The notes under the pieces: model-generated
What the model saw: only the letters and a program-made list of their open reading frames with translations
The model's database searches: none
Told to the model about the DNA's origin: nothing
In this document: positions 1 through 64,000 of the stretch, piece after piece
Layout of the letters: every line of letters starts with the position of its first letter
How positions within the stretch are numbered: position 1 is the first letter of the stretch
Made by a program: the position numbers and the translations under genes
NCBI GenBank assembly: GCA_014896255.1
Contig: JADBKT010000008.1
Location: 1 to 64,000 of the forward strand
DNA: 64,000 nucleotides
Direction of reading: 5' to 3'
From: Hydrogenibacillus sp.
Lineage (GTDB): Bacteria > Bacillota > Bacilli > Thermicanales > DSM-22653

Positions 1-2
1 TT

Positions 3-383
3 TATCAGGTCAAGCCCCGCGGGGCGGAAGACATCGCGGCGCCTTCTCTCCCCGCCCCCGAAGAACGGCCCTTCCGCATCCTCAATCCAAGCCTCGATCG
101 AACGGATGGCCTCCAGGCGACCGTCACCGTTGGGCCCGCTTCGGCCTTTGCCGGAAGCGCCGTGGTCGTCTTCCAGCTCTTACAGCGCACCGGGGACGTG
201 ACTGAACCGGTCGGCATCGTCGCGTTGAACAAGGATGCCTGGTCGGGAGAACCGGAGACGTTGCATGCTTATTTCAACGTCAAAGGAGACGGCTATATCG
301 TCAAAGTCTTTGTTTTCGATGCCTTTTCGAGCGAACCGGAACGCGCGCCGCAAGCGCTGGCGGAACCGGTTGAACTGCGCTGA
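3..383 (+). CDS. 5'-truncated CDS, C-terminus of an unidentified protein
   Basis: Frame 3 is open from the window edge to a stop at 383 (YQVKPRGAEDIAAPSLPAPEERPFRILNPSL...AEPVELR*); the internal ATG at 162 is only the ORF-caller start. Confidence 0.6.
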   Translation, partial: YQVKPRGAEDIAAPSLPAPEERPFRILNPSLDRTDGLQATVTVGPASAFAGSAVVVFQLLQRTGDVTEPVGIVALNKDAWSGEPETLHAYFNVKGDGYIVKVFVFDAFSSEPERAPQALAEPVELR

Positions 384-396
384 ACATCGCCGATTC

Positions 397-446
397 TTTA
401 CAAAACCTTCATCTCATCTTTACAAATTCTTTACCTCATCTTAACC
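397..446 (+). promoter_or_regulatory. Putative PhoP (Pho) box: five hexamers at exact 11-bp spacing
   Basis: TTTACA(397) TTCATC(408) TTTACA(419) TTTACC(430) TTAACC(441), each separated by 5 nt; matches the Bacillus TT(A/T/C)ACA direct-repeat architecture. TACAAT -10-like element at 479-484. Confidence 0.7.
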
Positions 447-525
447 AAAATTCATGGATTTGCCCCGAACGATGTCGATACAATGGCAGATGAAGCCATT
501 CATTCACCAAAGGAGGTCATGATCG

Positions 526-1764
526 ATGTCGCGTCGATTCGGGGTTTTTCTTCTTTCGTTGTTTATGATTTTCGCCGGATTGGTCTCATTCTCCGGAACC
601 GCCGGTGCCGCCCCGCTGACGCTTATCGTCAACGGCAACGACGTGACGGTCGACTCCGCGCCTTACTTGAAAGACGGCCGGACGATGGTGCCGATCAAGT
701 TCGTCTCGGATGCTCTCGGGTATAAGATCGAGTGGCTTGGGGCGTCGAAGGAAGTCAAGATCACGAAAGGCAACCAGACGCTCTGGTTGAAGATCGGCAG
801 CAAGACGATGTACGCCGACGCGCAAAAGAAACGCGCTGTCGCGCTCGATACGGCGCCGGAGATTAAAGACGGCCGGACGATGGTCCCGGCGCGGGCGATC
901 ACCGAAGCTTTCGGCGGAACGGTTTCGTGGGAGCCGACGGCGAAGGTCGCGAGCATCATCACCTACAAGGCGGAACCGTATCCGAAAAAGGAAATCGTCG
1001 TCGGCCTGATTCCGTCGCAAGAAGCGCAGTCGCTGCAAGACAAGGCGAAGCCGCTCGCCGGCATGCTGTCGAAGTATCTCGGCATCACCGTCAAGACGTA
1101 TGTCGGGACGGACTATACGGCGACGATCGAAGCCATCGGCGCCAAGCAGGTCGACGTCGGCATGTTCGGTCCGCAGTCGTACGTCCTCGCCCACGACAAA
1201 GGCTATGCCGATGTCCTTCTGGCGAGCATCCGCAACGGATCCAAAACATACCGGTCGCAAATCGTGGTGGCCAACGATTCGCCGATCCGATCGATCAAAG
1301 ACTTGAAAGGCAAAAAGATCGCCTTCGTCGATCCGGCTTCGACGTCCGGTTACGTTTATCCGGTCGCGATGCTCAAAGAAGCGGGGCTGGATACGGATAA
1401 AGACGTAAAACTGATCGAAGCCGGCGGTCACGACAAGACCATCTTGGCGCTGCTGCGCGGAGACGTCGACGCGGCGTTCAGCTTTGACGACGCTCGGACC
1501 GTCGTGGAGAAGTCGGACCCGGACGTGATGAAAAAGACGCGCATCTTGGCCAAGAGCGACCCCATTCCGAACGACGTCATGTCCGTGCGTTCGGATCTTT
1601 CGAACTATTGGCGGGCGAAGATCAAGGAAGCCTTCAAGCTCGTCAGCCTGACGGACGAAGGGAAGAAAGAGCTGAAGGCGATCTACAACATCGATGGATT
1701 CGCCGATGCGTCGGACAGCGAATATGATGTCGTCCGCCGGACGTATCGGCTGATCGGGCAATAA
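526..1764 (+). CDS. Phosphate/phosphite/phosphonate ABC transporter substrate-binding protein (PhnD family) with N-terminal copper-amine-oxidase-type stalk domain
   Basis: AAAGGAGG SD; signal peptide; two DGRTMVPxxxxxxxxG motifs (stalk domain) followed by a PhnD-like domain (VGLIPSQEAQSLQDKAKPLAGMLSKYLGITVKTYVGTDYTATIEAI...VDVGMFGPQSYVLA). Confidence 0.85.
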   Translation: MSRRFGVFLLSLFMIFAGLVSFSGTAGAAPLTLIVNGNDVTVDSAPYLKDGRTMVPIKFVSDALGYKIEWLGASKEVKITKGNQTLWLKIGSKTMYADAQKKRAVALDTAPEIKDGRTMVPARAITEAFGGTVSWEPTAKVASIITYKAEPYPKKEIVVGLIPSQEAQSLQDKAKPLAGMLSKYLGITVKTYVGTDYTATIEAIGAKQVDVGMFGPQSYVLAHDKGYADVLLASIRNGSKTYRSQIVVANDSPIRSIKDLKGKKIAFVDPASTSGYVYPVAMLKEAGLDTDKDVKLIEAGGHDKTILALLRGDVDAAFSFDDARTVVEKSDPDVMKKTRILAKSDPIPNDVMSVRSDLSNYWRAKIKEAFKLVSLTDEGKKELKAIYNIDGFADASDSEYDVVRRTYRLIGQ

Positions 1765-1800
1765 ACGGACCCTCAACGCCGCTCGTGATCGCAAGGCCGG

Positions 1801-2838
1801 TCATGATTTGAGCGACAGCCAAATCGTCAAAATGCCCCGTTTTTGTTCGAATCCTCGGATCACGAGCAGCGGATGCAGTTCTCGGGGATTGAGGCCGAGG
1901 CGGTAGTGCGAGGACAACTCGTGAATGGCTTCTTCCGGCAGTTCAAGGCTGTCGTAGGTCATCCGCCGGATGTGGAACACGAGCATGCCGTCCTCCAGGG
2001 CATACTGTCCGGTGACGGCGACGGCGTGTCCTTCGGCGCTCGCCGAGACGTTCACCGCGTCATCGTCTAACGCCACGGTCGTTCCGGCAAACAGCGGATC
2101 ATAGGCGCGCAGGAAATCGGTGATTTCTTGGTCGCTTAAAGTCAGCACCGCGCCGCGCAAGGACAGCTTCACCCGATTGCCAAACGCGTCGGCCATGGCC
2201 TTGTAGGCGTCGTTCAAACGCGCGAGGTACCGCTCGAACAACGGGCGTCCGTTCGTTTGCCAATCGGCATGGACGGCCTTGGCCGACGCTTCGGCGGCGT
2301 TCCGATCGACTGCGGCGCTCGTCGCCTCTTCCCAGGCGGCGATGAGCGCCGCCAGTTTTTGACGTTCAGAGGCGAGCGACCGGGTCAACCGCTCCAGCTC
2401 GCGGCGTTTTTCGGCGGCCGCATTTTTGAGCGCGCCGAGTTCGGCGAGCGTGCGGCGAAAGTCGTCCACGATCGACTGTTCATAAGCAAAAACGGATTCC
2501 AAAAGCGTGAGGCGCTCGATGAGCCGCCCCCACTCCGATTCGCGGAGGAGCACGGCGAGCCACCAGACGGCGCCGTCGGTATAAAGCGCGCGGACGATCG
2601 GTCGGACTTTCGCTTTGTGTTCAGCGAGGTCCGCTTCCGCAGCCCGGACGGCGGCGTCTGTGCGGGCGATCGCGGCTTCGACGTCTTTGAGCTGTGCTTC
2701 GGTTTGGCGCAACTGACTTTCCACGGCTTTGAGGCGGAGGTATAGCCGGTCGAGTTCGGAAGCGGCGGACGCCGATCGGATCATCGGTCCGAGACAAACG
2801 CAGGCCAGCACGACGATCGCCAGCGAGGCCCGTTTCAT
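1801..2838 (-). CDS. Secreted coiled-coil protein (CwlO/EnvC-like N-terminal coiled coil), function unknown
   Basis: Signal peptide then long heptad-rich region (ELDRLYLRLKAVESQLRQTEAQLKDVEAAIARTDAAVRAAEADLAEHKAKVRPIVRALYTDG). Confidence 0.65.
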   Translation of the reverse strand: MKRASLAIVVLACVCLGPMIRSASAASELDRLYLRLKAVESQLRQTEAQLKDVEAAIARTDAAVRAAEADLAEHKAKVRPIVRALYTDGAVWWLAVLLRESEWGRLIERLTLLESVFAYEQSIVDDFRRTLAELGALKNAAAEKRRELERLTRSLASERQKLAALIAAWEEATSAAVDRNAAEASAKAVHADWQTNGRPLFERYLARLNDAYKAMADAFGNRVKLSLRGAVLTLSDQEITDFLRAYDPLFAGTTVALDDDAVNVSASAEGHAVAVTGQYALEDGMLVFHIRRMTYDSLELPEEAIHELSSHYRLGLNPRELHPLLVIRGFEQKRGILTIWLSLKS

Positions 2839-2856
2839 GATTTCTCCCCTGCCCGT

Positions 2857-3408
2857 TCAGTCGTACTGAGCCGGAAAGAGGTTGATCGCGCCCGCATCGT
2901 AGACGACGGATTCGACAAACGCGTCTTTTTCCGCGTCATAGCGGTACGTCCGCAACTTGAGATGGGCCGTCCCGGTCTCCAGCAGGACAATGGACCGTTC
3001 GCCGCCGTCGTCGATCACCCAGAAAGCCAGATCGCCCAGTTGGATCCGGCCGTCAAACAGCGGGTAGGTCGTTTGCGCGTCTTGGACGACAAGCAGCCAG
3101 CGTTGCCCATCGTCCCAACCCCACTGACCGTCGGGGCCTTTCTCTGCATCGACGTACAGGGCGATCGTTTGCGCCCGATGGTTGTGCATGACCTCCGTCG
3201 ACAGATGGCTATAGCGGCTCTTCGGGAATGGAACCGCCTTCGCCGGGTGCAGGATGCCTTCCTTTTCCCCCTGCTCTTCCGGAGGCGCCGGAGGGGTCGT
3301 CGATGTTTCGTTCGATGAACAGGCGGAGAGCATTCCGGAGAGCACGCCCGCGATGATGAGGGCGGTGAGCATGCGGAGCGCGAGACGGGCGCTTTGAGCG
3401 ATGAACAT
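2857..3408 (-). CDS. Hypothetical lipoprotein
   Basis: 183 aa from MFIAQSARLALRMLTALIIAGVLSGMLSACSS; lipobox LSAC. Start is internal to the longer reported ORF. Confidence 0.6.
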   Translation of the reverse strand: MFIAQSARLALRMLTALIIAGVLSGMLSACSSNETSTTPPAPPEEQGEKEGILHPAKAVPFPKSRYSHLSTEVMHNHRAQTIALYVDAEKGPDGQWGWDDGQRWLLVVQDAQTTYPLFDGRIQLGDLAFWVIDDGGERSIVLLETGTAHLKLRTYRYDAEKDAFVESVVYDAGAINLFPAQYD

Positions 3409-3437
3409 GTGGTGCCCCCCTGTCGCTGGTGGTCTGA

Positions 3438-3854
3438 TTATGTTTCTATGGCTTCGTTGCTGTCTTGCTGCATCTGGAGCCAGCGCGTCTTTCGAACCGC
3501 GCCGTACAGCTTGAGCCAGTACAGCAAGAGGATGGCGATGACGGCGATGAGCATTTCCCAGATGTGGACGTTTTGGATGATCACTTTGCGCGCGATGGTA
3601 TAGATCATGATGTCGATGATGAGGACGAAGTCGCGTTTGATGAGCAGAAGCGCGATCTCTAGGCCGATGATGTAAAGCAGCGTATCGGACAAAAACGAAT
3701 GAAACCGCTCCGACAGTTCCCAGGCGAGGATGTAGGTGAACAGGTCCGAGATCATCATCGCCCCTTCCCCGATCACGGCGACGATGATGATCGCCGCGAG
3801 CATCCATTCGAGGAGGCCAATCGCCTTGATCAAATACCGGCTCGGCCGTGACAT
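3438..3854 (-). CDS. Phosphate-starvation-inducible PsiE-like membrane protein
   Basis: About 138 aa with four predicted TM segments (LIKAIGLLEWMLAAIIIVAVIGEGAMMISDLF... LEIALLLIKRDFVLIIDIMIYTIARKVIIQN), PsiE family pattern. Confidence 0.65.
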   Translation of the reverse strand: MSRPSRYLIKAIGLLEWMLAAIIIVAVIGEGAMMISDLFTYILAWELSERFHSFLSDTLLYIIGLEIALLLIKRDFVLIIDIMIYTIARKVIIQNVHIWEMLIAVIAILLLYWLKLYGAVRKTRWLQMQQDSNEAIET

Positions 3855-4002
3855 GGGCGCACCCCTCCGCGGCAGGCCGACGCGCTTTTTCCGTTGCGCG
3901 GGCGGCAGTCTTTTGGGTAGTCTTATACTTAGAGCATAGCGGAAGGACGTGGAAAAGAAAAGCGGTGAAAAAGCGCGAATCGCCGTGAAGGAGGAGAGTG
4001 CC

Positions 4003-5199
4003 GTGCGCCTCAGCGAAGCGGAGATCGAGCGGGCCCTTTTCGATCGCCCAAAGTGGCGGCGCGCCGATGACCGGTGGATCGTCCGCCGCTACATGTGCCG
4101 GACGTTTCCCGAAGCGGTGTCTTTCGTCCGCGCCGTCGCCGAGATCGCCGAAGCCAAGCAGCATCATCCGCTCATCCAGATCGACTACAAAGCCGTGACG
4201 CTCAAGCTGTCCAGCTGGCAGGCCGGGGGCCTGACGGCGCTCGATTTCGAACTCGCCGGCCGGTTCGACGAGGCGTACGAGGCGCTCCGCCGGGAAGAGG
4301 CGGCGCCTCTTCGGACGGAGGCGACAGGCGAGGCGGACGGTCGCCGAACGGCGGCGGGTGCGGTCAGGGCGGCGGAAAAGGCGATCGACCTAAACGCCGA
4401 CGTCGGCGAGGCGGGCGGTGAGGATGCGGAACGAGAGGCGGCCATCATCCGGCTCGCCTCTTCGGTGAATATTGCCTGCGGGGTGCACGCCGGCGACCCC
4501 GATGTCATGAGCCGCGCCGTCCGCGCGGCGCTCACAAGCGGCGCGGCGATCGGGGCGCATCCGGGGCTTCCCGACCGCTTCGGCTTCGGCCGCCGGTGGA
4601 TCGAACTCGCCCCGGATGAAATCGAACGACTCCTCATCTATCAGATCGGAGCGCTTCAGGCCATCGCCCAAGCCGAAGGCGCCCGCCTTGCCCACGTCAA
4701 GCCGCACGGCGCGCTGTACAACCGCGCCGCCGTCGACCGAACGGTCGCCGAGGCCGTCGTCCGCGGCATCGCGCGCGTCGATCCGACGCTTAGGCTTTAT
4801 GCCTTGGCGGACAGCGCCCTGGAAAACGCGGCGCGGGCGGCAGGGTTTTCGGTCGTCCGCGAAGGGTTTGCAGATCGGGCGTATACGCCGGAGGGGCGGC
4901 TCGTCGGGCGCCGCGATCCACAAGCCGTGCATGAGGATCCCGAGCGCGTCGTCCGCCAGGCGGTCGCGCTCGCCGAGGGGCGCCCGTTCCCTGCGGCCGG
5001 CGGGACGTCGATTCGCCTCCGGGTCGATTCGATCTGCTTGCACGGCGACACACCCCGGGCGTTGGCCTTTGCCGCCCGCGTCCGCGAAGCGCTGCTTTCC
5101 GCCGGGTATGCGATCCGCCCCCCAGGCGCGACGCCGTCTCGCAATACCGAACGTCATCCTAAGCAGCGGCGCGATGCCGGGGAAGGGGAGTTTCGTTGA
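4003..5199 (+). CDS. pxpA: Fusion protein: pterin-4a-carbinolamine dehydratase domain + 5-oxoprolinase subunit A (LamB/YcsF, PxpA)
   Basis: GTG start after AAGGAGGAG. N-term LSEAEIERALFDRPKWRRADDRWIVRRYMCRTFPEAVSFVRAVAEIAEAKQHHPLIQIDYKAVTLKLSSWQAGGLTALDFELA (PCD with ExxxHHP); C-term IDLNADVGEAGGEDAEREAAIIRLASSVNIACGVHAGDP...HVKPHGALYN (PxpA). Confidence 0.85.
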   Translation: MRLSEAEIERALFDRPKWRRADDRWIVRRYMCRTFPEAVSFVRAVAEIAEAKQHHPLIQIDYKAVTLKLSSWQAGGLTALDFELAGRFDEAYEALRREEAAPLRTEATGEADGRRTAAGAVRAAEKAIDLNADVGEAGGEDAEREAAIIRLASSVNIACGVHAGDPDVMSRAVRAALTSGAAIGAHPGLPDRFGFGRRWIELAPDEIERLLIYQIGALQAIAQAEGARLAHVKPHGALYNRAAVDRTVAEAVVRGIARVDPTLRLYALADSALENAARAAGFSVVREGFADRAYTPEGRLVGRRDPQAVHEDPERVVRQAVALAEGRPFPAAGGTSIRLRVDSICLHGDTPRALAFAARVREALLSAGYAIRPPGATPSRNTERHPKQRRDAGEGEFR

Positions 5200-5936
5200 C
5201 GTTCGAGGGGTTAAGTCCGCGGCGCATCGTGCCGCTCGGGGAGCGGCTTTTGCTGCTCGAGTTCGCCGACCGTCCGGGGGCGGAGGTGACGGCGGCGATC
5301 GCCGCCTGGCGCGCCGCGCTCGAAGCGAAGCCGTTTCCGGGGCTCGTCGAACTCGTGCCGGGGTATACGACGCTCGGCATCGTCTACGACCCGCTCCTCG
5401 TGACCTCTGCTGCGGTTTCGGAAGCGCCGCTCCGGACGGAAAGCCGGGCGTTTCGCCGCGTGCAGGCGATCCTCTTGGAGCGGGAAGGAGAAGTCCGAGA
5501 ACGTTTCGCCGAATCGCTCCGGACACGTGCGGCGCAAATCTCGCGGCGGATTGAGATTCCCGTCGTCTACGACGGGATGGATCTGCCGGCGCTGGCCGAG
5601 CGCGTCGGACTTTCCGTTGAGGACGTCGTCCGATTGCACAGTGATCCCCTGTATACGGTGTACATGATCGGTTTTATGCCGGGATTTCCGTATCTTGGCG
5701 ATGTCCCGGAAGCGCTGCGCCTGCCGCGCAAGACGACGCCGAGGGCGCGGGTTCCGGCCGGGTCGGTCGGCATCGCCGGCAGCCAGACGGGCATTTATCC
5801 GCTGGAGAGTCCCGGAGGATGGTGGATCATCGGGCGCACGACGTTCGTGTTGTTCGATCCGGCGGCGGATCCTCCGGCGACCCTTCAAAGCGGCGATCGG
5901 GTGCGCTTCGTGCCGGTCGGAAAGGTGAGCGGTTGA
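5196..5936 (+). CDS. pxpB: 5-oxoprolinase subunit PxpB (KipI/allophanate hydrolase subunit 1 family)
   Basis: TTG start overlapping the pxpA stop; GFMPGFPYLGDVPEALRLPRKTTPRARVPAGSVGIAGSQTGIYPLESPGGWWIIGRT. Confidence 0.9.
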   Translation: MTFEGLSPRRIVPLGERLLLLEFADRPGAEVTAAIAAWRAALEAKPFPGLVELVPGYTTLGIVYDPLLVTSAAVSEAPLRTESRAFRRVQAILLEREGEVRERFAESLRTRAAQISRRIEIPVVYDGMDLPALAERVGLSVEDVVRLHSDPLYTVYMIGFMPGFPYLGDVPEALRLPRKTTPRARVPAGSVGIAGSQTGIYPLESPGGWWIIGRTTFVLFDPAADPPATLQSGDRVRFVPVGKVSG

Positions 5937-6000
5937 TGTCGGTCGGGAGCGGAAACGTCGTGCGCGCCGGAGGCTTACGGGTGCGCGAGGAGGGAGTTGC

Positions 6001-7140
6001 GTGGCGATCGTCGTCGAAAAAGGCGGGCTGCTGTCGACCGTCCAAGATCTCGGACGGCACGGTTACCGGTCGCAAGGCGTACCGCCGGCCGGGGCGATGG
6101 ACGTCCGCGCGCTTCGGTTGGCGAATGCGCTCGTCGGCAATCCGCCGGATGCGGCCGCCCTCGAAGTGACGATCGATGGGCCGGTGCTCCGCTTTCTCGA
6201 AGGGCGTCTCGTCGCCGTCGCCGGCGGTGCGCCGGTTCTTTCCGTCCGGCATCAACGGCGCGGAGAAGATCAGGCGGTAAAGCGGTCGGACGCCGGATCG
6301 ACGGAGGTCGAACGCCAGGGCGAGGCATCGGTCGCAGATCCGGGAGGGGCGCCCGACGTCGGGCGTCCTTTTTTTGTACCGGCCGGCGGCCGCCTCCACA
6401 TCGGCGCCTTGAAAACCGGGGCGCGTGCGCTTGTTGCCGTCGCCGGCGGGATCGACGTCCCGGTCGTGCTCGGGTCGCGGAGCACGTATCTTCCGGCCCG
6501 TTTCGGCGGCCATCACGGCCGGCCGCTTACCCCCGGCGACGTGCTTCCGCTCGGGAATCAGGCGCTGGGAACGCTTCCGGAAGCGGCGGCGTGCGCGGCC
6601 GCGAATCGTTGGCGACGCGTGCGGCTGGCGACGGATTTGCTCCATGGCCCGCACGACGTCTACGAAGTGCGTTTCATCCCGGGGCCGGAATGGGGTTGGT
6701 TGGACGAAAGAGCCCAGGCGGCGTTCGTGGGCGCGGTTTTCACCGTTCATCCGCAGTCGAACCGCATGGGCTATCGCCTAAGCGGCCCGGTGCTTCATCT
6801 TCAATTCGACGCACCGCTGTATTCCGCCGCGGTGGACTGGGGCACGATTCAGCTTCCGCCCGACGGGCGGCCGATCGTGCTCATGGCCGACCATCAAACG
6901 ACCGGCGGCTATCCGCGCATCGGCAGCGTGGCGGCGGTCGATCGCTCGCTCCTTTCGCAGCTCCGCCCGGGGGATCGCCTGGCTTTTGTACGGATCGGTC
7001 ACGCGCAGGCGGAGGCGCTTTTGCGGGCGGAGATGCTCCGGATCCGAACGGCGGAAAAGGCGATTCGTTTGAAGTGGGCGGAGATTTTGCGCGATCTTGC
7101 CGTATCGGAGGGGTTGAATATAGGCGAACAAAGTGATTAA
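6001..7140 (+). CDS. pxpC: 5-oxoprolinase subunit PxpC (biotin-dependent carboxyltransferase / KipA family)
   Basis: VEKGGLLSTVQDLGRHGYRSQGVPPAGAMDVRALRLANALVGN...; QSNRMGYRLSGP; PIVLMADHQTTGGYPRIGSV. Confidence 0.9.
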   Translation: MAIVVEKGGLLSTVQDLGRHGYRSQGVPPAGAMDVRALRLANALVGNPPDAAALEVTIDGPVLRFLEGRLVAVAGGAPVLSVRHQRRGEDQAVKRSDAGSTEVERQGEASVADPGGAPDVGRPFFVPAGGRLHIGALKTGARALVAVAGGIDVPVVLGSRSTYLPARFGGHHGRPLTPGDVLPLGNQALGTLPEAAACAAANRWRRVRLATDLLHGPHDVYEVRFIPGPEWGWLDERAQAAFVGAVFTVHPQSNRMGYRLSGPVLHLQFDAPLYSAAVDWGTIQLPPDGRPIVLMADHQTTGGYPRIGSVAAVDRSLLSQLRPGDRLAFVRIGHAQAEALLRAEMLRIRTAEKAIRLKWAEILRDLAVSEGLNIGEQSD

Positions 7141-7202
7141 ATGTAAGTGTAATGTACGTATAAAGTTGAACGATGGATTTCAATCACCAGTTATTGTTTG
7201 AT

Positions 7203-7241
7203 TTTTTCGGTTGCGCATGCTGCGGATGTGCGCCCGAAAAA
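7203..7241 (+). promoter_or_regulatory. Hairpin in the leader upstream of purB (possible regulatory structure)
   Basis: TTTTTCGGTTGCGCAT (7203-7218) pairs with ATGTGCGCCCGAAAAA (7226-7241), 13 of 16 positions, 7-nt loop. Confidence 0.35.
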
Positions 7242-7268
7242 GCAATGCGGCGAAAGAAGGGGTGCCGG

Positions 7269-9443
7269 GTGATCGAGCGGTACACGCGGCCGGAGATGGG
7301 GGCCGTGTGGAGCGAAGCGCGCAAGTTTGAGATCTGGCGGGAGATCGAGGTGCTGGCCGTGGAAGGGTGGGCGGCGATCGGCGTCGTTCCCGCGGCGGAA
7401 GCGGCCGAGATTCGCGCCAAGGCGCGGGTCGATCTTTCGCGCATCGCCGAACTCGAGGAAACGACGCGCCACGATGTCGTCGCGTTTACCCGCCAACTGT
7501 CGGAGACGCTCGGGCCGGAACGGCGCTGGGTGCATTATGGGCTCACGTCGGCGGATATCGTCGATACGGCGATCGCGGTCCGGCTCAAAGAGGCGAACGC
7601 GATCTTGTGGCGGGACTTGGTGGCGCTTGTCGACGCGCTCACCGACCTCTCGCTCGCGCACCGCGATACGGTGATGATCGGGCGGACGCACGGCGTACAC
7701 GCGGAACCGACGACGTTCGGTCTGAAGATGGCGTATTTCCGGGAAGAGGTGCGCCGGCATATGGCGCGTCTTCGGGAAATCGAGCCGCGGCTTTACGTCG
7801 GCAAAATCTCCGGCGCCGTCGGGACGTATGCCTCGGTGCCGCCGGAGGTCGAAGCGTACGTGCTCCTGCGTCTCGGGCTTTCGCCTGCGCCGGTGGCGCT
7901 GCAGACGCTGTCCCGGGAGCGGCACGCGGAATATATGGCTTTTTTGGCCCTCGTGGCGTCGACGGCAGAGAAGATCGCGGTGGAACTTCGGCATCTCGCC
8001 CGGACGGAAGTGGGAGAGGTGGAGGAAGGGTTTCTCCCCGGGCAAAAAGGGTCTTCGGCGATGCCGCATAAGAAAAATCCGATCGGCCTGGAAAACGTGA
8101 CGGGCCTGGCGCGACTGGTGCGGGGTTACCTCGTGCCGGCGCTGGAGAATGTCGCTTTGTGGCACGAGCGGGACATCTCCCACTCGTCGGTCGAGCGCGT
8201 GGCCCTCTCCGATGCGACGATCGCCCTCGATTATTTGCTCGCTCGGCTCGCGTCGATCTTAAAGCGGCTCGTCGTACGCCCGGAGCGGATGCGCGCGAAT
8301 TTGGCGCGGACGGGCGGGTTGTATTTTTCCGGCCGGGTGGTTGGCGCCCTCGTCCGCGCCGGGTGGAGCCGCGAGGCGGCGTATGACCGGGTGCAGGCCC
8401 ATGCGCTCGCCGCCTGGGAAGGCCCGCCGGCCTTTGATGTGCGCATCCGGCAGGATGCGGCGATCGCCGAAACCCTCGGCGCAGCGGGCCTCGCGGCAGC
8501 GCTGGATGCGAACGATTACCTTCGCCATGTGCCGGACATTTTCCGCCGTCTCGGTCTCGACGGTGCGGCGCCGTCGACTTTTCCGGCCGGCCGAGGCGGT
8601 CGCGGAGCCAACGGGCCGGATGCGCACGGGGGAAGGGGCGACGCGGGTTGTGAACGTCATAAAGCGTGCGGGCCATTCGGAGGAGGGGCGATGATGGACG
8701 GCATCGAACGCGGAGTGCTTCGCGGTCGCGGCAAGGCGAAGGACGTCTACGCCACGAACCGGCCGGACGTGCTTTGGCTCGAGTACCGGGATGATCTGAC
8801 CGCCTTTGACGGGAAGAAAAAAGACACCCGGGAAGGCAAGGGGGCGCTTGTCAATGCGCTGTCGTCGTATTTTTTCACGTATCTCGCCCGGCATGGGGTG
8901 AGGACGCATTTCATCCGGCAGCGCGATGGGCGGGTACAGCTCGTCCGCAAACTGGCGATGATCCCGCTGGAGGTCGTCGTCCGTTACACCGTCGCCGGCT
9001 CTCTTGCCAAGCGGCTGGGTTGGGCAGAAGGGACGGCGCTTTCGCGGCCGATCGTCGAGTTTTACTATAAACGGGACGATCTGGGCGATCCGCTGCTCGC
9101 CGAGTCGCACATCGCGGCGCTCGGCATCGCTCAGCCGGAGACGCTCCGGGCGATCGAAGAGACGGCGCTTTGGGTCGGAGATCTGATCCGGGCGCATGTG
9201 CACGACGCCGGGCTGAGGCTGATCGACTTCAAGCTCGAATTCGGCCGCGATGCGGCCGGGGCGCTCGTCTTGGGCGATGAGATTTCCCCGGAGACGTGCC
9301 GCTTTTGGGATGCGGAGACGAACGCGCCGCTCGATAAAGATCGTTTTCGCCGGGATCTGGGCGACGTCTTGGAAGGATACCGGATCGTCGCCGAACGGCT
9401 CGGCGTGAAGGTTCCGGAACCGACGCGCGATTGGCCAAATTGA
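7269..9443 (+). CDS. purB-purC: Single ORF: adenylosuccinate lyase (PurB) followed in frame by phosphoribosylaminoimidazole-succinocarboxamide synthase (PurC)
   Basis: PurB: IERYTRPEMGAVWSEARKFEIWREIEVLAVEGWA...GSSAMPHKKNPI...LRHVPDIFRRLGL; linker of about 44 aa; PurC from MMDGIERGVLRGRGKAKDVYATNRPDVLWLEYRDDLTAFDGKKKD. No stop between; internal SD GGAGGAGGGG (8679-8688) before ATG 8691. Confidence 0.85.
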   Translation: MIERYTRPEMGAVWSEARKFEIWREIEVLAVEGWAAIGVVPAAEAAEIRAKARVDLSRIAELEETTRHDVVAFTRQLSETLGPERRWVHYGLTSADIVDTAIAVRLKEANAILWRDLVALVDALTDLSLAHRDTVMIGRTHGVHAEPTTFGLKMAYFREEVRRHMARLREIEPRLYVGKISGAVGTYASVPPEVEAYVLLRLGLSPAPVALQTLSRERHAEYMAFLALVASTAEKIAVELRHLARTEVGEVEEGFLPGQKGSSAMPHKKNPIGLENVTGLARLVRGYLVPALENVALWHERDISHSSVERVALSDATIALDYLLARLASILKRLVVRPERMRANLARTGGLYFSGRVVGALVRAGWSREAAYDRVQAHALAAWEGPPAFDVRIRQDAAIAETLGAAGLAAALDANDYLRHVPDIFRRLGLDGAAPSTFPAGRGGRGANGPDAHGGRGDAGCERHKACGPFGGGAMMDGIERGVLRGRGKAKDVYATNRPDVLWLEYRDDLTAFDGKKKDTREGKGALVNALSSYFFTYLARHGVRTHFIRQRDGRVQLVRKLAMIPLEVVVRYTVAGSLAKRLGWAEGTALSRPIVEFYYKRDDLGDPLLAESHIAALGIAQPETLRAIEETALWVGDLIRAHVHDAGLRLIDFKLEFGRDAAGALVLGDEISPETCRFWDAETNAPLDKDRFRRDLGDVLEGYRIVAERLGVKVPEPTRDWPN

Positions 9444-11286
9444 ATCAGGAGGTGAAGCCTGGTTCGGAGCGTTTCCGGCCTCATCCGAGATGCGGACCGC
9501 TTTTGCGAACCGGGCGCTTAAGATTGAGCACGCACGGGTTGACCGCCGAAGAACGACGGGTGATCGAAGCGGGTCTGGGGCGAGCGCCGAATCCGCTGGA
9601 GTGGGCGCTTTTCGGCGCGCTCTGGTCGGAACATTGCAGTTATAAACACACGAAACCGCTTCTTGGGATGCTCCCGACGCACGGCTCCGGCGTCGTCGCC
9701 GGACCGGGCGAAGGGGCCGGAGCGGTCGCCTGGCGCGATGGATGGGCGGTCGTCTTCAAATTGGAGAGCCACAATCACCCGTCGTACGTCGCGCCGTTCG
9801 ACGGTGCCGCGACCGGGGTAGGCGGCATTTTGCGGGACGTTTTCGCCATGGGCGCGGAAGTGCTGGCCGTCGCCGGGGCGCTCGCCTTCGACGTGGAGTC
9901 GGCGACGCGAAGCGCTCTGGCCACCGGAGTGGCCGATGGGCTGAAAGCGTATGCGGAGCGTTTCGGTGTACCGTTCGGAGCGCTGAGTGTCGTGCTCGAT
10001 GCGCGCTATCGGACGAACCCGCTGGTGAACGCGCTGGCCGTCGGCCGATTGGCGCGCGACAAGCTGGTCTTAAGCGCCGCCGACCGGGACGACCTCGTGT
10101 TCATCTATGCCGGTCGACCGACGGACTTCGACGGCGTGCACGGCGCGGCGTTCGCCTCAAAGTCGTTCGCCGGGGCGGGAGCAAACGCCCGCGCCGGCAA
10201 CGCGATCCCGGTTCGGGTGCCGAAGGCCGATCCCGAGACGGGGCGCCGGCTGTATGAGGCGACGTTGGCCGTGATCGGCCGCGGATGGGCGTATGCGGTG
10301 CAAGACATGGGCGCGGCGGGTCTGCTCAGCGCGAGCGCGGAGATGGCGGCGAAAGGCGGCCGCGGAGCGACGCTCTATTTGGATCGTGTGCCGCGGGCGT
10401 TTGCGGAGGAGCGGGGTGCTCCGCGTTCGGAGCGTGCGCCGGAGGCGGCGACGGCGATCACGCCGGAGGCGGCGGAAGTGTTGATGCTTTCGGAAACGCA
10501 AGAGCGGATGCTTTATGCCGTGCGGCGAGAAGATGCGGACGCGGTGCTCGCGCTGCTCGGCGATTACGGGATCCCGGCGGCGGCGGTCGGGGAGGTGCGC
10601 GCGGACGGACGCTACGTGCTCCAAAGCGGCGATCGCGTGCTGGCCGACGTCCCGGTCCGGCTGCTCGTCGACGGCGTTCCGCTCCATGATCTGCGTGAAC
10701 GGCTGTCGACATCGGCGCCGGCATCCGGGCGTGCGCCGGACGACGGGCATGTCGCGGGCGTGCCTGGCCAGACGACGCCAGACGAACGGTTGGCGGAGCA
10801 CTTCGGCGACCATCGGCGGTGGGCGGGAGCGGCGCTGTTCGGCCGGCGGCGGCTTTCTGCGGTCGGCCTTCAAGCGGTGCCTGATCTTCCGGGCGGCGTC
10901 GCCTATACGGTCGTCGCCGCGCCAAAGGTCGTGGAGGAGCGTCCGGATGTCGGCACCGCCGCGCTCGTCGTCTGGGGGGCGGTGCGCCTGGCGCTGGTCG
11001 GGGCGATGCCGCTCGGGGTAACGAACAACTTGAATTTCGGCGATCCGAGCGATCCGCGCGTCGCGCGGGACATCGTCCGCTCGATCGAAGGGCTCGCCGC
11101 CGGCGCCCGAGCGCTTGATCTCCCGGTCGTGAGCGGCAACGTCAGCCTGTATAACGCCACATCCGGCCGATCGATCCCGCCGACGCCGGTCGTCGGCCTG
11201 GTCGGCGACGTGCCGGACGACGAGTTGCTGAGCCGCGCGCCGACGCTGACGACGGGCGACGTGCTGGCGTGGGCGTCGCCGTGGCC
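9431..11286 (+). CDS. purL: Phosphoribosylformylglycinamidine synthase II (PurL), 3'-truncated and somewhat divergent
   Basis: LFGALWSEHCSYKHTKPLLGMLPT, VVFKLESHNHPSYVAPFDGAATGVGGILRDVFAMGA, VQDMGAAGLLSASAEMA, MLSETQERML, VVSGNVSLYNATSGRSIPPTPVVGLVGDV. Homology ends near codon GDVLAWASPWP; the remaining ORF is antisense to the next gene. Confidence 0.8.
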
Positions 11287-11733
11287 TCATGGTTCATCGG
11301 CCGAAAGAACGTCTTTCGAGACGACGTCGGATGACGGGGACACGCCGCCGCCGGACGTCGGGACCGCCCCGCCGCTCGGATCGCCGTCCGTCCGGACTTG
11401 CGGTCTTTCCGCCGCGCTCCGCCCGTCGCGCCAGACGGCCTCGAGGAGCGCACGGTTTTGTTCTTCCAGCAGGAGCAGCACCTCATTCAGTTCGTCGAGG
11501 GCCTGGAACAGGCGCAAGACGTCCGCCGACGACAGCGCGACGCCGTCCGCCGATCCGCGCTCCGGCGCCTCCGCGGTCGACGCGCGGCCGCTTGAACGGC
11601 GTTTCCCGCCCGCATAAACGGCCTCGCGGGCAGCCGACCCCGCGCCGCGGGCGGCGCGCACCGCCAGCGCCAAAGCGACCAGGGACGACAACATGGCGAA
11701 GAAGGCCAGGACAAACGCGCTAAAGGCGGACAT
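11287..11733 (-). CDS. Hypothetical single-TM coiled-coil protein after sigD (SwrB/YlxL position)
   Basis: MSAFSAFVLAFFAMLSSLVALALAVRAARG then ALDELNEVLLLLEEQNRALLEAV; immediately distal to the sigD block. Confidence 0.5.
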   Translation of the reverse strand: MSAFSAFVLAFFAMLSSLVALALAVRAARGAGSAAREAVYAGGKRRSSGRASTAEAPERGSADGVALSSADVLRLFQALDELNEVLLLLEEQNRALLEAVWRDGRSAAERPQVRTDGDPSGGAVPTSGGGVSPSSDVVSKDVLSADEP

Positions 11734-11965
11734 CGAACCGCCCGCCTTTCGTTTCGCCCGCGGTCGATGAACGCAAGGGCGGGGAAAAAAGCCCCGCTTG
11801 ATGCACTTCACGCACCGATCGCGTTTCCTTTTCCCGCTTCACGGCGGAAGCGCGCGCGACCTCGCCGGCCTGTGCGGCGGCTGCCGTTTCACCCGCCTGC
11901 CGTTCCGCCCCCGCCTCGAAGGTGCGGGGGAGAGCCACTTCCAATTCGATCAGGCGCAAGTTCAT
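11720..11965 (-). CDS. Small conserved hypothetical protein of the flagellar/chemotaxis operon
   Basis: MNLRLIELEVALPRTFEAGAERQAGE; start overlaps the sigD stop. Confidence 0.45.
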   Translation of the reverse strand: MNLRLIELEVALPRTFEAGAERQAGETAAAAQAGEVARASAVKREKETRSVREVHQAGLFSPPLRSSTAGETKGGRFDVRL

Positions 11966-12741
11966 CCGTATTCCCCTCCTTCCACCCAAGGGACGAGGAG
12001 CGGCCGCAGGCGCTTGAGCGCCTGCGTATGCAACTGCGAGATGCGCGAAGGCGACAGCTCGAGCACGCCGGCCACTTCGCTGAACGACAAGCCCTCGTAA
12101 TAGAACAGCGTCAAGACGAGGCGTTCTTTTTCCGGGAGCGTCGCGATCGCCGCGGCGAGCGCGCGGGCGAGCTCCGCCCGTTCGCCGTGCGCTTCCGGGT
12201 TCGGCGCATCGGGATCGGCGATCGACTCCAACAGGTCCTCCTCTTCCGCCTCGCTCCCCGCCCCGTGGGCGCCGTACGCGGCCGAACGCCGACGCTTCAG
12301 TTCGTCGATCTGGGCGAGCGAAAGCCCCGCCTCCTCCGCCACCCGAGCGTCGACGGCGTGTGCGAGGGTGCTCTGCTCCAGCCGCGAGCGGGCCTCTTCG
12401 TAGCGCTTGATCTGCTCCCGCGTGCTGCGCGGCAAGCTATCGCCGGCGCGCAGGCCGTCGTAGATCGCGCCGCGGATGCGCCAGAGCGCATAAGTCACAA
12501 ACTTGAGCCCCCGAGCGGGGTCATATTTGCGCACCGCGTCCATCAAGCCGACGAGACCGAAGCTCTTAAGCTCTTCCGGTTCGACGTGCGCGGCGAAACG
12601 ACTGCCCATGCGGCGGACGACGCGTTCGACAAGGTAAGCGTAACGTTCGACGAGGACATTTTCAAGCGTTCGGGCGCCGCTCGCCTTGTACTCACGCCAA
12701 AGCTGTTCCAATCCCTCGTGGGCGGTGCGGTGGCGGCTCAT
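11962..12741 (-). CDS. sigD: RNA polymerase sigma factor, FliA/SigD (sigma-28) family
   Basis: RYAYLVERVVRRMGSR...EELKSFGLVGLMDAVRKYDPARGLKFVTYALWRIRGAIYDGLRAGDSLPRSTRE; LPEKERLVLTLFYYEGLSFSEVAGVLELSPSRISQLHTQAL. Confidence 0.92.
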   Translation of the reverse strand: MSRHRTAHEGLEQLWREYKASGARTLENVLVERYAYLVERVVRRMGSRFAAHVEPEELKSFGLVGLMDAVRKYDPARGLKFVTYALWRIRGAIYDGLRAGDSLPRSTREQIKRYEEARSRLEQSTLAHAVDARVAEEAGLSLAQIDELKRRRSAAYGAHGAGSEAEEEDLLESIADPDAPNPEAHGERAELARALAAAIATLPEKERLVLTLFYYEGLSFSEVAGVLELSPSRISQLHTQALKRLRPLLVPWVEGGEYG

Positions 12742-12775
12742 GATTCTCCCTCCTTCGGCGTGGTAACGCTCGCGC

Positions 12776-13255
12776 CTACAAGGCTTGCTCGCCGTTCTGC
12801 GCGGTACGGACGTAGAGCGTGCCGTCCTCGAGATCCAGCTCGATCGTGCGTCCGAGGGTGCCGCCGGTGTCCTCGGCGAGGATCGGGATGTCATGCGCGC
12901 GCAGGGCGGCGCGCGCCGCTTCGACGTTGCGTTCACCGATTTTGAGCGCTTCACTTCTGACCTGTTGGAACATGTGCGCGCCGCCGGCCAGTTTGGCCAC
13001 CAGGCGCGAGCGGTGAGCGCCGAGCGCTTCCATCCGCCGGATGAGCTCCGGTACCGCCGTATCGGCGAATTTCGCCGCCTGAACGTCTCCGCGGGCTTGG
13101 CCGGAGTCCGGCAGCATAATGTGCGCCATCCCGCCGATTTTGTGCCGCCCGTCATACAACACGATGCCGACACAGGAGCCGAGCCCGGCGGTGCGGATCC
13201 GTCCGGGCGCCGCGGCGGCGGCAAGATCGGCGATGCCGACTCTAATCACGTCCAT
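12776..13255 (-). CDS. cheD: Chemoreceptor glutamine deamidase CheD
   Basis: LGSCVGIVLYDGRHKIGGMAHIMLPDS; LVAKLAGGAHMF; IGERNVEA. Confidence 0.92.
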   Translation of the reverse strand: MDVIRVGIADLAAAAAPGRIRTAGLGSCVGIVLYDGRHKIGGMAHIMLPDSGQARGDVQAAKFADTAVPELIRRMEALGAHRSRLVAKLAGGAHMFQQVRSEALKIGERNVEAARAALRAHDIPILAEDTGGTLGRTIELDLEDGTLYVRTAQNGEQAL

Positions 13256-13862
13256 GCGCTTGAACCCCTAACGCTTGGAATAACGCGGCCAAAGCGTCCG
13301 GCGCCGGGAGGAGGAACAGCTGCCCGCCGATCGATTGCCCCGATCCGTATAATCGCGCATCAATGACGACGGCGTGATCGCTGACCCGTCCGGCCTCCAG
13401 AAGGCCGTAGACGAGGATCGATGGCCCCATGTCCAAAGCGACGCCCGGAACGCTCGGGCTCACCTTGAGACCCGTCAAATCGGAGAGCGCCGACAAATAC
13501 GATCCGGCCAAAATATTGCCGATTTCCTGCAGCGCGGACCATTCCAGCTCTGTAAAGGAGGGCCTCTCGTCGTCGACGACGCCGGGCAACAGCAAACGCA
13601 AAAGCGCTTTGGCCGCCTCGGGGCGAAACAACAGGACGATGCTCCCCTTAAGCTCGCCGTCAAACAACAGGAAAGTCGCCGCATACACGGTCTCTTCGCC
13701 GATCAGCATGCCGATTTCGGCGAACGAGAGCACGCGGGCCACCGGAACGGACATGTCGACGCGCGTACCGGTCAGCTTGGACAGCGACGTCGTGGCGTGC
13801 GCCGCACCGATGTTGCCGATCTCGCGCAAGACGTCCAGTTCGAACGCGGAAAACGGGCGCAT
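13242..13862 (-). CDS. cheC: CheY-P phosphatase CheC
   Basis: LDVLREIGNIGAAHATTSLSKLTGTRVDMSVP; EWSALQEIGNILAGSYLSALSDLTGLKVSPSVP, the duplicated CheC motif. Confidence 0.92.
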   Translation of the reverse strand: MRPFSAFELDVLREIGNIGAAHATTSLSKLTGTRVDMSVPVARVLSFAEIGMLIGEETVYAATFLLFDGELKGSIVLLFRPEAAKALLRLLLPGVVDDERPSFTELEWSALQEIGNILAGSYLSALSDLTGLKVSPSVPGVALDMGPSILVYGLLEAGRVSDHAVVIDARLYGSGQSIGGQLFLLPAPDALAALFQALGVQAHGRD

Positions 13863-13869
13863 CTTCGAG

Positions 13870-14355
13870 TTACCCCTCGATGCGCTGGACGGCTTCGCGC
13901 TCTTCATCGCTCAGCACGCGCGTCAAATTGAGCAGCACGACGAGCGATTCGCCCAGATGCGCAATCCCTTCCACGTACGTCGAGCGAACGGTCGTCACCA
14001 CCTCCGGCGGCGGCACGACCGCCGACGGCGGCAGATCGACGACATCGTCGGCGCGGTCGACGATGAGTCCCACGTGCAGATCCCCGACGCGCACGATCAA
14101 AATGCGCGTTTCCGCGTCAAACGGCTTGGCCGTGACGCCGAGCTTCATCCGAAGATCGACGACCGGCGTGACGACCCCCCGCAGGTTGATCACGCCCTTG
14201 ACGTACGGCGGCGCCTCCGGCACGCGCGTGATGTCCGTGAGCCGCTCGATGGACTCCACATGCTGTACGTCGACCGCATACCGTTCCTCGCCGAGGGCGA
14301 AGACGATCACTTTCAGATCGGTGCTTTTGTCCGATTCCATCCCAGGTTCGAACAT
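13870..14355 (-). CDS. cheW: Chemotaxis coupling protein CheW
   Basis: VIVFALGEERYAVDVQHVESIERLTDITRVPEAPPYVKGVINLRGVVTPVVDLRMKLG. Confidence 0.92.
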   Translation of the reverse strand: MFEPGMESDKSTDLKVIVFALGEERYAVDVQHVESIERLTDITRVPEAPPYVKGVINLRGVVTPVVDLRMKLGVTAKPFDAETRILIVRVGDLHVGLIVDRADDVVDLPPSAVVPPPEVVTTVRSTYVEGIAHLGESLVVLLNLTRVLSDEEREAVQRIEG

Positions 14356-14403
14356 CCTTAAATTCCCTCCTGTCACTGGGTGCACGCCTCCGCACGCCTC
14401 TTC

Positions 14404-15411
14404 TCAGACGACCAACGTCCCTTTCGACGCCCCTTCGAAAAAGGCGGACGGCTCGACGACCAGGGCCACACGGCCGTCGCCCAAGATCGTCGCCCCCAAA
14501 AACGTGGTGATCCGCTTCAAATAAGCGCCGAGCGATTTGAGGACGATCTCCTGTTGGCCGATGAACCGGTCGACAACGAGGCCGACATGGCGCTCGTTCT
14601 TCTTGATCACGGCGACATACAGCGCCGTCGGTTCTCCCGCCTCTTTGCCGTCCGTGACCTTTGGGTGCACGCCGTGCGTACCGAGGCGCGGCGGAGCGGT
14701 CGTCCGGAAAAAGCTGCGGCCGTCGACGAGCGGAATGATCGTCCCCCGAAGATCGATGACCGGCTGAAGATGGACCGTCCGTACCGATTCCGGAGGAACG
14801 GCGATGGTCTCGAGGAGATCGGCGATCGGCAGGGCATACGTCTCGCCGCCGATGTCGACGAGCATGGCGAAGAGGATCGACAGCGTGAGCGGCAGCTGAA
14901 TGCGAAAGATCGTCCCTTCGCCCGGTTTGGAGAAAACGGCGACCCGCCCGCCGAGCGATTCGATCTTGTTCTTCACCACGTCCAACCCGACGCCGCGGCC
15001 GGAAATGTCGGTGACGACGTCCGCCGTGCTGAAGCCGGGGTGAAAGAGCAACTGATAGACGGCCCCGTCGCGCATCTCCCTCGCCTCTTCCGGGCGGACG
15101 AGCCCGCGTTCGATCGCTTTCTTCAGCACCTTGTCGCGGTCGATGCCCCGCCCGTCGTCGCGCACTTCGATGTACACGTTGTTGCCGCTCGGATACGCGA
15201 CGAGCTCCACCGTTCCCACCGGCGGTTTGCCCTTCGCCTTGCGCTCCGCTTCGGATTCCAGTCCATGGTCGACGGCGTTCCGGACGAGGTGCATGATCGG
15301 ATCGCCGATTTCGTCTACGACCGTGCGGTCGAGTTCCGTCTCTTCGCCGCGGACGACGAGATGGACCGATTTCCCGAGCTCCCTGGCCACGTCGCGCACC
15401 ATGCGCGGAGT
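14404..15411 (-). CDS. cheA: Chemotaxis histidine kinase CheA, 5'-truncated (catalytic P4 and regulatory P5 domains retained)
   Basis: PRMVRDVARELGKSVHLVVRGEETELDRTVVDEIGDPIMHLVRNAVDHGLES; GRGVGLDVVKNKIESLGG; CheW-like C-term. No P1 HPt, P2 or most of P3 upstream. Confidence 0.85.
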   Translation of the reverse strand, partial: TPRMVRDVARELGKSVHLVVRGEETELDRTVVDEIGDPIMHLVRNAVDHGLESEAERKAKGKPPVGTVELVAYPSGNNVYIEVRDDGRGIDRDKVLKKAIERGLVRPEEAREMRDGAVYQLLFHPGFSTADVVTDISGRGVGLDVVKNKIESLGGRVAVFSKPGEGTIFRIQLPLTLSILFAMLVDIGGETYALPIADLLETIAVPPESVRTVHLQPVIDLRGTIIPLVDGRSFFRTTAPPRLGTHGVHPKVTDGKEAGEPTALYVAVIKKNERHVGLVVDRFIGQQEIVLKSLGAYLKRITTFLGATILGDGRVALVVEPSAFFEGASKGTLVV

Positions 15412-15449
15412 CGGCCGTGGTGAATCAAAGTGGAAAGGTGCGGTAGGCC

Positions 15450-17256
15450 GTGGTGCATCTGTCGATTGAACGATCTGATGTCGGGCGATCCGTCGAACGA
15501 CTGTCGGCGGCGTTGTTCGGGCCCAAGCGCGTCGCCGTCGTGGGCGCGTCACGCGATCCGAAAAAAATCGGTCATATCGTCGTCGACAATCTGCGTAAGG
15601 CGGGCTATCCGGGAGAGGTCATACCGGTCAACCCGAAGGGCGGCATGATCGCCGGAGCGGTGGCGGAGGAAAGCTTGACCGTCGCTTACGAACGCCACGG
15701 TGACATCGACCTCGCCGTCGTCGCCGTGCCGGCGCCGGCCGTGCCGGCGGTCGCCGAGGAAGCCGGGCGGATCGGCGTGCGGGCGCTTATCGTGCTCAGC
15801 GCCGGGTTTAAGGAAACGGGCCAAGAGGGTCGGGAACGCGAAGCAGCGCTCGTGCGCGCTAAAAGCCAGTACGGCATGCGCGTGCTCGGGCCGAACGTCA
15901 TCGGCGTGATCGATACGCACACGCCGCTCAACGCTTCTTTTGCCGCCGATTTTCCGGATGCCGGTGAAATCGCCGCCGTTTCGCAAAGCGGCGCGGTGCT
16001 CCTCAGCATGCTCGATTGGGCGAAGCGCGAGGGCATGGGTTTTTCCAGAATGCTCAGCATCGGCAACAAGGCCGACCTCGATGAAGCCGATCTGCTCCTC
16101 CTGCTCGAACCGGATGCGCAATCTCGCGTGATTTTGATGTATCTGGAGGATGTCAAAGACGGCCGGCGCTTTGTCGACATCGCTCGGCAGGTGACGACCC
16201 GAAAGCCGATCATCGTCCTCAAATCCGGAACGAGCGAACTGGGCATGCGAGCCGCTTTGTCGCACACGGGGGCGCTGGCCGGTTCGGATCGGGCGTATGA
16301 AGCGGCGTTTCGCCGTGCCGGCGTGATTCGCGCGCGATCGATGCAGGAGCTGTTTGATCTCGCTTGGGCGTTCCGCTCCCCGACCCGGCCGATGGGGCGG
16401 CGGGTGGCGGTGGTGACGAACGCCGGGGGCGGCGGCATTTTGACCGTCGATCAGCTGGATCGCGAGAAGCTGCGGATGGCTTCCTTGGGTCAGGAGACGA
16501 TCGAACGGTTGCGGACCGTCCTTCCGCCGGCGGCGAGCGTCCTCGGCCCCGTCGACGTGCTCGGAGACGCCCGCGCCGATCGATATGCGGCGGCGCTTCA
16601 GGCGGTTTTGGCCGATCCCGGCGTCGACAGCGCGATCGTCCTCCTTTGCCCGACGGCCGCGGCGGAGCCTGCGGCCACGGCGCAGGTGATCGTCGACGCT
16701 CAAGCGGCGCATCCGGACAAACCGTTGTTCGCCGTGCTCTTGGGTGGAGCGCAGATGGCGGAAGCGGAAATGATTTTGCGCCGGCGTCGGATTCCGACGT
16801 ATCCGTTTCCGGAACGGGCGGTGACGGCCCTCGCGCGGCTCACGGCACATGCGCTGAAAGGGCGCGCCCCGGCCTCCGATGCCGGGGATGGTCCGAGCGA
16901 TCCGGGAACGGATGGTCGGGCGGCCGACGAAACGTTCGTCGATGCGGCATCTCGTGCGACGGCGATCGAAGTGCTTCAGGCGGTGCGCGCCGACCGGCGA
17001 AAGGCCCTGCTCTCCGGAGAAGCGCTCCGGGTGCTGGAAGCGTACGGCGTTCCGACGGCCAAGGCCCATCTCGCGCGTTCGGCGGATGAAGCGGCGGCGT
17101 TCGCTCAGGCGATCGGCGGTCCGGTCGCGCTGAAGATCGCCTCACCGTCGATTCTGCACAAGACGGACATCGGCGGCGTGAAGCTGGGGCTTCGATCGGC
17201 GGAAGCCGTGCGCCGGGCGTACGCGGAGATCGTCGACGCGAGCGGCAGGCGGACCG
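15450..17256 (+). CDS. ADP-forming acyl/acetyl-CoA synthetase (acetate--CoA ligase) family protein, 3'-truncated
   Basis: LFGPKRVAVVGASRDPKKIGHIVVDNLRKAGYPGEVIPVNPKGG; VAVVTNAGGGGILTVDQL; ALKIASPSILHKTDIGGVKLGL (ATP-grasp part) then abrupt loss at about 17250. Confidence 0.8.
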
Positions 17257-18009
17257 ATGATGTTGTTTCAGTTGATCGACGTGCGATATGCGGACGGCGG
17301 CGGCGAGCGCATCGCCGGCGTTTCGGGTTCGGTCGGGGAAGGGGGACGGCTCGCCGTCGTCGGGCCGTCGGGGGCGGGAAAATCGACGCTGCTTACCCTC
17401 ATGAACCGGTTGATCGACCCGACGGGCGGGTCGATCCTCTACCGCGGCAAGCGACTTACGGCATACGATCCTCGGGCGCTCAGGCGGGAAGTGGTGCTCG
17501 TGCCGCAGCGGCCGATCGCCCTTCCCGGCTCGGTGCGCGACAACGTCTGTTACGGCCGGCGACTCCACCGTCTGCCGTGTACGGAAGAGATTGCGGCGCG
17601 CTGGCTTTCGGCCGTCTGCCTGGCGCAAAACCTTTGGGATCACGAAGCAAAAACCCTCTCCGGCGGCGAGCTGGCCCGCCTGGCGCTGGCCAGGGCCTTG
17701 GCGCTGGAGCCGGTCGTCCTGCTCTTGGACGAAGTGACCGCCGCTTTGGACGTCCGCACCGCAGAGGCGATCGCCGATGCCCTCAGGGCGGTGCATGGCC
17801 GGCGCCGAACGACGATCGTGTTCGTGACCCATGATCTGGACTTCGTCCGCCGTCTGGCCGACCGGGTCTGGGTGATCGACGGCGGGCGGCTCGCGGAAGA
17901 TGCGGGCACGGGCGACTTTTTCGATCGCCCGCGCTCGTCCGCGGCCCGGGATTTGATCGGCGCCTGGCGGGCGCGCTCGGGCCATGCGGCTCAAGGCGCC
18001 GAGCGGTGA
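17257..18009 (+). CDS. ABC transporter ATP-binding protein (FetA/YbbL-like)
   Basis: Walker A VVGPSGAGKSTL, signature LSGGELARLALARAL, Walker B VVLLLDEVTAALD; next to a FetB-like permease. Confidence 0.88.
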   Translation: MMLFQLIDVRYADGGGERIAGVSGSVGEGGRLAVVGPSGAGKSTLLTLMNRLIDPTGGSILYRGKRLTAYDPRALRREVVLVPQRPIALPGSVRDNVCYGRRLHRLPCTEEIAARWLSAVCLAQNLWDHEAKTLSGGELARLALARALALEPVVLLLDEVTAALDVRTAEAIADALRAVHGRRRTTIVFVTHDLDFVRRLADRVWVIDGGRLAEDAGTGDFFDRPRSSAARDLIGAWRARSGHAAQGAER

Positions 18010-18021
18010 ACAGGAGAAGGG

Positions 18022-18834
18022 GTGCACATGCCGGCCTTTTCGGACATCCTCACGGTTCCTTTGCTGGGCTTGGTGTTTATGGCGCTCGTGTTCATCATCG
18101 CACGTCGTTTTCGTTTGGGGCTCGACCGCGATATCGCGCTCGGCACGCTGCGCACCTTCGTGCAGCTGTTTGCCGTCGGGTTTCTCCTTTCGTGGCTTTT
18201 TCAGGCGCAGGGGACGGTGTGGATCGTCGTGCCGATCGTCGTGATGATCATGATCGCCGCCCACAACGCCCGCGGCAAAGCGGGCCGGCTTCGCGGCGCC
18301 TTTTGGCGCATCGCCGTCGCCCTCGCCGCGAGCGAAACGGTGGCCATGGCGCTGTTGCTCGGCCTGAACATCGTTCCGGCCACGGCGCCGTATGTGATCC
18401 CGCTGAGCGGCATGGTGATCGGAAACGCCATGGTCGTCGCCGGCCTGTTCTACAACCGGCTGCTCGCCGAACGGCGCAACCGGGAAGAGATGCTTTTGCT
18501 CCTGCTCAGTCTCGGCGCGGATCGCCGGGAGGCGTACCGGCAGATCGGGATGGATGCGGTGAAAGCGGCCATGGTGCCGAGCATCGACGCGCTGAAGACG
18601 GTCGGCCTCGTCCAACTCCCGGGAATGATGACGGGGATGATCGTCGCCGGGGCATCGCCGCTCGAAGCGGTCGGTTATCAAATTCTCATCATGTACGCCA
18701 TCGCCGGCGCCGCGGCGGTGACGGCGATCGCCCTGTACCTGTTGTCTCTGTCGCTCTTGTTTACGCCGGCGCACCAATTCAAAGCACTGCCGGCGGAGGT
18801 TCGCCGTCCGCGCTTGAGCGCGCGAAAGCGTTGA
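18022..18834 (+). CDS. FetB/YbbM (UPF0014) family ABC transporter permease, putative iron/metal export
   Basis: LGTLRTFVQLFAVGFLLSWLF; GMVIGNAMVVAGLFYNRL; LLLLSLGADRREAYRQIGMDAVKAAMVPSIDALKTVGLVQLPGMMTGMIVAGASPLEAVGYQI. Confidence 0.88.
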   Translation: MHMPAFSDILTVPLLGLVFMALVFIIARRFRLGLDRDIALGTLRTFVQLFAVGFLLSWLFQAQGTVWIVVPIVVMIMIAAHNARGKAGRLRGAFWRIAVALAASETVAMALLLGLNIVPATAPYVIPLSGMVIGNAMVVAGLFYNRLLAERRNREEMLLLLLSLGADRREAYRQIGMDAVKAAMVPSIDALKTVGLVQLPGMMTGMIVAGASPLEAVGYQILIMYAIAGAAAVTAIALYLLSLSLLFTPAHQFKALPAEVRRPRLSARKR

Positions 18835-18892
18835 CGTCGCGCCGCTTGGCGTACGTCCCTTTCGCGCCTCGCCCATGCCGCGTGGCCGTCAC

Positions 18893-20107
18893 TTAACGAT
18901 GGGCTGCCTCGGCGTCGGAAAACACGTCCCGAATGCGCTCCAGCGCCCAGTCGAGCTCTTCTTTCGTGATGACGAGCGGCGGAGCGAAGCGCAGCGTGCG
19001 TTCATGCGTTTCTTTGCAAAGAAGACCCTTCGCTTTGAGCTTTTCGGCGTACGGACGGGCCGGTACGGTGAGCTCCATGCCGATGAGCAGTCCCTTGCCG
19101 CGCACTTCCTTGATGTGCGGGTGGCGGATGCGCTTCAACGCGTCCATGAAATACGCGCCCAATGCTCGGGCCCGCTCGGGGAGCCGTTCGTTTTCGATCA
19201 CGTCCAAGGCGGCGACGGCTACGGCGCAGGCGAGCGGATTGCCTCCGAAGGTGGAGCCGTGGGAGCCGGGGTTGAAAACGTCCAAGATCTCTTTGTCGGC
19301 GGCCACGGCCGAGACGGGGAACACGCCGCCGCCGAGCGCCTTGCCGAGGATGTAGACGTCCGGGACGACGCCTTCCCAATCGCAGGCAAAACGTCGGCCG
19401 GTGCGCCCGAGGCCGGTCTGGATCTCGTCGGCGATGAACAACACGTTGTGCCGTTTGCACGTTTCGTAGGCTTGACGCAGGTAACCGTCCGGCGGGACGA
19501 TGACGCCGGCCTCGCCTTGGATCGGCTCGACGAGAAACGCCACGGTGCGCGGGGTGATCGCCGCTTCGAGGGCTTGGACGTCGCCGTACGGGATGACGGT
19601 GAAGCCCGGCGTAAACGGGCCGAATCCTGCGCGGTATTCGTCTTCCGAAGAAAACGAAATGATCGTCGTCGTCCGCCCGTGGAAGTTGTGGGCGCACACG
19701 ATGATCTCCGCCGCGTTTTCCGGGACGCCTTTTTTCCAGTAGCCCCATCGGCGGGCCGCTTTGATCGCCGTTTCCACCGCTTCGGCGCCGGTGTTCATCG
19801 GCAGGATCATCGATTTGCCCGTCAGCTTGGCGAGTTTTTCGGAAAACGGGCCGAGCCGGTCGTTGTGAAACGCCCGGGAGGTCAAGGTGAGGCGGTCGGC
19901 CTGCGCTTTTAAGGCGGCGATGATCGCGGGGTGCCGGTGTCCTTGATTCACCGCCGAGTAAGCGCTCAACATGTCCATGTAGCGGTTCCCTTCGACGTCT
20001 TCGACCCATACCCCTTCCGCGTACGCGATGACCACCGGCAGCGGATGATAGTTGTGGGCGCCGTACGTTTCCGTCTGCCGGATCAACTGCTCCGTTCGGC
20101 TGCTCAT
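18893..20107 (-). CDS. rocD: Ornithine aminotransferase
   Basis: [95 protein letters not shown]. Confidence 0.93.
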
Positions 20108-20342
20108 GTTCATCCCCCTTTGCGTGGCCGCATGCGCGAATGCGTCCATACGTTCAAGATCTCCTCCGTCTCAAAGATATCGGAGTGTCTTCGTTCAATC
20201 AAGGGTTCGATCGATCGTTGTCTTCGATCGGGCATCGCCATGGACGCTCAAAAAACTTGCACGCCGACAGGAACGAAGCGGACTTGTGTCGAACGGTTCA
20301 TGATGGCGAGTCACGATGCCAGACACCATGAGGAGGCCGGAC

Positions 20343-22151
20343 ATGATCGAACCATTGCGCCCGATGCGCCTGCGGCCGCCGTCCGCCGAGGAGCGCGCGG
20401 CGCTCATCCGCGTCGCCCGTCGGGAAGCGCCGGCGGACGTCTGGCTGCGCGGCGGAACGGTGCTCAACGTCTACACCGGGGAATGGCTGAGGGCGGAAGT
20501 CGCGCTGCACGGGCGGTGGATCGCCTACGTCGGGCCCGAGGCACCCCATCACGGGGAGACGACGGAGATCGTCGACGTCTCCGACCGCGTGCTCGTGCCG
20601 GGCTATATCGAACCGCACGCCCATCCGTTTCAGCTCTATCATCCGTACACGCTGGCCGACTTCGCCCTGAAGCACGGGACGACGGTGCTCATCGCGGACA
20701 ACATGGTGCTCTTTCACGCGCTCGAGCTGGAGGCCTGGCAGGCGTTCATGGCGGCGATGTCGACGCATCCGGTCAAACTCTTGTGGTGGGCGCGGACGAC
20801 GCCGCAAGCGCACGATCAGCGCCTCCAAGCCCGTTACACGCCGTCTGCGCTGAAAGCGCTCGCCGCATCGCCATACGTCGTGCAGGCCGGCGAACTCACC
20901 GACTTTCTGCCGCTTACCGCCGGCGATCCGGACGCGCTCGCGCGGCTTTCGCCGTTTCTTGCGCGCGGCCTCCGGGTGGAAAGCCACGCCCCCGGGGCGT
21001 CTTACGAGACGCTGCTTCGCCTCGTGCTGGCCGGGGCGACGGCGGATCACGAGGCGATCAACGGGGAAGAGCTCATGAGCCGCCTGCGCCTCGGGCTCTA
21101 CACGCCCCTTCGCCATTCGTCGATTCGCCCGGACCTTCCGGAACTCCTGCAGACGGCGCTGGACGTGCCGGCGGCCTGGACGCGGATGACGCTCACCACC
21201 GACGGCTCGACGCCGCCGTTTTTGCGGGACGGGCTGATCGATCATCTCATCGCCGTGGCCATCGAGAGCGGATTTTCGCCGGCGTGGGCCTATCGCCTGG
21301 CGACGGCCAACGCCGCCGAGTATTACCGATTGGACGACGTACTCGGCGCCGTCGCCCCGGGGCGGCTCGCCGACGTGAACATCCTCGAAGATCCGTGCCG
21401 CCCGACGCCGATCGAGACGTGGATCGAAGGGCGCCGGCAGTCGAAGGCGCATCGGGAACCGTTCGACGGGTCGACGGTCATGCGGACGGCGCCGAATGCC
21501 GCGCGCGTGGAAGTTTCGCCTTCCGCCTCCGCCTTCTTCCGTCTGGCGCCGCTTACGGCGGACGACTTGATTCCGCGTTGGACTGCGGACGATCCGTATC
21601 CGCTCATCCGCCTGCGGAGCGATGTGATTACCGTCGTCGAACCCCAAAAACTCCCGCGCTCCGGCGAGCGGGTCGATTTTGCGTCCTTGGGGGACGACGT
21701 GCACATCGCCGCGCTCATCGATCAGGCCGGGCGGTGGGTGACGGCGGCATTGGTGGCCGGCCTCGGAGCGGGGCCGCTCACCGTCGCTTCGACATACACG
21801 GCGAGCGGCGACGTGCTCGTCTTTGCGCGTCGGCCGGAGGAGGCGCTTTCGGCTTACCGGGAAATCGTCGAACGCCCGGGCATTTTGTGGCGGACCGGCG
21901 ATCGTGCGGGACATCTTTCGCTTCCGCTGTTCGGGCGGATGAGCGATCTTCCGATGGAGGCGTTGATCGACGTTTCGGGGCGTTTTGTCGAGGCGATGCG
22001 CGAAGCCGGTTTTCGGCACCGCGACCCGATCTATACCTTATTGTTCATGTCATCGACGCACCTGCCGCGGGTACGGCTGACCGCCAGAGGGGTGTTGTCG
22101 ATCAAAGACGGCGCGGTGCTCATCCCGTCCCAGCCGCTTTCAGCCGTGTAA
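20343..22151 (+). CDS. Adenine deaminase C-terminal domain-containing protein (YerA-like)
   Basis: LVPGYIEPHAHPFQLYHPYTLADFALKHGTTVLIADN; synteny with yerB-yerC-pcrA-ligA. Confidence 0.88.
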   Translation: MIEPLRPMRLRPPSAEERAALIRVARREAPADVWLRGGTVLNVYTGEWLRAEVALHGRWIAYVGPEAPHHGETTEIVDVSDRVLVPGYIEPHAHPFQLYHPYTLADFALKHGTTVLIADNMVLFHALELEAWQAFMAAMSTHPVKLLWWARTTPQAHDQRLQARYTPSALKALAASPYVVQAGELTDFLPLTAGDPDALARLSPFLARGLRVESHAPGASYETLLRLVLAGATADHEAINGEELMSRLRLGLYTPLRHSSIRPDLPELLQTALDVPAAWTRMTLTTDGSTPPFLRDGLIDHLIAVAIESGFSPAWAYRLATANAAEYYRLDDVLGAVAPGRLADVNILEDPCRPTPIETWIEGRRQSKAHREPFDGSTVMRTAPNAARVEVSPSASAFFRLAPLTADDLIPRWTADDPYPLIRLRSDVITVVEPQKLPRSGERVDFASLGDDVHIAALIDQAGRWVTAALVAGLGAGPLTVASTYTASGDVLVFARRPEEALSAYREIVERPGILWRTGDRAGHLSLPLFGRMSDLPMEALIDVSGRFVEAMREAGFRHRDPIYTLLFMSSTHLPRVRLTARGVLSIKDGAVLIPSQPLSAV

Positions 22152-22198
22152 AAAACCGCGACGGCGCGTGAAAGCCGCCCGTGAGAGGAGAGACGAAC

Positions 22199-23302
22199 AT
22201 GACGCGAAGTGCACAGCGCAAGCGAGCCTACCGGTGGCTGGGACCGCTCTTGTTGGGCATCGGCCTGGTGCTGCTCGGAGCCTGCCAGTCCAAACCGGCG
22301 TCGACGGATGAAACCGCACCGATGGACGACACGCGTTCGACGGACGACACGTCGACGTTGAATGAACCGGATTCGACCGCCGGCGGCAAAAACTTGCCAT
22401 ACGTCGCACCGCTCACCGGCGAACCGACGGCGACCTCGCCGGATCGCCGGGCGTTCATGGTGATCATCGAAAACAGTCCCGCCGCCCGTCCGCAGTCCGG
22501 CCTGAATCAGGCAGACGTCGTCTATGAAGTGCTCGTCGAAGGCGGCATCACCCGCTTTGCGGCGTTTTTCCAGAGCATGTACCCGAAGACGGTCGGACCT
22601 GTCCGCAGCATTCGACCGTATTTCATCCAGCTGGCCACAGGGTACGATGCGGTCATGGCGCACGCCGGAGGTAGCCCCGAAGCTTTGCGCACGATCGCGA
22701 ACCAAGGGTTGCCGAGTTTGAACGGCGTGCTCGGTGAAGCGGATCCGTATTTCTGGCGTTCTCAGTTCCGCAAGAGGCCGCACAACTTGTATACCGACTT
22801 CGATCATTTGAATCAGATGTCGGAGAAGAAAAAAATGCGCATGACAGGGAACTTGCCCGGTTTTCGTTTTGACGACGAACCGCTGAAAGGCGGTTCCGGC
22901 GCATCGGCGACGACGATCGACATCCGCTACAATGCCGACTATCGCGTAGGTTTTGCGTACGACGCCCAAACCAAACAGTATGCGCGGTCGATCAACGGTC
23001 AGCCGCATACCGATCTGGAAAGCGGCGAGGTGTTGACGGCGACGAACGTGCTCGTCATCGCCGCCAAGCACCGCGTTTTGGACAACGAGGGGCGGCTGGC
23101 GATCGACCTGTCGAGCGGCGGCCAGGGGACGTTCTTCACCCGCGGACGCGCCGTGCCCGTCAGCTGGCAGAACGTTCAGGGGATCATCCGCGCGTATACC
23201 GAAGACCGCGCCGAGGTCGCGTACGCCCCGGGGCGGACGTGGGTCGAGATCGTGCCGGACGTCGGCGCGACGGTCACCTATCAAGGCGATGCGTCGCGGT
23301 AG
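22199..23302 (+). CDS. yerB: DUF3048 domain-containing lipoprotein (YerB-like)
   Basis: Lipobox LLGAC; APLTGEPTATSPDRRAFMVIIENSPAARPQSGLNQADVVYEVLVEGGITRFAAFFQSMYPKTVGPVRSIRPYFIQLA. Confidence 0.9.
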   Translation: MTRSAQRKRAYRWLGPLLLGIGLVLLGACQSKPASTDETAPMDDTRSTDDTSTLNEPDSTAGGKNLPYVAPLTGEPTATSPDRRAFMVIIENSPAARPQSGLNQADVVYEVLVEGGITRFAAFFQSMYPKTVGPVRSIRPYFIQLATGYDAVMAHAGGSPEALRTIANQGLPSLNGVLGEADPYFWRSQFRKRPHNLYTDFDHLNQMSEKKKMRMTGNLPGFRFDDEPLKGGSGASATTIDIRYNADYRVGFAYDAQTKQYARSINGQPHTDLESGEVLTATNVLVIAAKHRVLDNEGRLAIDLSSGGQGTFFTRGRAVPVSWQNVQGIIRAYTEDRAEVAYAPGRTWVEIVPDVGATVTYQGDASR

Positions 23303-23397
23303 TGCACGCGGTGCTTCTGTGACGTTTTACAAAACTAAAGGATTGAAGTATAATGGCATCGGGTTCAACCATCGGTTCGGCTGAGGAGGTTGACGCG

Positions 23398-23892
23398 ATG
23401 CGTCTGGAAAAACTCAAGCCGTACGGCATCGATCTGTTGTTCGATGCGATCTTGACGCTCAAGACGCCGGAAGAGTGTTATGCGTTTTTTGACGATCTGT
23501 GCACGATCAATGAGCTGAAAGCGTTCGGTCAACGGCTGATGGTGGCGAAGATGTTGCGAGAAGGGGAAACGTATGCCGTCATCGAAGCAAAGACGGGGGC
23601 GTCGACGGCGACCATCTCGCGGGTGAAGCGCAGCCTGCATTTCGGCAACGACGGTTACGAACTCGCCTTCAACCGTTTGGCGGAACAAGGCAAACTGCCG
23701 CCGGGCGGGAAGGCGGGCGCCGGCGAACGGGCGCACGGCGCATCGTCGGGTGCATCGTCGGGCGTACGGAGCGCATCATCGGCGGCACCCGTTCCGACGG
23801 CGGGGGAAACGGCGAAAGCGCACGATTCGTCTCGCGAGACCGGAGCCCATGCGGATGATCCGGCGAACGCGATGTTCTCCGGCAGTCCATGA
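23398..23892 (+). CDS. yerC: YerC/TrpR-like DNA-binding protein with low-complexity C-terminal extension
   Basis: LKTPEECYAFFDDLCTINELKAFGQRLMVAKMLREGETYAVIEAKTGASTATISRVKRSLHFGNDGY; SD GAGGAGG. Confidence 0.88.
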   Translation: MRLEKLKPYGIDLLFDAILTLKTPEECYAFFDDLCTINELKAFGQRLMVAKMLREGETYAVIEAKTGASTATISRVKRSLHFGNDGYELAFNRLAEQGKLPPGGKAGAGERAHGASSGASSGVRSASSAAPVPTAGETAKAHDSSRETGAHADDPANAMFSGSP

Positions 23893-23931
23893 TCGGAACG
23901 GCACTCAGCGCGCCTTTGGAAGGCGTATACG

Positions 23932-23973
23932 GCGGACTCGGATTCGGCCCCTTAAGGCGGGTCCGCTTTTTTT
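23932..23973 (+). terminator. Putative rho-independent terminator after yerC
   Basis: GCGGAC (23932-23937)/GTCCGC (23961-23966) followed by TTTTTTT. Confidence 0.5.
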
Positions 23974-24022
23974 GTGCCTATGGATCATGTACAATAGTGC
24001 AAACGGAAAGCGAGGCGGGCGG

Positions 24023-29588
<5,566 letters not shown>

Positions 29589-29633
29589 CTGACGAGTGTT
29601 TCGCCATTCACCGTCCGATCTCCGAACGCCAGA

Positions 29634-29681
29634 ACGCCCCCACGCGCGCCGATCCCGGCGCCGGTGGGGGCGTACGTTTTG
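29634..29681 (+). terminator. Rho-independent terminator after camS
   Basis: Perfect 10-bp stem ACGCCCCCAC/GTGGGGGCGT, then ACGTTTT. Confidence 0.7.
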
Positions 29682-29752
29682 GGCAGGCCACGTCGTCGAG
29701 CCAGTATGAGCGGTTGAGTCGGCGGGGCAGCGTTTCGGAAGCGGGCCGCCGG

Positions 29753-30358
29753 CTAGGCGTTCGATTTTAAACGTTTCGCGATGTCGATCGCCCGCCGCAC
29801 CTGGTGTTCCACGGCCTGGAAGGCGGCGTCCGGGATGGTGCCGTCGTCGGTCGCGACGACGCTCGTTCCGTAGGGGTTTCCGCCGGCGGCAAAAACAGCC
29901 GGATCGGTGTACCCCGGGGTGACGACGATCGCGCCCCAGTGATAGGCCGTCGTGTAGAGCGAAAGGAGCGTCGCTTCTTGACCGCCGTGCGTGTTTTGGG
30001 CCGAGGTCATCGCCGTGACCACTTTGTTCACGAGCTTTCCTTGGGCGAACAAGCCGCCGGTGGTGTCGAGGAATTGCTTCATTTGGGAGGAGACATTGCC
30101 GTAGCGGGTCGGGGTGGACAAGACGATGACGTCTGCCCATTCCAGATCCTCCACGCGGGCGATCGGCACGTCCTGCGTCGCGTCGACGTGTTTCTGCCAG
30201 GCGGGGTTCTTGGCGATCGCTTCCGGCGGAGCGAGTTCCGGGACTTTGGCCAGGCGCGTCTCGGCGCCGACGGATTGGGCCGCGCGTTCGGCGGTCTGGG
30301 CCAGGCGATAATTCGTTCCTGTGGCGCTGTAATAGATGACGGCCACGCGTACGCTCAT
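29753..30358 (-). CDS. wrbA: NAD(P)H:quinone oxidoreductase, WrbA flavodoxin-like family
   Basis: VRVAVIYYSATGTNYRLAQTAER; DVIVLSTPTRYGNVSSQMKQFLDTTGGLFAQGKLVNKVVTAMTS. Confidence 0.88.
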   Translation of the reverse strand: MSVRVAVIYYSATGTNYRLAQTAERAAQSVGAETRLAKVPELAPPEAIAKNPAWQKHVDATQDVPIARVEDLEWADVIVLSTPTRYGNVSSQMKQFLDTTGGLFAQGKLVNKVVTAMTSAQNTHGGQEATLLSLYTTAYHWGAIVVTPGYTDPAVFAAGGNPYGTSVVATDDGTIPDAAFQAVEHQVRRAIDIAKRLKSNA

Positions 30359-30470
30359 GCGGTCGGCTCCTTTCATCACAAAAGTGTGTCGCGCGGAAGG
30401 ACGCTCGGTCGGCGTCCCGGGACGACAGGTTCAGCTTAACCGAGGATCTGATCAAAATCAAGCATATAAA

Positions 30471-31910
30471 TTAAAGTGATGAAGACGAAGATGGGTTCAA
30501 CAAGCCGTATTGCTTCAGTTTGTAGTATAGCGCCCCGCGGGAAATGCCGAGGATGGCCGCCGCTTTGCTCTTGTTGCCGCCGGTGCGCGCCAACGCTTCG
30601 ACGATGCGCGTGCGCTCGAACTGCTCGGTCCAGTCGGAAAGCGAACGCGGCGTATGCGCCCGAACGGCACTCCCCAGTTCACGCGTCTCCGGGCTGAAAT
30701 GCGACAGTGTCCGACGGCGTATCGCTTCGGGCAGGTCGTGCAGCTGGACGGTGCCGTCATTGGCCATAATGGCCACATACTCCATGGTGTTCCTGAGCTG
30801 CGGCAAGTTTCCCGGCCAATCGTAGGCCACCAATGCCGCCAGCGCGTCTTTGGAGAGTTTGGGAGCCGGGCGGCCGAGGGCGCGAGACGCTTGTTCGAGG
30901 TAGAAACGGGCGAGCACGGGGAGATCGGCACGTCGGGCCCGAAGCGGGGGAACGGTAAAGACGTGAAAGCGATAGTACAATTCCGGCAACCATCGTTCAT
31001 CTTGGAGGTGCTCGGAGTCTGCCGCTTCGGCGGTGGCGATGATTTGCGCCTTGAGGGGGATCGGCGTGCTGCCGCCCTGACGGGTGAAGGTGCCGCTTGC
31101 AAGCGCCGAGGACAGCGCTTCTTGGACGCGCAGGGGCCAAAGGTGGATGTCTTTGATGTACAGCGTGCCGTCGGCGGCGCGCTCCAGTAAACCGGTTTCG
31201 ACGAGCGCCCCCGCCCCGGTGCGTTTGTTGTCGCCCGGTCGTTCAAATCCGAACAGTTCGGCGGCAAGAAACCCTTCAGGGAGGGTTCTGCTGCTTAAGA
31301 CGATGAACGGGCCGGTTTTGCCCGCGCGACGGTGGGCGTCAGCGGCGAGGGCTTGCCGACCGCTGCCCGCCTCTCCGAGCAGAAGGACGGGGAGATTTTG
31401 CCTGACCGCCTCGCGGAGGCGGGCGGAAAGCGGGGCGAGCGTTGAGCGCTTTTTGTCATCGACGTCGTGAAGCGCTTCGGCGGTGTCGGATGTGTCGGCG
31501 AAGCGCCCCTGATCGTACAGCGCTTCCGTAAGCGCCACGTGCTCGGTGATGTCCCGTTCGATCGAGATGGCGCCGATCAGCGCTCCCTGGGCGTCGAAGA
31601 TGGGCAATGCGTTGATGATGACGTGCTTGTCTTCCCGTGGGCGATGATAGAGGTCGTATACCGGCAGTCGGCTGTCCAGCACTTTATACAGCATGACCGA
31701 ACCTGCCGGAAAAAAACCGTCGATCGGTCGCCCGACGATTTCTGATCGCGGGATCTGGTAGATCGCTTCGGCGGCGCGATTCCAGAACAAGACGACGCCC
31801 TGGGGATTGACGATCGTCACCGCGTCGTTCACCCCGTCGAGGAGGGCGCGGAAATAGGCGGGAAGGCGGGTCATGTCGACATTTTCGTCCATCGGTTCGT
31901 GCGTCTCCAT
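30471..31910 (-). CDS. PAS + degenerate AAA+ (NtrC-like) + Fis-type HTH transcriptional regulator, lacking a GAFTGA loop
   Basis: PAS: LLDGVNDAVTIVNPQGVVLFWNRAAEAIYQ; altered Walker A LLGEAGSGRQALA; ELFGFERPGDNKRTGAGALVETGLLERAADGTLYIKDI; HTH GGNKSKAAAILGISRGALYYKLKQYGL. Confidence 0.85.
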   Translation of the reverse strand: METHEPMDENVDMTRLPAYFRALLDGVNDAVTIVNPQGVVLFWNRAAEAIYQIPRSEIVGRPIDGFFPAGSVMLYKVLDSRLPVYDLYHRPREDKHVIINALPIFDAQGALIGAISIERDITEHVALTEALYDQGRFADTSDTAEALHDVDDKKRSTLAPLSARLREAVRQNLPVLLLGEAGSGRQALAADAHRRAGKTGPFIVLSSRTLPEGFLAAELFGFERPGDNKRTGAGALVETGLLERAADGTLYIKDIHLWPLRVQEALSSALASGTFTRQGGSTPIPLKAQIIATAEAADSEHLQDERWLPELYYRFHVFTVPPLRARRADLPVLARFYLEQASRALGRPAPKLSKDALAALVAYDWPGNLPQLRNTMEYVAIMANDGTVQLHDLPEAIRRRTLSHFSPETRELGSAVRAHTPRSLSDWTEQFERTRIVEALARTGGNKSKAAAILGISRGALYYKLKQYGLLNPSSSSSL

Positions 31911-32050
31911 CGATCTTGCTCCTTTGCCGATCGATTCGTTATGGTACAAACGGGCCGGAAAGGGAAATATGCAAATGTCGTCTATACGATGGGTCAGCGA
32001 TTTTATGTATAATGATTTTACCACATCTGTATAAAAAACAAGCACTCGCT

Positions 32051-32081
32051 CATCATATGTTTAAATTTTGAACACATGATG
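32051..32081. promoter_or_regulatory. Palindromic operator candidate between the divergent regulator and proline dehydrogenase genes
   Basis: CATCATATGTT-TAAATTTTG-AACACATGATG: inverted repeat with one mismatch in 11 pairs. Confidence 0.55.
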
Positions 32082-32108
32082 TGAACAGGGCCGAAGGAGC
32101 GGACGGCG

Positions 32109-33032
32109 TTGGAGAAGCTCATGCGAAACACGTTCATCTATCTCTCCAAAAACCGCCTCGCCAACCGCCTGGCCAAGCGCTACGGGCTTCGTCTCGGCGC
32201 GCAGCGCTTTGTCTCCGGCGAGACGGTGGAGGCGGCGATCGAGCGCATTCGCCGCTTCAACGCGCAAGGGATCAAGGCGACGATCGACCACCTCGGCGAG
32301 TTCGTCACCACCCGCGCCGAGGCGGAAGCGGCGACGGAGGCGGCGATCCAAGCGCTTGAGGCGCTCGATCGATCCGCCGTAGACAGCTACTTGTCGGTGA
32401 AGCTGACGCAGCTCGGCTTAGACATCGACGAGGCCTTTTGCTTGGAGAACATGACGCGCATCTTGACTGCGGCCAAGGGGCTCGGGCGCTTCGTGCGCAT
32501 CGACATCGAAGATTATGCCCACAACGCGGCGACCCTCCGCCTCTTTCGGACGCTTATCGAGCGGTTCGGTCCGGAGACGATCGGCATCGCCATGCAAGCC
32601 TACCTGCATAAGAGCGCGAAAGATCTCGAGGCGCTCTCCGTCTACCGGCCGAACATCCGCTTTGTCAAAGGGGCGTACAAAGAGCCGCCGAGCATCGCCT
32701 ATCCGGAAAAAGCGGAGGTCGACCGAAACTACCTGCGCCTTGTCGAGACGCACCTCGTCTCCGGAAATTATGCCGCTGTGGCCACGCACGACGAGCGCAT
32801 CATCGAACACGTCAAAGCCTTCGCCGAACGCGCCGGTATCCCCAAGGCGCAGTTCGAGTTTCAGATGCTCTACGGCATCAAGAACGAGCTTTTGGCCGAG
32901 CTGGCCCGAGAGGGATATGCGGCGCGCGTCTACATTCCGTACGGCGATGATTGGTACGGCTACTACATGCGGCGGCTGGCCGAGCGGCCGGAGAACGTCC
33001 TGTTCGTCGTGCGCTCGCTGTTTCGGCGATAA
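32109..33032 (+). CDS. Proline dehydrogenase
   Basis: [109 protein letters not shown]. Confidence 0.92.
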
Positions 33033-33088
33033 GTCGCCAGGCCATTGATCCATGTCCATCATCCCCCTTAAGAGGAGGCGGGTTTTCC

Positions 33089-34636
33089 GTGATCGAACTG
33101 TTCCGTCCGGAGCCGTTCACCGATTTTCGTCGCGAGGAGAACGCCAAGGCGTTCCGCGAAGCGCTGGCCAAAGTGGAATCCGAGCTCGGCCGGCGCTACC
33201 CGCTCGTCATCGGCGGAAAAGAGATCTACACCGAAGAAACCATCCCCTCGACCAATCCGGCGGATCATGCCGAGGTGATCGGTTTAAGCGCCAAGGCCAC
33301 GCGTGAACACGCCGAGATGGCGCTTCAGGCGGCGTGGCAAGCGTTCGAGACGTGGTCGCGCATCCCGGGTCCGGAGCGGGCGCGTTATCTGTACAAGGCG
33401 GCGGCCATCCTGCGGCGACGGAAACACGAATTTTCGGCGTGGATGGTCAAGGAAGCGGGGAAAAGTTGGATCGAGGCGGACGCCGATACGGCGGAGGCGA
33501 TCGACTTCCTCGAATATTACGGCCGGGAGATGGAACGCTACAGCCGGCCGCAACCGCTTACGCCGCTCCCCGGCGAGCACAACGTGTTGGAGTACATCCC
33601 CCTCGGCGTAGGCATCATCATTCCGCCGTGGAATTTCCCGGTGGCCATTTTGACCGGCATGACGGCCGGCGCCTTCGTCGCCGGCAATGCGGTCATCTTA
33701 AAACCGGCGTCGAATACGCCGATCGTCGGCTACAAACTGTTCGAAGTGCTGCGCGAGGCCGGCGTGCCGGACGGCGTCGTGAACTTCCTCCCGGGAAGCG
33801 GCGCGGAAATCGGCGACTACCTCGTCGACCATCCGAAGACGCGCTTCGTGTCGTTTACCGGCTCGCTTGAGGTCGGCGTGCGCATCTACGAGCGCGCAGC
33901 CAAAGTGAAGCCGGGTCAAAAATGGTTGAAGCGCGTCGTCGCCGAGATGGGCGGCAAAGACGCGATCATCGTCGACGAGACGGCCGATCTGGACGCGGCG
34001 GCGGCGGGCATCGTCACCTCGGCTTTCGGCTTCCAAGGGCAAAAATGCTCGGCCTGCTCCCGGGCGATCGTCGTCGAGTCCGTCTACGACGAAGTGCTCC
34101 GGCGTGTTGTCGAGAAGGCGAAGGCGCTCACACAGGGGGACCCGAAAGACCCGTCGAACGTTCTGGGGCCGGTCATCGATCGCTCGGCGTATGAGAAAAT
34201 CATGAGCTACATCGAGATCGGGAAACGCGAAGGGCGGCTCGTCTTAGGCGGTGAAGGCGACCCGTCGAAGGGCTGGTTCATCCGACCGACGATTTTCGCC
34301 GATGTCGACCCCAAGGCGCGCATCGCGCAGGAGGAAATTTTCGGGCCGGTGCTCGCGTTCATCAAGGCGAAAGACTTCGACCAAGCCCTCGAGATCGCCA
34401 ACGACACGATCTACGGCCTGACCGGCTCGGTGTACTCGAAAAACCGCGCGCACATCGAACGGGCGCGGCGCGACTTCCACGTCGGGAACTTGTACTTCAA
34501 CCGCAAATGCACCGGGGCCATCGTCGGGGTGCATCCGTTCGGCGGTTTCAACCTGTCGGGGACGAACGCCAAAACCGGCGGTCCGGATTACCTTGGGCTG
34601 TTCATGCAGCTTAAGGCCTCGTCGGAAGTGCTTTGA
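33089..34636 (+). CDS. pruA: L-glutamate gamma-semialdehyde dehydrogenase (1-pyrroline-5-carboxylate dehydrogenase)
   Basis: GTG start after [84 protein letters not shown]. Confidence 0.94.
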
Positions 34637-34639
34637 TCG

Positions 34640-34850
34640 CCGGCAAAATACGGCGGCCAGCATGGTCATGATCACGGTCGCCGAGGTCGCGTTTTGGACG
34701 ATGAGCACTTTGGCCGGCAGGCCGCCGAAGCCGGAGCACAAAATGAATCGCCGCTGTTCGGAAAGAGCGTGGTCATGAGCGCCGGGCGCGTATAGGCCGG
34801 ACGGCGGAACAGGCGAAAGAGCACGCGAAAATGACGGTGTTGCCCTGAGG
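34640..34850 (-). pseudogene. Possible remnant of a multi-TM transporter, frame-disrupted
   Basis: Membrane-protein-like fragments in two reverse frames: ...YTRPALMTTLFPNSGD and FGGLPAKVLIVQNATSATVIMTMLAAVFCRR*; loosely resembles auxin efflux carriers. Confidence 0.3.
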
Positions 34851-36044
34851 CTAGGCGTTGCTCCCGGTCGTCGACCGCCGCCTGTGGCCGGCCCTTGCGT
34901 CGACCACAGGGGCGGTGCGCGCGGTCGTCGAGGCAAAAAGCGTTCGCACGATCTCCCGGGCGGCGTCCGGCTTTCCGAGCGCGCGGGCGCGCGCGCTTAA
35001 AGCGTTGCGTTCGGCCGGGTCGCAAAGGAGAGTTCTAAGCTTTGCGGCGGCCTCGTCGATGTCGGGAGCGAGCAGCGCGGCGCCGTGCTTCATGATGAAG
35101 CGGACGTTGCGCGTTTCTTGTCCCGGGATCGGTTGGAAGAGCACCGCCGGTTTGCCGAGCGCCAGCACCTCGGAGAGGGTCAGCCCGCCGGGCTTGGTGA
35201 AGATGATGTCGGCGGCGGCGAGCCAAACGGGGGCGTCGGTGACATAGCCGCGGACGATCAGCCGGTGGCGGAGACGACGTTCGTCGTTCAACCGCTCCAG
35301 CGCCGCGCGGAGCGCTGCGTTACGGCCGGTGACGGCGGTAAGGACAAACGGATTCGGGAGGGCATCGAGCGCTTGGATCAAGGCCGCCATGTCGAGCAAT
35401 CCTTCGCCGCCGCCCATGAGGACGATGAGCGGTTCGTCCGCCGGGATCTGAAGGGCGCGGCGGAGTCCCTTGGCCTTCATCTCCAGGGCGGGGTCGGCAA
35501 AGAGCGGATCGATCGGGATGCCGCTTGGAACAAAGCGCGTCAAAGGAAGGCGGTAACGCCGGCTGATGCGCGCGGCGACTTCCGCGTGCGCGACGAAGTA
35601 GCGGTCGACGCGCCGCCGATTGATCCAAAATCCGTTGGCATCGAAGTCGGTCACGGCGACGGCCAGAAAGAACGGATATTGCCGTTTGAGGCGGGCGAAG
35701 GCGGGGACGCTCAAGGCGTGGGTGGTGATGACGATGTCCGGGTTCAGATGCTCGACGATCGACCGCGCTCTGGAAAGCGCGCGCATCCCGAAGGCATGTT
35801 TGAAAAGCGTGCTTGTCACGCGCTCGCTGGCATACGCCGCCCCCCATACATAAGGCATGTGGGAGAGCGCCTGGCCGTAGAGATGGTTGAACAAGGCCTC
35901 CGCCTGCGGTACGAGCGCCGTCGTCAATGCGACTTCACTGTCCGGCGCTTCGCGCTCTATCGCGATCTTAAGCGCCTCGGCGGCGCGTTTATGTCCCATC
36001 CCAAGCGTCGCTTCTGTCGCGATCAAAATGCGCTTCGCCGACAA
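34851..36044 (-). CDS. MGDG synthase family / UgtP-like diacylglycerol glycosyltransferase
   Basis: RILIATEATLGMGHKRAAEALKIAIER; PDIVITTHALSVPAFARLK; VPSGIPIDPLF; IIFTKPGGLTLSEVLALGKPAVLFQPIPGQETRNVRFIMKHGAALL. Confidence 0.85.
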   Translation of the reverse strand: MSAKRILIATEATLGMGHKRAAEALKIAIEREAPDSEVALTTALVPQAEALFNHLYGQALSHMPYVWGAAYASERVTSTLFKHAFGMRALSRARSIVEHLNPDIVITTHALSVPAFARLKRQYPFFLAVAVTDFDANGFWINRRRVDRYFVAHAEVAARISRRYRLPLTRFVPSGIPIDPLFADPALEMKAKGLRRALQIPADEPLIVLMGGGEGLLDMAALIQALDALPNPFVLTAVTGRNAALRAALERLNDERRLRHRLIVRGYVTDAPVWLAAADIIFTKPGGLTLSEVLALGKPAVLFQPIPGQETRNVRFIMKHGAALLAPDIDEAAAKLRTLLCDPAERNALSARARALGKPDAAREIVRTLFASTTARTAPVVDARAGHRRRSTTGSNA

Positions 36045-36275
36045 TGCTCGGACCTCCTTCGGGCATGGCGACGGATCGTTTGTCGCATCTCTTTGACCTC
36101 ATGATACCTTTGACTTCATTATACCATATCGGGATACAACATATTTCCATGGACCGCGTGGACCGCGGGGCTTACGCCGAAGTTCCAAACGTTGTGCCGT
36201 CGTTCGGCGGCCGGGTCTTTTGCAGAGACATCCCTTTTTTGGTATGATTGCTCATGTTGATGAGGAGGGACGAGC

Positions 36276-36569
36276 ATGATCGCGGTGACGGAAGATATGG
36301 TGCGGGAGATCGCTCAAGCGGCGGCGATTACCCTCACGCCCGAAGAAACGGCGCACATGCTGCGGGATATGCAGGAGATCGTACAGTTCGTCGAGCGGCT
36401 TAAAGCCGTTGATACGGAAGGCGTTCAGCCGACGATTCACCCCGTGGCGCTCGTGCTCGCCATGCGGGACGATGTGCCGGCCCAGGGTCATCCGCGGGAA
36501 GCATTGCTCGCCCTGGCACCGGATGCGGAAGGCGGGTACTTCCGCGTGCCGAGCGTGCTCGGCGAGTGA
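36276..36569 (+). CDS. gatC: Asp-tRNA(Asn)/Glu-tRNA(Gln) amidotransferase subunit C
   Basis: ITLTPEETAHMLRDMQEIVQFVERLKAVDTEGVQPTIHP...MRDDVP; followed by gatA and gatB. Confidence 0.93.
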   Translation: MIAVTEDMVREIAQAAAITLTPEETAHMLRDMQEIVQFVERLKAVDTEGVQPTIHPVALVLAMRDDVPAQGHPREALLALAPDAEGGYFRVPSVLGE

Positions 36570-36668
36570 GGCGAACATTCGCATGGCGGCGCCTCGAGCA
36601 GATCGGCGCTCGGCCTTCGCGCGTAGAAGGATGCTCAATCGGGCTCGAAATGGATGGGAGTGAACGGG

Positions 36669-38123
36669 ATGACGCTGTTCGATGAACGGATCCCCGAGCT
36701 CGTGCGGCGGATGAAAGACGGGGAGCTTTCGCCGGTCGAGCTCGCCGAAGAGGCCATCCGACGCATCGAAGACGTGGATACGCGCGTCGGAAGCTTTCTC
36801 GAACGGAACGACGCGCTTCTTCAGTCTGCTGAGCAGCTGTTGGACAAGCGCAACCGGGGCGAGGCGCTGGGTGCCTTGTACGGTTTGCCGGCCGGGATCA
36901 AAGACAACATCGCCGTCAAAGGCATGAAACTCACCTGCGCGAGTCGCATGCTCGCCGATTATCGTCCGCTCGATGATGCCGTCGTCATCGAAAGGCTGCG
37001 CGCCGAAGACGCTTTGTTCGTCGGAAAACTCAACCTCGACGAATTTGCCATGGGCTCATCGACGGAGACGTCCGCCTTTCAGAAGACGCGCAATCCTTGG
37101 AATCCGGAAACCGTTCCCGGCGGCTCCAGCGGCGGTTCTGCGGCGGCCGTCGCGGCGCGGGAAGTGGTTTTTGCGCTCGGCACGGATTCCGGCGGATCGG
37201 TCCGCCAACCGGCGTCGTTTACCGGCATCGTCGGGTTTAAGCCGACCTACGGGCGCATTCCGCGCACCGGCGTGGTCGCCTTCGCCTCGTCGTTCGACAC
37301 CGTCGGCGTGCTCGCCAAGACCGTCGACGACGCGGCGTACGTCTACGATCAACTGCACGGATACGATGAACGCGATACGACGTCGTTGCCGCGGGACGCC
37401 GAGGCGACGTTCGCGACGCTCGGCCAAGACGTCCGGGGTCTTCGGGCGGCCGTTCCGGAAGAATGGTTGGAGAACATCGATCCGGAAGTGAAAGCGCGGA
37501 TCGAAGAGGCGCTCGGCGTAATGGAGGGGCTCGGCATCGGCGTCGACGTCGTCCGCTTGCCGCACCTATCATACGCCGAAGCGGCGTATACCATCCTCGC
37601 CTCGGCGGAAGCGGCCTCCAATCTGGCCCGCTTTGACGGCGTGCGTTACGGTTTTCGCCCGGAGGGCATCGCCGACATCGATGAACTCTATACCCGTGCC
37701 CGAAGCGCCGGGTTCGGTTGGGAAGTCAAGCGTCGCCTGATGCTCGGCACATTCGCCTTGAGCGCCGGGCGGTACGAGGACTTCTACCTCAAAGCGCAAA
37801 AAGTGCGGACGCGCATTCGCGAAGACTTGGCCCGCGTCTTTGCCGATTACGACCTCATCGTCGGGCCGACGGCGCCGACGCCGGCTTTTCATTTCAAGGA
37901 GCGCCTCGACGACCCGCTCAAAATGTATCAAAACGATCGCTTCACCGTGCCGGCCAATCTCGCCGGGCTTCCGGCGATCAGCGTTCCGGCGGGGTTTTCC
38001 GGCTCGGGTCTGCCGATCGGGCTGCAGATCATGGGCGATGCGACCGACGACGCTCGGGTGCTTCAGGTGGCCTACGCGTTCCAAGAGGCGACGCTACATC
38101 ATGTTCGGCGTCCCGCGTTGTAA
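36669..38123 (+). CDS. gatA: Asp-tRNA(Asn)/Glu-tRNA(Gln) amidotransferase subunit A
   Basis: GLPAGIKDNIAVKGMKLTCASRML; PGGSSGGSAAAVAAREVVFALGTDSGGSVRQPASFTGIVGFKPTYGRI. Confidence 0.95.
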   Translation: MTLFDERIPELVRRMKDGELSPVELAEEAIRRIEDVDTRVGSFLERNDALLQSAEQLLDKRNRGEALGALYGLPAGIKDNIAVKGMKLTCASRMLADYRPLDDAVVIERLRAEDALFVGKLNLDEFAMGSSTETSAFQKTRNPWNPETVPGGSSGGSAAAVAAREVVFALGTDSGGSVRQPASFTGIVGFKPTYGRIPRTGVVAFASSFDTVGVLAKTVDDAAYVYDQLHGYDERDTTSLPRDAEATFATLGQDVRGLRAAVPEEWLENIDPEVKARIEEALGVMEGLGIGVDVVRLPHLSYAEAAYTILASAEAASNLARFDGVRYGFRPEGIADIDELYTRARSAGFGWEVKRRLMLGTFALSAGRYEDFYLKAQKVRTRIREDLARVFADYDLIVGPTAPTPAFHFKERLDDPLKMYQNDRFTVPANLAGLPAISVPAGFSGSGLPIGLQIMGDATDDARVLQVAYAFQEATLHHVRRPAL

Positions 38124-38135
38124 GGAGGAAAGACG

Positions 38136-39584
38136 ATGACGTACGAGACGGTCGTCGGGTTGGAAGTCCACGTCGAGCTGGCGACAAAGACCAAGCTGTT
38201 CTGTGAATGCCGGACCGATTTCGGCGCGGAACCGAACGCGAACACCTGTCCCATCTGCCTCGCGCACCCGGGGACGTTGCCGCGCTTAAACGAGGAGGCC
38301 GTCGCACTGGCGATCAAGGCGGCGCTTTCGCTCGGCTGCGAAATCACGCGGGAGACGAAGTTCGACCGCAAGCATTACTTCTATCCCGATCTGCCGAAAG
38401 CCTACCAAATGAGCCAATTCGACCGGCCGATCGGCCAAAACGGCTTCGTCGAGATCGAGGTCGACGGGGAGAAAAAACGCATCCGCATCGAACGTTTGCA
38501 TCTCGAAGAAGACGCCGGCAAACTCGTCCATACGCCCGCCGGCACTCTTGTCGACTTCAACCGCGGCGGCGTCCCGCTGATCGAGATCGTCTCCGCGCCG
38601 GATCTCCGCTCCGGCAAAGAAGCCCGCGCCTATCTCGAAAAGCTGCGCGCCATCCTGGCCTACGCCGGCGTGTCCGATGTGCGTATGGAAGAGGGATCGC
38701 TGCGCTGCGACGCCAACGTCTCCGTCCGTCCGCTCGGCGAGACGCGCTTCGGCACGAAGACGGAGATCAAGAACATGAACTCTTTGAGCAGCGTGGAAAA
38801 GGCGATCGAATATGAAGCGGCGCGGCAGGTCGAGGTGCTCGCCCAAGGGGGGACGATCCGCCAGGAAACGCGGCGTTTTGATGAAGCGCGGCGGGTGACG
38901 GTGGCCATGCGGGCCAAGGAGACGGCGGCGGATTACCGGTATTTTCCGGACCCGGACATGGTGCCGTTCACCATCCCGGAAGCGTGGATCGACGAAATCC
39001 GCGCCTCGATTCCCGAGCTGCCGGACGAGCGGCGCGGGCGTTACATCGAACAATGGGGCCTTTCGCCGTACGACGCCGGCGTGCTCACCCTGGAAAAAGA
39101 CGTCAGCGACTTTTTCGAGGCGACGGTCGCCGCCGGCGGCGATGTGAAGACGATCGCCAACTGGATGATGGTCGAAGTGCTCGGGTACTTGAACAAGCAC
39201 CAAAAGACGATCCGCGACGTGCCGATGACTCCGGCGCATCTTGCCCAGCTCGTCCGGCTCATCGAAGACGGGACCATCAGCGGTCGCATCGCCAAGACCG
39301 TCTTTCAAGAGATGATCGAAAGCGGCGCCGATCCGAAGTCCATCGTCGAGGCCAAAGGGTTGTTGCAAATTCAAGACGTTTCCCTCCTTGAAGAGGTCGT
39401 CTCGCGCGTGGTCGAAGCGCACCCGCAGTCGGTCGCCGACTACCTGGCGGGCAAGGAGCGGGCCCTCGGGCACCTCGTCGGACAGGTGATGAAAGAGACG
39501 AAAGGAAAAGCCAATCCGAAGCTGGTCAACGATCTCTTGCAAAAGGCGTTGGAGGCCAAGCGGGCCGATCATGCGGGCCCATGA
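38136..39584 (+). CDS. gatB: Asp-tRNA(Asn)/Glu-tRNA(Gln) amidotransferase subunit B
   Basis: [54 protein letters not shown]-terminal YqeY-like domain. Confidence 0.95.
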
Positions 39585-40986
39585 TCGTCCGCCGGTCCGC
39601 GTCGGCGAACGGATGAAGCTGGTGATCGAAGGGTTGACCCACGACGCGCAGGGCATCGCCCGAGTCGACGGATATGCCCTGTTCGTCGCCGGGGCGCTCC
39701 CCGGAGAGGTGATCGAAGCGACGATCACCAAAACGAATCCGACGTACGGCTTTGCCCGTGTGGAAACGATCCTCGAGACGGCGCCGACGCGGGTGGAGCC
39801 GCCGTGTCCGGTCTTCGGCCGCTGCGGCGGTTGCCAGATTCAGCACATGACGGCCGCGGCGCAGCTCGCGTTCAAAGAAGGCGTCGTGCGGGAGGCGTTC
39901 ACCCGCCTGGGCGGTTTTGCCGACGTTCCCCTCCGGCCGATCATCGGCATGGGCCGCCCGTGGCGTTATCGGAACAAAGCGCAGGTTCCGGTGCGTCGCG
40001 TCGGCGGGCGGCTGGAGGTGGGTTTTTACGCCCTCGGCAGTCACGACGTCGTGCCCATCGACGATTGTCCGCTGGAGATGACGGCAAACGCCCGAGCGAT
40101 GCGCGCCGTGCGCGATGTCCTACGCGCGGAAGGTTTGAAGCCGTATGATGAACGGACCCGCGCCGGGCTCATCCGCCATATCGTCGTCCGGACCTCTCGG
40201 GCCACAGGGGAGACGATGGTGGTCCTCGTCACGAACGACCGGGAACTTCCCCGCCGGACGGCGGTCGTCGAAGGCATCCGCCGGGCGCTCCCCGACGTCG
40301 TGAGCGTCGTACAGAACGTCAACCCTCGCCGGACGAACGTCATCTTCGGCGACGAGACGCGGGTGCTCTACGGCAAACCGGCGATCGAAGACCGTATCGG
40401 CGCGTTCCGCTTCCGTATTTCGCCGCGTTCCTTTTTTCAGGTCAATCCGGAGCAGACGGAACGGCTTTATGAGACGGCGCGGGATTTTGCCGCGCTCACC
40501 GGTCGGGAGACGGTGATCGACGCCTATGCCGGCGTGGGGACGATCGCTTTGTATTTGGCGCCGCAGGCGGCGCGGGTGATCGCCGTCGAGTCGGTGCCGG
40601 ACGCGGTTCGGGATGCCCGGCAAAACGCCTCCACGAACCGTATCTCCAATGCCGAATTCATCGTCGGCGCGGCGGAGGAGGTGCTCAAGCGTTGGGCCGA
40701 AGCAGGACGGTCAGCGGACGTCGTCGTCGTCGATCCGCCGCGCAAGGGACTGGCGCCGGAAGTGATCGAGGCCATCCTCACCGTTTCCCCGAGGCGCCTC
40801 GTATACGTCTCCTGCAACCCGAGCACCCTGGCCCGCGATGCCCGTCGTCTCGTCGACGGGGGATACCGTCTTTCCGCCGTGCAGCCGGTGGATATGTTTC
40901 CGCAGACGGTGCATGTCGAAGCCGTGGCCTTGCTGGAACGAAAGGCATTCGAACAACGGTCGGAACGATCTGTGAAAAAAATGTGA
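39571..40986 (+). CDS. rlmD: 23S rRNA (uracil(1939)-C5)-methyltransferase RlmD/RumA family, TRAM + SAM domains
   Basis: TRAM domain; [15 protein letters not shown] Fe-S motif; [49 protein letters not shown]. Confidence 0.9.
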
Positions 40987-41018
40987 AAAACGGCGCGTCG
41001 CCAAAACGCGTCGTTTTT
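40986..41018 (+). terminator. Rho-independent terminator after rlmD
   Basis: AAAAACGGCGCGT / ACGCGTCGTTTTT inverted repeat with one mismatch and terminal T-run. Confidence 0.65.
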
Positions 41019-41106
41019 CATGTGCTACAATGATCAATACCAGGTCGGGTACGGGTGTTCGATCGTTGGCGCGACAGACCGGATCGTCCGGAAAGGATGT
41101 GGACAC

Positions 41107-41739
41107 ATGGCGGAAGACGACCTCCGGGCAGAACGGAAAGCGGCAGAGTCGCGTCTTCGGCATATCGGGCGCCGGCGAACGGCGCTCGCCTTATTTTGGA
41201 CCTTTTTCAAGCTCAGCCCGGTCACTTTCGGCGGCGGTTTCGCGGTCGTCCCGATGCTGGAGCGGGAGCTCGTCGAGCGCGGGCGATTGATACGCCGGGA
41301 GGAGATCGTCGACTTGTTTACCGTGGCTCAGACGGTGCCAGGGTCTATTTACGTGAACGCCGGGACGTTCATCGGCTATCGCCTGGCGGGCGTTTTGGGC
41401 GCGGTGATGGCCACCGCCGGGGCGCTATTGCCGACGTTTTTGATCATGGTCGTGCTGGCCGTCTTGTATGACGGATTGAACATGAATCCATACGTCGAAG
41501 CGGCGATGAGCGGCCTTCGCCCGGCGATCGTCGCGCTCATCGCTTATGCCGGGGTGCGGGTGGCGAAGACGGCCATCGTCGGGCCGCTGACCGCCGTCGT
41601 GGTTGTCGTCGCCTTCGGGATGCTTTATTTCCTGCATATTCATCCGGTGATCCTCATCCTGGCCGGAGGCGCGATCGGTGTTTTGCTCGGCTTTGCTCAT
41701 CGCGGCGGAAGGCTTGAGCGAGATCATCATCGGCGGTAA
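41107..41739 (+). CDS. Chromate transporter family protein (short chain, first half)
   Basis: LFWTFFKLSPVTFGGGFAVVPMLERELVERGRLIRREEIVDLFTVAQTVPGSIYVNAGTFIGYRLAG. Confidence 0.9.
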   Translation: MAEDDLRAERKAAESRLRHIGRRRTALALFWTFFKLSPVTFGGGFAVVPMLERELVERGRLIRREEIVDLFTVAQTVPGSIYVNAGTFIGYRLAGVLGAVMATAGALLPTFLIMVVLAVLYDGLNMNPYVEAAMSGLRPAIVALIAYAGVRVAKTAIVGPLTAVVVVVAFGMLYFLHIHPVILILAGGAIGVLLGFAHRGGRLERDHHRR

Positions 41740-41773
41740 GACGCGCCTTCGGCGGCGGAAGGAGAGATGAACC

Positions 41774-42319
41774 GTGCCGCTCATCGCTTTGCTCATCATG
41801 ACGTTTCTCTTGGTCGGAATCGTGAGCTTCGGCGGCGGTTACGCCATGCTTCCGGTCATCGACCGCATGGTCGTGTCACAAGTACACTGGTTTCGCGAGA
41901 CGGAATTCATCGACATGATCGCCGTCGCCAGCATGGCGCCCGGGCCGATCGCCACGAACGCCGCGGTGATGGTCGGCTATCGCCTGCTCGGGTTTCCCGG
42001 AGCGCTGGTCGCGGCGGTGAGCGTGGCCATGCCGTCGCTCGTGCTCATCCTGCTGTTCGCCCGGGCGTTTTTCAAATACCGTCGACACCGGTTGGTGGCA
42101 AGCGCTTTCGATGTGCTTCGGCCGGTCATCGCCGGCATGATCTTTTACGCCGCGGCGTCGTTCGCTCAGCGGAACGGACTTCTGAGTTTGCACGTGTCGT
42201 GGTCGACGCTTCTTTTGTTTTTGATCGCTTTTGTCTTGTTCGCGCGGACGAAGGTCCACCCCGCGCTCATCCTTCTGGCTTCGGGCCTGGCGGGCCTGGT
42301 CATCCATTTTCCGCGTTGA
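41774..42319 (+). CDS. Chromate transporter family protein (short chain, second half)
   Basis: FLLVGIVSFGGGYAMLPVIDRMVVSQVHWFRETEFIDMIAVASMAPGPIATNAAVMVGYRLLG. Confidence 0.9.
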   Translation: MPLIALLIMTFLLVGIVSFGGGYAMLPVIDRMVVSQVHWFRETEFIDMIAVASMAPGPIATNAAVMVGYRLLGFPGALVAAVSVAMPSLVLILLFARAFFKYRRHRLVASAFDVLRPVIAGMIFYAAASFAQRNGLLSLHVSWSTLLLFLIAFVLFARTKVHPALILLASGLAGLVIHFPR

Positions 42320-42348
42320 CCAAACCTTGGGGAGGCATTGGGCATCGG

Positions 42349-42970
42349 ATGTTTGCGGGAATGGGAAAACATCGCTCAGACGAGACAACCGGTTGCCACC
42401 TTACGCCGCCGAATGAGACGATCCGCCTGCTCCTCGCCCATCGTTCGATCCGACGCTACACGTCGGAACCGAGATGCGGCAAAAATCCACGGGGTCGAGG
42501 CGCGCGTGGAGACGACGGAGGCGTTTATCGTGGCCACCGTCGATGCGGCCCTCGCGGCGCAAAACGCCGCCGTCGCCGCCGAATCGATGGGGCTCGGCAT
42601 CTGTTATCTCGGCGGGCTGCGGAACCACATCGAGGCGGTCTCCGAGCTGCTCGGGCTGCCTTCGCTCGTCTATCCGGTGTTCGGCATGACGATCGGCCGC
42701 CCGGCGGAAGCGCCGGCGCCAAAGCCGCGCCTGCCGCGCCCGGTCGTCTACCACGAGGAACGCTACGACGTCTCGCGCGATGCAGGACTTCGCGCTTACG
42801 ACGAGACGGTGCGCGCCTATTACCGCGAGCGCACCGGCGGCAGGCGTGAACACGGCTACCGCGAGCTTGTCGCCCGCACGCTTGCCGAACCGCGCCGTGC
42901 GCATATGGCGTCGTACCTTAAGGCGCGCGGGTTTATGCACGATCGCGGTGATGGATGCGGAAACGGTTGA
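42349..42970 (+). pseudogene. Oxygen-insensitive NADPH nitroreductase (NfsA/NfrA-like), out-of-frame internal deletion
   Basis: NETIRLLLAHRSIRRYTSEP in frame 1, then frame 2 RDAAKIHGVEARVETTEAFIVATVDAALAAQNAAVAAESMGLGICYLGGLRNHIEAVSELL; junction at about 42468-42476; the FMN-binding middle segment is missing. Confidence 0.75.
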
Positions 42971-42980
42971 AAGGAGAGAA

Positions 42981-43787
42981 ATGATGGTTCCGTTCGCTTC
43001 GCTGGTCGGGATGGGTTTTCAGTTTGTGTCGGTCTTGCTTCTCGTGATCGGATCGGCGGTATATCTTCATCGCCGGCGCTGGCTTTCTTGGGCGGCGGCA
43101 GGGTTCGGCGCGTTGACGTTTTTTGTTTTCGCGCTGATCCTCGAACGGGCGCTTCACTTCATTGTGCTCGGCTCGGCAGGGCCGACTCGGGCCTACCTCC
43201 TCGCGCATCCGATCGCTTATGCGCTTTATGGGGCGCTTGCCGCGGGGCTGTTCGAAGAAGGCGGGCGCTACCTCGTCATGCGCCGGTTTATGACGTCGCG
43301 TCGCTCGTTCGGCGACGGCCTATCGTTTGGGCTCGGCCACGGCGGCTTGGAAGCGGTGGTCGTCTTGGGGATGACGAGCCTGTCCAACCTGGCGCTTTCG
43401 CTACAGATCAACAGCGGTGCATTTGATTCGACGCTCAGTGCGCCGGGGATCAACGAGCATGCGCGGGAAGCGCTCCTGGCGCTGAAAACGACGCTCATCC
43501 AAGCCTCCCCGATCGACTTCTATCTCGGCGGGGTGGAACGCCTGTTCGCCTTCGTTTTGCAGCTTTTTTTCTCTCTGCTCGTCCTCTATGCGCTTAAGGC
43601 GCGACGCCCCCGCTATGTTCTTTATGCCGTTTTGGCGCATGCGGTCGTCGATCTCGTCCCGGGATATTTTCAGGCGACCGGTCGCGTCAATGTGTACGGA
43701 ATCGAGGGGTTGCTGCTCGTCTACGCGCTCGCGGCCGCGTGGGGGATCCTGCGGATCAAACGTTGTTTTGAACAGCCGGACGCTTAA
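42981..43787 (+). CDS. YhfC family intramembrane metalloprotease-like protein
   Basis: YALYGALAAGLFEEGGRYLVMRRFM...FGDGLSFGLGHGGLEAVVVLG; AHAVVDLVPGYFQ; multi-TM. Confidence 0.75.
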   Translation: MMVPFASLVGMGFQFVSVLLLVIGSAVYLHRRRWLSWAAAGFGALTFFVFALILERALHFIVLGSAGPTRAYLLAHPIAYALYGALAAGLFEEGGRYLVMRRFMTSRRSFGDGLSFGLGHGGLEAVVVLGMTSLSNLALSLQINSGAFDSTLSAPGINEHAREALLALKTTLIQASPIDFYLGGVERLFAFVLQLFFSLLVLYALKARRPRYVLYAVLAHAVVDLVPGYFQATGRVNVYGIEGLLLVYALAAAWGILRIKRCFEQPDA

Positions 43788-44021
43788 ATGGTGATCACAT
43801 AGTCCGGCGCGTTGCCGGCGAGAGCGGCGTACAGATCGGGGAAGCAGCCGATGCGCACGCCGCGGACGGTGTCTTTGGGTTCGATGTGTCCGGGTTCGGT
43901 CCTCCCGCGGCCGCCCGGGTCGCACCAGCGCAGTTCGCCTTCATTATGATTTGTGTCAAGGCAATGCGCGGATAGACCCTCCGGTGTCGTTTGTGATAGA
44001 ATCCCCCATGGGGGGATCGGA

Positions 44022-45155
44022 TTGACGCTTAGGATCGGCTCGCACGTGTCGTTTTCCAAGACGGGCCTCTTGAACGCCGCCGAAGAGGCGATTTCCTACG
44101 GTTCGACGACGTTTATGGTGTATACCGGCGCGCCGCAAAACACGGTGCGCAGGCCCATGGAAGAACAGTTCGTCGAAGAAGGCTGGGCGTTGGCGCGCGC
44201 CCACGGCATCGAGGAGATCGTCGTCCACGCGCCGTACATCATCAACCTCGCTTCACCGAACGGAGACACCTTCCGCCTGGCGGTCGAATTTTTGCAAAAA
44301 GAAATCGAGCGCACGGCGTACCTCGGCGCAAGAGACATTGTCGTCCACCCCGGCGCGTACACCGACCGCGATCCGGAATACGGCATCCGGCGCATCGCCG
44401 AAGGGTTGAACGAAGTGTTGAGCGTTCCGGGAGACGTGCGTATCGCGCTCGAGACGATGGCCGGCAAGGGGACGGAAGTCGGGCGGACGTTCGAAGAGCT
44501 CGCCGCGATCATCGACCGCGTCAAGTACCCGGAGCGCCTCTCCGTCTGCTTCGACACCTGCCATACGCATGACGCCGGGTACGACATCGTAAACGATCTC
44601 GACGGCGTGCTTGCGGCGTTCGACCGGGTGATCGGCCTGGATCGCCTCAGCGTCGTGCACATCAACGACAGCAAAAATGCGCGCGGCGCGGCCAAAGACC
44701 GCCATGCGCCCATCGGCTCCGGGTGGATCGGTTACCCGGCGATCGCGCGCGTGGTGCATCATCCGGCGCTTTCGGGCCGGCCGTTCATCCTCGAGACGCC
44801 GTGGATCGGCCAGGACAAAAAGACGCAGCGCCCGATGTACGAGGTGGAGATCGCGCTTCTTTCCGGCACGGTCGAACGGCGGTTCGGCACCGGATTTTGC
44901 GAGGATGTAGAAAAGCTTGCGCACTTTTTCCGGAAGCAGGGCATTACGCCGCGGGAGACGGTGCTCGCCCAGTGGCAGGAGCTGAAAAACGGGGGAGCCA
45001 AAGGCAAGGGCAAGGACAAACGCGAGCCGATGGAGCGGCTGTATGACGAAGTCGTCGCCGCTCGGCTGTTCCCGGACCATACGGAAGAGACGATCAACCA
45101 CCGCCTGATCGCCTATTTTGCGACGGAAGGCGGAGAAGGAACGGCGCTTTGCTGA
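44022..45155 (+). CDS. nfo: Deoxyribonuclease IV (AP endonuclease Nfo) with C-terminal extension
   Basis: TTG start after [85 protein letters not shown]. Confidence 0.92.
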
Positions 45156-45236
45156 GCGTTTGGGCGAATGCTTTCGAGTGCCTCGTGGCGTGCGCTTTTG
45201 ATGCCGAGCGACGGGGAGGGAGGATCGGCGCCGGGA

Positions 45237-46343
45237 ATGTGGGATGAACTCTGGTATCGGACCGATCTGTCGGCGATGGACTTTATCGACGTGCTCCGAT
45301 CTGTCGGCATCTTCGTGGCCTTTTACGTCGCCCGGGTCGTTTTTGAGCGGACGATCGGTCGGCATCTTGCGCGATATGCGGAACGGAACGGCGAGGCCGT
45401 CGCCGCTTCTCTCATTCAAGCATTCGGGCGTCCGCTGCGGGTGCTCTGGTCGCTCATCGGGCTCTATTTGGCGCTCATCGTCCTCGGTCCGCCGCTATGG
45501 CTGAAGATGGCCTTTCAAAAAATCGTCCGCGTCGTCATCCTCGTGTTCGTCGCCTGGGGCTTTTACAATTTGACGGACCGCTCGGCGGAATGGGTGCGTC
45601 GCCTCGGGATGCGCCACGGCGTAGAGTTCCGGACGATGCTTTTGCCGCTCATCAGCCATGTGTTCCGCTTTCTTGTTCTGGCGGTGGCCTTTACGGTGCT
45701 GCTTCAGGAATTCGGATACCGCATCGACTCCTTGATCGCCGGGCTCGGCCTGGGGGGACTGGCGGTTTCTCTCGCGGCGAAAGACACATTGTCCAATCTG
45801 TTCGGCGGGGCGGTCATTTTGTTCGAAAAGACGTTTGCCGTCGGCGACTGGATCGAGACGCCGGCGGTGAGCGGAACGGTGGAGGAGATCACCATCCGCA
45901 GCACGAAGATCCGCACCTTCGATCAGGGGCTGGTGATCATCCCCAATTCGCTGCTCGTCGGCGGGGCGATCAAAAACTGGAGCAAGATGGGCAAACGGCG
46001 GATCCTGTTCAACCTGCCGCTTGAAATCGGCACCTCTCCGGAACGCATCGCCCGCTTGGTCGGGCGGTTGAAAAACGATCTTCTGCAAGATCCCGACGTT
46101 CATCCGGATGGGGTGTACGTCGCCTTCGAGCAATTCGCCGAATCGTCGCTTTCCGTTTTGATTTCTTTTTTTACCCGGACGACGAAGTACGACGAGTGGC
46201 TGGCGATCAAAGAACGCATCAATCTACACATCTTGAGGCTGTTGGAAGCCGAGGGCGTGCGTTTGGCCGTGCCGTCGCGGACGGTGTATGTCCGCGCGGA
46301 TGAACCGGGGCCGACGGAAGCGATGAAAGACAACAGGGACTGA
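45237..46343 (+). CDS. Mechanosensitive ion channel family protein (MscS-like)
   Basis: GLGLGGLAVSLAAKDTLSNLFGGAVILFEKTFAVGDWIETPAVSGTVEEITIRSTKIRTFDQGLVIIPNSLLVGGAIKNWSKMGKRRI. Confidence 0.9.
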   Translation: MWDELWYRTDLSAMDFIDVLRSVGIFVAFYVARVVFERTIGRHLARYAERNGEAVAASLIQAFGRPLRVLWSLIGLYLALIVLGPPLWLKMAFQKIVRVVILVFVAWGFYNLTDRSAEWVRRLGMRHGVEFRTMLLPLISHVFRFLVLAVAFTVLLQEFGYRIDSLIAGLGLGGLAVSLAAKDTLSNLFGGAVILFEKTFAVGDWIETPAVSGTVEEITIRSTKIRTFDQGLVIIPNSLLVGGAIKNWSKMGKRRILFNLPLEIGTSPERIARLVGRLKNDLLQDPDVHPDGVYVAFEQFAESSLSVLISFFTRTTKYDEWLAIKERINLHILRLLEAEGVRLAVPSRTVYVRADEPGPTEAMKDNRD

Positions 46344-46346
46344 ACG

Positions 46347-46490
46347 GGCGATGGCGTTCGCCTCAAACCGCCGAGCACCGCTGAACGATCGGGAACGATC
46401 CGGCTCGATGAGAGCGCGGGGAGATCGATCGCTCGAACGGTGGCCGCTTCGGCTGATGACGCCTACTCTCAGGATGGGGGTAGGCGTTTT
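46347..46490 (+). ncRNA. Fluoride riboswitch (crcB motif) with terminator-like expression platform
   Basis: GGCGATGGCGTTCGCC...AACCGC at the 5' end and CTGATGACGCCTAC (about 46453-46466) at the 3' end; ACGCCTAC pairs with GTAGGCGT (46480-46487) followed by TTTT; 33 nt before crcB. Confidence 0.88.
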
Positions 46491-46522
46491 GTGATGAAAA
46501 AATTGCAGGAGGGGTTGACGAG

Positions 46523-46954
46523 TTGCGCGCATCGTTTCAATCATTCATCGGCGTCGGCGTGTTCGGCGCTTCTGGGGCGCTTTTGCGCGCCGGGGCGAGC
46601 GCCTGGTTTCCGGCATACGGCTTTCCGTGGAGCACGTTTGCCGTCAACGTCGTCGGAGCGTTTGCCTTGGGCTGGCTTGCGGTGTATGCGTCGAGAAGAC
46701 AAAAGGAGCGATGTCTTCTTTTTTGCGGCACCGGTTTTCTCGGCGGTCTCACGACATATTCGACGATGAGCGCGGAAGCGTGGGCCGATATGATGAATCA
46801 AAAAGCCGTCTTGGGAGTTTTCTATCTTCTGCTCAGCGCCGCGATCGGCTTGATGAGCGTCGCCCTCGGGCGGACGATCGCCGAGCGCGTTCTGCCGCCT
46901 CTGGACGACGCAACGCTCAGCGACGGGCGACGGAAGGGAGAGCAAGGCCGATGA
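46523..46954 (+). CDS. crcB: Fluoride efflux transporter CrcB (Fluc), copy 1
   Basis: GVFGASGALLRAGASAWFPAYGFPWSTFAVNVVGAFALGWL; GTGFLGGLTTYSTMSAEAW; SD GGAGG. Confidence 0.93.
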   Translation: MRASFQSFIGVGVFGASGALLRAGASAWFPAYGFPWSTFAVNVVGAFALGWLAVYASRRQKERCLLFCGTGFLGGLTTYSTMSAEAWADMMNQKAVLGVFYLLLSAAIGLMSVALGRTIAERVLPPLDDATLSDGRRKGEQGR

Positions 46955-47337
46955 GCTTGGCGACGATCCTCGCCGTTTTCGTCGGCGGTTTTTTCGGGGC
47001 GGCGCTGCGCTACGCCTTAAGCGCTCCGCTGAACGCCCGCGCGGCGGCCGAGCGGGCGATGTTTCCCTGGGGGACGCTGTTCGTCAACAGCACGGGGGCG
47101 TTCGGGTTCGGCGTCGTGAGCGCGCTCGTCGTCGATCCGCTCCTTCGACAGGCGCTACTCACCGGCTTTATGGGCGCCTATACGACGTTTTCCACGCTGA
47201 TGCTGGAGATCGACACGAGGCTCCGGGGCGGAAGGCTTTGGGCGGCGATCTTCTATGCCGTCGTTTCGTTCGTCGGCGGGCCGTTTTGGGTCGCGCTGGG
47301 GAAGATTTTCACGGATGTTTTCATACCAACGGTTTGA
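46951..47337 (+). CDS. crcB: Fluoride efflux transporter CrcB (Fluc), copy 2
   Basis: VGGFFGAALRYALSAPLN...FPWGTLFVNSTGAFGFGVV; TGFMGAYTTFSTLMLE; start overlaps the copy 1 stop. Confidence 0.93.
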   Translation: MSLATILAVFVGGFFGAALRYALSAPLNARAAAERAMFPWGTLFVNSTGAFGFGVVSALVVDPLLRQALLTGFMGAYTTFSTLMLEIDTRLRGGRLWAAIFYAVVSFVGGPFWVALGKIFTDVFIPTV

Positions 47338-47362
47338 CAAGCGGAAGTCCGAAGGGTACGAT
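47334..47362 (+). promoter_or_regulatory. Sigma-A-type promoter for the corA cluster
   Basis: TTGACA (47334-47339), 17-nt spacer, TACGAT (47357-47362), overlapping the crcB2 stop. Confidence 0.55.
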
Positions 47363-47502
47363 GAACATGCCGTTTTTAGTTTTTATATGAAGAAAGGGGG
47401 GATCGGCATGGGAAGTTCGGGCTTGGCCGAGGGGGATAGGGATCCGGTTGTTTTCGAGGGCCGTGATGTCGCGCCAAGACACGACCATAGGAGGGCTCAT
47501 GG

Positions 47503-48435
47503 ATGCTTACGATTTATCAAAGCGACGCTCAGGGCGGTCTGGCCTCCGTCGACGAGATCGGCAGAAACACGTGGGTACACCTTATCGCGCCGACGGAGGC
47601 GGAGATCGAGCGGGTGGTCTCGACCCTCGGCGTGCCGCGGGACTTTCTGCTCGATCCCCTTGATGTCGATGAGCGGCCGCGGGTGGAAAAAGACGAAGCC
47701 GGCGTGCTCATCATCTTAAGCGTCCCGTACCCGACGGGAGATGATCCGGTGCCGTACCGGACGGTACCCGTCGGGGTCATCCATACCCCGGACGTGTTGG
47801 TCACCGTTTGCCGCATGGACCATCCGATCTTTCATCCGTTCCGATCCGGCCAGGTGAAAGGCTTCTATACCCATATGAAAACGCGGTTTACGCTGCAGCT
47901 GATGAACCACATCGCTCGGCATTATCTGCGTGATCTGAATGATCTCAACGGGCGCATCGCCGAAGCCGAAGCGGCACTGCAACGGTCGATGCGCAACCGC
48001 GAAGTGTATATTTTGCTGAATATCAACAAAAGCCTCGTCTACTTTACGACGGCGCTTCGCGTCAATCGCGGCGTTATGCAGAAATTGACTCGTGAAACAT
48101 ATATGAAAATGTATGAAGACGATGAAGAATTGTTGCAAGACGCGATCGTCGAGATGCAGCAAGCCCTCGATGCGTCGGACATCCACAGTGAAAACTTGAG
48201 CAACCTCATGGACGCCTATGCGGCGATCATTCAGAACAACGTGAACACGGTGCTGAAGATCTTGACCGCGCTCACCATCATCCTGGCCATCCCCACGATG
48301 ATCGCCAGCATCTACGGCATGAACGTCCCCCTGCCGTATCAAGACTCTCCGTATGCCTTTCCGGTGTTGATGGGCCTGGCGCTGGTCATCGGGCTTTCGA
48401 CCGGCTGGGCGTTCTATCGCATGCGCCTCTTTTGA
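47503..48435 (+). CDS. corA: CorA-family (2-TM-GxN) divalent cation transporter, copy 1 (YGMN motif)
   Basis: SD AGGAGGG; NTWVHLIAPTEAEIERVVSTLGVPRDFLLDPLDVDERPRVEKDE; two C-terminal TMs with IYGMNVPL. Confidence 0.92.
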   Translation: MLTIYQSDAQGGLASVDEIGRNTWVHLIAPTEAEIERVVSTLGVPRDFLLDPLDVDERPRVEKDEAGVLIILSVPYPTGDDPVPYRTVPVGVIHTPDVLVTVCRMDHPIFHPFRSGQVKGFYTHMKTRFTLQLMNHIARHYLRDLNDLNGRIAEAEAALQRSMRNREVYILLNINKSLVYFTTALRVNRGVMQKLTRETYMKMYEDDEELLQDAIVEMQQALDASDIHSENLSNLMDAYAAIIQNNVNTVLKILTALTIILAIPTMIASIYGMNVPLPYQDSPYAFPVLMGLALVIGLSTGWAFYRMRLF

Positions 48436-48522
48436 GGTTCGCGCCGGGTTCGAAGCGCGGCATTGCGGCGCGGTCCGTTGGGTGCTTAAAGCGGCGATGG
48501 TCGCGCGCATGGAGGGATGAAC

Positions 48523-49506
48523 ATGCTTACGGTCTATACGACGACACCGGACGGGCGCATCGAGACGGCAGACGGTTTTCCGCACAATGCGCTCATCGTC
48601 TTGGTCGCGCCGACGCCCGAGGAGATTCGAGCGGTGGCTTGTGCCTTCCGCCTCGATGAAGCGTACTTGCGCGATGCCCTCGATGCCGAAGAGCGGCCGC
48701 GGGTGGAAAAAGGCGAGACGGAAGACGGACGATCGCTCGTCGCGCTCATCCTCGGGATCCCGATGGAGAACGACGCCGCCGAGGCCGCCGGACGGCAGTT
48801 GCCGTACGAAGCCATGCCTTACCGCGTCATGCCTTTTTCGCTGATCCATCTGAAAGATCATTTGATCATCGTCATGCCGGAGGAGCATCCGACCCTTGAA
48901 GCGGTGCTCGCCGGTCGGTTCGGCCCGTACGCGACGTACATGAAAACGCGGATCACCTTGCTTTTTTTCCAGGCCGTCGCATCGGCGTTTTTGCGGACGC
49001 TGGACGCGCTTCGCGCCGACATCGCTCGGCTTCAGCGGGAGCTCAAAGCCGCGCACCGCAACCGCGAGCTGTACGGACTCATCCACATCAACAAAAGCCT
49101 CGTCTATTTCGCCGCGGCCTTGCGGGGGCTTAGGACGGTCTATCAGCGGCTTCTCCGAGGCGGAGACATGCATCTGTATGCGGACGATGCCCAACTTTTG
49201 CGCGACGCGCTCGTGGATATCGAGCAGGCGCTGGAAGTGACGGAGATGCGCGCGGAGAGCTTGAGCTCGCTCATGGACGCCTATGCGGCGATCATCCACA
49301 ACAACGTGAACGCCGTGCTCAAGATATTGACGACGCTCACCATCGTGCTCACCATTCCGACGATGATCGCCAGCGTTTTCGCCATGAACGTCGGGCTGCC
49401 GTTTGAAGAGGCGCCGTGGATGTTCGGACTCCTGCTCTCGCTGATGACCCTCTCCGGCACCTCGCTCGTCGTATACTTTTACCGGAAAAACTTTTTGCGC
49501 CTGTAA
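48523..49506 (+). CDS. CorA-family transporter, copy 2 (FAMN motif)
   Basis: MLTVYTTTPDGR... paralogous to copy 1; DAEERPRVEKGE; VFAMNVGLPF at the signature position. Confidence 0.9.
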   Translation: MLTVYTTTPDGRIETADGFPHNALIVLVAPTPEEIRAVACAFRLDEAYLRDALDAEERPRVEKGETEDGRSLVALILGIPMENDAAEAAGRQLPYEAMPYRVMPFSLIHLKDHLIIVMPEEHPTLEAVLAGRFGPYATYMKTRITLLFFQAVASAFLRTLDALRADIARLQRELKAAHRNRELYGLIHINKSLVYFAAALRGLRTVYQRLLRGGDMHLYADDAQLLRDALVDIEQALEVTEMRAESLSSLMDAYAAIIHNNVNAVLKILTTLTIVLTIPTMIASVFAMNVGLPFEEAPWMFGLLLSLMTLSGTSLVVYFYRKNFLRL

Positions 49507-49517
49507 GGGGGATCGCC

Positions 49518-50465
49518 GTGCGCGCGGTGTATGTGAGCCGACCCGAAGGCGGCTTGATGACGGCGGAAGCGATCGAGAAAAACAGCTGGATCCACCTGAC
49601 GGCGCCGTCCGACGACGAACTGCGCGAGGCGGCGGAGGCCGCGTTCGTGCCGGAGGCGCTCTTGCGCGCCGCGCTCGACCCCGACGAGCAACCGCGGATC
49701 GAACGACGCGACGGCGCGGTGCTGATCGTCATCCACGTGCCGTACGAAGATCTTGCGGCGCGCAAGTCGAAGGACGGACCGATCTATCGCCTCATGCCCG
49801 TCGGCATCGTCCACGGGAAAGACCACCTGGTGACCGTCGCCCGGCGCGAGGTCCCGCTCTTTGCGCCTTTTTTCCAGGGCCGGATGAACGGCTTGGCCAC
49901 GCATATGAAAACGCGCCTCACGCTCAAAATCTTGGTCGCCGTCGCCGCGGCGTACTTGAAAACCGTCCACGCCGTGCAGCGCGACGTCGAACAGGCGGAA
50001 ACCGAACTCGCCCGCTCCTACCGTAATGACGAGCTGTATACGCTGCTTTTCGCCGACGAAAGCCTGATCTATCTCGAGACGTCCTTGGCCCAGATGCGCG
50101 CGGTGCTGCGTAAAATCCAAAACGGCGATTACATTAAACTATATGCGGATGATGCCGATCTGCTGGAAGATGCGGTGATCGACCTGGAGCAGGCGCTGGG
50201 CGCCGCAGAAGTGCATCAGCAGAAGCTGAACAACGTCATGGACGCCTACGGCAACGTGATCCAGATCAATGTGAACGCCGTCTTAAAACTGCTCACCGCG
50301 CTGACGGTCCTGCTTTCGGTGCCGATTTTGCTGGCCAGCGTCTTTTCGATGAACGTCCCACTGTACATCGAAGACCGTCCGCACGGCTTTCTCATCGTGA
50401 TGACGCTGATGTCCGTCGTGACGGCGACGGTGGGGTGGGTTTTTTATCGTTTGCGGTTCTTTTGA
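49518..50465 (+). CDS. CorA-family transporter, copy 3 (FSMN motif)
   Basis: GTG start; NSWIHLTAPSDDELREAAEAAFVPEALLRAALDPDEQPRIERRD; VFSMNVPLYI at the signature position. Confidence 0.9.
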   Translation: MRAVYVSRPEGGLMTAEAIEKNSWIHLTAPSDDELREAAEAAFVPEALLRAALDPDEQPRIERRDGAVLIVIHVPYEDLAARKSKDGPIYRLMPVGIVHGKDHLVTVARREVPLFAPFFQGRMNGLATHMKTRLTLKILVAVAAAYLKTVHAVQRDVEQAETELARSYRNDELYTLLFADESLIYLETSLAQMRAVLRKIQNGDYIKLYADDADLLEDAVIDLEQALGAAEVHQQKLNNVMDAYGNVIQINVNAVLKLLTALTVLLSVPILLASVFSMNVPLYIEDRPHGFLIVMTLMSVVTATVGWVFYRLRFF

Positions 50466-50524
50466 TGTGGAGATCCCATCCGATGGGGACTTCAGGTCGG
50501 GACACGGGAAAGGAGAAGAGATCG

Positions 50525-51040
50525 ATGCGTATCCGGCACGTGGGGCGGACGGCGTTCAGTTTAAGCGCTCTCGTTTATCTCATCATCGGGGCGTTGTTTG
50601 CTTTGCCGAAAGTCTCGGCGCCGTTCGACACCTCCTTTTTGCCGCCGCTCATCGCCGGTTTCAACGCTCTGGCGACGGTCTTTTTGCTGTTCGCCTATGC
50701 CGCCATCCGTCGTCGGCAGATCGAGACGCACCGCCGTTGGATCTTCGCCGCCCTCGCCTCGACGGCGTTGTTTTTGATCAGCTATGTGACCTATCATCTG
50801 ACGACGCCTTCCACGCCATACGGCGGGAGCGGCGCGCTGAAAATCATCTATTACGTCCTCTTGATCAGCCACATCGTCCTCGCCGCGGTCATCGTTCCGC
50901 TCGTCCTTTTGGCGCTCTTCCGCGGCTTGAACCGCGAAGACGCCAAACATCGGCGCATCGTCCGCTATGCCTATCCGCTGTGGCTGTATGTGTCCTTAAG
51001 CGGTGTGCTCGTCTATCTCATGATCGCTCCGTACTATTGA
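50525..51040 (+). CDS. DUF420 domain-containing membrane protein (CtaM/YozB-like)
   Basis: FLPPLIAGFNALATVFLLFAYAAIRRRQIETHRRWIFAALASTALFLISYVTYHLTTPSTPYGGSGALKIIYYVLLISHIVLA. Confidence 0.85.
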   Translation: MRIRHVGRTAFSLSALVYLIIGALFALPKVSAPFDTSFLPPLIAGFNALATVFLLFAYAAIRRRQIETHRRWIFAALASTALFLISYVTYHLTTPSTPYGGSGALKIIYYVLLISHIVLAAVIVPLVLLALFRGLNREDAKHRRIVRYAYPLWLYVSLSGVLVYLMIAPYY

Positions 51041-51071
51041 GCGCGCGCCCGATCGGGGCAGGCGTCGAGGT

Positions 51072-51692
51072 CTATGGGAGGCGGCGCGCGTTCCGCTCGG
51101 CGTTTTCCCACAGGGTGAGCGCGAACATCGTCTTTAAATCGCAGATCTCGCCGCGCGCTGCGGCCGCTTTCGCTTCGTCCAGGGTATAGAGGACGAGATC
51201 GACGAACTCGTCATTGTCCGGCCGGGCCGCTCCGGGGGTGAGGTCTTTCGCTTCATAAAAATGCATTGCCTCGTCGGCAAAGCCGGGCGAGGAGTAAAAC
51301 ACGCCGAGACTCCGCCACGACCGCGCCGTAAAACCGGTCTCTTCCAACAGTTCGCGCTTGGCGTCATCGAGCGGCGCGGAACCCGGCTCGCGTTTGCCGG
51401 CCGGGATCTCCAGCGTCACGCGGCCGAGGGGCAGGCGGTATTGCCGGACGAGGACGATGCGCGGCGTTCGGGCATCGTCAACGACGGCCAAGACGGCGAC
51501 GGCCCCGGGGTGATGAACGACTTCCCGCGGCGCCGTCTTGCCGTTCGGCAGGCGCACGGTGTAGAGGGCGAGTTCGATGATCCGCCCGCGGTAGATCGTC
51601 TCGCGCGACAGAGGCACTTCTTCGAGCGCCGCATCGTGCCTGTGATCCGGGATTTTCGCGTCGCGCGCCTCTTTTCGCCGAGAACCCATCAT
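51072..51692 (-). CDS. NUDIX hydrolase (ADP-ribose pyrophosphatase-like)
   Basis: IPAGKREPGSAPLDDAKRELLEETGF (Nudix box); SD AAGGGAGG upstream. Confidence 0.9.
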   Translation of the reverse strand: MMGSRRKEARDAKIPDHRHDAALEEVPLSRETIYRGRIIELALYTVRLPNGKTAPREVVHHPGAVAVLAVVDDARTPRIVLVRQYRLPLGRVTLEIPAGKREPGSAPLDDAKRELLEETGFTARSWRSLGVFYSSPGFADEAMHFYEAKDLTPGAARPDNDEFVDLVLYTLDEAKAAAARGEICDLKTMFALTLWENAERNARRLP

Positions 51693-53488
51693 CTGCGTCC
51701 TCCCTTGGTGGCGTAAGGTTGCGGAAAATATTCGCGCCAGCGCCGGTCGACGCGCGCTTGCGTCTCCGGATCGACTTCCACGGTGACGGGGTAAAACGGC
51801 TTCATGCGGGCGTCGATCACGATCGGCAGGCGAAAGCCGAGGCGATTGTGCCCGACCATCGTCTCCGCATACACATCGTGTGCCGGGTCGAAGCGGGTGA
51901 ATACCGTCCACAAAAAGGCCGTCTGATCGCGCGTTGTCGCCTCGGCGTCGTCGACCAGGAGGACGAGGGGAAAGCGCCGGAGCGCCTCGACGTGCCGCGC
52001 CGTTTCGACCAGACGCTCGGGCGCTTTTTCGTCTTCGGCATACGGCCGACCGGAGAGGACGAGCACCCCCGGGGAGAACGCGCGCACCGCTTGGATGCCG
52101 GGCAGTTCCGGGCCGTCGTAATGCTCGGGCAACGCGCGCACCGGTTCGCCGACGCCGACGATGAGCATCTTGCTGCCGTGGTTGAAGCGTCGCCCGGTGT
52201 AATCGAGGGTGTCCATCGCCGTCTCGGACAGGATGATGACGTCCCGTTCCGGCTGAACACGCGTGAGCACCGCCGTAATGAGCGATCGGAAATCGGCGAG
52301 GTCGACCGGTTGATCGGTGACGATCAAACATTTGGTCAGCGTGAGCTGCCCTTCCCCCAAGATGCGCAGCGCATGGGTGAGGGCCTCGCGCGGGTAGCTT
52401 TCCCGCACGACCGCCCCGCTCAAGGCGTGAAAGCCGGTCTCGGCATACGACCAGAGGGCTTTTACCCCCGGCATGACGAGCGGGTAAAAAGGGCTGAGGA
52501 GGCGCTGCAGGTATTCGCCGATCCAGTAGTCCTCCTGGATCGGCTTGCCGACGACCGTCGCCGGATAGACGGCGTCGCGCCGGCGATAGACGCGCTTGAG
52601 CTGGAACACCGGAAAATCATGGACGAGCGAATAGTAACCGTAATGGTCGCCGAACGGTCCTTCCGGCGCGCGTGTGTAGGGCGGCACAAGGCCGACGAGG
52701 GCGAATTCCGCTTCGGCGATCAGGGCGTGCGGCGCCTCTTCCGGGCGCACCCGGGCCAGTTTCTGGCCGAGCAAAAACGAGGCGAAGAGGAGCTCCGGAA
52801 CGGCTTCCGGGAGCGGCGCGACGGCGCTCACGATGAGGGCCGGCGGGCCGCCCAGGAACACCGTGACCGGCAGCGCCTCACCGCGCCTTTCCGCGACATG
52901 GTAGTGAAAGCCGCCGCCTTTGTGGATCTGCCAGTGCATGCCGGTCGTCTTCGGGCCGGTGATCTGCATCCGGTAGATGCCGAGGTTGCCCTGCCGCGTC
53001 TCGGGATGTTCGGTGTAGACGAGCGGCAAGGTGAGAAAGGGGCCGCCGTCTTCCGGCCAGCTGGTAAGCGCCGGAAGCGCGGTGAGGTCAAAATCGTCGT
53101 CGCGCACCTCAAGAACCGGTGCCTGCTCGGGGCGGACGTCTTTCAGCCCGAGGCCGAAGATGAGCGGCAGAAGCAAATCCCGCGCCCCCCACAACGCCTT
53201 CGGTGACGGCGGGAGCCATTCCGGCAAGCGCTGGACGATCGTTTCCACCACTTTTTCCGGCCGCGTCCCGAGGGCCCGTTCGAGGCGCTCCGGCGTCCCG
53301 AACAGATTCGTCGCCACCGGGAAGGCGCGGCCTTTGACGTTGGTAAAGAGGAGGGCCGGCCCGCCTTCGGCGATGACGCGGCGGTGAATTTCGGCGAGTT
53401 CAAGGTGCGCCTCCACGGGCGCTTCGACGCGGACGAGCTCGCCGTCCGCTTCGAGCGCCTGGAGAAAGGCGCGGAGATTTGGAAACAT
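51689..53488 (-). CDS. UbiD family decarboxylase (menaquinone-biosynthesis type)
   Basis: NLFGTPERLERALG; NLGIYRMQITGPKTTGMHWQIHKGGGFHY; GPFGDHYGYYS; ARMKPFYPVTVEVDPETQARVDRRW. Confidence 0.85.
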   Translation of the reverse strand: MFPNLRAFLQALEADGELVRVEAPVEAHLELAEIHRRVIAEGGPALLFTNVKGRAFPVATNLFGTPERLERALGTRPEKVVETIVQRLPEWLPPSPKALWGARDLLLPLIFGLGLKDVRPEQAPVLEVRDDDFDLTALPALTSWPEDGGPFLTLPLVYTEHPETRQGNLGIYRMQITGPKTTGMHWQIHKGGGFHYHVAERRGEALPVTVFLGGPPALIVSAVAPLPEAVPELLFASFLLGQKLARVRPEEAPHALIAEAEFALVGLVPPYTRAPEGPFGDHYGYYSLVHDFPVFQLKRVYRRRDAVYPATVVGKPIQEDYWIGEYLQRLLSPFYPLVMPGVKALWSYAETGFHALSGAVVRESYPREALTHALRILGEGQLTLTKCLIVTDQPVDLADFRSLITAVLTRVQPERDVIILSETAMDTLDYTGRRFNHGSKMLIVGVGEPVRALPEHYDGPELPGIQAVRAFSPGVLVLSGRPYAEDEKAPERLVETARHVEALRRFPLVLLVDDAEATTRDQTAFLWTVFTRFDPAHDVYAETMVGHNRLGFRLPIVIDARMKPFYPVTVEVDPETQARVDRRWREYFPQPYATKGGRR

Positions 53489-53559
53489 CGCCTTTCGCTC
53501 CTTCATCGATGATGCGTGGATGATGCGTGCTCCGTACCCGGAAAAGGTCCGTGAACCCG

Positions 53560-54978
53560 TCACATCAGCGGCGAAAAAAGCCGGGCCACCGATTCGATCG
53601 CCTGCTGGCGAAGAGGACGGGCGAGAAAACGGTATAAGTCGACTTCCTCGCTGTCGCCGAAGTCGCGTTCGAATTGCTCGGCGGCCGCTTCCGCCGCCGA
53701 TTTGCTGTAGAGGTAGTAATTGGCTTCGAAGTTCAGCTCAAAGCTCCGCGTGTCCATATTCGCCGTACCGATTGAGACGACGACGTCGTCGGCAAGCACC
53801 ACTTTGGCGTGTAAAAACCCCTTGCGGTAGCGGTAGATGCGCACCCCGGCGGCGGCGAGTTCGGCGATGTACGACGTCGAGGCGTAAAACACGAGACGGT
53901 GATCCGGATAACTCGGCAACACAATGCGCACGTCGATGCCGGCGATGGCCGCCGTCTTGAGCGCCATGAGCACGGAATCGTCGGGCACGAGATACGGCGT
54001 GGCGATCCATACGCGCCGCGACGCTCCCATGATCAAAAGCAGCGTGGCGTGCTGAATCGCCGGAAAAGGCGAATCGGGACCGCTGGCGATGAGCTGCATC
54101 GGCGTATATCCGATCTTTTGAGGGATCGGCGGAAAATATGCCGGCCCCTCGAACGGCCGCCCGCTGGCGAACGCCCAGTCGGCCTGAAACAGCGCCTGCA
54201 GGCTGTGGACCGCCTCGCCTTCGACGCGCAGGTGCGTATCGCGCCAAAATCCCAACCGTTTGTGTTCGCCGAGGTACTCATCGCCGATGTTGAACCCGCC
54301 GAGGTACCCGATGCGGCCGTCGACGACGGTGATTTTACGGTGATAGCGGAAGTTGAGTTTGCGGCTGATGATCGGAATCGTCACCGGCAAAAAGACGGCC
54401 AACTGTACGCCGTGGTCGAGGAGCTCCCGGCGGTAGGCGCGGGACAGCCAAACGGAGCCGACGTGGTCGTAGAGCAGGCGAACTTCGACGCCGGATCGGA
54501 CCCGCTCCAGCAGGATGTCTTTCAGGCGCGACCCGAGCCGGTCGTGGCGGACGATGTAGTAGGCGAGGTGAATATGATGCCGCGCCCGGCGGAGGTCTTC
54601 CAACATCGCTTCGAACAGCGGACCGCCGCTGTAAAAATATTGAACGGCGTTGTTCGTCGTGATCGGCGCACGGGACGCGTATCCGCCGACGTGAGCCAGG
54701 CGGCGGATGAGCGGATGATCTCCTTCTGTCGTCTCCATTTGGCTGAGCTCGTCGAGCGCTCGGAAGTCGAGGTCTTCTTTCGATCGGACGGCGCGCGTCT
54801 TGCGCATGTTGCGCCCGAAGAGCAAATACAAGACGAAGCCGACGACGGGAATGAAAATGAGCACGAGCAACCAGGCGATCGTCCGAGAAGGGCTGCGCTT
54901 CTCCATGATGATGACGATGCCGATGAGGATGCTCGAGGCGATCAACAACCATCCGATGATGGCCAGCAGGTGTTCCAT
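53560..54978 (-). CDS. cls: Cardiolipin synthase (phospholipase D family)
   Basis: Two HxK(x)4D motifs (YHRKITVVDGRIGYLGGFNIGDEYLG; FLHAKVVLADDVVVSIGTANMDTRSFELNFE); N-terminal TMs. Confidence 0.92.
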   Translation of the reverse strand: MEHLLAIIGWLLIASSILIGIVIIMEKRSPSRTIAWLLVLIFIPVVGFVLYLLFGRNMRKTRAVRSKEDLDFRALDELSQMETTEGDHPLIRRLAHVGGYASRAPITTNNAVQYFYSGGPLFEAMLEDLRRARHHIHLAYYIVRHDRLGSRLKDILLERVRSGVEVRLLYDHVGSVWLSRAYRRELLDHGVQLAVFLPVTIPIISRKLNFRYHRKITVVDGRIGYLGGFNIGDEYLGEHKRLGFWRDTHLRVEGEAVHSLQALFQADWAFASGRPFEGPAYFPPIPQKIGYTPMQLIASGPDSPFPAIQHATLLLIMGASRRVWIATPYLVPDDSVLMALKTAAIAGIDVRIVLPSYPDHRLVFYASTSYIAELAAAGVRIYRYRKGFLHAKVVLADDVVVSIGTANMDTRSFELNFEANYYLYSKSAAEAAAEQFERDFGDSEEVDLYRFLARPLRQQAIESVARLFSPLM

Positions 54979-55178
54979 CGTCTCCCTCGCTTATGCCCTC
55001 GTTGTCCCCAATTGTACCGGATTATCGGGCGAACCACAAAAGCGCAGAAGGCATCCGGCGAATCGCCGGATCAAACGGTACGCAATTTGCAAATAGTAAA
55101 AAAGTGGCCAAAAGCCCATCGGAATGTGAACAAATTCCGAACTCCACCGTTTTCACGGTGGTAATTCTCACCGGTCGA

Positions 55179-55208
55179 TTGACGGATTCTGAAACAAACT
55201 TGTAGAAT
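55179..55208 (+). promoter_or_regulatory. Sigma-A-type promoter of the cta cluster, with upstream inverted repeat (55144-55161)
   Basis: TTGACG (55179-55184), 18-nt spacer, TAGAAT (55203-55208); CCACCG-TTTTCA-CGGTGG just upstream. Confidence 0.5.
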
Positions 55209-55247
55209 GAGAATAGGATTTGACTGCTTGGAAAGGGGGATCCGTGC

Positions 55248-56360
55248 GTGCGGAAAGGGCGTTTCAAGAAATGGAACTTTGTTCCCATATTCACATTACT
55301 GGCTCTGGCCCTTGCCGGATGCGGCGATCCGCGGGTATCGGCGCTCGTCCCGCAGGGATCGAACGCGCGGGAATCGCTTTATCTCATTAAGCTAAGCGCT
55401 TACATTATGTTCGGCGTGATGGCCGTCGTCATTCTGCTTCTTGCCGTCGTTCTCATCCGTTTTCGGGCCAAAAAAGACGACGCGTCGATTCCCAAGCAGG
55501 TGGAAGGGAGCAACCTGCTCGAATTCATCTGGACGTCGATTCCGGTCCTCATCATCACCGTCTTGGCCGTCGTGACGCTGAATCTCACCTTCTCGATGGC
55601 CCAAGACCACAGCGATGATCCGAATGCGCTGAAACTTGAGGTCATCGCCCATCAATATTGGTGGGAATTCCGCTATCCGGATCTCGGCATCGTGACGGCA
55701 CAAGACTTGTATATTCCGGCGGGGAAAAAGATCAGCGTCGAGCTCTACTCCGCCGACGTCATCCACTCCTTCTGGGTGCCGGCGCTCACCGGGAAGATGG
55801 ATACCAACCCGGGGTATATCAAGGACGGTATACGGCAAAACGTGAACCGCTTCTCATTTGACGCAGAGACGACGGGGGTTTTTCTCGGCAAGTGCGCCGA
55901 GCTGTGCGGACCGTCCCACCCCTTGATGGAATTCAAAGTGATCGCCTTGAGCGAAGACGAATTCAACCGCTGGGCGGAACGGATGAAAGAACCCCCGGCC
56001 AAGGCGGCAAGCGCGCAGGTACAGGCCGGTGAACAGGTCTTTCAACAAAACTGCATGTCTTGCCACGCGGTGGACGCGACCGACACCGCGAACCGCCCGG
56101 GCCCGAACTTGGCCAACATCGGCAATCGCTTGACGATCGCCGGCGTGCTCCCGGCCGGGACGGACGAGGAGCGGGCGGAGAGTCTGAAGAAGTGGATCGA
56201 GGAGCCGAACCGCACGAAACCGCAGAACGACGTCCCGGGGACGGTCGTGATGCCGCCGTTTAAAGACCGGTTGAACGCGGAGCAGATGGACGATCTCCTT
56301 CGCTACCTGATGGAGCAGAAAATCGACGTCACGCCGCCGAAGACGGCGAAGGGGAACTGA
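55248..56360 (+). CDS. ctaC: Cytochrome c oxidase subunit II with fused cytochrome c domain (caa3 type)
   Basis: CuA motif GKCAELCGPSHPLMEF; heme c CMSCH; signal peptide/lipobox. Confidence 0.93.
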   Translation: MRKGRFKKWNFVPIFTLLALALAGCGDPRVSALVPQGSNARESLYLIKLSAYIMFGVMAVVILLLAVVLIRFRAKKDDASIPKQVEGSNLLEFIWTSIPVLIITVLAVVTLNLTFSMAQDHSDDPNALKLEVIAHQYWWEFRYPDLGIVTAQDLYIPAGKKISVELYSADVIHSFWVPALTGKMDTNPGYIKDGIRQNVNRFSFDAETTGVFLGKCAELCGPSHPLMEFKVIALSEDEFNRWAERMKEPPAKAASAQVQAGEQVFQQNCMSCHAVDATDTANRPGPNLANIGNRLTIAGVLPAGTDEERAESLKKWIEEPNRTKPQNDVPGTVVMPPFKDRLNAEQMDDLLRYLMEQKIDVTPPKTAKGN

Positions 56361-56390
56361 ACCGCGGATGAACGGAAAGGAGGACCTTGT

Positions 56391-58192
56391 ATGGCGACGA
56401 TCAGCGTGACCGCCCGGCAGGCGAAGAAAAAATCGCTGCTCTGGGATTATTTGACGACCGTCGATCATAAGAAGATCGCGCACCTGTACTTTTGGACGGG
56501 GCTGGTCTATTTTCTCATCGGCGGCCTGGAAGCGCTTTTGATCCGCACCCAGCTCGCGACGTCGCTGAACACCTTTTTGGACGGCAGGACGTACAACGAG
56601 ATTCTGTCCATGCACGGCACGACGATGATCTTTTTCGTCGCCATGCCGCTCTTGTTCGCCTTGATGAACGCCGTCGTGCCGCTCCAGATCGGGGCGCGCG
56701 ACCTCGCCTTTCCGTTCGTCAATGCGCTGAGCTACTGGCTGTATTTCTTCGGGGCGCTCCTTACGCACATCAGTTTTTTGACCGGCGATGTGCCGCAGGG
56801 CGGCTGGACCGGCTATTTTCCTCTTGCCCATCCGGATTTCTCCGGCTACGGCATGAGCTACTATGCGATCGGCTTGCAGCTGAGCGGCCTGGGGACGCTC
56901 CTTACGGGCATCAACTTCGTGGCGACGATCATCAACCTGCGCGCGCCGGGCATGACATACATGCGCATGCCGCTCTTCGTCTGGACGACGCTCATCGCCT
57001 CCATCCTCATCATGTTCGCTTTTCCGCCGCTTACATCTGGCAGCATCTCTTTTGGATTTTCGGACACCCGGAGGTGTACATCGTCGTTCTCCCGGCGTTC
57101 GGCATCTTCTCGGAAGTGATTCCCGTGTTTTCGCGGAAACGGCTTTTCGGTTACCCCGCGATGGTCGTGGCCACCGCGCTCATCGCCTTTTTCGGGTTCA
57201 TGGTCTGGGTCCACCACATGTTCACCGTCGGTTTGGGACCGCTCGCCAACGGCATCTTTGCCGTCGCGACGACGATCATCGCCGTCCCCACGGGAATCAA
57301 GATCTTCAACTGGATCTTCACCATGTGGGGCGGGAAACTCCGCATGACGTCGGCGATGCATTGGTCCGTCGGATTCATCATCACCTTCGTCATGGGCGGC
57401 GTGACGGGCGTGATGATGGCCCTCCCGCCGGCGGACTATCAATACCATGACACGTACTTCATCGTCGCCCATTTCCACTATGTGCTGATCGGCGGGACGG
57501 TGTTCTCCGTCTTCGCCGGGGCGTATTACTGGTGGCCGAAGATGTTCGGCCGCCTGCTCAACGAAACGTTGGGCAAGATTCACTTCTGGTTTTTCTTCAT
57601 CGGCTTCCACATGACGTTCTTGATCCAGCACTTCCTCGGCCTGTGGGGCATGCAGCGCCGCGTGTTCACCTACCTGCCGGGACAAGGCTTTGAGCTGCCG
57701 AACCTGGTGAGCACGATCGGCGCCTACCTCATGGCCGTCGGCGTGATCGTCTTTGCGATCAACATCGTCTACACCTTCGTCAAAGGGAAGCCGGCGCCGG
57801 ACGACCCGTGGGACGGCCGGACGCTGGAGTGGGCGACGCCGACGCCGGTGCCGGAGTACAACTTCGCCCGCCTGCCCCTCGTGCGCGGTCTCGATGCCTT
57901 CTGGTTGGAGAAACAAGCCGGAAACAAGACGGTGCCGCCGGCCGAACCGTATACCGACATCCACTTGCCCAACCCGTCGATCTTGCCCTTCATGATGTCG
58001 CTTACGCTGTTCATCGCCGGGCTCGGGTTCATCTTCAAAGAGCAATACCATCCCAACTTCCTCTACGTGGGCATCCTCGGCATCGTGCTGACCCTCGGCG
58101 TGATGTTCCTGCGCTCGGTGATCGACGATGAAGGATTCCATCTGCACAAAGACGACATCGAGCGGGAAGAGGCGAAAGGGGTGAACGTGTGA
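56391..58192 (+). pseudogene. ctaD: Cytochrome c oxidase subunit I, out-of-frame internal deletion at about 57028-57035
   Basis: N-half in frame 3 ...TYMRMPLFVWTTLIASILIMFAFPPLT; C-half in frame 2 IWQHLFWIFGHPEVYIVVLPAFGIFSEVIPVFSRKRLFGYPAMV...; about 27 conserved residues missing. Confidence 0.85.
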
Positions 58193-58857
58193 TGGGTTTG
58201 ACCACGGAAACGGGGCGCATAGGCGCCGCCGTTCGGGCGGCAGGGCGCATCGAGAGTGCGGCGCACGACAAAGCGCCGTCGATCGAACTGGCCACACAGG
58301 AAGGGCGCAACAAACTGATCGGCGTGTGGCTGTTCATCGCTGCGGAATCGGTGCTCTTCGCTTCCTTCTTTGCCGTGTATCTCGCGCTGCGGCACTCCAC
58401 CATGTCCGGCCCGACGACAAAAGAGCTGTTCGAACTGCCGCTGGTCTTTGCCGCGACGGCCCTGCTGCTCACGAGCAGCTTTACGAGCGTCATGGCCGTG
58501 CTCAACATGCGTCAGTTGAAAGCCGGGCCGATGAAAATGTGGCTCGCTTTGACGGGCTTGCTCGGATTGGCGTTTTTGCTGCTGGAGATCTATGAATTTA
58601 ACCATTACGTGCACATGAAGCACACGTTTGTGTCGAGCGCTTTCGGCACGTCGTTCTACAGCCTGGTCGGCTTTCACGGCGCGCACGTCACCTTCGGCCT
58701 GCTCTGGCTCTTCGCCCTGCTCGTGCGCAACGCCCGACGCGGCGTGACGCCGTATATCGCGCCGAAGGTCTATGCCTTCAGCCTTTACTGGCACTTCGTC
58801 GACCTCGTGTGGGTGTTCATCTTCACCGTCGTCTATCTCATGGGGAAGGTGGCGTAA
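58192..58857 (+). CDS. ctaE: Cytochrome c oxidase subunit III
   Basis: KLIGVWLFIAAESVLFASFFAVYLALRH; YEFNHYVHMKHTFVSSAFGTSFYSLVGFHGAHVTFGLLWL; YWHFVDLVWVFIFTVVYL. Confidence 0.93.
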   Translation: MGLTTETGRIGAAVRAAGRIESAAHDKAPSIELATQEGRNKLIGVWLFIAAESVLFASFFAVYLALRHSTMSGPTTKELFELPLVFAATALLLTSSFTSVMAVLNMRQLKAGPMKMWLALTGLLGLAFLLLEIYEFNHYVHMKHTFVSSAFGTSFYSLVGFHGAHVTFGLLWLFALLVRNARRGVTPYIAPKVYAFSLYWHFVDLVWVFIFTVVYLMGKVA

Positions 58858-58859
58858 AG

Positions 58860-59186
58860 ATGTCGACACAGCCGCTTTATACACCGCCCGGTGAGCGCGA
58901 AACGCGCCGCGATCGCCTACACCACACGATCGCGTTTGCCGTGAGCATCTTTTTGACCATCCTGTCTTTTGGGGCGATCGTCTATGCCATCGAACAAGGC
59001 GCTTCCGTCGGGTTCGTCGTCGCCTTCATCGTCGGCCTGGCCGTCGTCCAATCGGCCTTTCAGGCCTATATCTGGATGCACCTGAAAGATGAAGGGCACA
59101 CGATGCCGCAGCTCTTTTTCTACATCGGCGTGTTTGTCACCGCGGTGACGGTCGTCGGCGTCGTGCTCATGAGCTGGTGGCACTGA
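58860..59186 (+). CDS. ctaF: Cytochrome c oxidase subunit IV (CtaF-like)
   Basis: HTIAFAVSIFLTILSFGAIVYAIEQ...VQSAFQAYIWMHLKDEGHTMPQLFFYIGVFVTAVTVVGVVLMSWWH. Confidence 0.88.
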   Translation: MSTQPLYTPPGERETRRDRLHHTIAFAVSIFLTILSFGAIVYAIEQGASVGFVVAFIVGLAVVQSAFQAYIWMHLKDEGHTMPQLFFYIGVFVTAVTVVGVVLMSWWH

Positions 59187-59274
59187 AAAAAATGCGTCTT
59201 TAAACGGCGGTCACAGAAAATTCATAGCCGAAGTGTTATAATAGTGTATCGCGATCGGGGAAAGAAGGGAGATC

Positions 59275-60210
59275 ATGCTCCAGCTTTATCAACAGCTCAA
59301 GATGTTCGGCTGGGTGGCGCTCTGGAGCCCCGACAAGATCGTTTTGGTGATCGTCGTCGGCGCTCTGTACGCGCTCCTGATCGGTCCGTATCGCCGCGAT
59401 ATCCCCGGCGCGACACCGGTCTCCCCGGTGAAGATCCTTTCCTTCGTTGCTGCCCTTGGGCTGTACTATGTGGCCCAGGGCAGCCCGCTTTACTTGATGA
59501 GTCACATGGTGTTTTGGCTGCATATGGTCAAGATGGCCATCGTCTATTTGCTCGTACCGCCGCTTCTCCTCATCGGGTTGCCGCCGTGGTTTTACGCCTA
59601 TGCATTTCGCTGGCGGGCGCTCAAAAAAGCCGTCGATCGCCTGAGTTATCCTCTTGTGTCGCTTTTTTTGTTCAACGGCCTGTTTTCCATCTATCATCTG
59701 CCTGCCGTGTTCGACTATTTGAACACGCACCGCAGCGCGGGCATCCTGTACGCGATGGCGATGTTCGTCGCTTCACTCATCATGTGGTGGCCGATCTTAA
59801 ACCCGCTTCCGGAACGCGAGGAATGGTCGCATATCCGCAAGATCGCCTACATTTTCGCCAACGGCATCCTCATTACGCCGGCGTGCGCTTTGTTGTTCCT
59901 CAGCGATACGACGCTTTATCAGACGTATTCCAACAACGATCTGTGGGCGTTGATGGTCGGCTTTTGCTTGCCGCCGGGGGCGAGGGCCGTCGATCTCGCG
60001 GGCTTGAGCGTTCAGCAGTTCAACATGCTGTCGCCGCTTGACGACCAGAAACTCGGCGGGATTTTGATGAAGGTGCTCCAAGAACTGATCTACGCCGTGT
60101 TCGTCGTAACGGTCTTTTACCGCTGGTTCCGCGAGGCGCGCGAAGAAGAACGCCGGAGCGAGGCGGCGGTGTTGGCCGAAGCCCGGCTTCGCGAGCGGTC
60201 GGAACCGTGA
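59275..60210 (+). CDS. ctaG: Cytochrome c oxidase assembly factor CtaG
   Basis: ALGLYYVAQGSPLYLMSHMVFWLHMVKMAIVYLLVPPLLLIGLPPWFYAYAFR. Confidence 0.9.
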   Translation: MLQLYQQLKMFGWVALWSPDKIVLVIVVGALYALLIGPYRRDIPGATPVSPVKILSFVAALGLYYVAQGSPLYLMSHMVFWLHMVKMAIVYLLVPPLLLIGLPPWFYAYAFRWRALKKAVDRLSYPLVSLFLFNGLFSIYHLPAVFDYLNTHRSAGILYAMAMFVASLIMWWPILNPLPEREEWSHIRKIAYIFANGILITPACALLFLSDTTLYQTYSNNDLWALMVGFCLPPGARAVDLAGLSVQQFNMLSPLDDQKLGGILMKVLQELIYAVFVVTVFYRWFREAREEERRSEAAVLAEARLRERSEP

Positions 60211-60346
60211 GGATCGCAGGACCGTAGCCGCGAGGCCCGCGCCGACTTGGCCGCAAGATCCGTGCTGCGGAGTCGGGGTCGTACGACCGGATGCGCAAAG
60301 TCGGGGCCTCGACTGAGCGTGGGCGATCGGCGTTAAGGCGGCGGGG

Positions 60347-61330
60347 ATGGACGTGGAGGGAACGTCGATGTGGAAATGGTTGCCGCGCCTGGTGGTGTTG
60401 CTCACCTTTTTGGTGCTCACCCTCGGCGTCATCGTCGTGGCCACGGAAAGCGGCGATGCTTGCGGTTTTGATTGGCCCTACTGCAATGGCCGATTGTATC
60501 CCGATCCGTTTGACTACAAGCAGGTCATCGAATACACGCATCGCCTGACGACGGTCCTGTTGAGTTTCGTCGCCTTGGGCAACGCGGCGGCGTTTGGCTT
60601 GGTGCCTTACGGACGGCGAACCGGGCAAGCGCCGCTGGCCTTGCTCGTCTTGCTGCTCTTGTTCACGCAGGCCGGCGTCGGCGGACTGAACGTGCTTTTA
60701 GGTACGCCGAAAGGTTTTACGACGCTCGACGTGCTGGTCAGCGAGGCGCTGTGGGTCGCGGTGATCATTTTCTGGGCACGGAGCGCCGGGAGCGCCGAAG
60801 CACGCCGAACGAACGGCCGAAGCGTGCACGGGTCTGCGAGACGGGCCGCCGGATGGCTCGTCGTCCTCGTGTATGCCGAGATCGCTTTGGGCGGTTTCTT
60901 TAAACACAGCGCGTTGGCGGAAGTTTTTTTCGGCCTTCATCCGACGCGCGTCTGGCTCGATTCACCGGCGCTCGCGGAGTCCGTCTATGTGCTTCACGGC
61001 GTTCTCGGCGTCCTGACGCTCATCGCCTTCGGGGCACTGTATACGTTCGTCCGGCCGCTTTCGGATCGGCGCGTGCGCCGCGGCGCGCAGATCACCGCCG
61101 TCTTGCTCCTTTTGGAGATTTTGGCCGGATTTACGGTGGTCATCCGGGGGCTGACCCCCTTTTGGGTTGCGGCGCACATGATCATGGCCACGCTTTCCCT
61201 CGGGGCTGCGGCGTATGTGTACGGAACGCTGCTCGAACACGCGCCTCATGGGCAGCGCTCCTTCGGGGGCCTGACGGAAAGGAGGGATGCCCGTGTCCCA
61301 ACAGTCGACGCTCGGCAGAAAAATGCTTGA
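60347..61330 (+). CDS. ctaA: Heme A synthase
   Basis: VVLLTFLVLTLGVIVVATESGDACGFDWPYCNGRLYP; EYTHRLTTVLLSFV; GGFFKHSALAEVFFGLHP. Confidence 0.9.
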   Translation: MDVEGTSMWKWLPRLVVLLTFLVLTLGVIVVATESGDACGFDWPYCNGRLYPDPFDYKQVIEYTHRLTTVLLSFVALGNAAAFGLVPYGRRTGQAPLALLVLLLLFTQAGVGGLNVLLGTPKGFTTLDVLVSEALWVAVIIFWARSAGSAEARRTNGRSVHGSARRAAGWLVVLVYAEIALGGFFKHSALAEVFFGLHPTRVWLDSPALAESVYVLHGVLGVLTLIAFGALYTFVRPLSDRRVRRGAQITAVLLLLEILAGFTVVIRGLTPFWVAAHMIMATLSLGAAAYVYGTLLEHAPHGQRSFGGLTERRDARVPTVDARQKNA

Positions 61331-62276
61331 CGGCGAGATGCCGGTGCCTGGGGCGCTTACGCGATCGCTTGCGCCTGGGCCGGAGGGTCAGGTGCGCTCC
61401 GGCCGGGCCCGGCGGCTCGGCGACTACTACCGCCTCATCAAGCCGGGCATCGTTTATTCGAACGTATTCGGCACGGCGGCGGGTCTGTGGTTGGCCAAAG
61501 GGAGCGGGGCGTTCAACGATCGCTCACCGCTTCTGATTGTGGGAACGCTGATCGGCGTCGCCCTCGTCATCGCTTCCGGTACGGTGATCAACAACGTCAT
61601 CGATCGTGACATCGATCAGCTGATGGAACGCACGAAAAACCGCCCGATCCCCGGCGGGTGGGTGAGCCCCACCGCCGCCCTCGTTTATGGTCTCCTTCTC
61701 GGACTTTTGGGTGAAGGGCTGCTGTACGCGCTCGTCCACCCGCTGGCAGCATACACGGTGTTTGTCGGATGGGCATTTTATGTCGTGTTCTACACGCTGT
61801 GGACGAAACGCACGACGACGCTCAACACCATCGTCGGTGCGGTATCCGGCGCCATCCCGACGGTCGCCGGGTACGTCGCCTATAGCATGCGCGTCGACCT
61901 CGTCGCCTGGGTGTTGTTTGCCATTTTGTTCCTCTGGCAACCGGCGCATTTTCTCGCCCTGGCCATGCGCCGTCGAGACGATTACGCGCGCGCCGGCGTG
62001 CCGATGCTTCCGGTCGTCTACGGCAACGGCGCGGCGAAGCGTCAAACGTTCATCTATGTGCTGACCCTCGTCCCGACGACGCTCCTCCTCTATCCTTTGG
62101 GTACGGTGGGGCCGATGTATGCCGTCGGAGCGCTGCTGCTCGGAATCGTCTACCTCGCGCTCTCCGTGCGCGGGTTTCGGTTGCGCGGTGCGGAAGAACG
62201 GCGTTGGAGCACGCAGATGTTCGGTTATTCGATCGTGTACTTGACGATCCTCTACGGCTTGATGATTTTCGCTTAG
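61287..62276 (+). CDS. ctaB: Heme o synthase (protoheme IX farnesyltransferase)
   Basis: YYRLIKPGIVYSNVFGTAAG; NNVIDRDIDQLMERTKNRPIPGGWVSP; WQPAHFLALAMRRRDDYARAGVPMLPVVYG. Confidence 0.93.
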   Translation: MPVSQQSTLGRKMLDGEMPVPGALTRSLAPGPEGQVRSGRARRLGDYYRLIKPGIVYSNVFGTAAGLWLAKGSGAFNDRSPLLIVGTLIGVALVIASGTVINNVIDRDIDQLMERTKNRPIPGGWVSPTAALVYGLLLGLLGEGLLYALVHPLAAYTVFVGWAFYVVFYTLWTKRTTTLNTIVGAVSGAIPTVAGYVAYSMRVDLVAWVLFAILFLWQPAHFLALAMRRRDDYARAGVPMLPVVYGNGAAKRQTFIYVLTLVPTTLLLYPLGTVGPMYAVGALLLGIVYLALSVRGFRLRGAEERRWSTQMFGYSIVYLTILYGLMIFA

Positions 62277-62305
62277 ATGATGTTCGGACGATGGGGGTGA
62301 GGGCG

Positions 62306-62893
62306 ATGGCGCGCATCACCTGGGCGACGGTCGGGCTGGCGGTGCTGCTCCTTCTGGGGGCTTGCGGCGGGAGTCAACTGCCGGTCATCGGCAAAGCGCC
62401 GGATTTTACCCTTCAAACGATCGACGGGGAGGCCTTTCATTTCCACGATGACGCCGGTAAGGTCCGGCTCGTGTCGTTCATCTATACGAATTGCCCGACC
62501 GAGTGCCCGGCGATGACCCATTGGATGCTCGTGGCTCAGAAAATGCTCAAGGAGAACGGCGTTACGCCGGAAGCGGTGCGCTTCTATTCGATCACCTTCG
62601 ATCCGGAGCGCGATACGCCGGAGGCGATGCGCGCCTTCATGACGAAGTTCCGCTATGACGGACAGACGCTCGACTGGCCGTACTGGCGGGCGCTCACCGG
62701 GTCGGTGGAAGAGACGCATCAAGTGGTGCGTGATTTTGGCCTGTTCGTCCAACCGTCGAACGACGGTTACTTCATACACTCCGATCGGGTCGTGCTCGTC
62801 GACGGCGACGGTCAGATCCGCGCGCTGTATCCCGGTTCCACGCTTTCGCCGGACGATGTCTACCGCGACATGCGCGCGCTGTTGAAAAAATAA
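62306..62893 (+). CDS. SCO family protein (copper-binding cytochrome oxidase assembly)
   Basis: Lipobox LLGAC; FIYTNCPTECPAMTHWMLV; SITFDPERDTPEAM; C-terminal DGYFIHSDRVVLVDGDG. Confidence 0.9.
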   Translation: MARITWATVGLAVLLLLGACGGSQLPVIGKAPDFTLQTIDGEAFHFHDDAGKVRLVSFIYTNCPTECPAMTHWMLVAQKMLKENGVTPEAVRFYSITFDPERDTPEAMRAFMTKFRYDGQTLDWPYWRALTGSVEETHQVVRDFGLFVQPSNDGYFIHSDRVVLVDGDGQIRALYPGSTLSPDDVYRDMRALLKK

Positions 62894-62922
62894 AACATCA
62901 AATGGACACTTTCTTCCATCAG

Positions 62923-62945
62923 GCGACGTCGACCGTCGCTTTTTT
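62923..62945 (+). terminator. Rho-independent terminator after sco
   Basis: GCGACG-TCGAC-CGTCGC followed by TTTTTT. Confidence 0.6.
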
Positions 62946-62992
62946 GGTATACTGATCGTGATCATGGGCTGGGATCGAAAGGGGGGGGAGCG

Positions 62993-64000
62993 TTGCGTCT
63001 CGTCCAATACGACGATCAACCGCTCGGCGCGTTTATCGATCCGGAGGAGTACGCGCGACTCGCCGGCGTCATCGCGCATCACCATGCGGAACTCGTCGAA
63101 AAACGGCGCGACGGGGCGATGCTCGGCTGGTTTGATTACCCGCAGCGCATCCGTGAGGAGACGCTCTCGGCCGTGCATTCGGTCGCTTTGCGCATCCGCG
63201 AAGAAGCCGACGTCTTCGTCGTCATCGGCATCGGCGGTTCGTATCTCGGCGCGCATGCGGCGATCCGGATGCTCTCGGAGGGGGAGACCGGGCCCGAGGT
63301 CGTCTTCATCGGACACCATTTGAGCAGCTGGGCGCTCGAGCGCCTGCGCGCGCGTCTTCACGGGAAAAACGTTTTCGTGAACGTCGTCTCCAAATCCGGG
63401 ACGACGACGGAACCGGCCGTCGCGTTTCGGCTGCTTAAGGCGGATCTGGAAGCCAGGTACGGAAAAGAGGGGGCCCGACGGCGGATCATCGCCACGACCG
63501 ATCCGTCCAGCGGCGCGCTCCGGGCGATGGCGGAGCGCTACGGCTATACGTCCTTCGACATTCCGCGGGACGTCGGCGGGCGGTTCTCGGTGCTCACGCC
63601 GGTCGGCCTCTTGCCGATGGCCGTCGCCGGCATCGACATCGAGGCCGTTTTGTCCGGCGCCCGGGCGATGATGACGGCGCTCGCCTCGCCGGATGTGGAG
63701 ACGAACGCCGCCTATCGATATGCGGCCGCACGCTACATTCTGTATCAAAAAGGGTATGACGTGGAGCTCTTCGCCGGATTTTCCCCGCGGTTTGAGGCCT
63801 TCGGCGGATGGCTCGCGCAGTTGTTCGCCGAAAGCGAGGGCAAAAAGGGGCGCGGCATCTTTCCGGTGGCGGGACAGTACACGACCGATCTGCATTCCAT
63901 CGGGCAGTACGTTCAGGAGGGGCGCCGGCGCCTGTTCGAGACGTTCCTGTGGACGGACGAGGAGGGTGCGGAGGTCGTCGTTCCTCCGGCGGACGACGAC
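62993..64000 (+). CDS. pgi: Glucose-6-phosphate isomerase, 3' end beyond window
   Basis: VIGIGGSYLGAHAAIRML; VNVVSKSGTTTEPAVAFRLLK; GGRFSVLTPVGLLPMAVAGID; TTG start after GGGGGGGGAG. Confidence 0.9.
   Translation, partial: MRLVQYDDQPLGAFIDPEEYARLAGVIAHHHAELVEKRRDGAMLGWFDYPQRIREETLSAVHSVALRIREEADVFVVIGIGGSYLGAHAAIRMLSEGETGPEVVFIGHHLSSWALERLRARLHGKNVFVNVVSKSGTTTEPAVAFRLLKADLEARYGKEGARRRIIATTDPSSGALRAMAERYGYTSFDIPRDVGGRFSVLTPVGLLPMAVAGIDIEAVLSGARAMMTALASPDVETNAAYRYAAARYILYQKGYDVELFAGFSPRFEAFGGWLAQLFAESEGKKGRGIFPVAGQYTTDLHSIGQYVQEGRRRLFETFLWTDEEGAEVVVPPADDD

Follow-up and report, generated by a model that had tools for sequence, protein, structure and literature searches.

A contig of Hydrogenibacillus sp. 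(JADBKT010000008.1) carries, on one strand, a fluoride riboswitch, two crcB genes and three consecutive CorA-family genes, an arrangement that raises the question of whether fluoride export and divalent-cation transport are coupled at this locus and what three adjacent CorA proteins would do together. The window is the whole stretch of DNA that was analyzed (64,000 nucleotides, positions 1 to 64,000 of the contig), and it contains the following features of interest, numbered from its first letter.

45168–46343, + strand, mscS-type mechanosensitive channel (PF00924)
46338–46472, + strand, fluoride riboswitch aptamer RF01734 (cmscan 50.5 bits, E 5e-11, gathering score 34)
46458–46490, + strand, intrinsic-terminator hairpin of the expression platform (14 bp, loop GGA, short U tail; from sequence and RNA fold)
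46523–46954, + strand, crcB1, Fluc subunit, TTG start (PF02537, E 4e-23)
46951–47337, + strand, crcB2, Fluc subunit (PF02537, E 3e-24)
47334–47362, + strand, trio promoter TTGACA-N17-TACGAT, overlapping the crcB2 stop
47503–48435, + strand, corA1 (PF01544, E 2e-54, full length)
48517–49506, + strand, corA2, the diagnostic trio gene (PF01544, E 1e-43, full length)
49518–50465, + strand, corA3 (PF01544, E 5e-47, full length)
50525–51040, + strand, DUF420 membrane protein (PF04238), 3′ of corA3 in Hydrogenibacillaceae only

Fluoride riboswitch and crcB pair

The RNA that a sequence-only reading of this DNA had taken for a crcB motif lies well above the RF01734 gathering score and is the sole Rfam match found by cmscan in the 64-kb window; its aptamer holds a 73-nt loop insertion. 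The overlapping terminator proposed in that reading was recovered as the 14-bp hairpin (46458–46488), which covers the 3′ side of the aptamer just 5′ of crcB1 (46523). Both crcB genes match PF02537 and, as noted before, overlap (by a shared ATGA); crcB2 is 34% identical to crcB1, for which the closest solved structure is Fluc 5a40. Going by what is established for the RF01734-type RNA family, the earlier assignment of crcB to riboswitch control appears right: F- binding would stop the overlapping terminator from forming, and a putative heterodimeric Fluc (crcB1 + crcB2) would export F-. The riboswitch-crcB-crcB block would thus constitute a fluoride-export unit that is independent of the adjoining corA trio.

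Promoter of the corA trio and its relation to fluoride

The promoter-like element that had been reported for corA1 is present and conserved: TTGACA-N17-TA[CG]GAT is kept before corA1 in three genomes (the window, H. schlegelii, and Carbobacillus), whatever adjoins it 5′, and in the latter two it stands 131–158 nt 5′ of corA1 with the hexamers TTGACA and TA[CG]GAT at the same spacing. No terminator was predicted between crcB2 and corA1, which lie 165 nt apart, so read-through from crcB2 into corA1 may occur. The corA1 leader in the window has no M-box or other RNA element at E up to 10 and folds no better than shuffled sequences (z 0.04).

The sequence-only reading had regarded the locus as a possible fluoride/divalent-cation island, in which the fluoride riboswitch would drive crcB1-crcB2-corA1-2-3 and Mg2+ import would offset fluoride stress. 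The common strand and the 165-nt gap without a predicted terminator agree with such an island, as does the distance between crcB and the trio, which is at most about 3 kb in all three trio-bearing Hydrogenibacillaceae. However, corA1 has its own conserved promoter, and Carbobacillus has a different gene order, with two genes between the crcB pair's position and the trio's or thereabouts (the pair lies two genes away) and an mscS-type channel directly 5′ of corA1. H. schlegelii has the genes, but cmscan of its fetched loci found no fluoride riboswitch. A second copy of the riboswitch was found in Carbobacillus (locus L025, 2592–2745; 35.6 bits by cmscan). The genome-wide RF01734 search reported only half of the riboswitch in the window, probably owing to the 73-nt insertion, and absence in relatives was therefore judged by cmscan on fetched loci. 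A neighborhood survey showed that the adjacency is not conserved beyond the family: crcB is absent from the fetched flanks (up to 10 kb) of every trio outside Hydrogenibacillaceae, and an M-box is used there instead. On these grounds, we rejected the island as the main reading and consider it very improbable; trio transcription would be independent of fluoride.

The corA trio is conserved across phyla

All three genes match PF01544 over their full length, in keeping with the earlier description of three consecutive same-strand CorA genes. The start of corA3 is most likely the GTG at 49518 and not 49416. The three are 44–45% identical to one another and are the only CorA genes of the 1.9-Mb genome, in which no MgtE was found; corA1 orthologues are 84% and 74% identical. 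The AlphaFold2 model of CorA2 (pLDDT 88.7) has CorA proteins as its closest folds (Foldseek E down to 9e-16).

Three adjacent CorA genes had been called unusual, a judgment that was correct, and no prior description of a corA trio was found in the open literature searched. Besides Hydrogenibacillaceae, trios occur in Lysinibacillus, Ignatzschineria, Wohlfahrtiimonas, Acinetobacter, Neisseriaceae, and Alcaligenaceae, and the 25 complete loci, which come from Bacillota and Pseudomonadota, share the order corA1-corA2-corA3. CorA1, CorA2, and CorA3 form three orthologous clades (SH-aLRT 97, 100, and 78), and a single origin of all trio CorAs relative to outgroups was not rejected (p-AU 0.44). Among the surveyed genomes, CorA2-type proteins are confined to trios: CorA1 adjoins in every case, and CorA3 in all cases but one, which is ended by a contig edge. 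Other trio-bearing genomes also carry separate CorA genes, a point against a joint channel. One decayed trio was seen (locus L059). No non-CorA neighbor of the trio is conserved across phyla (alaS, DsbA, an ABC transporter, YceI, and others were seen); near the Lysinibacillus trio, the Mg genes are MgtC, MgtE_N-CBS, and MgtE. In plasmid and phage records, all tblastn matches to the trio were below 60% identity, and of two plasmid contexts, one held a lone CorA and the other had no annotation.

An ordinary tandem duplication that raised gene dosage and left the copies relaxed and drifting would account for adjacent paralogues of 44–45% identity and for the faster divergence of CorA2 and CorA3 than of CorA1 in the window's genus. 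That faster divergence suggests that the partnership in Hydrogenibacillaceae may be loosening. However, the duplication is older than the divergence of the host lineages, the three clades are stable and their order is fixed, and outside Hydrogenibacillaceae most pairs show CorA2 evolving more slowly than the other two copies. The dN/dS values of close pairs (0.02–0.18) place corA1, corA2, and corA3 under purifying selection, and we regard drift of a dosage duplication as highly unlikely. The trio is best explained as an ancient Mg2+-uptake operon inherited as a block.

An M-box precedes the trio outside Hydrogenibacillaceae

Outside Hydrogenibacillaceae, 21 loci have the M-box Mg2+ riboswitch (RF00380; 127–149 bits) 5′ of the trio. 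They comprise every readable upstream region there, including one with a decayed trio; this points to an uptake operon for Mg2+ starvation. No RF00380 match was found in L024 or in the Carbobacillus locus L025, nor in the window at gathering score or at E up to 10. The best reading is that the Hydrogenibacillaceae trio lost its M-box and landed near crcB. Low Mg2+ would switch the operon on through the M-box in most hosts, and in Hydrogenibacillaceae the trio would run from its own vegetative promoter as the genome's only CorA system, with a fully canonical CorA1 pore. Mg2+ would be the ion carried.

Pore residues are divided among the three CorA proteins

Models of CorA channels assume a homopentamer in which the GMN filter does not vary. 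We followed two positions, 272 (G312 of TmCorA) and 248 (N288 of TmCorA). Ordinary CorA proteins have Gly at 272 and Asn at 248 (38/38 for each). In CorA2, position 272 is never Gly (0/26; 22 Ser, 3 Ala, 1 Thr; the motif is AMN in the window and SMN, AMN, or TIN in orthologues), and position 248 is always Asn. In CorA1 and CorA3 outside Hydrogenibacillaceae, GMN is retained and position 248 is Ser in every case. Within Hydrogenibacillaceae, CorA3 has SMN, and CorA1 of the window keeps a canonical pore (Asn248 and Gly272-Met-Asn, YGMN). The earlier CorA-family label stands by fold and descent, but it overlooked the missing canonical GMN in corA2 (AMN) and corA3 (SMN); both proteins of the window are CorA homologues that lack the signature Gly. 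In the columns of the D89/D253 regulatory site, the three proteins could not be cleanly told apart.

These patterns suggest a CorA Mg2+ channel built from three kinds of subunit, probably as a heteropentamer, in which CorA1, CorA2, and CorA3 would assemble together and the selectivity-filter ring would mix GMN subunits with one carrying Ser, Ala, or Thr in place of Gly. The substitution of Ser for N288 is milder than the tested N288L, which counts against a heteropentamer, and the shared residue patterns reflect common descent and are not independent events. GMN has been called universally conserved, and the group with which Gly312 coordinates is its backbone carbonyl (PMC3629940); Ser or Ala may therefore be acceptable at this position, and CorA2 homopentamers could work.

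Under an alternative that we consider unlikely, yet the most serious, the operon would co-regulate three separate homopentameric channels of differing affinity or ion selectivity, and the altered CorA2 filter would shift selectivity, as in ZntB-type variants, with no mixed pore. All three proteins are full-length and intact and show purifying selection, the solved CorAs that the searches yielded are all described as homopentamers, Ser could retain the backbone carbonyl, and CorA1 of the window alone has a complete canonical pore. Nevertheless, in the surveyed genomes CorA2 was not seen without CorA1, and without CorA3 only at a contig end; residue losses are reciprocal between subunits; and one Mg2+ riboswitch serves all three genes, an arrangement in which three ion specificities would have no evident purpose.

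The explanation that we favor, with modest confidence, is a Mg2+-uptake operon encoding a heteropentameric channel beside an independent fluoride unit; co-conservation, gene order, orthology, pore residues, M-boxes elsewhere, the promoter, and purifying selection were all observed. We put forward more tentatively, at slightly below an even chance, its strict form: an M-box-controlled cassette, spread across phyla, whose three CorA paralogues would form an obligate heteropentamer with a mixed filter, combining one Gly-less subunit type that has the pore Asn with two GMN subunit types that lack it.

Comparison with known systems

The aptamer, overlapping terminator, and adjacent crcB pair match the reviewed arrangement of fluoride riboswitches and paired Fluc genes (PMC11139923), differing only in the loop insertion, which is unusually long (73 and 91 nt), and the idea of fluoride-Mg2+ coupling is largely removed. 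M-box (ykoK) riboswitches upstream of corA genes are already known (PMC4072509). In the present case the operon behind the M-box holds three CorA genes and occurs in Pseudomonadota too, which adds M-box-controlled tandem CorA operons to that phylum, and Hydrogenibacillaceae have lost the riboswitch. Mrs2 and Lpe10 of yeast mitochondria are both said to carry GMN. In that Mg2+ channel, one of two CorA-type paralogues modulates the other (Sponder et al. 2010, cited in PMC13022745), a partnership like that proposed here, but the system is eukaryotic with two subunits, whereas the bacterial trio has three and a changed filter. Trio proteins share the fold, length, filter MN, and two C-terminal TM helices of the CorA family (2-TM-GxN; T. 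maritima and M. jannaschii CorA, PF01544), with 4ev6, 4cy4, and 4i0u as the closest solved structures. They differ in being three co-conserved paralogues in one operon, in the absence of the GMN Gly from CorA2 (and from CorA3 in Hydrogenibacillaceae), and in Ser at the TmCorA N288 equivalent of CorA1 and CorA3 outside that family. Because GMN subunits in the trio are always accompanied by one that lacks the Gly, and two invariant pore residues are split between subunits, the operon offers a ready system for testing the role of each filter position and asymmetric gating, and for asking why cells want a mixed Mg2+ channel.

Genomic organization of the crcB and corA genes

The sequence-only reading had proposed a fluoride/divalent-cation island comprising a fluoride riboswitch, two overlapping crcB (Fluc fluoride exporter) genes and three CorA-family genes (corA1-corA2-corA3, hereafter, the trio). 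The individual elements were recovered, and all five genes match their own Pfam families:

46338-46472, fluoride riboswitch aptamer (Rfam RF01734, 50.5 bits)
46458-46488, terminator hairpin, 14 bp
46523-46954, crcB1 (Pfam match)
46951-47337, crcB2 (Pfam match), overlapping crcB1 by ATGA
47503-48435, corA1 (Pfam match)
48517-49506, corA2 (Pfam match)
49518-50465, corA3 (Pfam match)

The aptamer (gathering score 34) is the sole Rfam match within the 64-kb window, where an M-box (Mg2+ riboswitch, RF00380) was sought without a match. Its 3' part is shared by the terminator hairpin, the layout usual for a transcriptional ON switch. Unusually long loop insertions are present in this aptamer (73 nt) and in that of Ca. 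Carbobacillus altaicus (91 nt; L025 2592-2745). CrcB1 (46523-46951) carries TTYSTM and CrcB2 TTFSTL, compared to TTFSTF in the solved Fluc 5a40; judged from these motifs, one pore of a CrcB1/CrcB2 heterodimer may be altered.

Among relatives, the crcB pair of Hydrogenibacillus schlegelii MA 48 occupies the same position as in the window and is not accompanied by a fluoride riboswitch at thresholds up to E 10. In Carbobacillus, a member of the same family, the pair is headed by a riboswitch (35.6 bits), and the whole block is placed upstream of nfo and mscS, the latter directly preceding corA1. In both genomes, the three corA genes are followed by a DUF420 gene. This membrane protein gene (window 50525-51040) thus follows corA3 in each of the three Hydrogenibacillaceae that have the trio, and is a possible extra operon member there. 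The 1.9-Mb window genome contains no other CorA genes, and MgtE was not found in it. Two small Hydrogenibacillaceae genomes (G002, G004) have the crcB pair without a fluoride riboswitch, and searches for CorA and MgtE found neither; CRISPR repeats (CRISPR-DR2 type) lie near the G002 pair (L029 55-283).

The promoter-like TTGACA-N17-TACGAT noted earlier is kept as TTGACA-N17-TA[CG]GAT, 131-158 nt ahead of the corA1 start codon, in 3/3 trio-bearing Hydrogenibacillaceae, whichever gene lies upstream, indicating that the trio is driven by its own predicted promoter. No terminator is predicted between crcB2 and corA1, thus transcriptional read-through is possible. This promoter, the lack of a riboswitch in H. 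schlegelii and the absence of crcB from the fetched flanks (up to 10 kb) of trios outside the family argue against the suggested fluoride-Mg coupling. Of the genomes tested for crcB, 18/18 nevertheless have it somewhere. The fluoride unit is complete in itself and most likely independent of the trio. According to a review (PMC11139923), operons that encode fluoride exporters show an enrichment of divalent cation transporters, so a weak fluoride-Mg link is possible within Hydrogenibacillaceae.

Distribution and M-box association of the trio

A CorA3 alignment scanned against 84,980 species genomes returned 22 loci, 20 of which have all three genes in the same order (Hydrogenibacillaceae, Lysinibacillus, Neisseriaceae MAGs, Ignatzschineria, Wohlfahrtiimonas, Alcaligenaceae/Paenalcaligenes and Acinetobacter); the others are cut off (L056) or decayed (L059). 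In the latter, a Bacillales MAG, an M-box precedes frame-shifted trio remains (3852-4851), reflecting a decaying copy or assembly errors. Using a CorA2 alignment, with the genome used as centre included in the counts, trios were found in 1/399 Bacillota, 4/200 genomes in the family of Lysinibacillus, and 1/392, 13/32 and 1/399 in the orders of Acinetobacter, Ignatzschineria and Paenalcaligenes. Five new loci outside the query (L096, L098, L102, L105, L107) share the arrangement, the L098 contig ending after corA2. Given these counts and loci, the trio is rare and patchily distributed and is passed on as a unit, a pattern that fits horizontal transfer.

Outside Hydrogenibacillaceae, an M-box precedes the trio in 21 loci, including the decayed one (127-149 bits, gathering 44), its 3' end lying about 90-480 nt before corA1 (17 loci measured); trio loci lacking a match (L045, L056, L105, L107) have cut or short upstream DNA. 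Genes downstream of M-boxes almost always encode Mg2+ transporters (PMC4072509), and the trio would be an Mg2+-uptake operon. Two Lysinibacillus trios lie opposite a divergent Mg gene unit with a separate M-box (L040 4906-6940, L041 6815-6989); in L040 this unit encodes MgtC and, next to it, an MgtE_N-CBS protein that lacks the membrane domain of MgtE. Lysinibacillus alkalisoli has tandem M-boxes ahead of the trio (L057 7579-7749 and 7866-8028) and MgtE downstream.

Pore residues and a putative mixed pentamer

First, second and third trio genes form three separate clades (SH-aLRT 97, 100 and 78 in the smaller tree set). By alignment, positions 272 and 248 (window CorA1 numbering) correspond to G312 and N288 of T. 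maritima CorA (TmCorA), in which Mg2+ is coordinated by the carbonyls of Gly312 and the N288L substitution eliminates Co2+ transport (PMC3629940); the same paper describes the GMN motif, to which this Gly belongs, as universally conserved. Both are invariant in 38 ordinary CorA proteins. CorA2 has Asn248 in 26/26 and Gly272 in none (Ser 22, Ala 3, Thr 1); outside Hydrogenibacillaceae, CorA1 and CorA3 keep Gly272 and have Ser248 without exception. Two nearby columns co-vary (Tyr271/Gln280 with Gly272, Phe271/Glu280 with Ser/Ala272). Purifying selection acts on each of the three genes (dN/dS 0.02-0.18, close pairs), with CorA2 evolving slowest in most pairs outside Hydrogenibacillaceae. The structure that AlphaFold2 predicts for window CorA2 (pLDDT 88.7) has CorA structures as its top matches.

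The trio genes are co-conserved in a fixed order, each subunit type strictly keeps its own pore residues, and CorA2 is almost never solitary. These features, hard to explain otherwise, suggest that the three products assemble as a single pentamer with a mixed filter. Three co-regulated homopentamers are a serious alternative, because Ser in place of Gly may retain the backbone carbonyl. In Hydrogenibacillaceae, CorA1 is fully canonical and could function alone, and its partners CorA2 and CorA3 both lack Gly272 and evolve faster.

A search of open-access papers found no description of tandem CorA trios or of natural GMN-glycine loss in them, so novelty is provisional.
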